DNA from: Clostridia bacterium
GTDB taxonomy: Bacteria; Bacillota; Peptococcia; DRI-13; SM3-B62
DNA length: 56,713 bases
NCBI GenBank assembly: GCA_018433675.1
Contig: JAHDQS010000050.1
Span: forward strand, 1-56,713
Reading direction: 5' to 3'
In this document: positions 1 to 56,713 of the stretch, in pieces
How positions within the stretch are numbered: the stretch's first letter is position 1
How the letters are laid out: each line of letters begins with the position of its first letter
The notes under the pieces: generated by a model
Seen by the model: only the letters and a program-made list of their open reading frames with translations
Database searches by the model: none
What the model was told of the DNA's origin: nothing
Position numbers and translations under genes: made by a program

Positions 1-88
1 CAGGGACTCACTCTTAGAAAAGTAGTCATGCTGAAAAGCAGCTACAGGAGCAGTTAGAGGAACCCTGACCAACTTAAGTTGATTCTCT

Positions 89-106
89 CAAAGGGTATGC
101 CCTTTG
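89..106 (+). other. Small hairpin in the leader of the polysaccharide cluster
   Basis: A 7-bp perfect stem (CAAAGGG / CCCTTTG) with a 4-base loop lies 45 bases before the first gene. No T-run follows, so it is not a normal intrinsic terminator. Bases 1-150 otherwise show no gene. They may be the end of a longer leader that begins outside the window, and a role in processive antitermination is possible but not shown. Confidence 0.3.
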
Positions 107-150
107 GCAAGAAAGTATTTCCAATTAAATTATACGAGGAGTAATTTGAT

Positions 151-1470
151 ATGAATTTATATGAAAAGATAAAAAATAGAAAAGAAAAAATTTCTCTTGT
201 AGGCCTTGGTTATGTTGGAATGCCGATAGCAGTTTCTTTCGCTAGAAAAGTTGATGTTATTGGATTCGATATAAACGAAGAGAAAATTAGTTTGTATAAA
301 AAAGGGATTGATCCAACTAAAGAAGTTGGAGATAAAGCTATAAAAGAGACAACAGTAGAATTCACAGCAAATGAGACGAAACTAAGGGAAGCCAAGTTTC
401 ACATCGTTGCTGTTCCTACTCCAGTGAACGCAGATCATACACCTGATTTACGACCTATTGAATCGGCAAGTAGAACAGTAGGGAGAAATCTTACTAAAGG
501 TTCAATTGTTGTATTTGAATCTACTGTTTACCCAGGTGTTACAGAAGAAATCTGTATTCCAATTCTAGAAAAAGAATCAGGAATGAAATGTGGTGAAGAT
601 TTCAAGGTGGGCTATTCCCCTGAGAGAATCAATCCTGGTGATAAAGTACATAGACTGGAGACGATTGTAAAAGTTGTATCCGGAATGGATGAAGAATCTC
701 TTGATGTTATTGCTAAAGTATATGAGCTTGTAGTTGATGCTGGGGTACACAGAGCAGAATCAATCAAGGTTGCCGAGGCAGCGAAGGTTATTGAGAATTC
801 ACAAAGAGATATTAACATTGCATTTATGAATGAGCTATCCATCATATTCAACAAGATGGGCATTGATACAAAAGCAGTTCTTAAAGCTGCAGGAACGAAG
901 TGGAATTTTCTAAACTTCTTCCCGGGTCTTGTTGGCGGCCACTGTATAGGAGTAGACCCTTACTACCTAACATATAAAGCTGAACAACTAGGATACCATT
1001 CACAAATTATTCTATCTGGTAGAAGAATCAATGATGACATGGGCAGATATGTAGTTGAAAATTTAATTAAAAATCTTGTTAAAGCAGACGTGCCGGTTAA
1101 AGATGCTAAAGTGGCAATTCTAGGTTTTACATTTAAAAAGAATTGTCCTGATATTAGAAATACAAGGATTATTGATATCGTTAATGAGCTTAAAGAGTAT
1201 GGGATATATCCTGTGATTTCAGATCCGGAAGCTGATGCTGAAGAGGCAAAGCATGAATATGGAATTGTGTTTGATGCAGTAGAAGAAATAAAAGATATGG
1301 ACGCAATTGTTGTAGCTGTTGGGCATGACCAATTCTTGAATTTCTCTCGAAAAGACTTCAAAAGGATGTTTAAAAAAGGATCTAGTGAAAGCAAAGTGTT
1401 ACTTGATATAAAAGGAATCTTAGATAGAAAAGAATATGAAGCAGTAGGATATAGATATTGGAGACTGTAA
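151..1470 (+). CDS. UDP-N-acetylhexosamine 6-dehydrogenase (WbpO/TviB/VipA-like)
   Basis: Nucleotide-sugar dehydrogenase of the UDP-glucose/GDP-mannose dehydrogenase superfamily, which oxidises C6 of a UDP-hexose to the uronic acid with two NAD+. The N-terminal Rossmann motif GLGYVGMP sits near residues 18-25. The catalytic cysteine is Cys265 in GGHCIGVDPYY, and the C-terminal UDP-binding domain is complete. The length of 439 aa is normal. The overall sequence is closest to the WbpO/TviB group that makes UDP-GalNAcA, not to plain UDP-glucose dehydrogenase. The neighbouring epimerase, 18 bases downstream, supports a UDP-GlcNAc to UDP-GalNAc to UDP-GalNAcA route. The start follows GAGGAG at good spacing. 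Exact substrate is inferred. Confidence 0.88.
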   Translation: MNLYEKIKNRKEKISLVGLGYVGMPIAVSFARKVDVIGFDINEEKISLYKKGIDPTKEVGDKAIKETTVEFTANETKLREAKFHIVAVPTPVNADHTPDLRPIESASRTVGRNLTKGSIVVFESTVYPGVTEEICIPILEKESGMKCGEDFKVGYSPERINPGDKVHRLETIVKVVSGMDEESLDVIAKVYELVVDAGVHRAESIKVAEAAKVIENSQRDINIAFMNELSIIFNKMGIDTKAVLKAAGTKWNFLNFFPGLVGGHCIGVDPYYLTYKAEQLGYHSQIILSGRRINDDMGRYVVENLIKNLVKADVPVKDAKVAILGFTFKKNCPDIRNTRIIDIVNELKEYGIYPVISDPEADAEEAKHEYGIVFDAVEEIKDMDAIVVAVGHDQFLNFSRKDFKRMFKKGSSESKVLLDIKGILDRKEYEAVGYRYWRL

Positions 1471-1488
1471 CGAAAGGTTGTAGGTATT

Positions 1489-2463
1489 ATGGGGTATGAG
1501 AATATAACATTTGAAAAAGATAGTGTATTTCTCGTGACAGGTGGAGCTGGATTCATTGGCTCGAATCTTTGCGAGGTTTTATTAGATAAAGGTTACAAAG
1601 TAAGATGTTTAGATGACCTATCAAATGGAAAACAAGCCAATGTGGACCTATTTATTGAAAATCCTAACTATATTTTTATCAAAGGGGACATAAGAGATCT
1701 AGATACATGCATGAAAGCCTGTGAAGGTGTAGATTATGTGTTAAATCAAGCAGCTTGGGGCAGTGTTACGAGAAGTATTGAAATGCCTTTGCTTTATGAA
1801 GAAATCAATATCCGAGGAACACTCAATATGATGGAAGCTGCTAGACAAAACGGAATTAAGAAGTTTGTCTACGCATCTAGCTCTTCAGTTTACGGGGATG
1901 AACCGAACCTTCCTAAGCAAGAAGGCCGAGAAGGGAATTTGCTATCACCATATGCTTTGACAAAAATGGTTGATGAGGAATATGGAAAGCTATATTCAAA
2001 ACTTTATGGGTTAGATACTTACGGATTAAGATACTTTAATGTCTTTGGAAGAAGGCAAGAACCCAAAGGAGCTTATGCAGCTGTTATTCCTAAATTTATC
2101 AAGCAATTACTTAATGATGAACAACCTACTATAAATGGTGACGGTAAACAAAGCAGAGACTTTACTTATATTGAGAATGTAATTGAAGCAAATCTGAAAG
2201 CCTGCAAGGCATCATCTGGAGTTGCCGGGGAAGCTTTCAACATCGCTAATGGTGGAAGAGAATATCTAATTGATGTCTATAATTCACTCTGTAAAGCCCT
2301 TGGAAAAGAAATTGAGCCAATCTTTGGATCTGATAGAAAAGGTGATATAAAGCATAGTAATGCTGACATCAGTAAGGCTAAAGAGATGCTTGGATATGAA
2401 CCAAGTTGGAGCTTTGAGAGAGGAATTGACGCAGCAATAGAATGGTATAGGGAGAATTTATAG
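1489..2463 (+). CDS. NAD-dependent UDP-sugar 4-epimerase (WbpP/TviC-like)
   Basis: Extended short-chain dehydrogenase/reductase. The NAD-binding TGGAGFIGSN lies at residues 17-26, the catalytic pair is Tyr155 and Lys159 in YALTK, and a serine run (ASSSSVYG) precedes it. At 324 aa it is full length. Family members convert UDP-GlcNAc to UDP-GalNAc or UDP-Glc to UDP-Gal. The extra N-terminal stretch before the Rossmann motif and the pairing with a WbpO-like dehydrogenase fit the WbpP/TviC group. It follows the dehydrogenase by 18 bases in one operon, and the next (broken) reading frame begins one base after its stop codon. Substrate preference (N-acetylated or not) is an inference. Confidence 0.85.
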   Translation: MGYENITFEKDSVFLVTGGAGFIGSNLCEVLLDKGYKVRCLDDLSNGKQANVDLFIENPNYIFIKGDIRDLDTCMKACEGVDYVLNQAAWGSVTRSIEMPLLYEEINIRGTLNMMEAARQNGIKKFVYASSSSVYGDEPNLPKQEGREGNLLSPYALTKMVDEEYGKLYSKLYGLDTYGLRYFNVFGRRQEPKGAYAAVIPKFIKQLLNDEQPTINGDGKQSRDFTYIENVIEANLKACKASSGVAGEAFNIANGGREYLIDVYNSLCKALGKEIEPIFGSDRKGDIKHSNADISKAKEMLGYEPSWSFERGIDAAIEWYRENL

Positions 2464-2464
2464 A

Positions 2465-3120
2465 ATGAGCGCAAACAGTAGAGGTAGGGATAAATATAAT
2501 AAGAATAGAAACATACTATTATTATTTTCCTCAGCCATAAAGATATTACCTATAAGATTGAGAATAAAAATATTTGAATTTTATCGCAATACAAATTGAT
2601 GAAGTCAATTAAGACCCTGTCGTTTATCGATGAACATATAAAATGGATGAAGTCAACGTCAGTTGACTGTAAAGGAATTATAAGAACGTTGTACTTGTTT
2701 GATAGGCTATTTAGCAGTGTATTGTGCTAAAAGATATAACATAATAGAATCCGTTGACGATCCTTCTGCATATGGGTTTGTATGGGAATTTTAAGGGAAA
2801 GTTGATAGCTTCTTTCGGTGAACAGTAAGAATATGATTGCTTTCCACGAACGTATAGCAATCGGCACTTATGTTCAACTCTTGCCTAATGTGCAGATATA
2901 CAATCATGATCATGATTATCGTGTGGGGTAGTATCGCCTCTACGCAATACAAAACCTCATCTGTCGAAATTGGCAACAGCGTATGGATAGGTGCAAATAC
3001 AATTATTTATGAGGAACCAAAATAGGCGATAACTGTATTATCGGAGCGGGATGCGTAGTCAAGGGCGAATATTCCACTAATACAGTTATTATGCAGAAAA
3101 GGGAGACAAGCATAGTATGA
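2465..3120 (+). pseudogene. Broken hexapeptide-repeat (LbH) acetyltransferase
   Basis: No intact gene fills this 650-base gap, but an acyltransferase can be read across frames. From about 2815 a frame encodes YVQLLPNVQIYNHDHDYRVG and stops at 2929. The +1 frame continues at 2930 with VEIGNSVWIGANTII to a stop at 3023. The first frame resumes at about 3013 with IGDNCIIGAGCVVKGEYSTN and ends at 3118-3120. The HDHD histidines and [IV]G-x4 hexapeptide repeats are typical of WcaF/CapG-type O-acetyltransferases. A 44-codon frame from 2465 (KILPIRLRIKIFEFYR) may be the old N-terminus. The final TGA overlaps the next ATG, as in a once-coupled operon. The middle part, 2600-2810, is not recognisable. 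Confidence 0.75.
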
Positions 3121-4073
3121 GCTTGGAGAGTGTTATGGAACAAAGAGTAGTGTTTATATCAGCAAGAAAAGGATATGCTACCAAAGGTTTACGTGCGGAG
3201 GGGTTTGATGTCGTCTATCCATATAGGGATAAAACATTGTTTGGAAGAGTAATACGAGAAATTTGGTTTAGAAGTGGTCTTCCGGAACGAGTGTGGTATA
3301 CAAAAATTAAGAGAGGGATTGACAATATCATTGTTCAAGATCCATTAATTACAAAAAAATATTTAGAGTGGCTAAAAAAGACACAGCCAAAATCAAAAAT
3401 TCATTTTCTGTATGGAAATATGGTAGGGAATGCAAAACACGTAACGCCGAATTGTATACCAGAGGGAATAACGAAGTGGACATTTGACATGAACGACAGC
3501 AAAAAATATGGCATTATGCTGCATTCTTCGGGAGGTTATTCGACATCCTATATTGGTAGTAAAAAGGCTATACTGTATGATGTTTTCTATGTTGGCACTG
3601 ATAAGGGAAGGGGTGGGTATGTCTGCGAACTAGAGAAACAAATTAATATGCTCGGCTTAAAGACAAAATTCATCATTACTGCTAATGGGAAATTATCCAA
3701 AAAGAAAGGCTATTATTCCAAACCAATACCATATAGTGAGGTGATTGAATACGATAATGCTTCAAAGTCAATTCTGAATATTGTAATGCCAAATCAAATT
3801 GGTGCAACTATGAGGGATTTTGAATCAATCTTTAATTCTGTAAAACTGATAACAACAAATCAAAGCATTAAAGATTATGATTTTTATAAAGAGGAAAATG
3901 TGTTCATATTAGGGGAACGTAATTTATCTGAATTACCCGATTTTTTAAATTCACCATTCCAGCCCATAGAGGAAAAAATACTGAAAAAGTATACGATTCC
4001 GGCGTTAGTAGAAGAAATAGTGACAACTGGCAAAACATCACTTAAAATATATCTTAAAGATAGCAGGGAGTAA
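3117..4073 (+). CDS. Putative glycosyltransferase / polysaccharide biosynthesis protein
   Basis: Soluble protein of 318 aa in the polysaccharide cluster. The second half reads FYVGTDKGRGGYVCELEKQ and later MRDFESIFNSVKLITTNQ, then YDFY and NVFILGE. I associate this layout with a family of uncharacterised LPS/capsule proteins related to GT-B glycosyltransferases: a nucleotide-sugar-binding C-lobe with a conserved R-x-E segment followed by KLITTN. No classical DxD was found. The start is uncertain: ATG 3117 overlaps the stop of the broken acetyltransferase, while ATG 3135 has GGAGA six bases upstream and would give MEQRVVFISARKG. Transfer of a sugar onto the growing repeat unit is the likely role; donor and acceptor are unknown. 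Confidence 0.55.
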   Translation: MSLESVMEQRVVFISARKGYATKGLRAEGFDVVYPYRDKTLFGRVIREIWFRSGLPERVWYTKIKRGIDNIIVQDPLITKKYLEWLKKTQPKSKIHFLYGNMVGNAKHVTPNCIPEGITKWTFDMNDSKKYGIMLHSSGGYSTSYIGSKKAILYDVFYVGTDKGRGGYVCELEKQINMLGLKTKFIITANGKLSKKKGYYSKPIPYSEVIEYDNASKSILNIVMPNQIGATMRDFESIFNSVKLITTNQSIKDYDFYKEENVFILGERNLSELPDFLNSPFQPIEEKILKKYTIPALVEEIVTTGKTSLKIYLKDSRE

Positions 4074-4075
4074 TT

Positions 4076-5344
4076 ATGGTAGCATTTTTATGCTTTGTAT
4101 TAAATATTATGTTGTCGATTATCACATATATGAACTATAGACACATTTTTGCTCCTCCAGTTTTACTTAATCTGATGTGGGGTTTTGTTAATCTACTAAA
4201 TTGCTTGCTGGGCTGGAATAGCAACGAAATAGAATATTTGATACTAAGTTTACCCCCGCTTATGTTTACTCTTGGCTTTTTGTGCTCGACTAACAAATCG
4301 CGTGCCAATGCTATTGTAAACGATGATTCAACATATGTGTATTCAAAACGTACAACGTTTATTATTATGTCAATAATGATAGTTTTAAGTGCTTATTATT
4401 TCTATTTTATGTTTAGCAGAATTGAGTCATACTATTCAGAAAATTTGTGGTATACGTTAAGAAAAATTGTATGGTTTGAGGATATTAAGGAACTCGGAAT
4501 ATTTAATTATCCAGGTATACCTTTATTTTTACTTCCGACGATTTTTATATTTAGCTTAAAAAAGAAAACGCACCGCTATATAAAGTCTGTTCTGATTTTA
4601 GTCATTTTGATTGCATTTGTTTGGAGCATAATTTCAACAAGCCGAACACAAACATTTACATTGATTATTATTACATTAATGAGCCAGATTGTTTATGGAT
4701 TTAATAAGGATAATCTCATGTCATTTCGGGACAGAAGAAAAAGGAAAAGATTGATTGCCTTTTCTGTAATTCTGATATTATTTGTTTTTATTTATATTTC
4801 CTCACAAAAGAATCCAGACGCGTATGGAGAAACTAGTGGTCTGTATTTCGCTTTGAAAAGCTTAGCGAACTACACTAATTTATCATCAGCTTGTTTTGTT
4901 GAATGGTACAAAGGAGGATTCGAATTTAGAAATGGTTCGAATTCCTTTAGATTAATTTTCGCGATTTTACAGCGGCTTGGCATGAATGTTAACGTAGTTA
5001 ATACTACGTCTGGTGGATTACACATTGCTTATCAAGGCTATTACAGTAATGCATTTACTGTAGCACGTAACTATGTTGAAGATTTTGGAGTTATCTACAT
5101 GGCTTTTATTCTTTTGTTTTTTGGATGGATACATGGAAAAACATATAAAAAGGCATTGTGTTCAGAAGGAAGAAGAAGGATCAGGTTCTCAATAATATGT
5201 GGTTTTTTATATGTCCCACTAATGTACCAAATTTTCACAGATCAATATTTAAATGTTCTTTCACAGTGGATTCAGTATTTAATTTGGGTTTATGTATTGA
5301 CATCTAAAAGCTTGCTTAGAGAGAAAAAAATAGAAACTAAATAG
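4076..5344 (+). CDS. wzy: Wzy-type oligosaccharide repeat-unit polymerase
   Basis: Integral membrane protein of 422 aa with roughly ten hydrophobic segments spread over the whole length. A larger hydrophilic loop lies around residues 240-330. Members of this class have little sequence identity, so the call rests on size, topology and position: it sits between a glycosyltransferase-like gene and the flippase. Wzy would join lipid-linked repeat units on the outer face of the membrane. It begins two bases after the preceding stop. An O-antigen ligase-type activity cannot be excluded. The region is visibly AT-rich compared with the rfb genes downstream, as is common for the variable core of such clusters. 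Confidence 0.7.
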   Translation: MVAFLCFVLNIMLSIITYMNYRHIFAPPVLLNLMWGFVNLLNCLLGWNSNEIEYLILSLPPLMFTLGFLCSTNKSRANAIVNDDSTYVYSKRTTFIIMSIMIVLSAYYFYFMFSRIESYYSENLWYTLRKIVWFEDIKELGIFNYPGIPLFLLPTIFIFSLKKKTHRYIKSVLILVILIAFVWSIISTSRTQTFTLIIITLMSQIVYGFNKDNLMSFRDRRKRKRLIAFSVILILFVFIYISSQKNPDAYGETSGLYFALKSLANYTNLSSACFVEWYKGGFEFRNGSNSFRLIFAILQRLGMNVNVVNTTSGGLHIAYQGYYSNAFTVARNYVEDFGVIYMAFILLFFGWIHGKTYKKALCSEGRRRIRFSIICGFLYVPLMYQIFTDQYLNVLSQWIQYLIWVYVLTSKSLLREKKIETK

Positions 5345-5355
5345 GAGAAACTCTT

Positions 5356-6828
5356 TTGAATAAAGTTACTAAAGGGCAATTCGCGAGTAGTGCAGCCTGG
5401 AAAATGCTTGAAACTTTCACATCAAAGTTCATAGCTTTCTTTATTTCTATTATACTTGCCCGACTATTAATGCCTGAAGATTATGGCATAATCGCTATAA
5501 CAACTGTTTTTTTATCACTTACGGATATTTTCATCCAAGGTGGCTTTAACACTGCTTTAGTAAGGAAAGAAAAGGTGGATGATGAAGATTATTCCACCAC
5601 ATTAATTTTTTCAATAGCGATGGCAACAGGATTGTATGTTATTCTCTATTTTTGCGCACCTTTAATTGCGGCATATTATGAGAAAGACATATTAATAAAC
5701 GTATTACGAGTTATTGGCATTGTTCTGTTTTTGCAGGCTTTTTCATCAGTGCGAGTCGCAAAAATCACTCGTGATTTGGAGTTTAGGCTCCTTTGCAAGT
5801 TGAATTTGATTGCATGTTTCTTATCCGGTACTCTTGGAATTATTATTGCATATTTTGGAATGGGAGTTTGGGCTCTGGTAATACAGCAGATTTCTCAACA
5901 AGCGATTCTCAACATATTGATGTTCATAAAACTAGATTTTTGCTTTAAATTGAAGTGGTCTTCAAATAGATTTAAGGAAATGTTTTCCTTTAGCTTTTTC
6001 GTCCTTCTTTCAGCATTAATATATTATTTGGGCGATAATATTACAAATGTGCTTGCTGGAAAAGTATATTCTGTAGAAATTCTTGGATATTTAAATAAGG
6101 GAGATCAAATTCCACGCCAGGTTTCAGTATATACATTTAGCGCATTAAGTAGTGTATTGCTTCCAACATTTGCTTCGAGGCAGAATGATCCTGTAGAGCT
6201 AAAAAAAATAGTAAGAAGAATTGTTCGAATGAGTTCTTTTGTTATTATGCCTATGATGTTTGCTTTATGTGCGTGTGCTGAGTCTTTAATTATTGTGCTG
6301 TTTTCAGACAAATGGGTTCCTTCGGTTGAAATTCAGAAGTGGTCATCTATTTACTACTGTACGTATCCTATAACAGCAATTTTCACTCAGCTATTGTATG
6401 GCCTCAAAAAGAGCAATAAAAGAGTTGCTCTTGAGACGATTCGACTCGTTCTTATGCTATATGCGCTATACATAACCATAAGTATAACTGGAGGAAATAT
6501 ATATGAGCTGATGATGTACCGTGTTATTGCGTCGGTTATTGTTATGGTAATCGCAATTGTAATGGTTGCTAAAGCAATTAATTACCATTTTATCGATGCG
6601 ATGAAAGACATAGTACCATATGTTATAGGAGCAATCGCAATGGGAACAATTGTATATTTCATTAATTACATGACAGTACCATACATCATTAAGTTATGTA
6701 TTCAAGGTATAGTAGGTGTGTGTGTTTATATAGTAATTTCAAAACTGTTTAGGTGGAAGGAACTTGATGATATACTTACTTTCCTAAAAGCATTTGTTAA
6801 AAGAAAGAATGGTTTGAACGATGTCTAA
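5356..6828 (+). CDS. wzx: Wzx-type polysaccharide flippase (MOP superfamily)
   Basis: 490-aa membrane protein with 12 or more hydrophobic segments. The N-terminus has the lipopolysaccharide-exporter signature (SAAWKMLETF, then LARLLMPEDYGIIA) typical of WzxC-type MOP/MATE-fold transporters, which flip undecaprenyl-PP-linked repeat units across the membrane. The start is TTG at 5356, behind AGGAGA; no nearby ATG fits. The gene overlaps the next glycosyltransferase by 8 bases. Together with the polymerase upstream it marks this as a Wzx/Wzy-dependent pathway, not an ABC-transporter-dependent one. Confidence 0.88.
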   Translation: MNKVTKGQFASSAAWKMLETFTSKFIAFFISIILARLLMPEDYGIIAITTVFLSLTDIFIQGGFNTALVRKEKVDDEDYSTTLIFSIAMATGLYVILYFCAPLIAAYYEKDILINVLRVIGIVLFLQAFSSVRVAKITRDLEFRLLCKLNLIACFLSGTLGIIIAYFGMGVWALVIQQISQQAILNILMFIKLDFCFKLKWSSNRFKEMFSFSFFVLLSALIYYLGDNITNVLAGKVYSVEILGYLNKGDQIPRQVSVYTFSALSSVLLPTFASRQNDPVELKKIVRRIVRMSSFVIMPMMFALCACAESLIIVLFSDKWVPSVEIQKWSSIYYCTYPITAIFTQLLYGLKKSNKRVALETIRLVLMLYALYITISITGGNIYELMMYRVIASVIVMVIAIVMVAKAINYHFIDAMKDIVPYVIGAIAMGTIVYFINYMTVPYIIKLCIQGIVGVCVYIVISKLFRWKELDDILTFLKAFVKRKNGLNDV

Positions 6829-8002
6829 AATATTGGTTGAATATGAACGTATATCTCCAACATTGGATCTTACGATTGACATTATTAATAGGTTTATTGA
6901 TGTTTATGGTGGTGAGCTGACAAAAAAACGAATTGATGAAATTCGAAAGAGTGATTTTGCTTCTAATGACGTAGTACTTTCGATTAGAGGAAACTCAAAA
7001 GGGGCTTATTATGTTGCGAAAACCGCAAAGAAGAATGGACTGTTCTATTGCCTTCTTATGGATGATGATTTATTTGATACTCCTCCGTTCTATAGGTATA
7101 ACGGCCGCATCAAGTATGCAAATAAAATTGCAAAGATATCTGATGCTGTTATAGTATTCAACAGATTTGTAGGTGATTTATGCAAAGAAAGATTTGGCTC
7201 TCGATGTATTCAATTAGACACGATTTGTGATATTGACGACATACATATCGCAAAGGATGATAATAAGAAATTAACAAAAATTGTTTTCGCCGCAAATATT
7301 GATCATAATTTAGCCTTCGAAAAATATATCACGCCTGTTCTGAAAAATGTTGAAAGAAAAGCTTCGACAAATATCCAATTTGATTTTATTTGTGTTTCTC
7401 CTAGGACTGATACTGAATTAATGACAGTCAATTACTACACGCTAATGCCGATGGATAAATATAGGGCTTTTATGAAAAATGGACAATACGATTTAGGAAT
7501 TGCTATTGTTGAAGACAATTACTTCTCAAATTGTAAGTATATAAATAAGTTTTTGGAATACACGATGAATGACGTAGTTGGCATTTTCACAAACTGCTCT
7601 TTATACAACCACGTAATTGAGAATGGAGTTAATGGCTTTTTGACTGAAAACACATCAGACTGTTGGGAAGAAACACTTCTTTATGCAATTAATAATCCGA
7701 AGATAGTTAACCAATGCCTAGAAAATGCAAAATATTATTTGATACAGAATCATAGCCCATTAAAAATAATAGAAGGATTGAGCAATGATTTGCCTGAGCT
7801 TGTGAATTATAAAGCACATGTAATTGAAGTAAAAGGAGTTTGGAAAATACGATTCTCGTTTTTAGCTTTTTTATTTATTGAGAAATGCTGCCAAGCATTT
7901 CACCATCTTATGAAGGGCGGAATTTATGAACTGTATCAGAAACTAATTCAGAAAATAAAAAACAATAGATCATACTACGATAAAAAGGGGGCGCAAAAAT
8001 GA
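6821..8002 (+). CDS. Glycosyltransferase, GT-B fold (family 1/4-like)
   Basis: 393-aa cytoplasmic protein. The N-lobe is divergent. The C-lobe carries [20 protein letters not shown] followed by [10 protein letters not shown] and a late [13 protein letters not shown], which matches the K-x3-K-x-LEYxA...G x NG-hL region of GT4-type enzymes that bind the donor sugar nucleotide. The usual E-x7-E acid pair is only partly recognisable. A hydrophobic segment with basic flanks near residues 340-375 could attach it to the membrane, where it would add a sugar to the lipid-linked unit. It starts inside wzx and its TGA overlaps the ATG of rfbA. Donor and linkage cannot be told. Confidence 0.7.
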
Positions 8003-8883
8003 AAGGAATTATTCTTGCTGGAGGAGCCGGAACGCGGCTGTATCCGTTAACTATGGTAACATCAAAACAGTTGTTACCTATCTACGATAAGCCAATGATT
8101 TACTATCCATTGTCTACACTTATGTTGGCGGGAATCAAGGATATCCTTGTCATTTCCACGCCTACAGATTTGCCGAACTTCGAGAGACTACTTGGCGAAG
8201 GTTCGGATTTCGGCATCAACTTGTCATATAAAGTCCAGCCGAGTCCCGATGGGTTAGCACAAGCATTCATCCTCGGTGAAGAGTTTATCGGTGATGATAC
8301 CGCTGCAATGTGCTTAGGAGATAATATTTTCTACGGTGGAAGTTTAACTGATAAATTAATTAATGCTGCAAATAAAACAGAAAAAGGCTATGCTACAGTT
8401 TTTGGTTACTATGTCAATGATCCGGAACGGTTTGGCATCATGGAAATTGATGATGCAGGTAATGTCTTAAGTGTTGAAGAGAAACCCAAACAGCCAAAAT
8501 CAAACTACTGTATTACCGGTCTCTACTTCTATCCAAAGGGCGTGAGCAAAAGAGCAAAAGCTGTAAAACCAAGTGTAAGAGATGAGCTTGAGATTACAAC
8601 ACTCAACAATATGTATCTTCAGGATGGGGTTCTTAAGGCACAGGTTCTTGGACGTGGTTTTACATGGCTTGATACAGGAACAATGGACAGCCTAACCGAT
8701 GCCTCTGCGTTTGTTCAGATGATTCAAAACCGGCAAGGAGTCGTCATTTCTGCGCCGGAAGAAATCGCATACAAACACGGCTGGATAACAAAAGAAAAAT
8801 TACTTGAATCCGCTGAACGTTACGGGAAATCACCCTATGGCGAGCATTTGAAAAATGTTGCCACAGGCAAGTTCATATATTGA
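7999..8883 (+). CDS. rfbA: Glucose-1-phosphate thymidylyltransferase
   Basis: Makes dTDP-glucose from dTTP and glucose-1-phosphate, the entry step to dTDP-deoxysugars. The signature [11 protein letters not shown] at residues 8-18 is followed by [28 protein letters not shown] carries the metal-binding Asp, and the sugar-site EEKPKQPKS and the WLDTGT motif are in place. The 294-aa length is standard for the short RmlA form. It has a G-rich ribosome site (AAAAAGGGGG), overlaps the upstream stop (ATGA), and runs into rfbB without a gap. Confidence 0.96.
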
Positions 8884-8894
8884 GGAGGCGAAAG

Positions 8895-9932
8895 ATGACT
8901 ATTATCGTTACTGGTGGAGCTGGATTCATTGGCTCCAACTTCATATTCCACATGATTGAGAGATATCCAGAATACAGGATTATATGTCTGGACAAGCTCA
9001 CTTATGCAGGAAATCTCTCAACTTTGGCTCCTGTTATGGACAACCCTCAGTTCAGATTCGTAAAAGCGGATATCTGTGACCGTGAGGTTGTGTATAAGAT
9101 CTTTGGAGAAGAGCATCCAGACATCGTTGTCAATTTCGCAGCAGAGAGCCACGTGGACAGAAGCATCGAGAATCCTGGTGTATTCCTTGAAACAAATATA
9201 ATGGGAACAGCTACGATGATGGATGCTTGTCGGAAGTATGGGATAACTAGATATCATCAGGTTTCTACTGATGAGGTCTACGGAGACCTACCGCTTGATC
9301 GTCCCGACCTGTTCTTCACTGAGGAGACACCAATTCACACATCCAGTCCATACAGTTCTTCCAAGGCAGCAGCTGACCTTTTGGTTCTTGCATACCATAG
9401 AACTTATGGCTTGCCTGTGTCCATCAGTCGTTGCTCTAACAACTACGGACCGTATCACTTCCCGGAAAAACTTATACCGCTCATGATTGCCAATGCTCTG
9501 AACGACAAGCCGCTTCCTGTATATGGAGAAGGCATCAATGTGAGAGACTGGCTCTATGTAGAAGACCACTGCAAAGCCATTGATTTGGTGATCCATAAGG
9601 GCAGGGTTGGTGAGGTTTACAACATTGGCGGCCACAACGAGATGCGGAACATTGATATTGTGAAGATGATCTGTGATGCTCTTGGTAAACCATATTCTCT
9701 CATTACATACGTCACCGACCGCAAGGGACATGATATGCGTTACGCTATTGACCCGACCAAGATCCACAACGAATTAGGATGGTTGCCTGAGACAAAATTC
9801 GCAGATGGTATCAAGAAGACCATTCAGTGGTATCTATATAACTGTGAGTGGTGGGAAACCGTCATTTCCGGTGAATACCAGACTACTATGAGAAAATGTA
9901 CGGGAATAGATAACCGTACAATCGATATATAA
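8895..9932 (+). CDS. rfbB: dTDP-glucose 4,6-dehydratase
   Basis: Converts dTDP-glucose to dTDP-4-keto-6-deoxyglucose. Seen: NAD motif TGGAGFIGSN at residues 6-15, HVDRSI, the STDEVYG segment with the catalytic Asp-Glu pair, and YSSSKAAAD with the Tyr-x3-Lys dyad. The start is placed at ATG 8895 because GAGGAGG lies six bases upstream; the frame is open to TTG 8880, but that would overlap the rfbA stop and add five non-family residues. The product feeds both the aminotransferase/acetyltransferase pair that follows and, potentially, RfbC. Confidence 0.96.
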   Translation: MTIIVTGGAGFIGSNFIFHMIERYPEYRIICLDKLTYAGNLSTLAPVMDNPQFRFVKADICDREVVYKIFGEEHPDIVVNFAAESHVDRSIENPGVFLETNIMGTATMMDACRKYGITRYHQVSTDEVYGDLPLDRPDLFFTEETPIHTSSPYSSSKAAADLLVLAYHRTYGLPVSISRCSNNYGPYHFPEKLIPLMIANALNDKPLPVYGEGINVRDWLYVEDHCKAIDLVIHKGRVGEVYNIGGHNEMRNIDIVKMICDALGKPYSLITYVTDRKGHDMRYAIDPTKIHNELGWLPETKFADGIKKTIQWYLYNCEWWETVISGEYQTTMRKCTGIDNRTIDI

Positions 9933-9976
9933 CAACCTACAAATAACGAATGTATAAATGCAAAGGAGAATAAAAA

Positions 9977-11107
9977 ATGTCTATCCAAGTTTTAAAGCCA
10001 AAATTTCATATCGATGAGTGCCTTGATGCCGTAAAGGAATGCCTTGAAAAAGGCTGGACCGGAATGGGATTCAAGACGGTAGAGTTTGAGGAAGAATGGA
10101 AGAATTATACCGGCCATCCATATGCCTACTACCTGAATTCTAACACAGTCGGTCTTCACCTCGCTGTGAAGATTCTTAAACTGGAAAATGGCTGGGATGA
10201 TGGCGATGAAATTATTTCTACACCGATTACATTCGTTTCCACTAACCACGCTATACTTTATGAAAACATGCATGTTACCTTTGCAGACGTTGACGAGTAT
10301 CTTTGCCTTGATCCTGTGGATGTTGAAAGGAAGATAAACGACAAAACTCGTGCTGTTATTTTCGTCGGTTACGGCGGACGTATTGGACAGCTTGATAAGA
10401 TAATAGAAATTTGCAAGAAACACGATCTGAGGCTCATTCTTGATGCTGCCCATATGTCTGGCACAAGAGTGAATGGTGTTTGCCCTGGCATTTGGGACGG
10501 TGTTGATGTTACTGTTTATTCTTATCAGGCTGTTAAAAATCTTCCTACCGGTGATAGCGGAATGATTTGCTTCAAGGAAGAGAAACTCGACAAAATAGCT
10601 CGTCAGATTGCTTGGCTTGGCATTAACAAAGATACATACGCTCGTTCTAACAAAGGCACATATTCTTGGAAATATGATGTGGATTACGTTGGTTATAAGT
10701 ATAACGGGAATGCTATTATGGCCGCGATTGCGTTAGTTCAGCTGAAGTATCTGGATGAAGAAAATGCTCGCCGTCGTCAGATAGTCGAAATGTATAACAG
10801 GGGCTTTAAGGGCAACAAGAAGATTCGGATTATTCCTACAAACTATGTTGATGAGTGTTCTTTCCATCTGTATGAGCTGGCGGTTCCTGATAGGGAAGCG
10901 CTGTTGAACTACCTGTCTCAGAAGGGTATCAACTGTGGTGTTCACTACCGTGACAATACTGAGTACAGCATGTATTTATATGCCAACGGTACCTGCCCGT
11001 ATGCTCATGAAATCAGCCAGCATCTCATCACAATGCCTCTACACATGTGGCTGACCGATGAGGAAGTACAGAGCATTATTGACGACGTGAAAGAGTTTGT
11101 TAAATGA
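9977..11107 (+). CDS. PLP-dependent DegT/DnrJ/EryC1/StrS sugar aminotransferase
   Basis: 376-aa fold-type I aminotransferase that puts an amino group on a keto-deoxysugar nucleotide, using glutamate and PLP. The PLP lysine is Lys187 in YSYQAVKNLPTGDSG. The LDAAHMSG segment supplies the aspartate that contacts the pyridine nitrogen; the usual partner is LDAAQA or EDAAHA, so AHMSG is a mild variant. Placed directly after rfbB and overlapping a GNAT acetyltransferase, it most likely acts at C4 of dTDP-4-keto-6-deoxyglucose, as WecE or VioA do, giving dTDP-Fuc4N or dTDP-Qui4N. A C3 enzyme would need a ketoisomerase, and none is seen here. AGGAG precedes the ATG. Confidence 0.85.
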   Translation: MSIQVLKPKFHIDECLDAVKECLEKGWTGMGFKTVEFEEEWKNYTGHPYAYYLNSNTVGLHLAVKILKLENGWDDGDEIISTPITFVSTNHAILYENMHVTFADVDEYLCLDPVDVERKINDKTRAVIFVGYGGRIGQLDKIIEICKKHDLRLILDAAHMSGTRVNGVCPGIWDGVDVTVYSYQAVKNLPTGDSGMICFKEEKLDKIARQIAWLGINKDTYARSNKGTYSWKYDVDYVGYKYNGNAIMAAIALVQLKYLDEENARRRQIVEMYNRGFKGNKKIRIIPTNYVDECSFHLYELAVPDREALLNYLSQKGINCGVHYRDNTEYSMYLYANGTCPYAHEISQHLITMPLHMWLTDEEVQSIIDDVKEFVK

Positions 11108-11625
11108 GCGAAGTAATTTTAAGAAAAATCAAAGCATCAGATACTGACAACATTGTTCGATGGCGAAATTCTGATTCTGTAAAGAAGAATCTTTTTACTC
11201 AATCTGAATTAACTGCAGAGCAACATTTGGCTTGGCTGAAGAGCAAGGTTGATACTGGATCTAGTGCTCAGTATATCATCGTAATTTCAGAAAATAATAT
11301 AAATACTGATATAGGTACTGTATTCATCAAGAATATTGACAGGCAGAGCAATAAAGGTGAATTTGGTATTTTTATTGGTGAAGCATCTTATAGGGGGAAA
11401 GGCTATGCTCAAATTGCATCAAAAAAGATTCTTGAAATAGGATTTTTAGAATTGAATTTAAATCGTATTTATCTTTCTGTAATGTCTGATAACATGGCTG
11501 GAATAGCTACATACAAGAAAGCCGGCTTTGAAGTGGAAGGAATTCTCAAAGAGGACTACCTTCAGAACAATGAGTATAGAGATATAGTAGTGATGGGTAT
11601 TACGAGGGGAAAATGGAAGACCTGA
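11104..11625 (+). CDS. GNAT-family sugar-nucleotide N-acetyltransferase (WecD/PseH-like)
   Basis: 173-aa GCN5-related acetyltransferase of the RimJ/PseH-like branch. Seen: N-terminal VRWRNSDSVKKNLF, the acetyl-CoA pyrophosphate loop in ASYRGKGYAQIA, and C-terminal NMAGIATYKKAGFEVEG. Its ATG overlaps the aminotransferase stop (ATGA), which implies translational coupling and a joint pathway: transfer of acetyl from acetyl-CoA to the new amino group of the dTDP-4-amino-4,6-dideoxyhexose. It could instead be a general protein acetyltransferase, but the overlap argues against that. After it come 157 bases (11626-11782) with no gene that I can recognise. Confidence 0.8.
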   Translation: MSEVILRKIKASDTDNIVRWRNSDSVKKNLFTQSELTAEQHLAWLKSKVDTGSSAQYIIVISENNINTDIGTVFIKNIDRQSNKGEFGIFIGEASYRGKGYAQIASKKILEIGFLELNLNRIYLSVMSDNMAGIATYKKAGFEVEGILKEDYLQNNEYRDIVVMGITRGKWKT

Positions 11626-11797
11626 CTTGTACTACCCGTACGTGCTATTAACCGATAGCTGAATAAACTGAACTACTGAGCTATGTGGATAAATCTGCTT
11701 TGCACATTGCTTATATAGGGACATGGGAAAATGCTGTTTATTGGTCATGTGTAATGCTGGTATAGTAATAAAAACTATTTAAGTGAGAGGGTGTGAC

Positions 11798-12076
11798 TTG
11801 AAGATCGATTTGCATTGTCATATAAGAAATGTCAAACGTGGCGATGGTACAGGTCGCAATGTTACACCTGATTTGTTTCGCAGCAAAATCATTAATGCAG
11901 ATGTAAATATTGTTGCCAATACGAATCGTAATATTTTTGACTTTAAACAGTATAAATCGCTATGTGCTATAACCCAAAATGTCTGTCAGGTGTGGCCTGG
12001 AGTAGAAATTGATGTCAAAGACAATGTGAAGGAAGGGATAATAAATGTCTCAATTAAAAGTAATCCACAATCTTAA
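11798..12076 (+). pseudogene. Truncated PHP-domain (metal phosphoesterase-like) protein
   Basis: Only the first ~75 residues of a PHP-domain protein remain. KIDLHCH is the first metal site, and RGDGTGRNVT, IVANTNRNIFD and CQVWPGVEID follow. This order matches PHP domains that normally sit at the N-terminus of much larger ATPase proteins. The frame then runs into the rfbC ribosome site and ends inside rfbC, so the last ~17 residues are not original. In the family TNHN is expected where TNRN stands, so a metal ligand is also lost. TTG 11798 behind GAGAGG is the best start; the open frame reaches GTG 11783. Likely a recombination remnant. Confidence 0.6.
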
Positions 12077-12632
12077 CGGCATCAAAGGTCTCGCCGTCAT
12101 TGAGCCGACAGTACACGGTGACGCGAGAGGATATTTCGTTGAGACGTACAATGCCAACGATATGAAAGAGGAAGGCTTGGATTTAACTTTCGTCCAGGAT
12201 AACCAGAGTAAATCCAGCAAAGGCGTCCTTCGCGGTTTACACTTCCAGAAGCAATATCCTCAGGGCAAGTTGGTAAGGGTTATAAGTGGCTCTGTGTATG
12301 ATGTAGCGGTTGACCTCCGCACCAGTTCCCCTACCTATGGCAAATACTATGGCATCACTCTCACCGGCGAGACAATGAAGCAGTTCTACATCCCGAAGGG
12401 CTTCGCACATGGTTTCGTGGTGCTCTCCGACGAGGCGGTGTTCGCCTACAAATGCACAGACTTCTATCATCCCAATGACGAAGGAGGACTTGCATGGGAT
12501 GACCCGGATATCGGTGTTGAATGGCCGCTAGAGAAGATAGAAGGAGCTGGAGAAGTTCAGCTGAGTGATAAGGATAAAGTGAATCCGACGTTGAAAGAAA
12601 TCGAGGCGAGTGGCTTTAAGTTTGTGTTCTAA
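12045..12632 (+). CDS. rfbC: dTDP-4-dehydrorhamnose 3,5-epimerase
   Basis: Cupin-fold epimerase of 195 aa that inverts C3 and C5 of dTDP-4-keto-6-deoxyglucose. Seen: HGDARGYFVETY near residue 24, FVQDNQSKSSKGVLRGLHFQ with the catalytic His66, VDLR, YIPKGFAHGF, and YKCTDFYHP with the tyrosine. AAGGAAGGG lies in front of the ATG. It is separated from rfbAB by the aminotransferase, the acetyltransferase and the PHP remnant, and no rfbD reductase is present in the window. Either rfbD lies elsewhere, or the enzyme contributes to a non-rhamnose L-sugar. Confidence 0.95.
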   Translation: MSQLKVIHNLNGIKGLAVIEPTVHGDARGYFVETYNANDMKEEGLDLTFVQDNQSKSSKGVLRGLHFQKQYPQGKLVRVISGSVYDVAVDLRTSSPTYGKYYGITLTGETMKQFYIPKGFAHGFVVLSDEAVFAYKCTDFYHPNDEGGLAWDDPDIGVEWPLEKIEGAGEVQLSDKDKVNPTLKEIEASGFKFVF

Positions 12633-12690
12633 TTGGGGGTTGATTAACACCAGCTAAACCCTTGTTAATACTGCGTTTGTTGATGTTTTA

Positions 12691-12699
12691 TGGTATAAT
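12691..12699 (+). promoter_or_regulatory. Extended -10 promoter before the AbiE-like remnant
   Basis: TGGTATAAT is an extended -10 (TGn-TATAAT) in the gap between rfbC and the truncated regulator. No good -35 hexamer is present, as is usual for extended -10 sites. It could still transcribe the decayed AbiE-like pair. Confidence 0.45.
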
Positions 12700-12722
12700 C
12701 CCATCTTCTCGGTGTCCGCTAG

Positions 12723-13499
12723 TATATTACCACATCATTAACTAATAAGCAGATTGTACTTTACTACAAAGAAATTACCCGGTACAGAAGAAAAAGCCTA
12801 ATTGAAAAACGTATCCCATTCATTATCGAAGATGGACAGATATTCTTACCATTTTTAGGACTTGCTTTAAAAAAGGTTCCTCAATATGTGGAGAAGGAGT
12901 TAAACATCTTTTCTAAATCTACACAGCTATCGTTTCTGTATTTTTTATATAACAAAGATGCGGTAATCAATACAACTGAGTTTGCTAGGAAAATGGGCTT
13001 TACTAAAATGACTGCTTCCAGAGCGTTAAATGACCTTTATGGCGCCAAGTTAGTCACATGCGAAATTGGTGGTAAAACAGGACGTAGCAAAGAGTACGAA
13101 AGGATTCCAGATCCAGAGTATTTTGAAAGAGGTCGTGCGCATATAAAAACTCCAGTAAAGAGAGTTGTTTATGTGCAAAAGTTGCCTGAGGATACTTTAA
13201 TTGCTGGACTCGATGCGTTGGCAGAGTTATCTATGATTAATCCTCCGGGTCATCCGGTAAGAGCAATAGGGCAGAATCAGTTTAACAAGCAATATATTGA
13301 AATCATCAGGAATAAGGATCTAATAAAAGATACGAAACCGGTGGAACTTCAGATATGGGGTTATAATCCTAAACAGTTTTCTGATAAACAGCATCTGGAT
13401 ATTCTATCCCTTTATGCGTCCTTAAGAGAAGAAAAGGATGATAGGATTGAGCAAGCGTTACAAGAAGTCTTGAGAGGTAAGCCATGGTACACGGATTAG
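12723..13499 (+). pseudogene. 5'-truncated AbiEi-like winged-helix antitoxin/regulator
   Basis: The open frame runs from just after a stop at 12720 to 13499. It encodes YYKEITRYRRKSLIEKRIPF, IFLPFLGLALKK, and then a winged-helix segment (TEFARKMGFTKMTASRALND) and an R-x-K-E-Y wing. This looks like the large MarR/AbiEi-like regulator usually found before an AbiEii-type nucleotidyltransferase. By my recollection of the family, about 80 N-terminal residues are missing. No ATG, GTG or TTG occurs in frame before GTG 12888, which would yield a 203-aa protein keeping only the wHTH and C-terminal parts. GTG 12888 has only a weak ribosome site. It overlaps the next gene by 16 bases. Confidence 0.65.
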
Positions 13500-13846
13500 A
13501 AAAATTTAAAGAGTATTTTCATGACCATGCAAATCAATATATTTTTATTGGGGGTACGGCTTGCGATATTCTCATGGATGAATTAGGAGCTCCATTCCGA
13601 GCAACCAAAGATTTGGATATGGTGCTATCGGCAATATTATTAAATGATGTCTTTAGGCTTCTCGCTAATGTGACGCCTTCAAGTAAGTTTGAGACAGCAG
13701 AAGAAATCAAAAACGATGTCATTCAGTTTATTGAGCTGATTAAAGAAGACAAACCGGATTTAAGGAACTTAGGTATAAGAGGCACAAGTCTTGATGAACT
13801 GCTGGGGATTCTAGGAGATATCTTCTTACAAAGATCAGAAACGTAA
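13484..13846 (+). pseudogene. Internally deleted AbiEii-like nucleotidyltransferase toxin
   Basis: 120 aa, where relatives are about 250. The N-terminal nucleotidyltransferase motif is intact: IGGTACDILM, then RATKDLDMVL (GG[ST] with D-x-D). Straight after it the protein reads SAILLNDVFRLLANVTP, joining what I recall as a middle segment (SLSAILLND) directly to a C-terminal one (NDVFRL), and then NLGIRGTSLDELL. This is best explained by in-frame internal deletions that removed the second catalytic region. ATG 13484 overlaps the upstream regulator, as in working AbiE pairs. Enzyme activity is unlikely. Alternative: a naturally short MNT-like protein. Confidence 0.6.
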
Positions 13847-13979
13847 TTAGTGCATGCTCAATAGCCCGCAACCCCGCATAAATACTGACAAAATACGAAA
13901 TGGTCGACATGCAATATAACATTAAAATCGGTATCATTAAATTAGAGGGCAGGGATAATAGAATGGATAAATCATATGT

Positions 13980-14014
13980 GATCCAGCTTCTCAACTCGGA
14001 AGCTGGATCTTTTC
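13980..14014 (+). terminator. Rho-independent terminator
   Basis: A perfect 11-bp stem (GATCCAGCTTC / GAAGCTGGATC) with an 8-base loop is followed by CTTTTCGTCT. It lies between the AbiE-like remnant and galU and probably isolates the trehalose operon from upstream transcription. An open frame that crosses it (13900-14193) is treated as spurious. Confidence 0.75.
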
Positions 14015-14072
14015 GTCTCTTGCGCTGTACACCCTACAATGCCTTGGAAATACTGCATTTTTCGACATTTTA

Positions 14073-14081
14073 TGATATAAT
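14073..14081 (+). promoter_or_regulatory. Extended -10 promoter of the trehalose operon
   Basis: TGATATAAT (TGn-TATAAT) lies 47 bases before the galU start, downstream of the terminator. No consensus -35 stands 17 bases upstream. It is the only good promoter candidate before galU and would serve the run of genes to pgmB. The same nonamer occurs upstream of the acyl-CoA ligase at 48341. Confidence 0.6.
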
Positions 14082-14128
14082 AAAGATTAGCAAACAATGG
14101 CAAATTGACAGAGGGGTGGGGATAAGAG

Positions 14129-14998
14129 ATGAAGATACGAAAGGTCGTCATTCCGGCAGCCGGGCTGGGAACTCGTTTCTTACCGGCTACTAAGGCACAG
14201 CCTAAGGAGATGCTGCCTATTGTAGACAAGCCTATCCTGCAGTACATAGTTGAGGAGGCAGTGGATTCGGGAATTGAGGAGATACTGCTCATTACAGGAC
14301 GAAACAAGAAGAATATCGAGGATCATTTCGACCGGTCGGTGGAGATGGAAATGGAGCTGGCGGCTAAGGGAAAAGAAGACCTGTTACGGCAGGTCAGGAA
14401 AATTTCCAACATGGTCAATATTCATTATATCCGGCAAAAGGAGCCACTGGGACTGGGACATGCCGTCTCCTGCGCACAGAGTTTTATCGGGGAAGAACCC
14501 TTTGCTGTGATGCTGGGGGATGATATTGTATATAATCCGGAAAGACCCTGCTTGGCTCAGATGATAGAAGTCTATGAAGAATATGGAGGATCTGTCTTGG
14601 GTGTACAGGAAGTGGCGGAGGAAGCGGTCAGTAAGTATGGAATCGTGCAGGGAAAACCTCAAGGAGCGGGTGTTTTGCAGGTTGAGGATCTTGTGGAGAA
14701 ACCGGCGGTGCATGAGGCCCCTTCCAGGATCGCTATTCTCGGTCGATATATCCTGAGTCCGACGGTCTTTGAGATAATTGAAAGAATTGAACCGGGCAAG
14801 GGCGGAGAGATACAGTTGACTGATGCCCTCAGGGAACTGGCCCGGCGGGAACCTGTCTATGCCTATACCTTTGCAGGACGGCGGTATGATGCCGGGGACA
14901 AGCTGGGGTATTTGGAAGCAACTGTGGAATATGCTTTGCGCAGGGAGGATCTGCGAGAGGATTTTCTGGCCTTTTTAAGGAGAACCATTGAGAGATAG
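14129..14998 (+). CDS. galU: UTP-glucose-1-phosphate uridylyltransferase
   Basis: Makes UDP-glucose, the donor for OtsA, from UTP and alpha-glucose-1-phosphate. Seen: PAAGLGTRFLPATKAQPKEM at residues 9-28, QKEPLGLGHAV, LGDDIV with the metal aspartate, YGIVQG, VEDLVEKP, and GGEIQLTDAL. At 289 aa it is full length. It is the first gene of the operon, with GAGGGGTGGGG before its ATG. Its end almost touches pgm. Placement with pgm, pgi and otsAB shows that its UDP-glucose is meant for trehalose, though it may also feed the polysaccharide cluster upstream. Confidence 0.96.
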   Translation: MKIRKVVIPAAGLGTRFLPATKAQPKEMLPIVDKPILQYIVEEAVDSGIEEILLITGRNKKNIEDHFDRSVEMEMELAAKGKEDLLRQVRKISNMVNIHYIRQKEPLGLGHAVSCAQSFIGEEPFAVMLGDDIVYNPERPCLAQMIEVYEEYGGSVLGVQEVAEEAVSKYGIVQGKPQGAGVLQVEDLVEKPAVHEAPSRIAILGRYILSPTVFEIIERIEPGKGGEIQLTDALRELARREPVYAYTFAGRRYDAGDKLGYLEATVEYALRREDLREDFLAFLRRTIER

Positions 14999-15020
14999 AG
15001 GTAAAAAGGATGAGGCGGGA

Positions 15021-16763
15021 ATGGATCAGATGATACGACAGCGCTATGAGAGGTGGCTTGCGGAGCCGGGTCTTGATGAAGAAACAAGACGGGAACTGGA
15101 GACTATCAGGTCGAATCCTGCGGAGATAGAGGATAGATTTTTCAAGGAACTTGAATTCGGTACAGCCGGTCTGCGCGGGATCATGGGAGCCGGAACCAAC
15201 CGGATGAATAGATATACGGTACGTAAAGTTACTAAGGGACTGGCCGATTGTATAGCAGCCGAGGGGGTCCAAGCAAAGGCCAGGGGTGTGGTCATTGCTT
15301 ATGATAACCGCAGGATGTCCAGGGAATTCTGCCTGGAAGCTGCTATGGTGCTTGCAGGTCAGGGTATTAAGGTCTACTATTTCGAAGGTTTACGTCCTAC
15401 ACCTCAGCTTTCATATACCTTGCGGAAGCTGGGGTGTCAGGCAGGTATTGTGGTAACGGCCAGTCATAATCCACGGGAATACAATGGATACAAGGTATAT
15501 TGGGAAGATGGTGCCCAGATTTGCAATGAACAGGCAGCTGTCATCTGCCGGGCAATTTCCCGGGTGGAAAACCCGCTGAGGATTGATGTGCTGGATCTGC
15601 AAAAGGCCCGGGAGAAGGGTTTGGTGGAGGTCCTTGCTCCGGCCATGGACAGAGCCTATCGTAAAGAGGTAAAGGGGCAGTCTCTGAGGACGGATGTGAT
15701 GCAAAAGGTTGGGGATAATATGAAGGTGGTCTACACGCCGCTGCATGGGACGGGGGGTGTTGCTGTACCGCAGGTTTTGCGGGAGGCAGGCTTGAAAAGG
15801 GTGCTGGTGGTTCCCCGGCAAGATTGTCCCGATCCGGATTTCTCTACGGTGACCTACCCGAATCCCGAGGACCCTCAAGCCTTTACTCTGGCTTTGGAAC
15901 TGGCCCGTAAAAAAGAGGCGGAGCTTGTCCTGGCCACTGATCCCGATTGTGACCGGGTGGGAGCGGCAGTACGGGATGAAAAGGGCACATATCGGCTGCT
16001 TACCGGCAATCAGATCGGTGCTTTGCTGGTACAATACATTCTCAAGAGCCGCAGGGATAAGGGTTGTCTGCCGGAAAACGGTGTAATCATTAAGACGGTT
16101 GTCACCGGGGAGATGGGAGCGGCCATTGCTAAAAGCTATGGTGTGGAAACGGTAAATACCCTGACCGGATTTAAATACATCGGCGAAAGAATTAAGGAAT
16201 ATGAATTAAGTGGCGAAAAGACTTTCCTCTTTGGTTACGAGGAGAGCAACGGTTATTTGAGTGGCTCCTACGCCAGGGATAAGGATGCGGTGGTCGCTTC
16301 TTTGCTTCTCTGCGAGGCAGCAGCCTGGTATCATCTGCAAGGGATGAGTTTGTTGGAGGGACTTAACGAACTTTACGATTGTTACGGGTATTATCGGGAA
16401 GAGTTGAAGTCCGTTGTGCTGGAAGGTCACGAAGGGCTGGGAAAGATAGATAGCATACTGGACTACTTTCGCAGCAACTGCCCGGAACGTATGGAGGGCA
16501 GGAAGGTCCTCTATCTGGAGGATTACCTGGCCGGGGCAAGGATCCCTGTGGCCGGGAGAAAAGAGAAGGAGAAGATGTCTTATCCCAGGACCAAGATGCT
16601 GAAGTTTATCCTGGAGAATGAAGGATGGCTCGCCCTGCGTCCCTCCGGGACTGAGCCCAAGTTTAAGATCTATGCGGGTGTAAGGGAGGATTCTTGGGAG
16701 GAAGGTCAAAGGCTGCTGGACGGATTGATAGGGTGGGCAAAAGAGAAGATAAAGGGATTCTGA
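15021..16763 (+). CDS. pgm: Phospho-sugar mutase (alpha-phosphoglucomutase)
   Basis: Interconverts glucose-6-phosphate and alpha-glucose-1-phosphate. It belongs to the long PgcA/phosphomannomutase class. Seen: ELEFGTAGLRG, TASHNPREYNG with phosphoserine Ser148, metal loop DPDCDRVG, sugar-binding EESNGYLSG, and phosphate-binding RPSGTEPKFKIY near the end. The start is ambiguous. ATG 15021 gives the family-like MDQMIRQRYERW; TTG 14988 has a strong AAGGAG five bases upstream, overlaps galU, and would add 11 charged residues. It links the hexose-phosphate pool to GalU in this operon. Confidence 0.93.
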   Translation: MDQMIRQRYERWLAEPGLDEETRRELETIRSNPAEIEDRFFKELEFGTAGLRGIMGAGTNRMNRYTVRKVTKGLADCIAAEGVQAKARGVVIAYDNRRMSREFCLEAAMVLAGQGIKVYYFEGLRPTPQLSYTLRKLGCQAGIVVTASHNPREYNGYKVYWEDGAQICNEQAAVICRAISRVENPLRIDVLDLQKAREKGLVEVLAPAMDRAYRKEVKGQSLRTDVMQKVGDNMKVVYTPLHGTGGVAVPQVLREAGLKRVLVVPRQDCPDPDFSTVTYPNPEDPQAFTLALELARKKEAELVLATDPDCDRVGAAVRDEKGTYRLLTGNQIGALLVQYILKSRRDKGCLPENGVIIKTVVTGEMGAAIAKSYGVETVNTLTGFKYIGERIKEYELSGEKTFLFGYEESNGYLSGSYARDKDAVVASLLLCEAAAWYHLQGMSLLEGLNELYDCYGYYREELKSVVLEGHEGLGKIDSILDYFRSNCPERMEGRKVLYLEDYLAGARIPVAGRKEKEKMSYPRTKMLKFILENEGWLALRPSGTEPKFKIYAGVREDSWEEGQRLLDGLIGWAKEKIKGF

Positions 16764-16781
16764 ACCGGAAGGGAGAAGGAA

Positions 16782-18050
16782 ATGGGACGAGTAACTTTTG
16801 ATTATTCCCAAGCCAAAACCTTTGTGGGGGAAAGTGAAATAAAGTCTTATCAGGAAAAGGTAAGGGCTTGCCATGAGCTTCTACACGGACGCAGGGGAAA
16901 GGGAAATGAATATCTGGGATGGCTGGATTATCCCCGGGATCCCGATAGGGAAGAAGTGGCACGGATCAAGGCGGCGGCGAAAAGAATCCGCGATGGCGCG
17001 GAAGTTTTTGTTGTGGTCGGGATCGGTGGTTCTTATCTGGGGGCCAGGGCGGCCATTGAAATGCTGACCCATACCTTTTATAACGATTTGTCCCGGGAAA
17101 AGAGGGGAGGTCCCCGTATTCTTTTTGCCGGCCATCAGCTGAGCGGTACTTATTTGAGCGATTTGCTGGAAATTCTTGAAGGTCGGGATTTTTCGGTCAA
17201 TGTGATTTCTAAATCCGGGAATACCCTGGAACCTGCTCAAACCTTTCAGGCGCTAAAGGAACTTTTAGAAAAGCGCTGCGGTGAAAAAGGGGCGGCAGAG
17301 AGGATTTACGTTACCACGGATCAGGAAAAAGGGACCCTCAGGCAGTTGGCGCGGGAAAGAGGATATGAAGCTTTCCGGGTTCCCCGGGACATCGGTGGGC
17401 GTTATTCTGTGTTAAGTGCTGTGGGTTTACTGCCTATTGCGGTGGCAGGGATCGACGTTGATGAGATGCTGGAGGGAGCGGCTCAGGCTGCTGAGGAATT
17501 GGCGGAGCCGGAAGTGGAGAAAAACCACTGCTATCAATATGCGGTACTGAGAAATATCTTCTACAACCGGGGTAAAGGAATCGAACTATTTGTGAGCTAT
17601 GAACCGCAGCTTCATTATCTGGGTGAATGGTATAAGCAGTTGTTTGGTGAGAGTGAAGGCAAGGAAGGCCAAGGGATTTTCCCGATGACTATGCACTTTA
17701 CAACCGACCTGCATTCTCTTGGACAGTATATACAGGAGGGAGAACGAAGCTTTTTTGAGACCGTGGTATCTATAGAGAACCCCCAGAAGGATTTTGGGAT
17801 CGAGGGGGATCGTTATTCTTTTAATGAGATAAATAAAATTGCCATGAAAGCTACGGCTGCAGCACATACCGAAGGGGGAGCGGCGAATCTGTTTTTGCGG
17901 ATACCGGAACTTACCCCGTATTACTTCGGTTATTTTGTCTATTTTTTGATGAAGGCTTGTGCCATCAGCGGATATCTGCTGGGAGTGAATCCCTTTGATC
18001 AGCCCGGTGTGGAGAAATATAAGGAGAAGATGAAAGAGCTTATGAAATAG
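16782..18050 (+). CDS. pgi: Glucose-6-phosphate isomerase
   Basis: Interconverts glucose-6-phosphate and fructose-6-phosphate. Seen: VVVGIGGSYLGARA, the phosphate-binding VISKSGNTLEPA, GGRYSVLSAVGLLP with the catalytic segment, HYLGEWYKQLFGESEGK with the catalytic glutamate, and QPGVEKYKEKMKEL at the C-terminus. The 422-aa length matches the short bacterial type. GGGAGAAGG lies before ATG 16782. Inside a trehalose operon it supplies glucose-6-phosphate from fructose-6-phosphate during gluconeogenic growth, or drains it to glycolysis after trehalose breakdown. Confidence 0.96.
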   Translation: MGRVTFDYSQAKTFVGESEIKSYQEKVRACHELLHGRRGKGNEYLGWLDYPRDPDREEVARIKAAAKRIRDGAEVFVVVGIGGSYLGARAAIEMLTHTFYNDLSREKRGGPRILFAGHQLSGTYLSDLLEILEGRDFSVNVISKSGNTLEPAQTFQALKELLEKRCGEKGAAERIYVTTDQEKGTLRQLARERGYEAFRVPRDIGGRYSVLSAVGLLPIAVAGIDVDEMLEGAAQAAEELAEPEVEKNHCYQYAVLRNIFYNRGKGIELFVSYEPQLHYLGEWYKQLFGESEGKEGQGIFPMTMHFTTDLHSLGQYIQEGERSFFETVVSIENPQKDFGIEGDRYSFNEINKIAMKATAAAHTEGGAANLFLRIPELTPYYFGYFVYFLMKACAISGYLLGVNPFDQPGVEKYKEKMKELMK

Positions 18051-18072
18051 CAAAGGGTAAGGAGGTAGAGGC

Positions 18073-20268
18073 ATGGGAAAGATCGTGTTCCTGTCGAATC
18101 GTTTACCGACTACGGTGAAGAGAAACGAAGAGGGGTCTTTGGTGTACGAAGAAAGTATAGGCGGGCTTTCCACAGGCTTAAAGTCTTTTCATCAGGAGGC
18201 TGACAGCATCTGGATCGGTTGGCCCGGTATTCTAGAAGAGGATATCACAGGGGAGGAAAAACAGGAGATAAAAAAGACCCTGCGGGACAAGTATCAGTGT
18301 ATCCCGGTTTTTCTTTCCAAAGAGGAAATAGACGAATACTACCATGGGTGTTCCAACCGTACCATCTGGCCACTTTTCCACTATTTTATCGGTAAGACGG
18401 AGTATGACCCGTCTAACTGGGAAACCTACTGTGAAGTTAATAGGAAATATTTTGAAACTACAGAAGAGTATCTTGATTCGGAAGATGTAATCTGGGTTCA
18501 TGATTACCATTTGTTCCTTGTTCCTGAATTGCTCCGGGAAGGATATCCCCAATTGAAAATCGGGTTCTTCCTGCATATTCCCTTTCCTTCTTTTGAGGTC
18601 TTTCGCTTGTTGATTTGGCGGAAGGAAATACTTAAAGGATTGCTGGGAGCCGATTTGATAGGTTTTCATACCTACGAATATATGTGGTACTTTCTGACTT
18701 GTGTGCGCAGGCTTTTGGGCTGCGAAGATGTGTTGGATAAAATCATTTACAACGGGCGTTATGTACATGTGAATGCCTTTCCGATGGGTATTGATTATGA
18801 AAGATTCTTTAATTACCAGATAGAACCCGGGGTTGCGGAAAATCCCGATTTCAGTTTAGAAAACGGTGAAGGCATGAAGACTATTCTCTCGGTAGATCGT
18901 CTGGACTATTCCAAGGGCATACCCCAAAGGCTTAAGGCTTTTGAATGCTTGTTGAAAAGATATCCTGAATACAAGGAAAAGGTGACTTTTTATCTGATCG
19001 TGGCACCTTCTCGGGTTGAGGTAGAAGCTTATCATCAGCTGCTCAAGGAAATCCGGGAACTTGTCAGTGAAATCAACGGGAGATTCGGTACGATGGATTG
19101 GATGCCGGTCTGGTTTTTCTTCCGTCCCTTTACTCAGGAAATGCTGATTAATTACTACCGGCAGGCAGATATTCTGTTGGTAACACCGCTACGGGATGGA
19201 ATGAACCTGGTGGCTAAGGAATATATTGCCGCCAGAAATGACTACAGGGGAATGGTTGTAATCAGTGAAACCGCCGGTGCGGCCAATGAGCTGGGAGAGG
19301 CCATTATCGTTAACCCTAATGATTACCGGCATACGGCTGCCGGAATAAAGGCAGCTCTGGAAATGCCCGAGGAGGAGCAGGAAGTCAGGAATCGGATCAT
19401 CCATCAACGGCTCAAGAGGTACAACGTGGATTTTTGGGGTGAGGAGTTTCTGAGGGCGCTGCGGTGGACGGAAATATATGCTTTGGAGGCGGGACTTCCC
19501 CGGCATATTAAAGAGGATCTGGAACAGATTAAAAAGGCCTGGTGCCAGGCTAAAAAGAGACTGTTGCTTTTGGATTACGATGGCACGCTGGTTGATTTTA
19601 CTAGTGTTCCTGAGGAGGCCAAACCGGATTTGGAATTGCGGAAACTGTTGAACGAGGCGGCTGAAGATTTGAAAAACACGGTGGTAATCATATCCGGCAG
19701 GGAGCGCCAAAATCTCTTGCGCTGGCTGGGTGACATCCACTTGCACTTAGTGGCTTCCCACGGACTCTGGATCCGCAATCCCGGTCAGCAGGAGGAATGG
19801 AGTATGACAGCTTACCAGGACGAGGGCTGGAAAAATGTCGTCCTTCCCATTTTGGAAACCTATACGGATCGTATTCCCGGATCGTTTATTGAGGACAAGG
19901 TTTATTCCCTGGCCTGGCATTACCGGCAATGCGACCCCATCATTATTGAAGCGAAGCTTCCGGAAATACGGGAGACCCTGAACAGAATTCTACAATCGAC
20001 AAACCTGGGAATACAAGAAGGTAAAAAGGTTCTAGAAGTAAAGGACAGGACTGTTAATAAGGGACAGGCGGCAACATATTTTCTCAACTGTGATCAGTAT
20101 GACTTTATTTTGGCTCTCGGAGATGATTATACGGATGAGCATATGTTTACGATGTTGCCTAAGGAAACCTATACCGTTAAGGTAGGATTGGGAAAAACAG
20201 CAGCCAGATACCGTACTGATACATGGCTTACGGCCCGGATGATTCTTAAGAAACTGATCCAATCATAA
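18073..20268 (+). CDS. otsAB: Bifunctional trehalose-6-phosphate synthase/phosphatase (OtsA-OtsB fusion)
   Basis: 731-aa fusion. Residues 1-470 are a GT20 synthase: LSNRLP, SIGGLSTGLKS, VHDYHLFLVPELLR, FFLHIPFPSFEVFR, SVDRLDYSKGIPQRLKAFE and LRDGMNLVAKEY. Residues ~495-731 are a HAD phosphatase: LDYDGTLVDF with the nucleophile aspartate, IISGRE, HGLWIR, KGQAATYF and LGDDYTDEHMF. The first half joins UDP-glucose and glucose-6-phosphate to trehalose-6-phosphate, and the second releases trehalose. All core residues of both halves appear present, unlike the regulatory plant and yeast pseudo-enzymes of similar layout. GGAGG lies before the ATG. The upstream GalU, Pgm and Pgi supply both substrates. 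Confidence 0.95.
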   Translation: MGKIVFLSNRLPTTVKRNEEGSLVYEESIGGLSTGLKSFHQEADSIWIGWPGILEEDITGEEKQEIKKTLRDKYQCIPVFLSKEEIDEYYHGCSNRTIWPLFHYFIGKTEYDPSNWETYCEVNRKYFETTEEYLDSEDVIWVHDYHLFLVPELLREGYPQLKIGFFLHIPFPSFEVFRLLIWRKEILKGLLGADLIGFHTYEYMWYFLTCVRRLLGCEDVLDKIIYNGRYVHVNAFPMGIDYERFFNYQIEPGVAENPDFSLENGEGMKTILSVDRLDYSKGIPQRLKAFECLLKRYPEYKEKVTFYLIVAPSRVEVEAYHQLLKEIRELVSEINGRFGTMDWMPVWFFFRPFTQEMLINYYRQADILLVTPLRDGMNLVAKEYIAARNDYRGMVVISETAGAANELGEAIIVNPNDYRHTAAGIKAALEMPEEEQEVRNRIIHQRLKRYNVDFWGEEFLRALRWTEIYALEAGLPRHIKEDLEQIKKAWCQAKKRLLLLDYDGTLVDFTSVPEEAKPDLELRKLLNEAAEDLKNTVVIISGRERQNLLRWLGDIHLHLVASHGLWIRNPGQQEEWSMTAYQDEGWKNVVLPILETYTDRIPGSFIEDKVYSLAWHYRQCDPIIIEAKLPEIRETLNRILQSTNLGIQEGKKVLEVKDRTVNKGQAATYFLNCDQYDFILALGDDYTDEHMFTMLPKETYTVKVGLGKTAARYRTDTWLTARMILKKLIQS

Positions 20269-20299
20269 ATGTACAATAAAAAGGAGCGAAACCCCGGCT

Positions 20300-22588
20300 A
20301 TGAAGAGTAACAGCATTTATACGGTTGAACCGCTGAAGCTTGACCGTTATCACTTAAACTTTTACGAAGCACTGTTTCACAATGCAAACGGTTATATCGG
20401 TATACGCTATGATCTGGAGGAGGGAGTCCCCCAGGAATATAACCTTATTCCCAGTCAATATATTAACGGGTTTTATGATACCTTAGAGGTAAAGCATCCG
20501 GAGTATCTCTACGGGTTTACACAGGAAAAGGAGATTATTGTAAACATTGCAGATAACCAAGGTATTAAGCTTTATTTGGGAGACGAGGTATTTAGTATGT
20601 TCAAGGGAACAGTGCTAAAGAGCCGACTTTCTGTGGATATGTGCCGGGGTGTCACGATAAGGGAGGTAAAGTGGCAATCTGAAAAGGGGAAAATCATTCG
20701 CCTGAAGATTACCCGCATGGCTTCTTTTAACCAGCTGCCGCTGTTTACTATTGATTATGAGGTGGAGCCGGTGAATTTCTCCGGTCCGGTTTCCTTCGAA
20801 TCCACCCATAACAGGCAGGTATGTAATTACCATAACCCCGATGATCCGCGGACAGCCAGTGAATTCCTGCAATTGACGACTCCTCTGTCTTGTGAGGTCA
20901 AAGAAGACTGTACTTATGTTGAATACCGTACAAAAAGATCGAACTTGAGTGTCGCCAGTTGTGTATATCATTCTCTTTCCCAGAAGTATGAAGAGGAGAT
21001 TTTCGAAAAAGACTATCAGGGCAGCAGTCTTTTAAAGACTGAGGCAGAGCAGGGAAAAACCATCCGTTTAGTTAAATATGCAGTTTTTTGTGATTCCCGG
21101 CGCTATAAAAACTGCCGAGAGAAAGCTGAGGAGGAAATCAAGAAGGCAAAGTCGGTGACCATGGATTTTCTGTACGAGAGACAGGAAGATTACCTGAAAG
21201 AGTACTGGGAAAACTGTAATGTTGCCATTGACGGTGACGATGAACTGGATCTGGCGGTGAAATATAATTTGTATCAGCTGATTCAAGCGGTGGGCAAGGA
21301 TAGACATAGTAATATCTCCCCGAAGGGATTGAGTGGGGACGGTTATGAGGGACATTATTTCTGGGATGCTGAAATGTATATTCAGCCTTTTTTTACTATT
21401 ACCAATCCTGCTATTTCAAAAAATCTTATCGCATACCGCCATACGACCCTGCAAAGGGCCAAAGAAAATGCGGCGCTTGTCGGCCATAAGAAGGGGGCCT
21501 TGTACCCGTGGCGGACTATTACGGGGCGGGAATGCTCCGGGTATTTTCCGGCCGGAACAGCCCAGTACCACATCAACGGTGCCGTGGCCTATTCCATTAT
21601 CAACTATTATCTGGCTACGAAGGATTTGGAATTTATTTTAGAAAAAGGTGCGGAAGTACTCTTTGAGACCGCAAGGCTCTGGCTCGATACCGGCAACTTT
21701 CAAGAGGGTAAGTTTATGCTTAATACCGTTACCGGACCGGATGAATACACCTGCCTGGTGAACAACAACTATTATACAAATGCTTTAGCCAAATACCACC
21801 TGGAATGGGCGGTGAAATTATATAAAAAGCTGGATGTGTATGATGATTTTACAAAGATAAAGGAAAAGATCGGCTTGAATGAAGAGGAAATCGAGGAATT
21901 CTCTCGGGCAGCTGCTTGTATGTATCTGCCCTATGATGAGAAACTGGGGATCAATCCTCAGGACGACTCTTTTCTGCAAAAAAAGAAATGGGATATCGAA
22001 AAGATACCAAAGGAGAAGTTTCCGTTGCTTTTGCATTACCATCCACTGCACATTTACCGGCATCAAATCTGCAAGCAGGCTGATACGGTGCTGGCTCATT
22101 TCATTCTGGAGGATATGCAGTCGGAAGAGACTATGCGGAATTCTTTTTTGTATTATGAGAAGATAACTACCCATGATTCTTCTCTTTCCAAAGCCATCTT
22201 CAGTATCATGGCGGCCAGGCTGAATATGGAAAAGAAGGCTTCGGAGTATTTTGGAGAAACGGCTAAGCTCGATTTGTTAGACCTGCAAGGCAATACGATT
22301 GATGGCGTCCATATTGCCAACATGGGTGGGAGCTTTTTGACGATTGTTTATGGGTTTGCTGGCTTCCGGCTCAAGGAAGAGGGAATTTCCTTTGCGCCTA
22401 TGCTGCCGAAAGGATGGCAGGGGTACCGGTTTGAAGTCTGTTATGAGGATAGCCGGATTCAAGTACGGGTGACTGAGCAGGAGTGTGTGTGTGAATTGGA
22501 AAAGGGAACGCCCAAAACAATACGCGTCTACGGAAAAGACTATCTGTTGGAGAATGTGCTGGTGATCGAGCGGAATAGTAATAGGTAA
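20300..22588 (+). CDS. GH65 inverting alpha-glucoside phosphorylase (trehalose or kojibiose type)
   Basis: 762 aa with the GH65 layout: N-terminal beta-sandwich, linker, (alpha/alpha)6 barrel and a small C-terminal domain. Seen: NGYIGIRYDLEEG near the start, GLSGDGYEGHYFWDAEMYI, YPWRTITGREC, and the catalytic acid Glu482 in TGPDEYTCLVNNNYYTN; KQADTVLAHF follows. Such enzymes split a disaccharide with phosphate to beta-glucose-1-phosphate plus glucose (or glucose-6-phosphate). With otsAB just before and beta-phosphoglucomutase just after, trehalose is the most likely substrate; trehalose-6-phosphate, kojibiose or nigerose remain possible. GAGCG precedes the ATG weakly. Confidence 0.9.
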   Translation: MKSNSIYTVEPLKLDRYHLNFYEALFHNANGYIGIRYDLEEGVPQEYNLIPSQYINGFYDTLEVKHPEYLYGFTQEKEIIVNIADNQGIKLYLGDEVFSMFKGTVLKSRLSVDMCRGVTIREVKWQSEKGKIIRLKITRMASFNQLPLFTIDYEVEPVNFSGPVSFESTHNRQVCNYHNPDDPRTASEFLQLTTPLSCEVKEDCTYVEYRTKRSNLSVASCVYHSLSQKYEEEIFEKDYQGSSLLKTEAEQGKTIRLVKYAVFCDSRRYKNCREKAEEEIKKAKSVTMDFLYERQEDYLKEYWENCNVAIDGDDELDLAVKYNLYQLIQAVGKDRHSNISPKGLSGDGYEGHYFWDAEMYIQPFFTITNPAISKNLIAYRHTTLQRAKENAALVGHKKGALYPWRTITGRECSGYFPAGTAQYHINGAVAYSIINYYLATKDLEFILEKGAEVLFETARLWLDTGNFQEGKFMLNTVTGPDEYTCLVNNNYYTNALAKYHLEWAVKLYKKLDVYDDFTKIKEKIGLNEEEIEEFSRAAACMYLPYDEKLGINPQDDSFLQKKKWDIEKIPKEKFPLLLHYHPLHIYRHQICKQADTVLAHFILEDMQSEETMRNSFLYYEKITTHDSSLSKAIFSIMAARLNMEKKASEYFGETAKLDLLDLQGNTIDGVHIANMGGSFLTIVYGFAGFRLKEEGISFAPMLPKGWQGYRFEVCYEDSRIQVRVTEQECVCELEKGTPKTIRVYGKDYLLENVLVIERNSNR

Positions 22589-22616
22589 AAGATTTAAGGG
22601 GGAAGGAGCAGGGTTG

Positions 22617-23252
22617 ATGAAATATCAGGCGGTGATCTTTGATCTGGATGGCATTATCTGCCACACGGACCGGTATCATTATCTTGCGTGGAAGGAAGTG
22701 GCTGATGAGATTGGGGTCAGCTTTACTGAAGAAATCAACAATCGGCTGCGGGGTGTCAGCCGCAGGGATAGTCTGGAAATCCTGCTGGAGCCTTACGAAG
22801 GGGAACTGTCTGCTGAGGCAAAAGAATACTACTTGGAGAAAAAGAATAACCGTTATAGGGGTTTGCTGGAAAACATGACCCCCAAGGATGTTGATCCAAA
22901 GGTCAAAAAGGCCCTGGATTGTATCAAAAAAAGAGGCATGCGGGTAGCTGTAGCCTCTTCCAGTAAAAACGCGCCGCTGATCCTGGAAAAAATCGGGTTG
23001 CAGGATTATTTTGCTGTGGTTGTGCATGGAGGCGATGTTTCCCGGGCCAAACCCGATCCCGAGGTTTTTGTGACCGCCGGTGTACGTCTGGACGTGAGAC
23101 CTGAAGATTGTCTGGTGGTTGAAGATGCCAAAGCAGGTGTGGAAGCGGCCTTGGCGGCGGGTATGGATTGTGCTGGGGTGGGAGATGCGGCTGAAGCCCC
23201 CGGGGTGACCTATCGTTTGAGTGAGGTTGCGGATATCTTGGCGGTGCTGTAG
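22617..23252 (+). CDS. pgmB: Beta-phosphoglucomutase
   Basis: HAD-superfamily mutase that turns beta-glucose-1-phosphate into glucose-6-phosphate. Seen: nucleophile Asp9 and acid/base Asp11 in FDLDGIICHTD, the cap-domain RGVSRRDSLEIL, VASSSKNAP for motif 2, and KPDPEVF followed by CLVVEDAKAGVEAA for motifs 3 and 4. ATG 22617 is preferred over the TTG one codon earlier, with GGAAGGAG eight bases upstream. It is the last gene of the operon and removes the product of the GH65 phosphorylase. No clear terminator was seen after it, and the promoter of the next operon begins 44 bases later. Confidence 0.95.
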   Translation: MKYQAVIFDLDGIICHTDRYHYLAWKEVADEIGVSFTEEINNRLRGVSRRDSLEILLEPYEGELSAEAKEYYLEKKNNRYRGLLENMTPKDVDPKVKKALDCIKKRGMRVAVASSSKNAPLILEKIGLQDYFAVVVHGGDVSRAKPDPEVFVTAGVRLDVRPEDCLVVEDAKAGVEAALAAGMDCAGVGDAAEAPGVTYRLSEVADILAVL

Positions 23253-23295
23253 GCTTCTTGCGGGATTAAAAAATGTATTAATTAATACGAAAAAG

Positions 23296-23324
23296 TTGCA
23301 AAATAGGTTTAATGGGCGTATAAT
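23296..23324 (+). promoter_or_regulatory. Sigma-70-type promoter of the MqsR-like/Panacea module
   Basis: TTGCAA at 23296 and TATAAT at 23319 are separated by 17 bases, a near-consensus vegetative promoter. Transcription would begin about 20-25 bases before the toxin-like gene. AT-rich sequence overlaps the -35, as expected where an antitoxin binds. Confidence 0.75.
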
Positions 23325-23355
23325 AAGGTTAAACTATAGATAAGGAGTGTATTAT

Positions 23356-23781
23356 TTGAGTTCAAAAAAGCAGAATACTCATAAGCTCCTTGATTTCACA
23401 CCGGATGAGATTAAAGATTATTTAGATGAATTTAGAAAATGTATTCTTGAAGGTAGATATTCAATTTCTCAAAATGAACATAGACAAGAGAATATAGACT
23501 TTATTGAAGATTACAAGGTTGATACAAAGAAAGAACACGAAATATTATTGGGTTTACAGTTTGATGATTTTTGTTATGCAGTCAAAAACGATAATATCGA
23601 TTTTGCTCATGAAGTGTTATATATCTTTTGCAAGCAACATGAACTAGATTTTTGGGGTACCTTAGAGATCGTTGATATATATATAAAAGTGAACATGATT
23701 GAAACGAGAAGAGAGGATTTGTTCTCAGTTGTTGTTTCGTTTCACAAAAGGAACTTTGAAATTACGTATTTGTTCAGATAG
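23356..23781 (+). CDS. MqsR-like toxin candidate
   Basis: 141-aa protein directly upstream of an MqsA/Panacea antitoxin. The C-terminal half reads ILLGLQFDDFCYAVKNDN, then VDIYIKVNMIE and VVVSFHKRN. This parallels E. coli MqsR (a GLS-x-DFYKSM segment, then the V-Y-x-K-I strand and VSFK end), a RelE-fold mRNA endonuclease. The likeness is by eye. The first 50 residues have no match that I know. TTG 23356 has AAGGAG eight bases upstream, and the open frame reaches GTG 23347. Coding is AT-rich, unlike the trehalose operon before it. Expected role: translation block released when the antitoxin is lost. Confidence 0.6.
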   Translation: MSSKKQNTHKLLDFTPDEIKDYLDEFRKCILEGRYSISQNEHRQENIDFIEDYKVDTKKEHEILLGLQFDDFCYAVKNDNIDFAHEVLYIFCKQHELDFWGTLEIVDIYIKVNMIETRREDLFSVVVSFHKRNFEITYLFR

Positions 23782-23822
23782 ATTGTTGTGGTGATTGGTT
23801 GCTAAAAAAAGGAGGAAATAAA

Positions 23823-24821
23823 ATGAAAGGGTTTTGCGAGAAATGCCGCGATACCGTTGAGTACACCGTAAAAATGGTTGATAAGGAAAAAACAATTAAA
23901 GGAAGAACGACTAAATATGTTGGTAAAGCAGCTTACTGCGATAAATGTAAAGAAGAGATATTTATACCAGAAGTTAGAGACTTTAATTTAAGGGCACTTG
24001 ATGTTTCATACAGAGAAGCTGAAAACTTGATTAAAGTAGAAGACATCGAGAAGGTTTTAGAGAAATATGATATTGGGAAAAGACCGTTATCCTTATTGCT
24101 TGGATGGGGCGAGGGAACATTAACCAGATATATTGATGGTGATACACCAACAAAACCTTATTCCGATATACTTAAGCGAATTCTTGAGGATAGGAATTAT
24201 TATCAGGATATCTTGGAAAAAAACAAAGGTAACATTTCGCCTGTTGCTTTTCGTAAAAGCATGGAAGCCGTTGAAGGGATCAACACAGCAACCGGAAACG
24301 AAATAAGCAAAATTGAATCAGCTGTAAAATATTTATTAATGCAAACATCAGAGATTACTCCTCTTGCCCTGCAAAAATTATTGTATTTTGCTCAGGGATT
24401 TCAGAAGGCTTTTACTGACGCATTTATGTTTGAAGAAGATTGTGAAGCTTGGGTGCACGGTCCTGTATATCGCAATGTTTATAATAAGTACAACGGTTAT
24501 GGATACAACCCGATTGAAGAAAAAGAGTTATCTCATGAGGGTATCAATTTGACAGAAGACGAAAAAGAGTTGCTTGATCACATTGTTTCATACTTTGGAT
24601 GTTATAGCGGAAAAATCCTCGAGAATATGACGCACTCAGAAGAACCTTGGCGAGTGGCCAGACGAGGCTTAGGGGACTGGGAAAACTCTGACAGGGTTAT
24701 TGAAAAGATAGAGATAGAGTCCTACTTCAATAGCGTTAAAGAGAAATACAAAATGTTAAATCTTACTGACATTAAAGATTACTCTCAAGACTTATTTAGT
24801 AAGCTGTATTGTTTGCGTTAG
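23823..24821 (+). CDS. MqsA-type zinc finger/HTH plus Panacea (DUF4065) antitoxin fusion
   Basis: 333 aa with three parts. Residues 1-45 form a YgiT/MqsA-like zinc finger with two Cys-x2-Cys pairs (FCEKCRD and YCDKCKE). Residues ~50-140 resemble an Xre/MqsA HTH: a long helical region with LSLLLGWGEGTLTRYIDGDT. Residues ~160-333 are a Panacea/SocA-like domain: KYLLMQTSEITPLALQKLLY, then FAQGFQKAF, CEAWVHGPVYRNVY and HSEEPWRVARRG. Panacea domains neutralise unrelated toxins and are swapped among TA partners. AGGAGG precedes the ATG. It follows the MqsR-like gene in the order toxin-antitoxin, as in mqsRA. Zinc finger and HTH probably autoregulate the promoter at 23296. Confidence 0.85.
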   Translation: MKGFCEKCRDTVEYTVKMVDKEKTIKGRTTKYVGKAAYCDKCKEEIFIPEVRDFNLRALDVSYREAENLIKVEDIEKVLEKYDIGKRPLSLLLGWGEGTLTRYIDGDTPTKPYSDILKRILEDRNYYQDILEKNKGNISPVAFRKSMEAVEGINTATGNEISKIESAVKYLLMQTSEITPLALQKLLYFAQGFQKAFTDAFMFEEDCEAWVHGPVYRNVYNKYNGYGYNPIEEKELSHEGINLTEDEKELLDHIVSYFGCYSGKILENMTHSEEPWRVARRGLGDWENSDRVIEKIEIESYFNSVKEKYKMLNLTDIKDYSQDLFSKLYCLR

Positions 24822-24888
24822 TTTTAATGGATTGGGCCGAGATAAATATTGCAGTTGCAGTTGAAGTAACGACACAGGAGGACGAACA

Positions 24889-25845
24889 ATGTTCTATGGA
24901 GCAATAGATTTAGGCGGGACAAAAATATATACAGTTATCAGCGATGAGCAAGGGAAAATACTTGCTCATCTGCGTACTGCCACGGCTAAAGATGCGAGCC
25001 CGGAGGTGGTTGCGCTGCAGATGCGTGATTCTCTCGATGCTCTGCTGCAGGAAATCGGTGGTGCTCCGGACCAGCTGACGGGGGTGGGGGTTTGTGTGGC
25101 GGGATATTTTGATCAGATTTCCCGACGCTTAGTATATTCCCCCAATCTGCAAAAATGGGAGGACATCCCCATTGAAGGATTATTGACGGAATGTTTTGGC
25201 GTTCCCGTCAAGGTGGAAAATGACGCCAATGCCGCAGCTGTAGGAGAGTGGGCAGCCGGTGCCGCCAAAGGGAAGAAGGATGTACTCTACCTTACTGTCA
25301 GTACGGGGATAGGTGCCGGTTTGATACTGAATAATCGGCTGTATCGGGGTAGTCGGGGTTTGGCCGGAGAAGCCGGACACATTCCGGTTAATCCGGATGG
25401 TGTGATTTGTGGATGCGGAAGGAGTGGATGCCTGGAGACAGAGGCTTCCGGGACGGCTATTGCTCGTTTGGCAGCCCAAGCGGCTACTACAGGAAAGTCG
25501 GAAATGCTGTTGGCCTATCATCAAAAGAAGGCGTCCGCCGGAGGGATCGAGGCTGAGGATGTTTTTGCCGCAGCGAAAAGAGGCGACGAGACGGCCCAAA
25601 GAATCATCCGTAGGACGACCGGTTATTTGGCCATGGGGATTGCCGGCATGATTAATATGTTTAATCCAGAGATGATTGTTATTGGCGGAGGGGTCTCTCA
25701 AGCAGGGGAAGCTCTATTGGAACCACTACGGGAGCAAATCAAAATCAGGGCCATCCCGGCCTTGACGGAGCATCTGACGATAAAAAGAGCATCCCTGGGC
25801 ACGGAATCCGGTGTCATAGGCATGCTAAACCTGGGGGAAAGATAA
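24889..25845 (+). CDS. ROK-family glucokinase
   Basis: 318-aa sugar kinase. Seen: ATP loop DLGGTKIYTVI at residues 7-17, catalytic Asp112 in VENDANAAAVGEW, TVSTGIGAGLI, the ROK signature GLAGEAGHIPVNPDG, and the zinc-binding CGCGRSGCLET. Glucose is the most likely substrate, from the GEAGH and zinc motifs and from the context: phosphorolysis of trehalose 1.7 kb upstream yields free glucose. It is separated from the trehalose operon by the Panacea module, which looks inserted. GGAGGACGAAC precedes the ATG. Other hexoses or N-acetylated sugars cannot be ruled out. Confidence 0.88.
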   Translation: MFYGAIDLGGTKIYTVISDEQGKILAHLRTATAKDASPEVVALQMRDSLDALLQEIGGAPDQLTGVGVCVAGYFDQISRRLVYSPNLQKWEDIPIEGLLTECFGVPVKVENDANAAAVGEWAAGAAKGKKDVLYLTVSTGIGAGLILNNRLYRGSRGLAGEAGHIPVNPDGVICGCGRSGCLETEASGTAIARLAAQAATTGKSEMLLAYHQKKASAGGIEAEDVFAAAKRGDETAQRIIRRTTGYLAMGIAGMINMFNPEMIVIGGGVSQAGEALLEPLREQIKIRAIPALTEHLTIKRASLGTESGVIGMLNLGER

Positions 25846-25909
25846 GGAACCAGGTAATGGACATAATAAGGTATAATGTGAGTGATATTTAATTTTGGGA
25901 GGTATTATA

Positions 25910-26389
25910 ATGGAAAAATATACGGTTGCAGATGCAAAAAACAATTTCCCTAAATTGCGCCGGTTAGCTGCCCAAGGTAATGAATTTATTGTTGTTGACC
26001 ATAAACGCGCTGAAGCTGTTCCTGTTTCAGTTATCGCTACAGAGCTACTTGATAGAATCACAAATGAAGCTTTGGCTAATCTTACCTACGAATGGCTTAA
26101 TAAGCCTGGTGACGTTATAAATGGTAATGAGGTTAACAATACATGGAATCTCTGGAACCATCAACTTAAAATCGGTGGTTTAGGCCTTTCAAAAGAAGAA
26201 GCCATTAGCAGTTTGGCTGAGGATGCTATAAATTATGCTAATGAGTATTTTGATGATTTGGTTTTCTTCTTAAATCCTAAGTCAGGGAGAGATGGTCACT
26301 ATTGGGTTCTGAGAGGTATAAAACGTTGTGATGACAATCTTGCTAAGGCGATAGAGGTTATGAGGTTGTCCAGGCTTTTGGAGGAGTGA
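25910..26389 (+). CDS. Phd/YefM-type antitoxin with HicB-like C-terminal domain
   Basis: 159 aa. Residues 1-50 match Phd/YefM antitoxins: YTVADAKNNFPKLRRLA, then EFIVVDHKRAEAVPVSVI, which binds DNA as a dimer. The second part (GLGLSKEEAISSLAEDAINY, then ANEYFDDLVFFL) has the spacing of a HicB-type domain. The combination is found as a single antitoxin protein in Firmicutes. ATG 25910 is preferred because GGGAGG lies just upstream; the frame is open to 25895. Its stop is followed within a few bases by a short ORF with an unusual hairpin instead of a recognisable toxin. Confidence 0.75.
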   Translation: MEKYTVADAKNNFPKLRRLAAQGNEFIVVDHKRAEAVPVSVIATELLDRITNEALANLTYEWLNKPGDVINGNEVNNTWNLWNHQLKIGGLGLSKEEAISSLAEDAINYANEYFDDLVFFLNPKSGRDGHYWVLRGIKRCDDNLAKAIEVMRLSRLLEE

Positions 26390-26391
26390 GA

Positions 26392-26619
26392 ATGGGTTTC
26401 GCATTTGATTGGAAAGAAACAGACGAACTGTATCGTTTTAAATATAGCACGTATTTCTTTACAAATAAAGAAATACGTGCTATATTTAAAAAGGCACTGA
26501 CCAGGTGGGTAAAATGCTTAGAACTGGGGATGGTAATTTTAATAAAGGAGCAAAGTTCTTTGGTTTTAAGTAAAAACGAGATGAAAGTAAAAAAGGGTGA
26601 TTACAATGAAGGCCTTTAA
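26392..26619 (+). CDS. Unrecognised small ORF, possible toxin remnant, containing a perfect hairpin
   Basis: 75 codons starting at ATG 26392 (GTG 26386 also possible, overlapping the antitoxin stop). The protein begins MGFAFDWKETDELYRFKYST and then crosses a perfect 56-base inverted repeat. It matches no toxin family that I know. It occupies the place where the partner of the Phd/HicB-like antitoxin should stand, so it may be a truncated or rearranged toxin. GAGGAG lies before it. The last residues run over the ribosome site of the next gene, which suggests that the reading frame is not original at its end. Confidence 0.35.
   Translation: MGFAFDWKETDELYRFKYSTYFFTNKEIRAIFKKALTRWVKCLELGMVILIKEQSSLVLSKNEMKVKKGDYNEGL
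26436..26491. repeat. Perfect 26-bp inverted repeat with 4-base loop
   Basis: Bases 26436-26461 are the exact reverse complement of 26466-26491, with CAAA as loop. The stem is AT-rich with a central GCACG/CGTGC block and contains no T-run after it. In RNA it would form a very stable hairpin inside the small ORF. It could be a miniature palindromic element, a processing site, or an inverted duplication left by a rearrangement. Confidence 0.9.
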
Positions 26620-27373
26620 TGAATTGGCGAAGATACCTGTATTTTCTATCAAGGATGTTGACAGGTTGACGGGGAATCTCAAAACAGCATATTCTTTGCT
26701 TAATCGCTTGATGAAAAAAAATTTGGTTAGAAAGATCAGAAGGAATATATACTCATGTGTGAATCCGGTGACCGGCCAGTTAGTAGCAACTCGATACCAG
26801 ATAGCATGTGCGGTTACAGATACTGCCTACATCTCACATCATAGTGCTTTTGAGTATTATGGCCTTGCAAATCAAGTGTACTGTGAAGTATACGTATCTT
26901 CCGAGACCAAGTTTCGAGAGTTTGAATATGATTATGTGTTCTTCAAATACATCACTTCAAGAATGGAGGCTGGGGTTGTAGAAGCAAAGAATACGACTGG
27001 GGTGCGGATAACGGATATGGAAAGAACGGTTATCGACAGTATCAGGGATTTTGAGAAAATTGGGGGATTTGAAGAGCTTCTTAATTGTCTAAAAGGAATA
27101 TATTACTTAGATGAAAATAAGCTTAAAAAGTATTTGGAAATCTATAACACTCAGGCACTATATCAAAAGACTGGATTATTACTTCAGCAGTACAGAAAAG
27201 AAATGCAACTTTCTCAAGACTTTATCGATTATTGTAAAGGGAAAATAGGAAAGAGCACAAGATATTTGTTAAGAGAAACTTATAAAGATAATAGCTATAA
27301 TAGCGAGTGGAAACTGATGGTGCCAAAAGGGCTATTTGATATAATGAATCAGGATGGTGATGTGCTTGTCTAA
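26606..27373 (+). CDS. abiEi: AbiEi-family antitoxin / transcriptional regulator
   Basis: 255 aa. The N-terminal winged helix (FSIKDVDRLTGNLKTAYSLL, LMKKNLVRKIRRNIY) is followed by the typical AbiEi core (ATRYQIACAV, AYISHHSAFEYYGL, GVRITDMERTVIDSI). AbiEi represses the operon and counters AbiEii in a type IV toxin-antitoxin system that can cause abortive phage infection. ATG 26606 is chosen over GTG 26597; AAAGGG precedes it. The stop at 27371-27373 lies inside the start region of the toxin gene, so the two are translationally coupled. Antitoxin function follows from the family and from the neighbour. Confidence 0.88.
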   Translation: MKAFNELAKIPVFSIKDVDRLTGNLKTAYSLLNRLMKKNLVRKIRRNIYSCVNPVTGQLVATRYQIACAVTDTAYISHHSAFEYYGLANQVYCEVYVSSETKFREFEYDYVFFKYITSRMEAGVVEAKNTTGVRITDMERTVIDSIRDFEKIGGFEELLNCLKGIYYLDENKLKKYLEIYNTQALYQKTGLLLQQYRKEMQLSQDFIDYCKGKIGKSTRYLLRETYKDNSYNSEWKLMVPKGLFDIMNQDGDVLV

Positions 27374-28331
27374 TTATGACGTTATCTATTTAGGAAAAAG
27401 AGCACAAGAATTAGGTTTCGTAAGGGATACATTGGAGAAAGCAACTAGGATAGCGGATATCTTAGAGTATTTGAATACAAACCCAATACTAAAAAAAAGC
27501 CTTGCTTTAAAGGGCGGGACGGCAATTAATCTCACAATTTTTAATTTGCCTCGTTTATCGGTGGATATTGATATGGACTACTTAATTTCAAGTAGTAGAG
27601 AAGAGATGCTTACGAATCGGGAAGGGATTAACAGTTTGGTTGATCGTTACATGGTATCACAGGGATATACAAAAAGTCCCAAGACGAAAACACCCCACAG
27701 TTTGGATTCATGGGTGTATGATTATGTTAGTGCTGGTGGCAACAAAGAAAATATTAAAGTTGAAATCAATTACTCTCTTCGGTCTCATATACTGCCCGCA
27801 GAGGAACGGCCAATTATTACAGAATATTTTTCCGGTGAGTACAAAGTGAAATCTCTAGCTCCTATTGAGATTTATGCCAGTAAGATTAATGCATTACTCA
27901 ATAGAGCTGCAGCCAGGGATTTATACGATGCTAAAAACATGATTAAATTTGGTATATTTGATGAATCTGAAGAAGAGATGCTAAGGAAATGTGTCATTTT
28001 CTATGCCGCGATATCTGCAAAGGATATTAATAAGACCTTTGAAACAAAGGCAATTGACTCAATAACAAAGAGGAAGATTAAAATAGGTCTTCTACCGGTA
28101 ATAAAGAGACGGGATGATTTTGACTTGGATTCAGCAAAGAAAATAGTCAAGGATTACATTTCTGGTTTGATGGTTCTTACAGAGAAGGAGAAAGAATTTC
28201 TAGAGAAGTTTGAAAGTGGTGAATACATTCCAGAACTGCTATTTAACGATCCTGAAATATTAGCTAGGATTAAAGATCATCCGATGGCCCTATGGAAGAC
28301 TAGGCAAACCAGAGGGAAGATTAGTGAATAA
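27354..28331 (+). CDS. abiEii: AbiEii nucleotidyltransferase toxin
   Basis: 325 aa. The DNA polymerase beta-like nucleotidyltransferase motif is intact: LKGGTAINL with Gly54-Gly55-Thr56, then LSVDIDMDY with Asp71 and Asp73. A later IKVEINYS supplies the third acid, and VKSLAPIEIYASKINALLNR followed by RDLYDAKNM is the usual second motif. Family toxins transfer nucleotides to tRNA or another target and stop growth. Several starts are possible (ATG 27354, ATG 27360, TTG 27366), all overlapping abiEi. Complete in contrast to the decayed AbiE-like pair at 12.7-13.8 kb, which belongs to a different subfamily. Confidence 0.88.
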   Translation: MVMCLSNYDVIYLGKRAQELGFVRDTLEKATRIADILEYLNTNPILKKSLALKGGTAINLTIFNLPRLSVDIDMDYLISSSREEMLTNREGINSLVDRYMVSQGYTKSPKTKTPHSLDSWVYDYVSAGGNKENIKVEINYSLRSHILPAEERPIITEYFSGEYKVKSLAPIEIYASKINALLNRAAARDLYDAKNMIKFGIFDESEEEMLRKCVIFYAAISAKDINKTFETKAIDSITKRKIKIGLLPVIKRRDDFDLDSAKKIVKDYISGLMVLTEKEKEFLEKFESGEYIPELLFNDPEILARIKDHPMALWKTRQTRGKISE

Positions 28332-28373
28332 TTCAAGCCTGACCCCATGTTTTATCAAAAGGGAGGGGATGAC

Positions 28374-30422
28374 ATGAACAAGAAAGCTTTATACATTATT
28401 TTCGTTGTACAGTTGCTTTGTTTCATGTTTTTATCTGCTCCTTTTGTTGTTTTTGCCGAACCTACACAATTACGGGTTGCGGTTAACATCAATATGATTC
28501 CTTATCAGTTCATCGGAGAGGACGGGGAATGTCTGGGATTACACGTCGACATTCTGGATTGGATTGCCCAAAAAAAGGGGTTTGAACTTATCTACGTACC
28601 CTATGAAAGAAGTCGCGAATGTCTTGATGCCCTCAGCAATGGAGAAGTAGATATAGTCCTTGGTCACAGGGCGTACGATACAGTCGGATATAAATTCCAA
28701 TCCACCGGGGAATTATCCCGCCCTTCTTTATGTATGATTATTGCAAACGAGTTAGCAAATGAACTTAAGGATCGTTCAGATTACGAATCATTTACGGCAG
28801 CTTTAGAGTATGGGACGATGGATTATTCTCATATGTATAGATTAGGCTTACGCAACTATATAGTTCATGGTGATCAGAGGGAGGTTTACAGTGCTTTAAC
28901 ATCAGGGCGAGTCGATATTGCCGTCGGTATTAAAGAAAGTCTCAGTTATATGCTTGCTCAAGATGGTCTTGAAGATAATTACATCATATATCGCAATTAT
29001 CTCTCGCCTATCAGTTATTCTATGTTAGTCCGGGAAGGGGAACATGAATTATTCTCGATTTTGGATATGGGACTTACGGAACTGCGCATCAGCGGTGAAT
29101 ATGAAAAAATATATAGTAAATGGATTGTTGACCAAGATTTAGTAAAAGCTCAGCAGAGGCAGCAATTGATTACAAGGTTGTTGAGTGTTGCGGTGGTTGG
29201 AACTATTCTGGCCTTATTGGTGATGGGATTCAATGTTAGGATGAATTTTTTGCTTAAGCGTAAGGTTGATGAGAAAACAAAAGAATTGAGAAATACGAAT
29301 ACCCAGCTTGAACAAATGGTAGAACAACTTCACAGTGAAGGACGGTTAAGAAACAGCATCATTGAGGACTCTCCTTGTGCCATGATTTTTTTTGACAATA
29401 CCTTTCGCATTACGTTAATCAATAGTGCAGCCCGGCAGATAGCAGGGGAAGAAGAACTTATTGGTAAGAATGTTAAGGGTTTTGGGATATTTGGTGAAAT
29501 ACTGCGACAGATCAAGTATGACGTTTTTTCTGAGCAGGAAGATAGTGCGGAACGACCAATCATTGTGGAAATTGAGCAGGATGATAAAAAGCAGAGTTAT
29601 CGCTGTAATTTTTACCGTTCCAGCGATTACAGCAGTATTGACGGTATGTTGATGACTGTAGAGAATGTTACTGCCGAGGAGATTGAAAAGCTGGAACGAT
29701 TTGAGGCGGAAAAGAACAGAGCCCTTAACCGTCTTGTGGCGGGAATTGCACACGAGATAAAAAACCCGCTTATGGCTATCAAAACCGCTTCCTCGCTTAT
29801 TCTGACTCAAGGTGACGATCCCGAAATTAAGGAGGCATTTGCTGATTTTGTACCCTACGAAATAGAACGAATCAATCAACTTGTTGAGGGTCTTATCAGT
29901 TATGCACGTCCTATTAAGGGTAAGACTGAGACGTTTAACTTTTCGAAGCTTGTTAATGATTGCTTGTATTTAACTAATATTGCGGCTAAGAGAAGTAAAA
30001 TTTGTTTTAAAGCTGAAATAGAAGACAATTTATTTATTTCGGCCAAAAAGGTTCAAATCAAACAGTCTTTGATTAATCTGATCATCAACGGGATAGAGTC
30101 GATGGAGAAAAAGCTTGTCGGCGGAACGGAACCTCTTGATACGCCCGAGATGAAAATTAGTGCCTATCAAGAGGTTGATAATGTTATAATTATTATTCGA
30201 GACGAGGGTGTAGGCATGACGACCGATGAGATTAGGCACTGTACCAAGCCGTTTTTTACGACAAAACCGGCGGGAACAGGGTTGGGACTGGCTATTGTTA
30301 AGCAATATATTCAAGAAAACAATGGGACGTTGAGTATCAAGAGCGAAAAGAACAAATATACGGAGATTACCTTGACATTCCGGAGGTGTCGCTTCAGTGA
30401 AACGCAGAATTCTGATCATTGA
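28374..30422 (+). CDS. Sensor histidine kinase with fused solute-binding domain
   Basis: 682 aa. Signal peptide (residues 1-30), a family 3 solute-binding domain at about 33-255 (LRVAVNINMIPYQFIGEDG), one membrane segment near 270-290, a short coiled coil, a PAS-like domain at about 320-430, HisKA with His460 in AHEIKNPLMAIK, and a HATPase domain (INLIINGIESME, IRDEGVGM, GTGLGLAIVKQY). It would sense an amino acid- or peptide-like ligand outside and phosphorylate the adjacent NtrC-type regulator. ATG 28374 has GGAGGGG upstream; the frame opens at 28347. Its end overlaps the regulator gene by 26 bases. The ligand is unknown but probably related to the cargo of the downstream transporter. Confidence 0.9.
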   Translation: MNKKALYIIFVVQLLCFMFLSAPFVVFAEPTQLRVAVNINMIPYQFIGEDGECLGLHVDILDWIAQKKGFELIYVPYERSRECLDALSNGEVDIVLGHRAYDTVGYKFQSTGELSRPSLCMIIANELANELKDRSDYESFTAALEYGTMDYSHMYRLGLRNYIVHGDQREVYSALTSGRVDIAVGIKESLSYMLAQDGLEDNYIIYRNYLSPISYSMLVREGEHELFSILDMGLTELRISGEYEKIYSKWIVDQDLVKAQQRQQLITRLLSVAVVGTILALLVMGFNVRMNFLLKRKVDEKTKELRNTNTQLEQMVEQLHSEGRLRNSIIEDSPCAMIFFDNTFRITLINSAARQIAGEEELIGKNVKGFGIFGEILRQIKYDVFSEQEDSAERPIIVEIEQDDKKQSYRCNFYRSSDYSSIDGMLMTVENVTAEEIEKLERFEAEKNRALNRLVAGIAHEIKNPLMAIKTASSLILTQGDDPEIKEAFADFVPYEIERINQLVEGLISYARPIKGKTETFNFSKLVNDCLYLTNIAAKRSKICFKAEIEDNLFISAKKVQIKQSLINLIINGIESMEKKLVGGTEPLDTPEMKISAYQEVDNVIIIIRDEGVGMTTDEIRHCTKPFFTTKPAGTGLGLAIVKQYIQENNGTLSIKSEKNKYTEITLTFRRCRFSETQNSDH

Positions 30423-31767
30423 CGATGAGTTAAGCACGTGTACCATGCTCAAATTAGCATTGCGCGACAGGTACGATGTAAAGCATGCAACAGACGCGCT
30501 ACAGGGACTCTCAATATTTAAGGCTGAGCGGTTTGATCTTGTTCTGCTGGATTTGATGATTGGCGAGCATGACGGTATAGAGATTCTTAAACAGATTAAG
30601 GAACATGACAGGGATGTCGCCGTAATAATGATTACGGCTTTTGGTAATATCAAATCATCAGTTGAAGCAATCAAAAATGGGGCTTTTAATTATCTGTCCA
30701 AACCCATTGAGATGGACGAGCTCTTTGTTTTCATAGAGCAAGCATTGAAAGTCAGAAATCTCAGTGATGAGGTTGTTTATCTGTCGGATGAACTCAAAAA
30801 CCATTTTCAAGTTCAGGGAATGATTGGTGATAGCCCGGCTGTGCGGGAGATTTATGCAATGATTGAAAAGCTTAAGGATGTTGACACCACTGTGACAATT
30901 ACCGGCGAAAGCGGAACGGGCAAGGAGTTGGTTGCCAGAGCAATTCATTTTTCCGGCAAGCGGCAGGACAAAAGATTTGTCGTAATCAATTGCGCTGCTA
31001 TTCCCGAAAGTCTGTTAGAGGAAGAACTTTTTGGTCATAAGCGCGGCACCTTTACAGGAGCGACACAGGATAAAAAAGGGAAATTTGAGGTGGCGGACAA
31101 GGGAACGATTTTCCTGGATGAAATAGGTGATATGCAACTTAATCTCCAGAGCAAACTATTGCGGGTGCTACAGCAAAAGGAGTTTAGCGCCTTAGGAAGT
31201 AATGAGATCCAAAGGACTGATGTGCGGATTATCGCTGCCACCAACAAAGATTTAGAGTCTATGGTCAGAGAGGGTAGTTTTCGTCAAGACCTGTTTTATC
31301 GATTGAATGTCATGAACATTCATTTGCCGCCGTTGAGAGAGCGCAAGCAGGATATTCCGTTATTATGCCAGCATTTCATTGAACAATTCGGACGCGAACA
31401 GAACAAGCGTATTAAAGAGATAACGCCGGAGGCCATGGAGGTTCTTTTATCATACGACTATCCCGGTAATGTCAGGCAGCTTGCCAACTTTATAGAGCAC
31501 GCCATGATAATTTCCAACGGAAAGGTTATTGATGTCAAAGATCTTCCCGGAAGCGTCAAAGGAACCTTGCATTATGAGGAACAGCAAGAGGTATGCGAGA
31601 CAAAACTTCGTGAGTGCTTGTCGAAAATGTCTATTAAAGAGGTAGAACGCATGGCCGTTGAGGCCACGCTGGAAAAAAATGCCGGGAAACGGGGAGAAAC
31701 GGCCAGGGACTTGGGCATTAGTGTCAGAAGTTTGCTTAATAAAATAAATGAGTATCGTCTATCGTAA
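30397..31767 (+). CDS. NtrC-type sigma-54-dependent response regulator
   Basis: 456 aa. The receiver domain has the acidic pair Asp9-Asp10, phospho-acceptor Asp52 in LVLLDLM, and Lys in YLSKP. The AAA+ domain has Walker A GESGTGKE near residue 170, ELFGHKRGTFTGAT near 211-224, Walker B IFLDEIGDM, and RLNVMNIHLPPLRER. A Fis-type HTH (RGETARDLGISVRSLLNKI) ends the protein. The sigma-54 contact loop is GTFTGA instead of the usual GAFTGA. GTG start at 30397, inside the kinase gene. The -24/-12 promoter 140 bases after the stop is its obvious target. Confidence 0.93.
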   Translation: MKRRILIIDDELSTCTMLKLALRDRYDVKHATDALQGLSIFKAERFDLVLLDLMIGEHDGIEILKQIKEHDRDVAVIMITAFGNIKSSVEAIKNGAFNYLSKPIEMDELFVFIEQALKVRNLSDEVVYLSDELKNHFQVQGMIGDSPAVREIYAMIEKLKDVDTTVTITGESGTGKELVARAIHFSGKRQDKRFVVINCAAIPESLLEEELFGHKRGTFTGATQDKKGKFEVADKGTIFLDEIGDMQLNLQSKLLRVLQQKEFSALGSNEIQRTDVRIIAATNKDLESMVREGSFRQDLFYRLNVMNIHLPPLRERKQDIPLLCQHFIEQFGREQNKRIKEITPEAMEVLLSYDYPGNVRQLANFIEHAMIISNGKVIDVKDLPGSVKGTLHYEEQQEVCETKLRECLSKMSIKEVERMAVEATLEKNAGKRGETARDLGISVRSLLNKINEYRLS

Positions 31768-31789
31768 AATTAACTTTTGTTAGAAGCTG

Positions 31790-31845
31790 AATTATCGGCA
31801 AAATTTGCGTATCATGACACGCAAATTTTGCCGATAATTTTTTTG
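31790..31845 (+). terminator. Terminator palindrome after the regulator gene, possible activator site
   Basis: A perfect 21-bp stem (left arm 31790-31810, right arm 31819-31839) with an 8-base loop is followed by a run of Ts. It should end transcription of the kinase-regulator operon. Its centre lies about 90 bases before the -24 element, where enhancer sites for NtrC-type proteins commonly lie, so the DNA palindrome may have a second role. Confidence 0.8.
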
Positions 31846-31871
31846 TGCAGATTTTTGTCTATCACTAATCG

Positions 31872-31900
31872 CTGTTAATACGGGATAAGCAGCTTAACAG
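31872..31900. promoter_or_regulatory. Inverted repeat next to the sigma-54 promoter
   Basis: CTGTTAA and TTAACAG form a perfect 7-bp inverted repeat, 15 bases apart, ending four bases before the -24 box. The position is close for an enhancer and would suit a repressor or accessory protein site. Confidence 0.35.
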
Positions 31901-31904
31901 TAAT

Positions 31905-31921
31905 TTGGCATAGTGCTTGCA
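31905..31921 (+). promoter_or_regulatory. Sigma-54 (-24/-12) promoter
   Basis: TTGGCATAGTGCTTGCA matches the consensus TGGCAC-N5-TTGCA with GG at 31907-31908 and GC at 31919-31920, exactly ten bases between them. It stands before the transporter operon and directly follows an NtrC-type gene. Transcription would begin near 31932. Confidence 0.9.
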
Positions 31922-31973
31922 ATAATAAGAGAGTATCTAAATATTATTTATGAGAAAAAGGAGGAATTCTACT

Positions 31974-33527
31974 GTGAAAACAAGACGAGGGATCGTCTCA
32001 TTGGCTGCGCTGCTATTGTGCGTTAGTATCTTGTTTATTGGATGTGGCAAGAACAGTGAATCAAGTACAAAACCGAGTAGCGAGGGAGGTGTTTCCGGCT
32101 ATCAGCAGGAGATTATCGTCGCACCAACGCTGGATTTCACCAGTATGGCAGTCCAGGAGACTACTGCGGCAACCGATAAGTCGGTGTATGTAATGGTATT
32201 CGATACACTTTGCGCGAGAGACAGCGCCACAGGTGAAATCGTACCAAGTCTTGCCAAAGAATGGACGCAAATATCGGAGGATGTCTGGCAATTTAAACTT
32301 CGTGAAGGTGTAGTATTCCACGATGGCACGCCTTTCACGGCAGAGGATGTTAAGTTTACTTATGACCGTGGCATGGAACAAAGCGGTACAAGAAGCAGGT
32401 TGACAACAGTTGATTCTGTGGAAATCATTGACGAATACACCGTTGAATTGAATATGGCCATGGCCGACGTTGATATCATTTATAAACTGACTGATCCGGG
32501 CCTTTCTATTCTTTCCACCAAGGCATTTGAGACGATGACTCCTGAAGAGGCATATAAGAACGGAACCGGAGCCTTTACTTATGGCGAATGGAAACAAGGC
32601 GACTATCTCAAATTAGAAAGGTTTGACGATTACTGGGGAGAACTACCAAAAACCGAGACTGTAGTAATTCGCTATATTCCTGAAGCTTCGTCCCGGCTTA
32701 TTGCCTTGCAAACAGGAGAGATTGATGTCTGCATCGACCCTGCTACAGTTGATCTCCCTTATATTGCAGAGGATCCTGATCTTACACTGATGCAGATACC
32801 GGGAACCAACCTGCGTTACGTCGGTATTAATATGAGTGATAAGCCTTTCAATGATCTTCGGGTGCGCCAGGCGGTTGCTTATGGGATGAATCGTGATGAT
32901 TTTATCACAATGGTTTACGAAGGTAATGCTATGGCTACTAATAACGTTATGCATCCCGAGTACATGTACTATAAAGAGGTTGAAGGATATGGCTATGACC
33001 CGGAAAAAGCAAAGGCATTACTGACTGAAGCCGGCTATCCTGATGGTTTTACTGCTACTATCTACTCTTCGCAAGGTACTACCCAAAGGGCAGTTGCTAA
33101 TGTTATGCAAGCCCAGATGGCTGAAATCGGCATAGATTTAAAGGTGCAATCGCTTGAAACAGCTACCTTCAATGCAACTGTTGCAGCAGGAAACCCCTTC
33201 GACATGATGGTAAATGGTTGGGGTGGACATGCGTTAGGTCCTGACTATGCTTTGCGTACAATGTTCTATTCGACAGCTAGTAGCAATCGTTATCAATTGA
33301 ATGATACCCATGTTGACGAGCTTCTGGATAAAGGCATTGTCACTTCCGACGTGAATGAGCGCACGCAGATATATGCAGAGTTGCAGGAGTATATCACCAA
33401 TCAAGCGGCTATGCTGCCTGTAGCAATCGAACTGATTAATGTAGGAACAAAGGCTGATTTGGAAGGATTCAGGCTTCCTAACGGGCTTTTCCATGACTTC
33501 CGTTATGTGAACATTCCTTTACAGTGA
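31974..33527 (+). CDS. ABC transporter solute-binding lipoprotein, family 5 (oligopeptide/dipeptide type)
   Basis: About 517 aa. A lipoprotein signal (LLLCVSILFIGC with the lipobox cysteine) is followed by a linker rich in Ser and Gly. The family 5 signature region reads LREGVVFHDGTPFTAEDVKF, and the large two-lobed body is complete, ending near LPNGLFHDFRYVN. Anchored outside the membrane, it would hand peptides, nickel chelates or similar solutes to the permeases downstream. GTG 31974 is chosen because AAGGAGG lies upstream and the signal peptide begins there; ATG 31950 lies before that ribosome site. First gene under the sigma-54 promoter. Confidence 0.9.
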   Translation: MKTRRGIVSLAALLLCVSILFIGCGKNSESSTKPSSEGGVSGYQQEIIVAPTLDFTSMAVQETTAATDKSVYVMVFDTLCARDSATGEIVPSLAKEWTQISEDVWQFKLREGVVFHDGTPFTAEDVKFTYDRGMEQSGTRSRLTTVDSVEIIDEYTVELNMAMADVDIIYKLTDPGLSILSTKAFETMTPEEAYKNGTGAFTYGEWKQGDYLKLERFDDYWGELPKTETVVIRYIPEASSRLIALQTGEIDVCIDPATVDLPYIAEDPDLTLMQIPGTNLRYVGINMSDKPFNDLRVRQAVAYGMNRDDFITMVYEGNAMATNNVMHPEYMYYKEVEGYGYDPEKAKALLTEAGYPDGFTATIYSSQGTTQRAVANVMQAQMAEIGIDLKVQSLETATFNATVAAGNPFDMMVNGWGGHALGPDYALRTMFYSTASSNRYQLNDTHVDELLDKGIVTSDVNERTQIYAELQEYITNQAAMLPVAIELINVGTKADLEGFRLPNGLFHDFRYVNIPLQ

Positions 33528-33539
33528 GACTAGTGTTAT

Positions 33540-33580
33540 GTTGTGTTACCGGACCTGACAATCAGGCTCGGTAACACAAC
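33540..33580 (+). promoter_or_regulatory. Intercistronic hairpin between binding protein and permease
   Basis: GTTGTGTTACCG at 33540 pairs with CGGTAACACAAC at 33569, and inside it CCTGA pairs with TCAGG. No T-run follows. Such hairpins after binding-protein genes protect the upstream mRNA from 3' decay and so keep the lipoprotein in excess over the membrane parts. Confidence 0.7.
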
Positions 33581-33620
33581 TATTTGTGCAAACCAACAAA
33601 TACAGTTAAGGAGAGAGCTA

Positions 33621-34550
33621 ATGCACAAATATATCTTTAAACGCATTTTAATGTTAATCCCAATTCTGCTCGCCGTTTCTTTTGTCGTGTATTTCGTTGT
33701 AGATTTAGCACCAGGAGACATTGTTGACATCATGGCGGCTGATGATATGTCTGCCGAGGTTAAGGAGCAGATACGCGAGGAAATGGGTCTGAATGACCCG
33801 CTTTTAATACGTTATTCCCGGTACATGAGCGGGCTGCTAAGAGGTGATCTAGGGCAGTCCTACTCGACTAATCAGAACATATTTGAAATATATATGCAGC
33901 GGCTTCCGCAGACGCTCAAGCTTGCACTTGCGGCATCAGTTGTGGCAATCTTCATGTCCATACCGTTAGGTATAATTGCCGCTGTCCACCAAAATTCCTG
34001 GAAGGACACATTCAGCATGATTTTTGGGCTGTTAGGCTTGTCTATACCCAATTTTTGGCTGGGCCTCATGCTCATCATTGCATTTGCCCTGACTTTAGGT
34101 TGGTTTCCGTCCATCGGTAACGAGGGATTCCGAAGTATTGTTTTGCCTGCTATTACACTTGGAACTGGCCATGCGGCACTTCTCACCAGGACCACTCGTT
34201 CTTGCATGCTTGAGGTTATAAGGCAGGATTACCTCCGTACCGCACGTGCAAAAGGTGTAAGTGAGGGAAAGGTTATTCGCAAGCATGCCCTGAAAAACGC
34301 ACTTATTCCCATTATTACTGTAATGGGCACACAATTAGGCCTGGCACTTGGTGGTGCTGTTCTGACAGAAACTGTATTTGCTTGGCCGGGGGTTGGACGT
34401 CTGGTTGTCGATGCTATCAATGCACGAGATATTCCGATGGTGACAGGATGCATTATTATGACTACCATGCTTAGTAGTGTTTTAATCCTTCTGGTTGATA
34501 TAGCGTATGCCTTTGTCGATCCGCGGGTCAAGGCACGGTATTCGAGTTGA
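33621..34550 (+). CDS. ABC transporter permease (DppB/OppB type)
   Basis: 309 aa with six membrane segments. The N-terminus (YIFKRILMLIPILLAVSFVV) and the DLAPGD segment are typical of DppB. The inner-membrane coupling loop reads DYLRTARAKGVSEGKVIRKH, followed by ALKNALIPIITVMG, the EAA motif of this transporter class. ATG 33621 has AAGGAGAGAGC upstream; the open frame to 33543 crosses the hairpin and is not used. It forms the channel with the next gene product. Confidence 0.93.
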   Translation: MHKYIFKRILMLIPILLAVSFVVYFVVDLAPGDIVDIMAADDMSAEVKEQIREEMGLNDPLLIRYSRYMSGLLRGDLGQSYSTNQNIFEIYMQRLPQTLKLALAASVVAIFMSIPLGIIAAVHQNSWKDTFSMIFGLLGLSIPNFWLGLMLIIAFALTLGWFPSIGNEGFRSIVLPAITLGTGHAALLTRTTRSCMLEVIRQDYLRTARAKGVSEGKVIRKHALKNALIPIITVMGTQLGLALGGAVLTETVFAWPGVGRLVVDAINARDIPMVTGCIIMTTMLSSVLILLVDIAYAFVDPRVKARYSS

Positions 34551-34562
34551 GGAGGTGTAGTT

Positions 34563-35462
34563 GTGGAATCAGTGAAAGCAAAACCGAAGGTTCAAAACGA
34601 AAAAAAGCGTAAGCGACGTACTGTTGGCGCTGAAATATGGCGCAATTTCAAAAAGAATAAGGGAGCAATGATTGGTCTTGGTATAATCATTGCAGTTTTT
34701 ATCGTCGCCTTTGCTGCCAACTATATATATGATTACGCCACACAAGTGATAAAAGTAAGCGCATCAGATAGATTGCAATCACCATCCTGGTCACATCCTT
34801 TCGGTACAGATCAATACGGTCGTGACATCATGATTCGTATTCTCTACGGCGCTCGTTATTCTCTTACAGTGGGTATCGTTGCCGTTTTTATCGCACTTTC
34901 GATAGGTGCTTCCCTAGGAGTTATTGCAGGGTATTACGGTGGGTTCGTGGACAATCTCATTATGAGAATGTCTGATGTGTTCGCTTCAATCCCCAGCATT
35001 TTGCTTGCTATCTGTATTTCAACGGCCTTTGGGCAAAGCATCTTTGTGTTGATGCTTGCAGTAGGGATTGTCAGTGTGCCGCACTTTTGTAGAGTAGCAC
35101 GTGCCGCCGTTATGATGGTGTTTGATCAAGAATATATTGAAGCTTCCCGGGCGGCAGCTGCACGGGATTGGCAGGTTATTGTTAGTCACATTATTCCTAA
35201 TTCGTTGGCACCAATAATGGTGCAGAGTACGATGCGTGTTGCCCAGGCTATCATTGTTGCGGCATCATTAAGCTTTCTTGGGCTTGGTGTTCCGGCACCT
35301 GCTCCTGAATGGGGTGGGATGCTTTCGGAAGGTCGTGCATTTATACGTGATTATAGCTATATGACCATGTTCCCTGGCCTTGCGATTATGGTCACGGTGC
35401 TTGCCATCAACTTAATCGGTGACGGTCTGCGCGATGCTATGGATCCCAAACTCAAACGATAG
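34563..35462 (+). CDS. ABC transporter permease (DppC/OppC type)
   Basis: 299 aa. A basic N-terminal tail, one membrane segment (IGLGIIIAVFIVAFAANYIY), the hallmark HPFGTDQYGRDIMIRILYGA, then five more segments. The EAA loop is EYIEASRAAAARDWQVIVSH. C-terminal INLIGDGLRDAMDPKLKR is characteristic of DppC. GTG start with GAGGAGG upstream, 12 bases after the DppB-type gene. Confidence 0.94.
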   Translation: MESVKAKPKVQNEKKRKRRTVGAEIWRNFKKNKGAMIGLGIIIAVFIVAFAANYIYDYATQVIKVSASDRLQSPSWSHPFGTDQYGRDIMIRILYGARYSLTVGIVAVFIALSIGASLGVIAGYYGGFVDNLIMRMSDVFASIPSILLAICISTAFGQSIFVLMLAVGIVSVPHFCRVARAAVMMVFDQEYIEASRAAAARDWQVIVSHIIPNSLAPIMVQSTMRVAQAIIVAASLSFLGLGVPAPAPEWGGMLSEGRAFIRDYSYMTMFPGLAIMVTVLAINLIGDGLRDAMDPKLKR

Positions 35463-35475
35463 AGAGGAATATAAA

Positions 35476-36483
35476 ATGAACACGAACACAAATGATCTGA
35501 TCATGGAGATAGAAAATCTTGTAGTACGTTATGAGACTGAAGACGATATCATTGAGGCTGTCAATGGTATTGATTTAAAGCTTGGACGTAAACATGCCCT
35601 GGGGCTGGTTGGGGAAACGGGTGCAGGTAAAACAACCTCTGCTCTGGCCATACTTAACCTCATTCAATCTCCTCCCGGTGTTATCAAGGAAGGCAAGATT
35701 CTGCTTGACGGAATAGATATGCTTTCTCGTAGCGCAAAGGAACTGGAAAAGATACGCGGTAAAAATGTTTCAATGATCTTTCAAGACCCCATGACAGCGC
35801 TTAATCCTGTGTTTACAGTGGGAGAGCAAATTGCCGAGAGTATCCTGTTGCATGAAAACGTAAACAAAGCTGAGGCAAATAGGCGGGCGAAGCAAATGCT
35901 AGAGACGGTCGGAATACCGGGTGAGCGTGCAAATGAATATCCTCACCAGTTTTCCGGGGGGATGAGGCAACGAGTCGTTATAGCTATCGCCTTGGCTTGT
36001 CATCCTAAACTGCTGATTGCAGATGAACCGACCACCGCATTGGATGTTACCATCCAGGCGCAGGTACTTGAAATAATGAAAGAGCTTAAGCAACAGTACC
36101 AAACTTCCTTAATCATGATTACGCACGACTTGGGGATTATCGCCGAAATATGTGATGAAGTAGCCATCATGTATGCCGGTCGCATCGTAGAGCAGGGGTC
36201 CCTGGAGGATATATTCAATCGTACGAGGCATCCCTACACCGAGGGACTTTTTAATTCATTGCCTAATATTAATGAGCGTAAAGCCAGATTGCAGCCGATA
36301 CCGGGTTTAATGCCCGATCCAACCGATCTGCCGACCGGTTGCTCTTTTGCGCCGCGTTGCCCCTATGCTAGCGCCGAATGTGAAGTGCGGCAGCCGGAAA
36401 AACGCTGGCTTAGCGATACTCACATGGTTGCGTGCACGGCGTATGATGATCCTAATTTCCGTATCAAGAGGAGGGATAAGTGA
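35476..36483 (+). CDS. Oligopeptide ABC transporter ATPase (DppD/OppD type)
   Basis: 335 aa. Walker A GETGAGKTT, Q-loop, signature FSGGMRQRVVIAIAL, Walker B LLIADEPTTALD and the H-loop ITHDLGI are complete. The C-terminal oligopeptide extension has the cysteine-rich CSFAPRCPYASAEC, which in some relatives binds an iron-sulfur cluster. ATG 35476 is preceded by AGAGGAAT; the frame opens upstream inside the DppC-type gene. It pairs with the next ATPase. Confidence 0.94.
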   Translation: MNTNTNDLIMEIENLVVRYETEDDIIEAVNGIDLKLGRKHALGLVGETGAGKTTSALAILNLIQSPPGVIKEGKILLDGIDMLSRSAKELEKIRGKNVSMIFQDPMTALNPVFTVGEQIAESILLHENVNKAEANRRAKQMLETVGIPGERANEYPHQFSGGMRQRVVIAIALACHPKLLIADEPTTALDVTIQAQVLEIMKELKQQYQTSLIMITHDLGIIAEICDEVAIMYAGRIVEQGSLEDIFNRTRHPYTEGLFNSLPNINERKARLQPIPGLMPDPTDLPTGCSFAPRCPYASAECEVRQPEKRWLSDTHMVACTAYDDPNFRIKRRDK

Positions 36484-37439
36484 TGATCGACACTTTGCTG
36501 GAGGTACGGAACCTGAAAAAGTATTTTAAAACAAACCGCGGTATGCTTCATGCGGTTGACGATGTAAGCTTTGAGATTAAGCAGGGGACAACCCTGGGTG
36601 TTGTGGGGGAATCGGGTTGTGGCAAGTCGACGATCGGCAGGAGCATTTTGCGTTTGATTGAACCTACATCGGGTGAGGTTATCTTTGATGGTAAGGATAT
36701 TACTAAACTCAGTAAGAACGGGCTTCGCAAAATGAGGAAAAACATGCAAATTATTTTTCAGGATCCGTTTTCATCACTTGATCCGCGCAAGACTGTTTCC
36801 CAAATCATCAGTGAACCCATCGTGCTTAACAAACTCATAAAGGGACGCCGACAGATTGAAGAACGTGTGTCGGAACTCATGGAGACAGTGGGTTTAGCCG
36901 AACGGCTTATTAACAGCTATCCCCATGAACTGGATGGCGGGCGCCGTCAGCGCATTGGTGTGGCTCGTGCCCTGGCAATGGAGCCAAAGTTTATCGTTTG
37001 TGACGAGCCGGTGTCGGCACTTGATGTCTCTATTCAGGCTCAGATTTTAAATTTACTGGCGGATTTGCAGGACAAGCTGGGACTGACTTATATTTTCATA
37101 ACCCATGATCTTTCAGTGGTTCACCATTTTGCTGACGAAATTGCCGTGATGTATCTTGGGAAATTGGTAGAAAAGGCCTCGGCTGAAGAGTTGTTTGCAA
37201 ATCCGATGCATCCCTACACGAAAGCTTTGCTTTCGGCAATTCCTGTACCGGAGTTGTCGGCACGCAAAGAAAGGATAATTCTCAAAGGTGAGGTTACTTC
37301 CCCCGTTAATTTGCCTGATGAGTGTAGGTTTGCGAAACGCTGCATGTATGTCAAAGAAAAATGTTATCAGAAGAACCCGTCGCTTTGTGAACTTGCCTCC
37401 AATCATTTTGTATCATGTTATTATCCGTTAGGAGTGTAA
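36483..37439 (+). CDS. Oligopeptide ABC transporter ATPase (DppF/OppF type)
   Basis: 318 aa. Walker A GESGCGKST, Walker B FIVCDEPVSALD and ITHDLSV are standard. The ABC signature reads LDGGRRQRIGVARAL in place of LSGGQ-QR, so Ser is replaced by Asp and Gln by Arg. Similar variants occur in a subset of clostridial peptide transporters, but the site may be weak or degenerate. The C-terminal CRFAKRCMYVKEKC matches the oligopeptide extension. ATG 36483 overlaps the stop of the preceding ATPase gene (TGATG). GAGGAGGG lies upstream. Confidence 0.93.
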   Translation: MIDTLLEVRNLKKYFKTNRGMLHAVDDVSFEIKQGTTLGVVGESGCGKSTIGRSILRLIEPTSGEVIFDGKDITKLSKNGLRKMRKNMQIIFQDPFSSLDPRKTVSQIISEPIVLNKLIKGRRQIEERVSELMETVGLAERLINSYPHELDGGRRQRIGVARALAMEPKFIVCDEPVSALDVSIQAQILNLLADLQDKLGLTYIFITHDLSVVHHFADEIAVMYLGKLVEKASAEELFANPMHPYTKALLSAIPVPELSARKERIILKGEVTSPVNLPDECRFAKRCMYVKEKCYQKNPSLCELASNHFVSCYYPLGV

Positions 37440-37463
37440 ATAAGCAGTGAAATGGAGGATATT

Positions 37464-38486
37464 ATGAGTATTAAACTGGATCTTTTGTATTTATGTCAAA
37501 GAGACGTCCTGCAGCTTGGTGGCGATGATATGTCGTCAGCAATACAGGATATGGAAAAGGTATTTGTATTGAAAGAAAAAAAAGATGTACGCGTACCCGA
37601 TAAAGTTTCAATGGGTTTCGGAGATAGTATCAGTGAAGAAAAAACAAAAGGGCGTATCAATGCTATGCCCGGATATCTCGGCGGGGAATACGACATGGCC
37701 GGGATTAAGTGGATTGGTAGTAACCCGGGCAACCTATCCCGTGGACTGCCGCGGGCAAGTGCTATTACAATTCTTAATGATCCCGATACAAAATTCCCGA
37801 TTGCCATCATGGACGGTACTGTTATCAGTGTGGCTCGTACCGGAGCGGTTGGCGGAGTAGCTGCAAGGTATTTGTCAAAAAAAAATAGCAAGACGCTGTT
37901 ACTTATTGGGGCAGGTCTGCAGAGCCGCACTCAGTTGGAAGCCGTGCTGATTGCTTGTCCAAGCTTAGAGAACATCTATATTTACGATATTTCGCTTGAA
38001 ATGGCTCAGCGCTATGCCTTGGAAATGGGGGAGAAGTTAGACTGTAAGATTGAAGCGGTGAAGGAAGGAAAATCCTATGCACAAAAAGCCGATATCCTAA
38101 TAACGGTTACCGGCTCGGCTAAACCGGTCATTGATGCCGATTGGCTTAGCAAGGGTTGCTTGTATATTAATATTGGGGGTTTTGAGTGTACATACGATAC
38201 CGTTAAAAAAGCCGACCGATTGTTTGTAGATAACTGGGAAGCTGTGAAGCACAGAAACGCGAGTGCAATTGCTAAAATGGCTAACGAGGGAATAATTGAC
38301 GATAATGATGTTACCGGAAATATTGGTGAAGTAATAATTGGTGGCAAGAAGGGTCGCATTAATGATGATGATATCATTTATTTTAACTGCGTAGGAATGG
38401 GCATTGAAGATATAGCAATCGCGACGCGCGTTTATCGTCGGGCGATCAAGGAAAAAGTTGGACAGATACTTAAATATTGGAGTTGA
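37464..38486 (+). CDS. Ornithine cyclodeaminase / mu-crystallin family enzyme
   Basis: 340 aa. Two-domain NAD(P)-dependent fold: substrate-binding KVSMGFGD and GYLGGEYDMAGIKWIGSNP, ASAITILND, DGTVISVARTGAVGGVAARY, then the Rossmann loop LIGAGLQSRTQL. Family members include ornithine cyclodeaminase, alanine dehydrogenase (archaeal type) and opine or diaminopropionate-forming dehydrogenases, and sequence by eye does not choose among them. As the last gene in a sigma-54-controlled peptide-type transporter operon it probably acts on an imported amino acid or amino acid conjugate. TGGAGG precedes ATG 37464; the upstream ATG 37452 overlaps that site. Confidence 0.85.
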   Translation: MSIKLDLLYLCQRDVLQLGGDDMSSAIQDMEKVFVLKEKKDVRVPDKVSMGFGDSISEEKTKGRINAMPGYLGGEYDMAGIKWIGSNPGNLSRGLPRASAITILNDPDTKFPIAIMDGTVISVARTGAVGGVAARYLSKKNSKTLLLIGAGLQSRTQLEAVLIACPSLENIYIYDISLEMAQRYALEMGEKLDCKIEAVKEGKSYAQKADILITVTGSAKPVIDADWLSKGCLYINIGGFECTYDTVKKADRLFVDNWEAVKHRNASAIAKMANEGIIDDNDVTGNIGEVIIGGKKGRINDDDIIYFNCVGMGIEDIAIATRVYRRAIKEKVGQILKYWS

Positions 38487-38530
38487 AGAAGAAGCCAGAA
38501 AACCAGAGGGACGGTTCTTTCGGTCTGACC

Positions 38531-38566
38531 AAATAATCCGGGTGGTAAATAACACCCGGATTATTT
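38531..38566. terminator. Terminator hairpin after the transporter operon
   Basis: A perfect 14-bp stem (AAATAATCCGGGTG / CACCCGGATTATTT) has an 8-base loop. It is A-rich on the left and T-rich on the right, so it could act in both directions. It closes the transporter operon. Confidence 0.75.
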
Positions 38567-38635
38567 ATGCTCCAATATATCAGAAAATTGGGAAAAACAA
38601 ATGAGATAATGGGAAAACAGAATAATAAGAACCCC

Positions 38636-38668
38636 ACCCGACATCGCAATCAAAGATTGCTGTCGGGT
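38636..38668 (+). other. Second hairpin in the gap before the giant surface gene
   Basis: ACCCGAC pairs with GTCGGGT and, inside, GCAATC pairs with GATTGC around an AAA loop, with a small bulge. No T-run follows. It may be a reserve terminator or the 3' end of a small RNA; nothing more can be said. Confidence 0.4.
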
Positions 38669-38698
38669 CCCGGGAACCTTGTTGTATTTACAATAAGG

Positions 38699-38737
38699 TG
38701 ACAAATTCTTGTCACAAATAATGACAAGAATTTGTCA
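38699..38737. repeat. Nested palindromes upstream of the giant surface gene
   Basis: TGACAAATTCTTGTCA (38699-38714) and TGACAAGAATTTGTCA (38722-38737) are exact reverse complements of each other, 7 bases apart. Each arm is itself an imperfect palindrome with TGACAA/TTGTCA ends around a 4-base core. This gives four TGACA-type half sites, as expected of an operator for a dimeric regulator. Confidence 0.8.
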
Positions 38738-38930
38738 TTGACAGATGTAAATAATGTTAGATTTGGCAGACAAATCATTATATAATTATAAGACAGACTC
38801 GGAAAAATGCGGCAATTCGTCGTGCGTGGGGGGAATATGTGTACATAAATGGGAAAATTGAACCAATTAAATAATTAAATGGCTTCTGAAAATGATGATT
38901 TTCTACTGAAAAAACGAGGGAGGATTAGCA
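38738..38930 (+). promoter_or_regulatory. Leader region of the giant surface gene
   Basis: TTGACA at 38738 abuts the nested palindromes but has no good -10 at 16-18 bases. TATAAT at 38781 lacks a good -35. Promoter activity may therefore need an activator bound at the palindromes. The rest, about 140 bases of AT-rich leader, holds no ORF or riboswitch that I recognise; GAGGGAGG stands just before the ATG. Confidence 0.35.
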
Positions 38931-41900
38931 ATGAAAAGATTCACAGGTGTCTTGGTAATATTAATAATGCTTCTATCAATGTTCCCTTTAAATATTTTTG
39001 CTATGGAGAATATGATTGAGGGTGCGGAACAGTCTGTAAAGCTCACCATAGGCGGGAAAAGCTATACGGTCGGTAACAGGCTTGCTCAAACAGACGTAGC
39101 ACCATATATTAAAAGCTTAAGTGCGGGCGGCGGCAGGACGATGGTTCCGGTGGCTTTTGTGGCCCCTGCTTTAGGAACGGAGCCTGCTGTATGGCTGCCG
39201 GACGAAAGAGCTGTTTTGGTGAATAAAGGAGACAAGCAAATAAGGATTACTATTGATAGCAAGGAATTGCTTGTCAATGGGAAAAAGCTACAGATGGATG
39301 TAGCTGCGGAGATAAAGGATTTGGGTAACGGCGGAGGGAGAACTATGCTGCCCATCGCTTTTATTGCCAGAGCCTTAGAGGTTGGGTATGAGTGGAATGA
39401 AGCAGACAGATCTGTTAAGTTCTTTGGATATAATAAGACCTTCGAGGCACAAGGGACTTATGGTCCCGATATTGGCAGCGAAACGATAGAAGGCAACGTC
39501 ATAATCAAGGCTGATGGAATAACCTTGCAAAACACTATAATCAAGGGCAACTTAACAATCAGTGAAGAAGTGGGCGATGGGGACGTTACCCTTAACAACA
39601 TAACAGTCCAAGGAAACACCTATATCCGCGGCGGCGGAGAGGACAGCATACATATCAACGGCGGTCGGTACGCCAACGTTGTCATAGACAATGTTGAGGG
39701 ACGGGTAAGGGTAGTAGCGACGGATGTCAATAACCTTCAGGTTGTGATTTCGGATGATGCAGCCGGAGAAGAGATAATCCTGGAAGGCGGTTTTGAAAAT
39801 GTTTTGGTTCAGGCCGCAGGGACAAAAATCACTTTAAGTTCAGACACAGTAGTAGAAAAGATGGTTTTAGACAGCCGGGCGGAAGTAAAAGGCACAGGAA
39901 CAATCAAGGAAGCTGATGTCAATGCTGATGGGGTGACCTTTGAGAAGGATCCCCATAGCCAAACGGTAAATCCTCTGGTGGTAACACCTCCGACTAACAC
40001 CACTGGAACAGGGTCTGTCGTTACTGGTGGCGGCGGAGGCGGCAGCAGCTCCGATGATAGCAGTCCTCCTGTCAGCGCGGTAGGTGCTGTTGCAATCACA
40101 ACGGCTCCGGCTGTTGTCAGCGGGTTGGCATATGATGCGGGAACGGTAACGGTGACCTTGTCAAGCGCAACAAGCGGCGCGGAAATTCGTTATACCACTA
40201 ACGGAAGCACACCGACTGCGTCTTCAACCTTGTATACTGCTCCATTTACAGTAAGCAATACCAACGGTGCAGCCGGGGGGACATATACTGTCAAAGCTAT
40301 TGGTATAAAATCAGGCATGACAAATTCGGCAGTTGCACAAAAAGCGATTGTATATAATCCACAGACGACGGCTACAGTAAATACTGCAGCTGAATTTGCT
40401 GTAGCCATTGCAAACAACAATGTGACTTCGATTACTCTGGGAGGGGATTTCACCGGGGATGTAACGGCTATTCGCACAGGAACAAACAATCTAAATATTA
40501 ACTTCAGTTCATTTGTATTGACCGGAAACATGAACGTTACGGCAAACAGCGTAACAAACCTGACTTTAAGCGGTACTGCGGTTCCTGCAATAACAGGGAA
40601 TCTGACAGTGTCGGCAACAAGCGCCACTGTGACAAACGGTCTGAGTGTGGGCGGGACGATAACCGTTAACGATGTAGGCAGTCATTCCTGGATTGAGCAG
40701 GTTGACGGCAATAGGATAATCCTGACAGACTCCAATGGTGGAAGTGTTGTGATTGAAGGTAATCCTGATGAAATAACCGTAGAATCTACGGCAGACGGCG
40801 GTATAAATATTACGACAAACACTCCGGCTAAGATCACTATAAATGCGGGAGCGAATGTTGCCAACATAACCGCGAGTTCAACAGCGGCAGGAACGAGTAT
40901 TGTAAACAACGGGACGGTTGCCAGTGTAACAGCCAATTCGGATATAGACCTTGAAAATAATAATGGGGCTGTCAATATAGGCGGTGGCGGTACAGTAGGG
41001 GCTTCGGGTACTGCCGCAAATGACTTGACAGTAACAGACACAGCAATTGTGGTCGAAGGGATTTCGGCGCTTCTTGGTGTCGACCAGGCGGAAATTAGGA
41101 TGGGAGCCACGACGGCAGCAAACATTACCGGTATTGTTCCGGGGCCTGGAGAGACTCTTAATGTGGCTTCTGCCAATACAAGCATAGTGACAGTTGATGA
41201 TGCCGCCGGTCTGGCAATTACAGCCCAAGCCCCGGGAAAAACGGCAGTGACGGTGCAGGTGAAGAATGCAGACAGTGATGTCATCAAACAAGGAACGGTA
41301 TTTATTACGGTTCTTCCGGAATTGATCTCAGCAGCATCTGCTGCAATAGATGTCCCTACAGCAGGAGCGACACCGCAAACCGCAGCCCAGATTGAAGCTG
41401 CCACAGGGAATGGGGATTATACGGTGGCGGGGGTAACCTGGAACGAAGCTTTGACTGAGGCAGGCAAATTCAAAGCCGGACAAGTCTATACAGCAAATAT
41501 TGTGCTTGTTTCCAAGAACAACAAGGCCTTCCAGTCGGCGGCGTTTACCCCGACTGTGACAGGTGCGGCATCTGTCGGTACGACGGTTACTGTCGGCAGC
41601 GGGGTTGGAAATAGGGTTTCCTTCACAGTTGCTTTCCCGTCTACTGCGTCCTTGGCGATAAGCAGCATTGCCGTAACCACCCAACCGACAAAGATTAGTT
41701 ATACTGAGTATTTGGATGATACGCTGGTGCTGAACGGTATGGTGGTGACAGAAACCAATAATGACGGAACAACAGCAGTCGTGGCATTTGCAGACGGTAC
41801 GGCTACGGGCTATACAGCGAATCCTGCCAATGGCACGGTGTTGGTGGCAGCGGTCCATGACGGTACTGCGGTGACAATAACACATAATGCCTCGGCTAAA

Positions 41901-44900
41901 ACAGCAACCACCGGCACTTTAACCGTGGCGGCGTTTGATCCGGTAGATATAACCTCGGCTTCGGTAACAATCACCGCGCCGGTAGCGGGGGCAACACCTG
42001 AGACGGCATTGGGGGTAGAAGTGGCAACTGCCAATGCGGATTATACGGTGTCAGGTTTAACTTGGAATGAAGCCTTTACTGCAGGCGGAAAGTTTAAGGC
42101 CGGTCAAGTATACACCGCAACAGTGGAATTGACCTCGAAGAATACCAAAGAGTTTCAGGCGGCAGCCTTCACTCCGACAGTGGCGGGTGCGGCTTCGGTT
42201 GGCACGACGACTACAACAGGCACTGGTGTGGGGAATACCGTAAGCTTTACTGTGAATTATGCTGCGACAAGTGCATTGGAAGTAAACAACATTACGGTGA
42301 AAACACAGCCGGCTACTCTGAATTACGTAGAAGGCCAAAGCCTTTCCTTGGCAGGCTTGGTAGCTACCCTGACATATAACGATGGTACAACCGAAGATGT
42401 GGCTTCAGCCGATTTTGCGGCCAAAGGTATAACCGCCAATCCGTCTAATGGTACGGCATTGACAGCGGCAACACATAACGGCAATCCGGTAACGTTATCC
42501 TGCAACGGCAAGACGGCAACTACAGCTAACCTGGTAGTGATAGCTGCAGTAAACGACACCGCAACAGTAAATGAAGACGGCACAGTATTGCTCGATGTTT
42601 TGACGAATGATGTTGCCGGTACTGCTGCGGTATCGATCACAGGCTTTACTCAGGGTGTTAACGGAACGGTATCACAGGAAGGAAATTCCTTAAGATATAC
42701 GCCGGATGCTAATTACAGCGGAACAGACAGCTTCACTTATGATATGAGCGATGGCATTAGCGGAACAGATACGGCGACGGTCAATGTGACGGTCAATCCC
42801 GTCAATGACGTACCGACAGCGAATGACGATACGGCAACAGTTGCTGAGGACGGGACAGTATTAATCGATGTGCTGGTTAATGACACGGATGTGGATGGAG
42901 ATACCTTGACGGTTAGCGGATATACTCAAGGTATTAACGGAACAGTGGCGCAGGAAGGAGATTCCTTAAGATATACGCCGGATGCTAATTTCAACGGTGT
43001 GGATAACTTCGGATATACGATAAACGATGGAAACGGTGGAACAGCGGGAGCCACGATATATGTGACGGTTAATCCTGTTAACGACGCGCCGACGGCGAAT
43101 GACAATATGGCAACAGTTGAGAAGGATGGTACAGTATTAATCGATGTGCTGGTTAATGATACGGATGTGGATGGAGATACCATAGCTATCAGCGGCTTCA
43201 CCCAGGGTGTTAATGGAACGGTATCACAAGAAGGGGATTCCCTGAGGTATACACCGGATGCGGGCTATATCGGAGGGGACAGCTTTACCTATGAGATAAG
43301 CGACGGCAACGGGGGAACAGATACGGCAACGGTAAATATGAACGTAGTGGATCAAACAGCACCGGCGCTTAGCGCAACCGGTATCAGTGGAGTCACTGAT
43401 ACAACAGCTACCTTGGAGTTTACTTCCAACGAAGCCGGAACATATTATTACCTAATCTATACAGCGGAAGACGCAGCTCCTGATGCAGCCACTATCAAAG
43501 CACAGGGGACAGCGGTGGCAAAAGGAACGAGCGCAGCGGCCGCAGCGGCGAATGCAGTCGATGTAACAGGATTAACAGCTTTGACATCTTACAACGCTTA
43601 TGTTGTCGTGGAAGACGGATCTGCCAATATTTCAGCAGTTGCTACGATACCATTTATGACAACAGCAGATCCAAGCACTTTCCTGGCAGGAGACTTACTT
43701 GCTGCAGATGCCGGTACGAATTTTATCGGAGTTCTTTACAGCAAGGATGGAAATATCTATTACAATACAACAGATGCAAGCGGTTTGTGGGGAACTGAAA
43801 CGTTGCTGGGAAGCGGCACAGAGGGAAATCTGGACATCAAGGCCGATAAACCTCAAGTTGTTTACACCACCTCCGGGGCAATAGGGTATAGAGCGTACGA
43901 CGGAACGACGTGGACAGCCGAACAGCTGATTTCAAGCAGGAACGGCGGAAGTTGCTCCAAGGCTGATATTGCCGTAGACAGCAGTGGATATGCCCATATA
44001 ACCTACACGGATACTATGGGAGATACCGGTATTTATAATAGAGATGACATTATGTATGCCGTCAATTCTTCGGGCAGCTTTGTCAAACATATGGTTTATA
44101 ACGGATATTATGAGAATTTGGGTGGCGCGGATTATATCGGTGATTACTACAACAAGGGTTCATATATTGCTGTAGATGGGAATGACAATTATTACGTTGC
44201 AACACACAGGCAACAATACACTAAGAATATGTCTTGGAACGCGAGTACATATTCGGTCTCAGTGAAAATGAATCCTGTGGAAGGCAGTCAGGATGCCATC
44301 GGAAATACAGCTACTTCTTCATCCAATATATTTGACATTTACGATCTTACAGCAGGTGGCGGTAAACTCGAAATCCTCTATAAGCACACTACATTTAAGA
44401 AGGCGGACCTGACCTCCAGTGCAGGAACGATCAGCTTCGGCAATATCAGCGAGCTTGCCGCCGGTACGGTCAGTTCTGTGGCAACAGACGGCAGTGACGT
44501 TGTCGTAGGAGGGAAAGCATCAACAGCCACCAACATACTCCAAACCCATTATAACGGTAGTGCAAACGCTTATGACGGGATGGTTGTCAAAGGTCTGAAA
44601 GTAAGCGTGGTTAAACTCGGTGACAAGTTCTATGCACTTTACACCGATAATGGTGACGGCAATATTAAAGGAACAGAGGTAGCAGGAGACCTTTCAGGAT
44701 TCAATGTGGCTTTGGTTGAAGCAGGTGACAAATATCAAGGTGTTATGTTTGGACTGGGCATAACCGGGGCTAAAGACGCAGCTGGGGACAATCTGGCAGG
44801 AGATGTCAATGTTACCGTAACCAGCGACCGGGCTGACGCAGAGGTATATAACGGTGCGGTCACGTTCACGGCAGGGGAAGCTAACCTGCCTGTGGTCCTG

Positions 44901-47900
44901 CATACAGTGGCAAGTCACACCTTGACTGTAGCGGTCACGGGTGTAACGGAGCCGCAGCAATTGAGCGTGAATGTGGCGGCCTCGCAGGCTTCGATCACAC
45001 CAAGCAGTGCAGCCTTTACCAATACGGATGCCAGTGCGACCATCACAGTAACGGCTATGACAGATGCAGCAGGAAATGATGTTTTGGCAGCGTTTACAGC
45101 GGATGGTGGAGCCGAAGCGATATATACCTATATGATGAATGACAATGCGACGACTCTGATAGATGTAACCGTGACAAAAGCAACCGGCAGCGCTGATTTA
45201 GTCATAGCAAATCCGGCCCAGGCGACAGCTGCAGGCGATTATGCCTTGATGATTTGCAGGCCGGATGGGAACCAATGGGATATTCCGGTAACAGTCACGG
45301 CAGGAGACCTTTCCGGATTCAATGTGGCTTTGGTTGAAGCAGGCGATAAATACGCAGGGGATATGTTCGGTTTAAGTATAACCGGGGCTAAAGATACAGC
45401 AGGGGATGATCTGGCAGGAGATGTCAATGTTACTGTGACCAGTGATCAGGCGGACGGAGAAGTATATAACGGGACAGCCACGTTCACGGCAGGAGCAGCC
45501 AACCTACCCGTGTGTCTGAACACGGTGGCAAGCCATACCCTGACTGTAGCGGTCACTGGTGTAACAGATACGCAGCAATTGAGCGTAAACGTCTTGACCA
45601 ATCAGCGCTCCATTACCACAAATCCGACTACAGTAACCTTTGATAATACGGATGCCAGTGCTACCATTACGGTCACAGCGATGACAGATGCGGCAGGAAA
45701 CGATGTTTTGGCAGCATTTACAGCGGATGACGGAACGGCATATAGTTGTATGATGAACGATAATGCAACGACACTGATAAATGTAACGGTAACAAAAACA
45801 GCCGGCAACGCTGATTTGGTCATAGCAAATCCGGCCCAGGCGACATCAGCAGGTGCCTACACCCTGATGATAGGGGAGACGGATGGTACAGATCAATGGG
45901 ATGTTTCGGTAACTGTTACAGAGGGAACAGCAGAACCAACTTATTCTCCTGTAGTCAGCTTTGGCAGTATTGATATACAAGTCACAAATCTTACTGATGA
46001 GAATGGTGATCCCATTACATTTGCCGATTTTTATGCCATGTTGGATAAAGACACCTCGGGATTAAGGTTCTATAAAGAAGGCGGCGGTGTGACCGATATT
46101 TTCTACAGCTTCAACCAATTGGAGGCCAACGTGAATGGGGATTTGAGCTTTGATACCACTACCGGTGATATTAGCATCTTGGGAGATATTGAGCTCAATA
46201 CCGTGGCCTTTGCTGAGGGTGGTTCGTTCCAGGATTTCGAGGTCTTTGAGCATGATAGGGCCTCTATTAGGGCTAAGAAAGCGGATGCTTCATGGGATGT
46301 AACAAAGGATGTAGCGGTACCGTATTTGACATTGGCTCCGGCGGTGAATGGTTCTGATACGGAGATAACAGTAACTGCTAATGAGGCTTATGGGGCAGGA
46401 GATTTGGCCTTCTTGTCGGCCTTTGACATAACAGGAACTTATAGCAGTGTGGATTTGCTGGGAGCAACAGGACTCAGTTATGCTGCAGCTAAGGGAAATG
46501 CGGTTGCTGTCGGTGACTTTGGGGCAAATACGATAAAAGCTTGGTATGTCTTTGTTGACGGTTTCACTGAAGGGGCAGAGAATATAACAGGTATAAGTTC
46601 TACCTTGACCGCAGGCAGTGATATGTTAACGATAAGTGCTGCCAGGACGGAAGGCCAGACAGTCAACAGTGCTATTACCCTCTACATTATGGATGATTCG
46701 ATCGGGACTATTCGTTACTTGCAATTAAGGCTCTCCGGCTCCGGGGCGGGGACAACTGTGGCGGTATCACCGGTCTCCGGAAGTGGAACAGCTACCACCT
46801 TAACTTCGGTAGGAAGCAATTACACGGTAACCAGCCATGCGACGGAATTAGGCAAAACGTACAATACCATTGCGGCCGATGAAACGCCAATAACTATAGA
46901 AACCCTGGTCGGCGCTTTCTTGAACAACATAAATAAGAGCAGCGAATATCAGGTATGTAAGGTAACGACGGCTGATAATGTACCGGCTAGTGCTTCGGTG
47001 TTCGGACCGGCTCCGGCAAAAGATCTCGCAACTGATACCTTGGCCGTGGGAGATGTGCTTACCGTTCTTTCGGCTGATTGGACGACAATCAGAAGTTACG
47101 CTATAACCGTGACGTCATCAACACCTGCAGCTAAGGAAATGGCTTGGAGCGGAACGGTATTCGAAGAAGCGGCAGGAAATGACGGGAGTATAGCCACGGT
47201 AGTTACACTCGCTCTTACAAACGAAACCTTTGTGGTAACAGACGGGATTATGACCGCAGCAACTCATTACAATGTGGCGAATGTACCCAGCGGCTTAACG
47301 GCTGTGGTAACGGGGGTGAGCAGCACAACTGCCACTGTAGTCTTAACAGGCAATGCAGTTAGCCACGCAGCAGCGGACAGCATCGCCAATCTCGGACTTG
47401 TCTTTTTGGATGCTGCCTTTACCGGCGGGGTGGCTGCCGATGTGACAAACTACGGTAATCCGAATTTATCGGTAACGTTCGATGATCCGGTGATAACCGG
47501 CATCAGCGGTACGGTCACATCCACAGTCGACGGTTCTCCTATAGCCGGAGTAGATGTAAGATTCAGCCCGGCACAGAGTGATACTACTGATGAATCGGGT
47601 CAGTATTCAATAACAAACGTAGAAAATGGCACAAGTTATATACAGCTATATGCAGACTTCTATTATCACGGTCAAACACCACATCAGGTCAGTATACCGG
47701 GTACATATGACGCAGTTATGCAGCCGGCCGGAATGATTACAGGGACTATCAATCTAGAAGGGTCCTTGCCGGAAGGAAGCTATATAGAAGCACAAATTTC
47801 CGAAACAAACAACATAGATACCTCAATTGTGACCGGAACAACCTTCAGCGTACGAGGTGTACCGATAGGAACCAAGACACTAAGTTTTGTATTAAAGAAT

Positions 47901-48092
47901 GCAGCAGAACAATATTATGTATACATCTCTTCAGATGCGGGGGATCATGATCTGGCATCTGGGGTTACGCTAAACAGTGATGTATCTTATAACAGTACAT
48001 TAAGCGTTCCGGTAACACACCCGGATGGGGTGAGCGATGACGGTATCATCGATATCGGCACTGTCAAAATAATCAATGGTAGTTTGTGGTAG
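38931..48092 (+). CDS. Giant secreted multidomain repeat protein (3053 aa)
   Basis: Signal peptide (1-25). Residues ~35-165 hold two copper amine oxidase N-domain-like units (GGGRTMVPVAFVA and GGGRTMLPIAFIA), common in clostridial surface proteins. A beta-helix-like part follows to ~350 and then a Gly/Ser linker. A chitobiase C-terminal-like domain lies near 383-475 (GAEIRYTTNGSTPTASS). Two long repeats with Big-like ends begin near 797 and 1005. Three cadherin-like/tandem-95 repeats lie at ~1207-1470 (NEDGTVLLDVLTND, SFTYDMSDG), then an Fn3-like unit and a region resembling beta-propeller repeats (~1585-1915). Two near-identical ~205-residue repeats start near 1919 and 2124. A carboxypeptidase-regulatory-like domain begins near 2856. 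No LPxTG, SLH or membrane anchor is seen. Probably adhesion or matrix; the binding partner is unknown. Confidence 0.9.
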   Translation: MKRFTGVLVILIMLLSMFPLNIFAMENMIEGAEQSVKLTIGGKSYTVGNRLAQTDVAPYIKSLSAGGGRTMVPVAFVAPALGTEPAVWLPDERAVLVNKGDKQIRITIDSKELLVNGKKLQMDVAAEIKDLGNGGGRTMLPIAFIARALEVGYEWNEADRSVKFFGYNKTFEAQGTYGPDIGSETIEGNVIIKADGITLQNTIIKGNLTISEEVGDGDVTLNNITVQGNTYIRGGGEDSIHINGGRYANVVIDNVEGRVRVVATDVNNLQVVISDDAAGEEIILEGGFENVLVQAAGTKITLSSDTVVEKMVLDSRAEVKGTGTIKEADVNADGVTFEKDPHSQTVNPLVVTPPTNTTGTGSVVTGGGGGGSSSDDSSPPVSAVGAVAITTAPAVVSGLAYDAGTVTVTLSSATSGAEIRYTTNGSTPTASSTLYTAPFTVSNTNGAAGGTYTVKAIGIKSGMTNSAVAQKAIVYNPQTTATVNTAAEFAVAIANNNVTSITLGGDFTGDVTAIRTGTNNLNINFSSFVLTGNMNVTANSVTNLTLSGTAVPAITGNLTVSATSATVTNGLSVGGTITVNDVGSHSWIEQVDGNRIILTDSNGGSVVIEGNPDEITVESTADGGINITTNTPAKITINAGANVANITASSTAAGTSIVNNGTVASVTANSDIDLENNNGAVNIGGGGTVGASGTAANDLTVTDTAIVVEGISALLGVDQAEIRMGATTAANITGIVPGPGETLNVASANTSIVTVDDAAGLAITAQAPGKTAVTVQVKNADSDVIKQGTVFITVLPELISAASAAIDVPTAGATPQTAAQIEAATGNGDYTVAGVTWNEALTEAGKFKAGQVYTANIVLVSKNNKAFQSAAFTPTVTGAASVGTTVTVGSGVGNRVSFTVAFPSTASLAISSIAVTTQPTKISYTEYLDDTLVLNGMVVTETNNDGTTAVVAFADGTATGYTANPANGTVLVAAVHDGTAVTITHNASAKTATTGTLTVAAFDPVDITSASVTITAPVAGATPETALGVEVATANADYTVSGLTWNEAFTAGGKFKAGQVYTATVELTSKNTKEFQAAAFTPTVAGAASVGTTTTTGTGVGNTVSFTVNYAATSALEVNNITVKTQPATLNYVEGQSLSLAGLVATLTYNDGTTEDVASADFAAKGITANPSNGTALTAATHNGNPVTLSCNGKTATTANLVVIAAVNDTATVNEDGTVLLDVLTNDVAGTAAVSITGFTQGVNGTVSQEGNSLRYTPDANYSGTDSFTYDMSDGISGTDTATVNVTVNPVNDVPTANDDTATVAEDGTVLIDVLVNDTDVDGDTLTVSGYTQGINGTVAQEGDSLRYTPDANFNGVDNFGYTINDGNGGTAGATIYVTVNPVNDAPTANDNMATVEKDGTVLIDVLVNDTDVDGDTIAISGFTQGVNGTVSQEGDSLRYTPDAGYIGGDSFTYEISDGNGGTDTATVNMNVVDQTAPALSATGISGVTDTTATLEFTSNEAGTYYYLIYTAEDAAPDAATIKAQGTAVAKGTSAAAAAANAVDVTGLTALTSYNAYVVVEDGSANISAVATIPFMTTADPSTFLAGDLLAADAGTNFIGVLYSKDGNIYYNTTDASGLWGTETLLGSGTEGNLDIKADKPQVVYTTSGAIGYRAYDGTTWTAEQLISSRNGGSCSKADIAVDSSGYAHITYTDTMGDTGIYNRDDIMYAVNSSGSFVKHMVYNGYYENLGGADYIGDYYNKGSYIAVDGNDNYYVATHRQQYTKNMSWNASTYSVSVKMNPVEGSQDAIGNTATSSSNIFDIYDLTAGGGKLEILYKHTTFKKADLTSSAGTISFGNISELAAGTVSSVATDGSDVVVGGKASTATNILQTHYNGSANAYDGMVVKGLKVSVVKLGDKFYALYTDNGDGNIKGTEVAGDLSGFNVALVEAGDKYQGVMFGLGITGAKDAAGDNLAGDVNVTVTSDRADAEVYNGAVTFTAGEANLPVVLHTVASHTLTVAVTGVTEPQQLSVNVAASQASITPSSAAFTNTDASATITVTAMTDAAGNDVLAAFTADGGAEAIYTYMMNDNATTLIDVTVTKATGSADLVIANPAQATAAGDYALMICRPDGNQWDIPVTVTAGDLSGFNVALVEAGDKYAGDMFGLSITGAKDTAGDDLAGDVNVTVTSDQADGEVYNGTATFTAGAANLPVCLNTVASHTLTVAVTGVTDTQQLSVNVLTNQRSITTNPTTVTFDNTDASATITVTAMTDAAGNDVLAAFTADDGTAYSCMMNDNATTLINVTVTKTAGNADLVIANPAQATSAGAYTLMIGETDGTDQWDVSVTVTEGTAEPTYSPVVSFGSIDIQVTNLTDENGDPITFADFYAMLDKDTSGLRFYKEGGGVTDIFYSFNQLEANVNGDLSFDTTTGDISILGDIELNTVAFAEGGSFQDFEVFEHDRASIRAKKADASWDVTKDVAVPYLTLAPAVNGSDTEITVTANEAYGAGDLAFLSAFDITGTYSSVDLLGATGLSYAAAKGNAVAVGDFGANTIKAWYVFVDGFTEGAENITGISSTLTAGSDMLTISAARTEGQTVNSAITLYIMDDSIGTIRYLQLRLSGSGAGTTVAVSPVSGSGTATTLTSVGSNYTVTSHATELGKTYNTIAADETPITIETLVGAFLNNINKSSEYQVCKVTTADNVPASASVFGPAPAKDLATDTLAVGDVLTVLSADWTTIRSYAITVTSSTPAAKEMAWSGTVFEEAAGNDGSIATVVTLALTNETFVVTDGIMTAATHYNVANVPSGLTAVVTGVSSTTATVVLTGNAVSHAAADSIANLGLVFLDAAFTGGVAADVTNYGNPNLSVTFDDPVITGISGTVTSTVDGSPIAGVDVRFSPAQSDTTDESGQYSITNVENGTSYIQLYADFYYHGQTPHQVSIPGTYDAVMQPAGMITGTINLEGSLPEGSYIEAQISETNNIDTSIVTGTTFSVRGVPIGTKTLSFVLKNAAEQYYVYISSDAGDHDLASGVTLNSDVSYNSTLSVPVTHPDGVSDDGIIDIGTVKIINGSLW
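41320..42285 (+). repeat. Two tandem ~205-residue repeats in the giant protein
   Basis: Copy 1 from about 41320 and copy 2 from about 41944 both run through AGATP, a TV-G-TWNEA segment, GKFKAGQVYTA, AAFTPTV and GAASVGT, followed by a Big-like tail (TQP, DGTT, ANPANGT or ANPSNGT). Protein likeness is high while DNA differs at many third positions, so the duplication is not recent. Confidence 0.8.
42551..43340 (+). repeat. Three tandem cadherin-like (tandem-95) repeats
   Basis: Each copy of about 90 residues carries a T-x-T/A-V-x-x-D/K-GTVLIDVLVND segment, G-[FY]-TQG-[IV]-NGTV and LRYTPDA. Copies 2 and 3 are nearly identical in DNA across the segment at 42851-42905 and 43131-43186, which points to recent duplication or gene conversion. 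Asp/Asn-rich loops (NDTDVDGDT) suggest calcium binding. Confidence 0.85.
44684..45925 (+). repeat. Two near-identical ~205-residue repeats
   Basis: Copies begin at about 44684 and 45302 with GDLSGFNVALVEAGDKY and share DNA identity over long stretches (for example GACCTTTC-GGATTCAATGTGG with one change). Both end in DQWD- or NQWD-like strands. Assembly from short reads could collapse or expand this region. Confidence 0.85.
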
Positions 48093-48170
48093 TACAAGAA
48101 GTAACTATACGATCTGATTCTGACTATCTGGATTAACGAGAATAACCGATATCGAGGTAGGGTTGAAAAA

Positions 48171-48210
48171 CGCCGAAATAGCTGTACTGCAGTTATCTCG
48201 GCGCTTTTTC
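48171..48210 (+). terminator. Rho-independent terminator of the giant surface gene
   Basis: CGCCGA-A-ATAGCTG pairs with CAGTTAT-C-TCGGCG (one mismatch, one wobble) around a short loop, followed by CTTTTTC. It begins 78 bases after the stop codon. Confidence 0.8.
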
Positions 48211-48340
48211 TGCATTTTTGTTTTTGTGGAATGGGTTAACCCCTGGTTACCTTGACTGAACAGCTAGTCTATCAAGAAGAAGTTTTCAAATGGATTCTAC
48301 AAGTTTTTCAAGTAGAAGTGTAGAAAAAATACGCGTCTCT

Positions 48341-48349
48341 TGATATAAT
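48341..48349 (+). promoter_or_regulatory. Extended -10 promoter of the acyl-CoA ligase
   Basis: TGATATAAT lies 60 bases before the ligase ATG. No good -35 stands upstream. An 8-base direct repeat CTTTAGAT occurs twice just after it. The remainder of the 316-base gap holds only the terminator above. Confidence 0.55.
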
Positions 48350-48408
48350 CTTTAGATAGTCTTTAGATGTTTATGCAAGCTCTGGCAGGAAGGTAGGATG
48401 GAAGAAAG

Positions 48409-50043
48409 ATGAACATTACAGAAATTTTAACAAGAAACGCCGATTTGTACGGTGAGGAAACCGGCTTAATAGAAATCAATCCGGAGGTACAAAGAAGAAA
48501 CGGTATTACCTGGCTTGAATTCGAGTTAGTTGAGCCGAAATTGGCAGCTCAATATAGACGGGAGATGACTTGGCGGGAGTTTAATGACAGAGCGAATCGT
48601 TTTGCCAATCTCCTTTTAGATAGGGGCATAAAAAGAGGCGATAAAGTAGCCATACTTTTAATGAACTGCTTGGAATGGCTTCCCATTTATTTCGGCATTC
48701 TAAAAACCGGTGCGGTAGCAGTGCCGTTGAATTTCCGCTACACTGCGGAGGAGATTGAATATTGTCTGAAACTGGCTGAAGTAAATGTCTTGATTTACGG
48801 GCCGGAATTTATTGAACGAGTGGAAACGGCAAAAAGTCGGATTCCGGATGTTAAGTTGCGCTTCTTTGTGGGGGAGAATTGTCCCTTAGGCGCTGAAAAG
48901 TACGAAGACCTTATTGCCTCTTATTCCGCAAAAGAACCTCAGGTTTCTCCGGCGGAAGATGACGATGCGGCTATATATTTTTCCTCCGGAACGACAGGTT
49001 TCCCTAAGGCTATTCTGCACACTCATCGCAGCCTGATTTCCTCCTGTTATACGGAACATAACCATCATGGCCAGACCCGGGAGGATAACTTTTTGTGCAT
49101 ACCTCCACTGTATCATACCGGGGCAAAAATGCATTGGTTCGGTAGTTTTCTGGCCGGCAGCAAGGCTGTTTTATTGCGCGGAGTGAAGCCAGAATGGATA
49201 TTGAAAACAGTCTCCGAGGAAAAAGTTACTATCGTTTGGCTGCTAGTTCCCTGGGCCCAAGATATTCTGGATGCAATTGAAGGAGGAGAAGTGAACCTTG
49301 CGGACTATCGGCTTGACCAATGGAGATTGATGCATATTGGTGCTCAACCTGTTCCGCCCAGCCTGATTCGTCGCTGGCAGAAATATTTTCCCCATCAGCT
49401 TTACGATACAAACTATGGTTTGAGCGAATCGGTTGGTCCCGGTTGTGTCCATCTTGGCGTGGAAAATGTTCACAAGGTAGGTGCTATTGGGAAACCGGGT
49501 TTTGAATGGGAAGCTGTGATTACTGATGAGCAGGGTAATCCTCTGCCTCAAGGAGAGGTGGGGGAACTGGCTGTGAAGGGACCCGGGTTGATGAAGTGCT
49601 ATTACAACGATCCTCAGGCAACAGAGGCTGTCTTAAGGGGCGGTTGGCTTTTCACCGGTGACATGGCACAAATGGATAAGGACGGATTCATCTACCTGGT
49701 GGATCGTAAAAAAGACGTGATTATCAGTGGGGGGGAAAACATCTACCCGGTGCAGGTGGAAGATTTTCTGCACAGACATCCTGCTATCAAAGATGTGGCT
49801 GTGATCGGTCTGCCGGATCAGCGTCTGGGCGAAATTGCCGCTGCAGTCATTGAACTCAAACCGGCTCATTTGTGTACTGAAGAAGAAATGATGGAATTCT
49901 GTCGGGATTTGCCGCGGTATAAGCGGCCGCGTAAGGTTATCTTTGATAAGGTTTTGCGCAATCCAACCGGAAAAATCGAAAAGCCGAAACTGCGTGAAAA
50001 GTACAATGGAGGAAGCCTAGTCACGGCACAAACCCAAAACTAG
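48409..50043 (+). CDS. AMP-forming acyl-CoA synthetase (class I adenylate-forming enzyme)
   Basis: 544 aa. Activates a carboxylic acid with ATP to an acyl-adenylate and then forms the CoA thioester. Seen: P-loop YFSSGTTGFPKAILHTHRSL, YGLSES, TGDMAQMDKDGFIYLVDRKK, the hinge region, and catalytic Lys522 in NPTGKIEKPKL. The N-terminus includes the longer-chain-type WREFNDRANRFANLLLDRGI. Sequence by eye fits medium/long-chain fatty acid or aryl-CoA ligases; the true acid is unknown. It is followed at 17 bases by an alpha/beta hydrolase, which could be a thioesterase or ester-cleaving partner. The ATG is preceded by a weak GGAAGAAAG. Confidence 0.92.
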   Translation: MNITEILTRNADLYGEETGLIEINPEVQRRNGITWLEFELVEPKLAAQYRREMTWREFNDRANRFANLLLDRGIKRGDKVAILLMNCLEWLPIYFGILKTGAVAVPLNFRYTAEEIEYCLKLAEVNVLIYGPEFIERVETAKSRIPDVKLRFFVGENCPLGAEKYEDLIASYSAKEPQVSPAEDDDAAIYFSSGTTGFPKAILHTHRSLISSCYTEHNHHGQTREDNFLCIPPLYHTGAKMHWFGSFLAGSKAVLLRGVKPEWILKTVSEEKVTIVWLLVPWAQDILDAIEGGEVNLADYRLDQWRLMHIGAQPVPPSLIRRWQKYFPHQLYDTNYGLSESVGPGCVHLGVENVHKVGAIGKPGFEWEAVITDEQGNPLPQGEVGELAVKGPGLMKCYYNDPQATEAVLRGGWLFTGDMAQMDKDGFIYLVDRKKDVIISGGENIYPVQVEDFLHRHPAIKDVAVIGLPDQRLGEIAAAVIELKPAHLCTEEEMMEFCRDLPRYKRPRKVIFDKVLRNPTGKIEKPKLREKYNGGSLVTAQTQN

Positions 50044-50059
50044 TAGGTAGGAAGGTTAG

Positions 50060-50743
50060 ATGGATATAAAGCTAAACTATATTGAAAAGGGCCAAGGAAG
50101 GCCGTTTGTGCTCCTTCATGGGAATGGAGAGAGCTCAGAATATTTCATTCACCAAATAGAGTATTTTTCAAAATGCTACAGGGTTATTGCCGTAGATACA
50201 AGAGGGCACGGCAAGTCTCCAAGAGGTGATAGGCCCTTCGCGTTGGATCAGTTTGTTGATGATTTACACGGCTTTTTAGATGAGATGGGTATTGCAAAAG
50301 CTACTATACTTGGTTTCAGCGACGGGGGAAACATTGCTCTTTTATTCGCTTTGAAGCACCCTAACTACGTGGAAAAACTGATATTAAATGCAGCTAACCT
50401 TAATCCTCGAGGTATGAAGATTGGCGTTCGGATTTCGGTGTGTCTTGAATACGGTTTGCAGTCCTTTATTTCTCTGTTCAATAAAAAAGCAGGTAGCAAA
50501 AGGGAAATCCTTGCCTTGATGGTTAACCAACCGGATATCAAGGGAACAGACCTTTTGAAAATCGGGGTACCAACCTTGGTAATTGCCGGCGATAGAGATA
50601 TGATAAAAGACGAACATACTAGGTATATCCATAAGCAATTAAGGTACGGCAAATTGAACATTATTGAAGGCGATCATTTTGTCGCAAACAAAAACAGCCA
50701 ATTATTCAATCAAAAAATCGAAGAATTTTTAGGTTCAACTTAA
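50060..50743 (+). CDS. Alpha/beta hydrolase
   Basis: 227 aa. Oxyanion motif LLHGNGESSEYF, VDTRGHGKS, nucleophile Ser87 in GFSDGGNIAL, acid in AGDRDMI (Asp178 or Asp180) and His206 in EGDHFV complete the triad. The sequence is similar to small esterase/thioesterase-like proteins of Firmicutes. It lies 17 bases after the acyl-CoA ligase with AGGAAGG upstream and is likely cotranscribed with it. The substrate is not known; the pairing suggests an ester that releases the acid used by the ligase, or a proofreading thioesterase. Confidence 0.88.
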   Translation: MDIKLNYIEKGQGRPFVLLHGNGESSEYFIHQIEYFSKCYRVIAVDTRGHGKSPRGDRPFALDQFVDDLHGFLDEMGIAKATILGFSDGGNIALLFALKHPNYVEKLILNAANLNPRGMKIGVRISVCLEYGLQSFISLFNKKAGSKREILALMVNQPDIKGTDLLKIGVPTLVIAGDRDMIKDEHTRYIHKQLRYGKLNIIEGDHFVANKNSQLFNQKIEEFLGST

Positions 50744-50857
50744 ATTGCGTTTGTTTGCGGGAAGCAAAGCCGTTTCTTGCCTGAGTTTTGTTTAAGGCCA
50801 ATATATATTAGGGTGACAACATCACAAGATAAACACAGGATCGTACGCAGAACGGTT

Positions 50858-50886
50858 TTGCATTATTTCCAGAAGCGTGGTATAAT
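50858..50886 (+). promoter_or_regulatory. Promoter of the L25/Ctc gene
   Basis: TTGCAT at 50858 and TATAAT at 50881 have a 17-base spacer. The transcript would carry a leader of roughly 170 bases before the L25 start. Confidence 0.75.
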
Positions 50887-50941
50887 TCGGTGATAATATT
50901 GTTTTTTGTTGCGAATACGGGCTTAAATATTTTGAGTGTTT

Positions 50942-50978
50942 AGAGCGGGAACTCAATTGATTATGAGTTGCCTGCTCT
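50942..50978 (+). promoter_or_regulatory. Hairpin in the L25 leader
   Basis: AGAGCGGG-AACTCA pairs with TGAGTT-G-CCTGCTCT with one bulge and one wobble. It sits mid-leader, followed by a pyrimidine-rich stretch with a broken T-run (TCCTGTTTG). It might be a weak attenuator or a protein-binding site for autoregulation. The remaining leader shows nothing that I recognise. Confidence 0.45.
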
Positions 50979-51064
50979 TCCTGTTTGATTGCTAACCAGA
51001 TGTAACGAGAAATGTCGGTTAGTCATGTTAAAAAATAGCCTAATAGGCCAAAAGGAGAATAATT

Positions 51065-51688
51065 ATGCAAGAGAATACTTTAAACGCAATCGAAAGAGTC
51101 AAACAACCTGGAAAATTTAAGGAAGAAGGGTTTGTACCGGGTGTAATCTATGGGGACGGTATTGCGACGGCAAATTCGGTAAAATTTGCGGCACCGGCCT
51201 TAAACGCCATTCTTACCCGCCACGGTGCTAATGCCAGAGTGATGGTAAAGTATAATGACACCATAAAACTCGGGTTTATTAAGGAAGTACAGAAAGATGC
51301 CATCTCAAGGGTTGTTAAACATGTGGATATTCAAATTGTCGCCAAAGATCAGCAAATCAGTCTCCAAATCCCTATCATTTTCAAAGGGCAGGATGAGTTG
51401 GCGTCCAGGCAATTGCAATTGCAGGTATATAAACCTGAAATATCTGTTTTGGCAACGATGGATTTGATGCCGGGTGCCATTCATATCGATGCTTCAGACA
51501 TGACCTTAGGGGATACGATTACTTTTAGCAATTTCAATTTAGACAAGCAGATAAAGGTGAATGATAAAGAAGACACAGTCTATGGAGTCATAACCCATCA
51601 GTCTGAAAAAGAGGCCGTGGTAACTGAAGATGCTACAGATGAAGATACCGCAGACGAAACTGCAGCAGCAGGAACTGAAACCAAGTAA
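51065..51688 (+). CDS. rplY: 50S ribosomal protein L25 / general stress protein Ctc
   Basis: 207 aa, the long TL5/Ctc form: an N-terminal 5S rRNA-binding L25 domain (GVIYGDGIATANSVKF, VQKDAISRVVKHVDIQIV) and a beta-rich C-terminal domain with DLMPGAIHIDASDMTLGDTI. The tail is acidic and low in complexity (TEDATDEDTADETAAAGTET). The protein binds 5S rRNA in the large subunit; in Bacillus the homologue is stress-induced. A single-gene unit with its own promoter, leader and terminator. AAAGGAG precedes the ATG. Confidence 0.92.
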   Translation: MQENTLNAIERVKQPGKFKEEGFVPGVIYGDGIATANSVKFAAPALNAILTRHGANARVMVKYNDTIKLGFIKEVQKDAISRVVKHVDIQIVAKDQQISLQIPIIFKGQDELASRQLQLQVYKPEISVLATMDLMPGAIHIDASDMTLGDTITFSNFNLDKQIKVNDKEDTVYGVITHQSEKEAVVTEDATDEDTADETAAAGTETK

Positions 51689-51738
51689 GAAACAAGATAC
51701 AGTGTGATATCGTCTTTTAGTGTTTAAATTCACAAAAA

Positions 51739-51766
51739 ACGACCCCCTTCATCTGAAGGGGGTCGT
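51739..51766. terminator. Terminator after L25
   Basis: A 12-bp perfect stem (ACGACCCCCTTC / GAAGGGGGTCGT) with a 4-base loop. An A-run lies on its left and a short T-rich stretch on its right, so it is strongest for the minus strand but should also stop the L25 transcript. Confidence 0.8.
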
Positions 51767-51788
51767 AACTGTTTAAAACCGCTATTTT

Positions 51789-51816
51789 TTGTTCTTGCAT
51801 TTATTGATCCTATAAT
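51789..51816 (+). promoter_or_regulatory. Possible promoter of the DUF6323-DUF6179 pair
   Basis: TTGTTC and TATAAT stand 16 bases apart just after the L25 terminator. The start of the next gene is about 160 bases further on. The AT-rich stretch 51820-51970 has other weak -10-like sites (for example TAAAAT at 51918), so the exact promoter is uncertain. Confidence 0.35.
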
Positions 51817-51979
51817 GTTATTATATTATTTGCGGCAGAAAAAGGTATACACAAAAAACCAACATTATCATATCATTATTTGGATGTCGTGTCAATAGTG
51901 TTTTGGGATATTTTTGTTAAAATTTATTAATGATTTTTCCTATTGTTCATAACTTGTTTTTTTACGGAGGTGAGAGACG

Positions 51980-52477
51980 TTGTCATTTGAAATTATAAAT
52001 GTATTTTCATCGCTACTTGAAAAAAAAGCAGTGGCGGAAATTGAAAAGTGCAATGATTTTACCGTGCGCTTTGGATTAAAGATTTCTCATCGCAATGCTG
52101 TAGAGTTGATTGAAACGCGCAACCTTGCCTTAAAAGACAACGGAAGAATCGAATTCGGAAGCGGTATTATCCATAAGATAATCAGAGAGTTTTGTAATTC
52201 CCCCTATATTTCTATGCACAATTATATTGAAACACTTCACGAGCTTACCGAACTATTCTATTTCTATAAAAACGAGGCACTTGATTTAATAAGCGACGAG
52301 GAGTTGATTAAGTTTATGAAGAAAAGCTTTGACGGCAAATGTCAAGGTTCACTTGAATTGCTTGGGGGGCGCGAGCTTGCAAATATGGCACGTAATTTAA
52401 GGTGTGGGTACGCTCCTGATTATACGGAGGATTTAGCAAGTTATGAAGAGGGGCAGGATGAGGATGGCCAATATTGA
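51980..52477 (+). CDS. Uncharacterised protein, DUF6323-like
   Basis: 165 aa with no signal peptide or membrane segment. The helical N-half includes LKISHRNAVELIETRNLALK, then RIEFGSGIIHKIIREFCNSP, YIETLHELTELFYFYKNEAL and an acidic tail. I associate it with the DUF6323 family, which is found next to DUF6179 proteins in Clostridia; no function is known to me. TTG 51980 is the start, behind ACGGAGGTGAG. It overlaps the next gene. The pair may form one complex. Confidence 0.55.
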   Translation: MSFEIINVFSSLLEKKAVAEIEKCNDFTVRFGLKISHRNAVELIETRNLALKDNGRIEFGSGIIHKIIREFCNSPYISMHNYIETLHELTELFYFYKNEALDLISDEELIKFMKKSFDGKCQGSLELLGGRELANMARNLRCGYAPDYTEDLASYEEGQDEDGQY

Positions 52478-53834
52478 AAAGCGTTCTATTATTGACAGAA
52501 AAAAACTGAGCGGTGAATTCTTTTTTATTTCGCTCCTGCAAGAGGCGCGTGTATGCGGGTTTTTAGATGACTGTGATGCTGAAAGGATTCAAAGTCAATG
52601 TATCGAGTTTTTGGCAAAAAGGTGTGAGAGGTACAATGGAGGCGATAGCAGTTCGATAAGGGTAGAGAGCGCCGAAAAAATCATGCAGTCAAATCTTTAC
52701 ACTGTAGGACTGTACCTTAAGTCATTACCTGATGCAGACCGTGCAGCCGAAGAGCTTAAAACGTCTGCAATACCAGAAATGTATAAAAAGGGAAGAGAAT
52801 TGCTTGATTCAAGGCTTCACAGGGCAAAGAATATCTATAAGTTGGTACAGAAAAACAGGATCAATTCGCCGAGCTATACCTATCATGCGACGATTGACGA
52901 TGCAGGTCTCGGGGTTTTTTTCAAAGCGTATGATCCGGATTATGGAGCTCACGAAATCCCCGCCTCCATTGATTATCAGTTGTGCAATCCCGTTAATGAT
53001 TTGGCGGGGGTTGAGTATATTCAACAATACCTTGTTAAGCTGTTTCTTGAAAATGAGTTTTGCGGACATTTCTCTGCAGAGGATATTCATTATTTGCTTT
53101 GTGGGTATAGCGAGGGATATAAAGATCTACTAATAAATATTTTTACGCAAGTATTGACGGCGGCCTTGGGGTGCGTACTTGTAAAACGTTGTGTTGTCGG
53201 ACTTAACATTCCGCGGGATGAGATTCAATATCTGCATGATAGATTTTCGAAAGACGCTGATAATAATTTGCTTGCTGCGACGATCCAAAATGGGGCCGGA
53301 AAAATGACGAAAGAACTTGGCGTAAAAAATCCTTCCCTTAGAAAATACATTAGAGAAAGTCTGCCGGGAGTGACAGTTACTATTGCCAGTGCACTAAAAA
53401 CAAACACTCTTGATAAAGTATTCGTACCCTTGGTTAATACGGATTTAAAGCCTAAAATTAGATTTTCTCCCGGTGCGAAGATGGCTGATGAGGTTTATAG
53501 GAAACTAATTGACGAATTACTGAAATGTCGTTATACGGGAGATAAGCTAGCGCTGATAAAGGAAAAGGTAAAATCCTTTGGCGATATTGAGGATCTACTG
53601 TTTGATGCCTATCTTAACGAGGAAGAAGTATTTTCAGTTTTTAATTTCCTGGGGGATGCTGAAATGGCTATTCTATTAAAACGACATCCATTTGAGTCGG
53701 AGATTCAGGCTGTGGACTTAGCCGAGAAGGAGAAGACATTGAGGTTAATGCTGAAAACGTATTTCAATAAACTTCCGTTGGAAAGGCAAAGAAACATTTT
53801 AGAAATAAGGACAAATCTTATTGAAGCTTTTTAA
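52458..53834 (+). CDS. Uncharacterised protein, DUF6179-like
   Basis: About 458 aa, soluble, mostly helical. Recognisable blocks are FFISLLQEARVCGFLDD near the start, TYHATIDDAGLGVFFKAYDP, and AEDIHYLLCGYSEGYKDLLI in the middle, and EMAILLKRHPFESEI near the end. I associate it with DUF6179. Start options are ATG 52443, 52458 or 52464, all inside the previous gene; GAGGGGCAGG lies before 52458. The conserved TYHATIDDAG block could be catalytic or structural; no nucleotide-binding motif was found. Coupled to the DUF6323-like gene, so the two probably act together. Confidence 0.55.
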   Translation: MRMANIEKRSIIDRKKLSGEFFFISLLQEARVCGFLDDCDAERIQSQCIEFLAKRCERYNGGDSSSIRVESAEKIMQSNLYTVGLYLKSLPDADRAAEELKTSAIPEMYKKGRELLDSRLHRAKNIYKLVQKNRINSPSYTYHATIDDAGLGVFFKAYDPDYGAHEIPASIDYQLCNPVNDLAGVEYIQQYLVKLFLENEFCGHFSAEDIHYLLCGYSEGYKDLLINIFTQVLTAALGCVLVKRCVVGLNIPRDEIQYLHDRFSKDADNNLLAATIQNGAGKMTKELGVKNPSLRKYIRESLPGVTVTIASALKTNTLDKVFVPLVNTDLKPKIRFSPGAKMADEVYRKLIDELLKCRYTGDKLALIKEKVKSFGDIEDLLFDAYLNEEEVFSVFNFLGDAEMAILLKRHPFESEIQAVDLAEKEKTLRLMLKTYFNKLPLERQRNILEIRTNLIEAF

Positions 53835-53856
53835 TGAATAATATTAAACCTATTTG

Positions 53857-53885
53857 TTGACATGGTACGAAAACGGTGTTATTCT
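53857..53885 (+). promoter_or_regulatory. Promoter of the DUF6530-like gene
   Basis: TTGACA at 53857 is a perfect -35, and TATTCT at 53880 lies 17 bases downstream. The direct repeats at 53888-53911 begin right after it, over the likely start of transcription. Confidence 0.7.
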
Positions 53886-53887
53886 GT

Positions 53888-53911
53888 AATTACTAAATTA
53901 CTAAATTACTA
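53888..53911. repeat. Three tandem copies of AATTACTA
   Basis: Three exact 8-base direct repeats lie immediately downstream of the -10 box. The 8-base period does not match the DNA helix, but the place is that of an operator. Repeat number could also vary by slippage. Confidence 0.85.
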
Positions 53912-53981
53912 AAACATGATCGACGGATTACATTATTTAATATGAAGCGCACAACGTGCGCACGAATGGAGATGAAACAAA

Positions 53982-54461
53982 ATGAAAATACCGACTTCTT
54001 TGAAGCATAAGCCGGTTATTGTATCAGAGAACTATGAAAATGTTGATGGCAGGTACGCGTACAATAGCGATGCCAAAGGGCTGTCTTTAGGATTGGCACA
54101 ATGGAACGATAGAGGTAAGGTGGAGATTTCGGCTAAGGTATGGAGACACACGGGAGAAAAGTGGTCCAGACAGTCCGAGGAGCTGCCGCTTCATAGGGTG
54201 CTTGATCTTGCTATTCTTGTTTGTCGGGCACAGTTGCATTTCAGAGAGGCATACAGGTATGAGAAACTGTATGATGAAGGGAAGCCAATTATTGATAGGG
54301 TCGGACTGCAGGGGGATGCCATGACCGTTTCCATATGTACTGAGAATGAGAGGATAGACGAGGATATTAAGCTGTTCGATCAGGCTTTGAAGAATGATGA
54401 CGAGATAATCGGGGAACGACTGAGTTCTTTATCCGTAATTCTCAAGGAAATGGGGTATTGA
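53982..54461 (+). CDS. Uncharacterised protein, DUF6530-like
   Basis: 159 aa, soluble. The first third (HKPVIVSENYENVDGRYAYN, then GLSLGLAQWNDRGKVEISAK) is followed by VWRHTGEKWSRQSEELPLHR and a helical end. I recall these blocks from the DUF6530 family. It has its own promoter and an operator-like repeat, so it is regulated apart from the two genes before it. GGAG lies eleven bases before the ATG, with a small inverted repeat (GCGCAC-AAC-GTGCGC, 53947-53961) just upstream. Role unknown. Confidence 0.5.
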   Translation: MKIPTSLKHKPVIVSENYENVDGRYAYNSDAKGLSLGLAQWNDRGKVEISAKVWRHTGEKWSRQSEELPLHRVLDLAILVCRAQLHFREAYRYEKLYDEGKPIIDRVGLQGDAMTVSICTENERIDEDIKLFDQALKNDDEIIGERLSSLSVILKEMGY

Positions 54462-54471
54462 TAAATAACAA

Positions 54472-54822
54472 ATGGATAGAAAAAAAGAGTTAAAACAACA
54501 ATACAAAGAAATGAAACCGGATATGGGGGTTTTTATAGTTACATCCAACTTTACCAACAAGTGCTTCATTGAGGCAGCAAGGGATCTAAAAAGCAGGATT
54601 AACAGTACGGAATTCAAACTTAAGATGGGAAGCCATTTTAATAAGGAATTGCAAAGAGAATGGCAGGAGAATGACCGGTCAAGCTTTAAGATTGAAGTGC
54701 TTGAGAGGCTCGAATATGATGAAGATGAGACAAAGACCGATTACAGCGATGAGCTGGAGTTACTGCAAATTATGTGGGAGGAAAAAATACAACAAAAAGG
54801 GATGAAGCTCTACAAAAAATGA
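54472..54822 (+). CDS. GIY-YIG nuclease-like protein with degenerate motif
   Basis: 116 aa. The sequence MGVFIVTSNFTNKCFIEAARDLKSRIN aligns with the start of GIY-YIG domains: GVF in place of GIY, CFIE in place of YIG, and the conserved Arg in SRIN. The C-terminal half (FKIEVLERLEYDEDETKTDY followed by EELLQIMWEEK-like helices) fits the small Bacillus/Clostridium branch. Because the tyrosines are replaced, nuclease activity is doubtful. It begins ten bases after the DUF6530-like stop and is probably in the same operon, though no clear ribosome site was seen. Confidence 0.6.
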   Translation: MDRKKELKQQYKEMKPDMGVFIVTSNFTNKCFIEAARDLKSRINSTEFKLKMGSHFNKELQREWQENDRSSFKIEVLERLEYDEDETKTDYSDELELLQIMWEEKIQQKGMKLYKK

Positions 54823-54828
54823 GAAAAA

Positions 54829-54984
54829 TATCACTATCACAAGATAGGGTTTAGTATTGAAAAGTATTATTCGAGATGGTATTCTGATGGCAGAAAAACA
54901 CTGACAGATAAGAATACTTGGCCATGGAATGATTACCCACACAAGGTAAATAATTTCCCCTCGGCGGAGAAAAAGAAAGGTGGT
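54829..54984 (+). other. Open stretch in frame with the zinc-ribbon gene, without a start
   Basis: From 54829 a frame stays open into the next gene and would encode KIGFSIEKYYSRWYSDGR and TDKNTWPWNDYPHKVN. It looks like real protein sequence (high W, Y and P in ordered spacing), but no start codon or ribosome site precedes it. Possibly the remnant of another gene. Confidence 0.35.
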
Positions 54985-54990
54985 ATGGTA

Positions 54991-55428
54991 ATGAGTTTTC
55001 TAAAAAAGTTGGGCGAGACGGTAAAAGATACTGCTTCCTCAGTTAGTGCTAAATCAATTGACCTGATGGAAACCGGTAAGCTAAAAATGAAAAAAAGCCA
55101 ACTGGAAGGCGGGGTTAAAGACAAAAAGGTTGAAATCGGAGGACTGGTTTACCAGGCGTATAAGCAAGAAGTGACGCCTGATGAGTCTGTCCTGAACGGG
55201 ATATTTGAAGAAATAAAGGAATTAGAGGATCAAATTAGCGCTGTTGAAGAAAAGCTACGGAAGGAAGGGGCGCAAGCGGAAAAAATAGAAGAAGCGTCTC
55301 AGTCTGAAGCTGAGGTTCTTGTGGAAGTAGATGACGTAACCAAAGTATTTTGTGCATATTGTGGGCAAGAGGCTTCCTCTGATGCCAAGTTTTGCACAAG
55401 CTGCGGCAAGCTTATATCCGGGCGGTAA
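54991..55428 (+). CDS. Zinc-ribbon protein with coiled-coil N-region
   Basis: 145 aa. Residues 1-100 are charged and helical with heptad-like spacing (VSAKSIDLMETGKLKMKKSQ, then IFEEIKELEDQISAVEEKLR). The last 25 residues form a zinc ribbon, FCAYCGQEASSDAKFCTSCG, with two Cys-x2-Cys pairs. Such proteins are common in Firmicutes with no defined function; binding to membranes, RNA or other proteins is possible. ATG 54991 and ATG 54985 are both possible behind AAAGGTGG. No terminator was recognised between it and the convergent cyclase gene. Confidence 0.7.
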   Translation: MSFLKKLGETVKDTASSVSAKSIDLMETGKLKMKKSQLEGGVKDKKVEIGGLVYQAYKQEVTPDESVLNGIFEEIKELEDQISAVEEKLRKEGAQAEKIEEASQSEAEVLVEVDDVTKVFCAYCGQEASSDAKFCTSCGKLISGR

Positions 55429-55461
55429 GCCCTGGGTATAGGCGCAACTTATTCATTAGCA

Positions 55462-56538
55462 TCAATATGCTTCAACGCGGTTTCGGCCTTCCAACTTGGC
55501 CCGGTACAATGCTTTATCAGCGGCTTTTATCATGGTATAGGCATCGTCACCGCGTTTGTATGTATAAGTGCCAAGGCTGATCGTGATGTTGTTTGCATTT
55601 TTAAAGTCGTGTTGTTCGACGTTTAATCTAGTTCTTTCTGCCAGCGCATAGACTTTTCCTTTGTCTGTTGCCGTACAGATAAAGAGGAATTCATCTCCAC
55701 CCCATCTGCCCAGTATGTCTGTATCTCTGCAGCTTTTTCGTAGGATGCCTGCAAGTTCAATCAAAATGATATCCCCTGCCAGGTGACCGTATTTGTCGTT
55801 GGCATACTTAAAATTATCTATGTCCCCCAATATAACTGAGAAGGGTCGGTGATTCTTGCGAGTTCCGGCGACTTCTTTTTTTAATATGCCATCTAATCTA
55901 TTGCGATTGTAGAGCCCTGTCAGACTATCTGTCACAGCGAGGTGCCCAAGTTCCTTGCTCTTTTTCTCCAAGGCTATGTAAGCCGTTTTTCTGTTTGACT
56001 CATAATGATTCACGAGAACCATAAGTACTATTGATACCCCGCAGATATTGAAAATTGATTCTATAGAAAAAGGGGCGGGTTCCCAGGTTTTATACCTTGT
56101 TAAGATAAAGATCAGTACGTATAGGAAAAAGGGGATAGTTATCATTACTCCCTGTTTTCTACCTAAGAGATAATATGCTATCGGAGGGAAAATGGCAAGC
56201 CAATAAAGTGCAAAATGTCTGTTCTCTGTGATATGTAAAAGCACTATTAAAGCTGCCATTATCAGGACAACAGTCATAATGGACACTGCTTTAACATTAT
56301 TCGTACGTCTAAGATATAATAGGACTAAAGTCGCGGTGAGAGCAATACCTCCATCAAGAAGCACTACTTCATATCTGACGTAAAGAACTACGTTTATTAG
56401 TACAAAAGTAGCTAGGGTCAATATTATAGTAGTCAGTAAATTATTTATAAAAAGAAACTGCCAATAATCGGGGTTTTCTTGCTCATATAGGTGATTATTC
56501 GTGGCGAGCATCCGACGTATTTCCTTGATTAATTTCAT
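55462..56538 (-). CDS. Membrane-bound GGDEF diguanylate cyclase
   Basis: 358 aa. The N-terminal half (residues ~25-190) has five or six membrane segments without a known sensor family. A linker with LTGLYNRNRLDG leads into the GGDEF domain, with the active motif RWGGDEFLF. Five residues before GGDEF lies RDTD, the R-x2-D inhibitory site, so the enzyme is probably held back by its own product. It makes cyclic di-GMP from two GTP, usually favouring adhesion and matrix over motility. On the minus strand, AGGAGG lies eight bases before the ATG. It converges on the zinc-ribbon gene. Bases 56539-56713 upstream are AT-rich; I see no second gene. Confidence 0.93.
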   Translation of the reverse strand: MKLIKEIRRMLATNNHLYEQENPDYWQFLFINNLLTTIILTLATFVLINVVLYVRYEVVLLDGGIALTATLVLLYLRRTNNVKAVSIMTVVLIMAALIVLLHITENRHFALYWLAIFPPIAYYLLGRKQGVMITIPFFLYVLIFILTRYKTWEPAPFSIESIFNICGVSIVLMVLVNHYESNRKTAYIALEKKSKELGHLAVTDSLTGLYNRNRLDGILKKEVAGTRKNHRPFSVILGDIDNFKYANDKYGHLAGDIILIELAGILRKSCRDTDILGRWGGDEFLFICTATDKGKVYALAERTRLNVEQHDFKNANNITISLGTYTYKRGDDAYTMIKAADKALYRAKLEGRNRVEAY

Positions 56539-56713
56539 AGGAAATACCTCCTATGTAGTATGATTAATTATTATTATATTACATTACACTGTTGTGCGCA
56601 TGAAATAATTTAAAGTAAACATTATGATATTAATAACTAAAAAGTATTTATACACTACAAGCATATTTAAAAAAGACGAAATACAAGCAAAATTAAAAAA
56701 GATAATATTTCAA

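What the first reader, a model, noticed from the sequence alone, without database searches (positions are those of the whole stretch)
23296..24821. MqsR-like toxin with an MqsA-zinc-finger/HTH-Panacea antitoxin
The antitoxin joins an MqsA-type zinc finger and HTH to a Panacea domain, a hyper-promiscuous neutralising module. Its partner only faintly resembles MqsR, with an unmatched 50-residue N-terminal part. Order toxin-antitoxin and a near-consensus promoter fit a working module. The system cuts the trehalose operon from its glucokinase and is AT-rich, consistent with recent arrival.
Basis: partly seen in the sequence, partly recalled or inferred. Interest (0 to 1): 0.7.

Follow-up and report, generated by a model that had tools for sequence, protein, structure and literature searches.

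The report
MqsR-like toxin with MqsA-Panacea antitoxin
This is a bacterial toxin-antitoxin gene pair: a divergent relative of the RNA-cutting toxin MqsR, held in check by an antitoxin whose three-part design (zinc domain, DNA-binding domain, Panacea domain) was already described and tested in 2023, so it is a sound new member of a known kind rather than something unprecedented.

Summary
The pair is real and under strong purifying selection. The antitoxin (23823-24818) has an MqsA-type zinc domain (four invariant Cys), an HTH and a Panacea domain (PF13274, 1.5e-21). The toxin (23356-23778, TTG start, 141 aa) matches no Pfam, NCBIfam or PADLOC model. Its AlphaFold2 model (pLDDT 89.7) aligns with all 97 residues of E. 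coli MqsR 3hi2_B (Z 11.1, rmsd 2.4; next match Z 5.5) from residue 9 on, so there is no unmatched 50-residue N-terminus. Catalytic Tyr81 of MqsR corresponds to Tyr109 (85/85 homologues); essential Lys56 is never Lys (His 57, Tyr 28). In all 102 loci retrieved with the toxin it is followed by a zinc-HTH(-Panacea) antitoxin. A palindrome, TGyAyyAATTrrTrCA (window 23275-23288), lies 5' of the -35 in 82 of 83 copies, a likely autoregulatory operator. 'Recent arrival' is not supported: the sister species has the pair at the same site. Toxin-antitoxin contact could not be read from the model. What is new: the toxin subfamily, its changed active site and its operator.

The parts
23275..23288 (.). palindrome GTATTAATTAATAC, candidate operator just 5' of the -35 box
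   Evidence: perfect 7+7 inverted repeat; same element (consensus TGyAyyAATTrrTrCA) in 82 of 83 homologous upstream regions, typically 50-80 nt before the toxin start, against 0.5% of shuffled regions; the second copy of the system in this genome has it too
23296..23324 (+). promoter-like TTGCAA-17-TATAAT
   Evidence: TATAAT-like box at the same place in homologues
23342..23347 (+). ribosome-binding site AAGGAG of the toxin, 8 nt before TTG
   Evidence: sequence
23356..23781 (+). toxin, 141 aa, divergent MqsR fold
   Evidence: AlphaFold2 model pLDDT 89.7; MqsR 3hi2_B Z 11.1 over 97/97 residues; phrog_34059 1.3e-16, unknown function
23680..23682 (+). Tyr109 codon, equivalent of catalytic Tyr81 of E. 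coli MqsR
   Evidence: alignments A3/A6, 85 of 85 homologues
23743..23745 (+). His130 codon, at the place of MqsR Lys96
   Evidence: 85 of 85 homologues
23810..23815 (+). ribosome-binding site AGGAGG of the antitoxin
   Evidence: sequence
23823..24821 (+). antitoxin, 332 aa: zinc domain + HTH + Panacea
23823..24020 (+). MqsA-type zinc-binding domain, residues 1-66, Cys5, Cys8, Cys39, Cys42
   Evidence: the four Cys invariant in the 9-row alignment and CxxC...CxxC in 99 of 99 antitoxins; homologue's model matches MqsA 3gn5, Z 9.3
24021..24242 (+). HTH domain, about residues 67-140
   Evidence: TIGR03830 match 5-130; homologue's model matches HigA2 5jaa_B Z 11.3 and MqsA-C 3fmy Z 9.2
24369..24650 (+). 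Panacea (SocA/DUF4065) domain with HGPV motif
   Evidence: PF13274 81.7 bits at these coordinates; HGPV in 97 of 99 antitoxins

Best explanation
It is an autoregulated type II toxin-antitoxin operon of the MqsR:PanA kind. The toxin is a divergent MqsR-fold ribonuclease (inferred from fold and the conserved Tyr109) that would stop translation by cutting mRNA when free. The antitoxin holds it with its N-terminal zinc domain (inferred from the published B. fungorum system and from MqsRA), dimerises and binds the palindrome 5' of the -35 with its HTH to repress the operon (inferred from the conserved palindrome and promoter), and the C-terminal Panacea domain most likely reads an unknown trigger, possibly phage-related, that frees or activates the toxin (hypothesis of Ernits et al. 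2023, not tested here). Shown here: fold match, catalytic Tyr, zinc ligands, domain make-up, strict pairing, conserved palindrome and promoter, purifying selection. Not shown: toxicity, RNase activity, binding, DNA binding, trigger.
For: Toxin model aligns to MqsR 3hi2_B with Z 11.1, 97/97 residues, next Z 5.5. Bridging toxins L135 and L137 score at the Pfam MqsR threshold (25.6 and 26.4 bits, cut-off 26.2), match the profile of this family (22-30 bits) and stand before zinc-HTH-Panacea antitoxins. Tyr109 and Lys111 invariant, as Tyr81/Lys83 of MqsR. Antitoxin domains and four zinc Cys; profile match of the antitoxin to E. coli MqsA, E 2.6e-6, 108 columns. Every one of the 102 loci retrieved has toxin then zinc-HTH antitoxin, Panacea also wherever the contig does not end first. 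Palindrome in 82 of 83 loci. dN/dS about 0.1 for both genes against L012. Broken genes are of the expected kind: toxin broken with intact antitoxin in L027, L028 (= L006), L029, L054, L062, L071, while the two split antitoxins, L019 and L083, keep the zinc domain. Published: same architecture, zinc domain necessary and sufficient, catalytic Tyr97.
Against: No direct sequence hit of the toxin to PF15723; hhalign of the family to E. coli MqsR alone is weak (E 0.024, probability 2%); plain Foldseek listed no match with E <= 0.001 and MqsR was not among its top 50 rows, the match came from realigning its candidates. Lys56, essential in E. coli MqsR (PMC9636575), is His or Tyr in all 85 sequences of the alignment. 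The toxin-antitoxin interface was not seen; co-variation between the two proteins was uninformative. The palindrome differs from the one upstream of E. coli mqsR.
Confidence: 0.85

Rival explanations
1. The toxin keeps the MqsR fold but works with another chemistry or target: the invariant His130 and Glu86 serve as a His/Glu pair as in other microbial RNases, or it is not an mRNase at all.
For: Lys56 lost in all 85 sequences, His130 85/85 and Glu86 84/85; E. coli MqsR is described as lacking the usual catalytic His and Glu.
Against: Catalytic Tyr109 is invariant, and His at the Lys96 place is also found in MqsR-type toxins such as L103 and L137, so part of the change is not special to this group.
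Confidence: 0.3
2. Panacea itself neutralises the toxin by direct binding, as in stand-alone PanA antitoxins; the zinc domain is only structural.
For: Panacea is intact, with the HGPV motif in 97 of 99 antitoxins, and stand-alone Panacea neutralises other toxins.
Against: In the published system of the same architecture the zinc domain alone neutralises and Panacea does not; two natural antitoxin genes here are split so that the zinc part and Panacea are apart.
Confidence: 0.1
3. A decayed or silent remnant of a mobile element, kept by chance.
For: Low GC, patchy spread, presence in viral contigs and plasmids; some relatives have broken toxins.
Against: Both frames intact, dN/dS about 0.1, conserved operator and promoter, same site kept in the sister species.
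Confidence: 0.05

Closest known systems
Bacillus fungorum MqsR(D2):PanA, Ernits et al. 2023 (PMC10440598)
   Same: MqsR toxin with an antitoxin made of MqsA-type zinc domain, HTH and C-terminal Panacea; catalytic Tyr
   Different: The sequence of that toxin could not be fetched here, so whether it belongs to this subfamily or to the Pfam-like MqsR type is open; no operator described in the passages read
E. coli MqsR:MqsA (3hi2, 3gn5)
   Same: toxin fold over its whole length, Tyr81/Lys83, toxin-first order, zinc domain with four Cys, HTH
   Different: no Panacea domain; Lys56 replaced by His/Tyr and Lys96 by His; toxin 141 instead of 98 aa; palindrome TGyAyyAATTrrTrCA instead of AACCTTTTAGGTT seen upstream of E. 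coli mqsR
PanAT systems, Kurata et al. 2022 (PMC8832971)
   Same: Panacea antitoxin with GPV motif, two-gene operon; a PanA-associated MqsR from Herbaspirillum frisingense was toxic in E. coli
   Different: PanA as a group swaps toxins; this lineage keeps one toxin family; the commoner PanA order is antitoxin first
phrog_34059 / phrog_10390 (PHROGs v4)
   Same: family models of this toxin (1.3e-16) and this antitoxin (1.3e-75)
   Different: both carry no function in that library; the evidence here suggests one

Membership tests
MqsR toxin | MqsR/RelE-type fold over the whole protein | tested here: met
   Z 11.1, rmsd 2.4, 97/97 residues of 3hi2_B, next match Z 5.5
MqsR toxin | catalytic Tyr81 | tested here: met
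   Tyr109, 85/85
MqsR toxin | catalytic Lys56 | tested here: not met
   His 57, Tyr 28 of 85; the clear Pfam member L103 also lacks Lys there in the alignment (Glu)
MqsR toxin | score over the Pfam PF15723 cut-off | tested here: not met
   no match up to E 10; own genome without PF15723 match
MqsR toxin | cleaves mRNA at GC, ribosome-independent | not testable with these tools
   needs enzyme assay
PanA (Panacea) antitoxin | Panacea domain over Pfam cut-off with GPV motif | tested here: met
   77.8 bits, cut-off 25.7; HGPV at residues 212-215
PanA (Panacea) antitoxin | adjacent toxin gene in a two-gene operon | tested here: met
   all 102 toxin loci; in the reverse search 16 of the 20 strongest antitoxin loci have the toxin
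MqsA antitoxin | zinc domain with four Cys, HTH behind it | tested here: met
   Cys5, 8, 39, 42; homologue model to 3gn5 Z 9.3; hhalign to MqsA E 2.6e-6
MqsA antitoxin | score over curated cut-offs (PF15731 30, TIGR03830 61.8) | tested here: not met
   19.5 and 57.5 bits
type II toxin-antitoxin | direct toxin-antitoxin protein contact | tested here: inconclusive
   read-through model of L023 gave good domains (pLDDT 90.3) but pTM 0.62 and no readable interface
type II toxin-antitoxin | toxin stops growth, antitoxin rescues | not testable with these tools
   needs growth assay

The most novel reading that the evidence does not exclude
This toxin subfamily, widespread in Firmicutes and unassigned in the libraries searched, uses a different active site from E. 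coli MqsR (Tyr109, His130 and Glu86, no Lys56) and is tied to one zinc-HTH-Panacea antitoxin with its own operator; Panacea there is a trigger sensor and not a partner-swapping neutraliser, so comparing its 100-odd copies could reveal what Panacea senses.
Probability: 0.3. Interest if true: 0.5.

Novelty: new member of a known kind. Interest (0 to 1): 0.3.

Why it matters
It suggests a function for two families that PHROGs lists as unknown, extends the MqsR fold to a group that PF15723 misses, gives a testable active-site change, and supplies a conserved candidate operator for MqsA-Panacea antitoxins. The open question about Panacea (neutraliser or sensor) becomes easier to test in a lineage where toxin and antitoxin do not swap partners.

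Tried and rejected
Plain phmmer of the toxin against the PDB found only chance-like matches to ankyrin-repeat designs. Plain Foldseek of the toxin model gave nothing significant; only realignment of its candidates showed MqsR. BLASTP of the toxin against E. coli MqsR: only short chance pieces. Mutual information between toxin and antitoxin columns (83 pairs, 48 effective) was dominated by a few clade-marking columns and did not favour the zinc domain; not used. Empty site: the only held genome of the same genus also carries the pair and more distant relatives have kinases only up to about 40% identical, so an insertion could not be shown. Stop codons at similar places in toxins L054, L062, L071 looked like recoding at first; they are different codons (TAA, TGA, TAG) at different residues, so ordinary inactivation. 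tblastn of the toxin in the phage record collection: no match. Whether the B. fungorum toxin of the paper belongs to this subfamily could not be settled: its accession is in a supplement that could not be read. Searches failed for a one-base error in the antitoxin's start coordinate and were repeated.

Full report
What is there. The window holds two genes on the + strand between a sugar-phosphate operon and a ROK-family kinase: a 141-aa protein (23356-23781, TTG start 8 nt after AAGGAG) and a 332-aa protein (23823-24821, ATG after AGGAGG), 41 nt apart. Neighbours upstream are a GT20/trehalose-phosphatase fusion, a GH65 enzyme and a HAD hydrolase of the beta-phosphoglucomutase type; downstream the ROK kinase. 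The pair is AT-rich (GC 0.30 and 0.37 against 0.52-0.53 in the two flanking genes).

Antitoxin. Residues 5-130 match TIGR03830 (MqsA family, 57.5 bits, just under the cut-off 61.8) and weakly PF15731; residues 183-276 match Panacea PF13274 well over its cut-off. Four Cys (5, 8, 39, 42) are invariant in the 9-row alignment and CxxC...CxxC is present in 99 of 99 antitoxins; HGPV is present in 97. In MqsA the zinc is held by Cys3, 6, 37, 40 (PMC2791442). Profile comparison with E. coli MqsA gives E 2.6e-6 over 108 columns. In the model of a homologue, residues 163-291 match MqsA 3gn5 (Z 9.3) and the HTH matches HigA2 (Z 11.3).

Toxin. No Pfam, NCBIfam or PADLOC model matches; phrog_34059 of unknown function does. 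With 85 sequences AlphaFold2 gives a confident model (pLDDT 89.7, pTM 0.84). Realignment of Foldseek's candidates puts E. coli MqsR 3hi2_B first with Z 11.1, rmsd 2.4, all 97 residues of MqsR aligned to residues 9-131; the next match is at Z 5.5, and ranks 3 and 4 are a toxin-antitoxin complex and BrnT. Foldseek's own ranking had no significant match, so the assignment rests on the realignment, on sequence bridges and on the partner. The bridges: toxins L135 and L137 reach about the Pfam MqsR cut-off (25.6, 26.4; cut-off 26.2), match the profile of this family (22.4, 30.5 bits) and stand before zinc-HTH-Panacea antitoxins. L103, a clear Pfam MqsR (76.5 bits), also does.

Active site. In E. coli MqsR Lys56 and Tyr81 are strictly required for cleavage (PMC9636575) and K56, Q68, Y81, K96 matter for toxicity (PMC2791442). 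Here Tyr81 is Tyr109 and Lys83 is Lys111, both 85/85; Lys96 is His130, 85/85; Lys56 is His (57) or Tyr (28), never Lys; Glu86 is 84/85. His at the Lys96 position is also found in other MqsR-type toxins, so the feature that marks this group is the lost Lys56. The Gln68 place was not assigned with confidence. The catalytic residue of the published B. fungorum toxin is Tyr97; L135's equivalent Tyr also falls at 97 when that open frame is counted from its first codon, which may be coincidence.

Conservation and spread. A scan of 84,980 genomes confirmed 112 relatives, mostly Firmicutes, of which 80 loci were kept; 12 viral contigs and 4 plasmids (one at 58%, three at 32-37% identity) have it. In every one of 102 loci (about 94 distinct places) the toxin is followed by a zinc-HTH antitoxin on the same strand, with Panacea wherever the contig is long enough. 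In the reverse direction 16 of the 20 strongest antitoxin loci in a phylum-wide draw have the toxin, one ends at a contig edge and three show none. Both genes are under purifying selection (window against L012: dN 0.079, dS 0.861 for the toxin; 0.094, 0.944 for the antitoxin). Toxins broken by stops or frameshifts with an intact antitoxin occur in six distinct loci (L027, L028 = L006, L029, L054, L062, L071); the two split antitoxins, L019 and L083, keep the zinc domain whole and lose the in-frame link to Panacea. The genome has a second, diverged pair (toxin 38%, antitoxin 50%) on contig 57.

Operator. A perfect palindrome GTATTAATTAATAC lies at 23275-23288, 7 nt before the -35. Upstream regions of homologues carry the same element, consensus TGyAyyAATTrrTrCA: 81 of 83 score 14 or more of 16 and 82 score 13 or more, against 0.5% and about 4.5% of shuffled regions; the figure '82 of 83' elsewhere in this report uses the 13-or-more level. 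The consensus was read off these sequences, so the comparison is not blind, but the size of the effect and the fixed place leave little doubt. The second copy in this genome has it as well, and the more distant MqsR-Panacea loci L131, L135, L137 and L105 have palindromes with a related core. E. coli mqsR has another palindrome, AACCTTTTAGGTT. I read this as the site of autorepression by the HTH; DNA binding was not tested.

How it works. Shown: fold, catalytic Tyr, zinc ligands, domains, pairing, palindrome, promoter, selection. Inferred: mRNA cleavage, neutralisation by the zinc domain, autorepression at the palindrome. Hypothesis from the literature: Panacea as sensor of an unknown trigger. 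The published dissection of the B. fungorum MqsR:PanA pair found that isolated zinc domain or zinc-HTH neutralises while Panacea alone or HTH-Panacea does not (PMC10440598). A read-through model of toxin plus antitoxin of L023 (toxin about 65% identical; its stop read as glycine) gave well-folded domains but pTM 0.62, and its coordinates could not be inspected, so contact remains untested.

Arrival. The only held genome of the same genus has the pair at the same site. Nucleotide identity to it is 92-93% for the upstream genes, 98.4% toxin, 96.7% antitoxin, 96.6% kinase, 97.9% the next gene. The pair therefore predates that split or came with its downstream flank; recent arrival is not shown, foreign origin is plausible from composition.

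Verdict. A sound toxin-antitoxin pair of a published kind, with a toxin subfamily that the curated models miss, a changed active site and a conserved candidate operator. New member of a known kind.

Noticed in passing
window 26597-28331: AbiEi/AbiEii pair (PADLOC 6.6e-103 and 1.2e-121) a little downstream, so two toxin-antitoxin or defence modules sit within 5 kb.
   Followed up: partly
window 25910-26619: PHD_like antitoxin (PF12910, 1.9e-21) followed by an overlapping 77-aa frame without a family match; no recognisable toxin in any of the three frames.
   Followed up: partly
G000:C57:36822-38260 (locus L002): Second, diverged copy of the same pair in this genome, both frames intact, with its own operator-like palindrome.
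   Followed up: yes
G000:C57:39713-39726 (locus L163, 1501-1514): A further operator-like palindrome about 29 nt before a 285-aa HNH-nuclease-like gene, next to a group II intron type reverse transcriptase; one or two chance matches per genome are expected.
   Followed up: no
L131, L135, L137, L105: Pfam-like MqsR toxins with zinc-HTH-Panacea antitoxins have palindromes of a related core (ATCAAWT), suggesting one operator type across MqsA-Panacea antitoxins.
   Followed up: partly
window 23356 and homologues L011-L024, L091-L093, L102: Toxins of the window's clade start with TTG almost throughout, those of the other clade mostly with ATG, while the window's antitoxin has ATG and a stronger ribosome-binding site.
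   Followed up: no
model of L023, residues 327-493: The Panacea domain of the homologue aligned weakly to DarG of DarTG (7yk3_B, Z 6.8, 122 residues), below the level that can be trusted.
   Followed up: no
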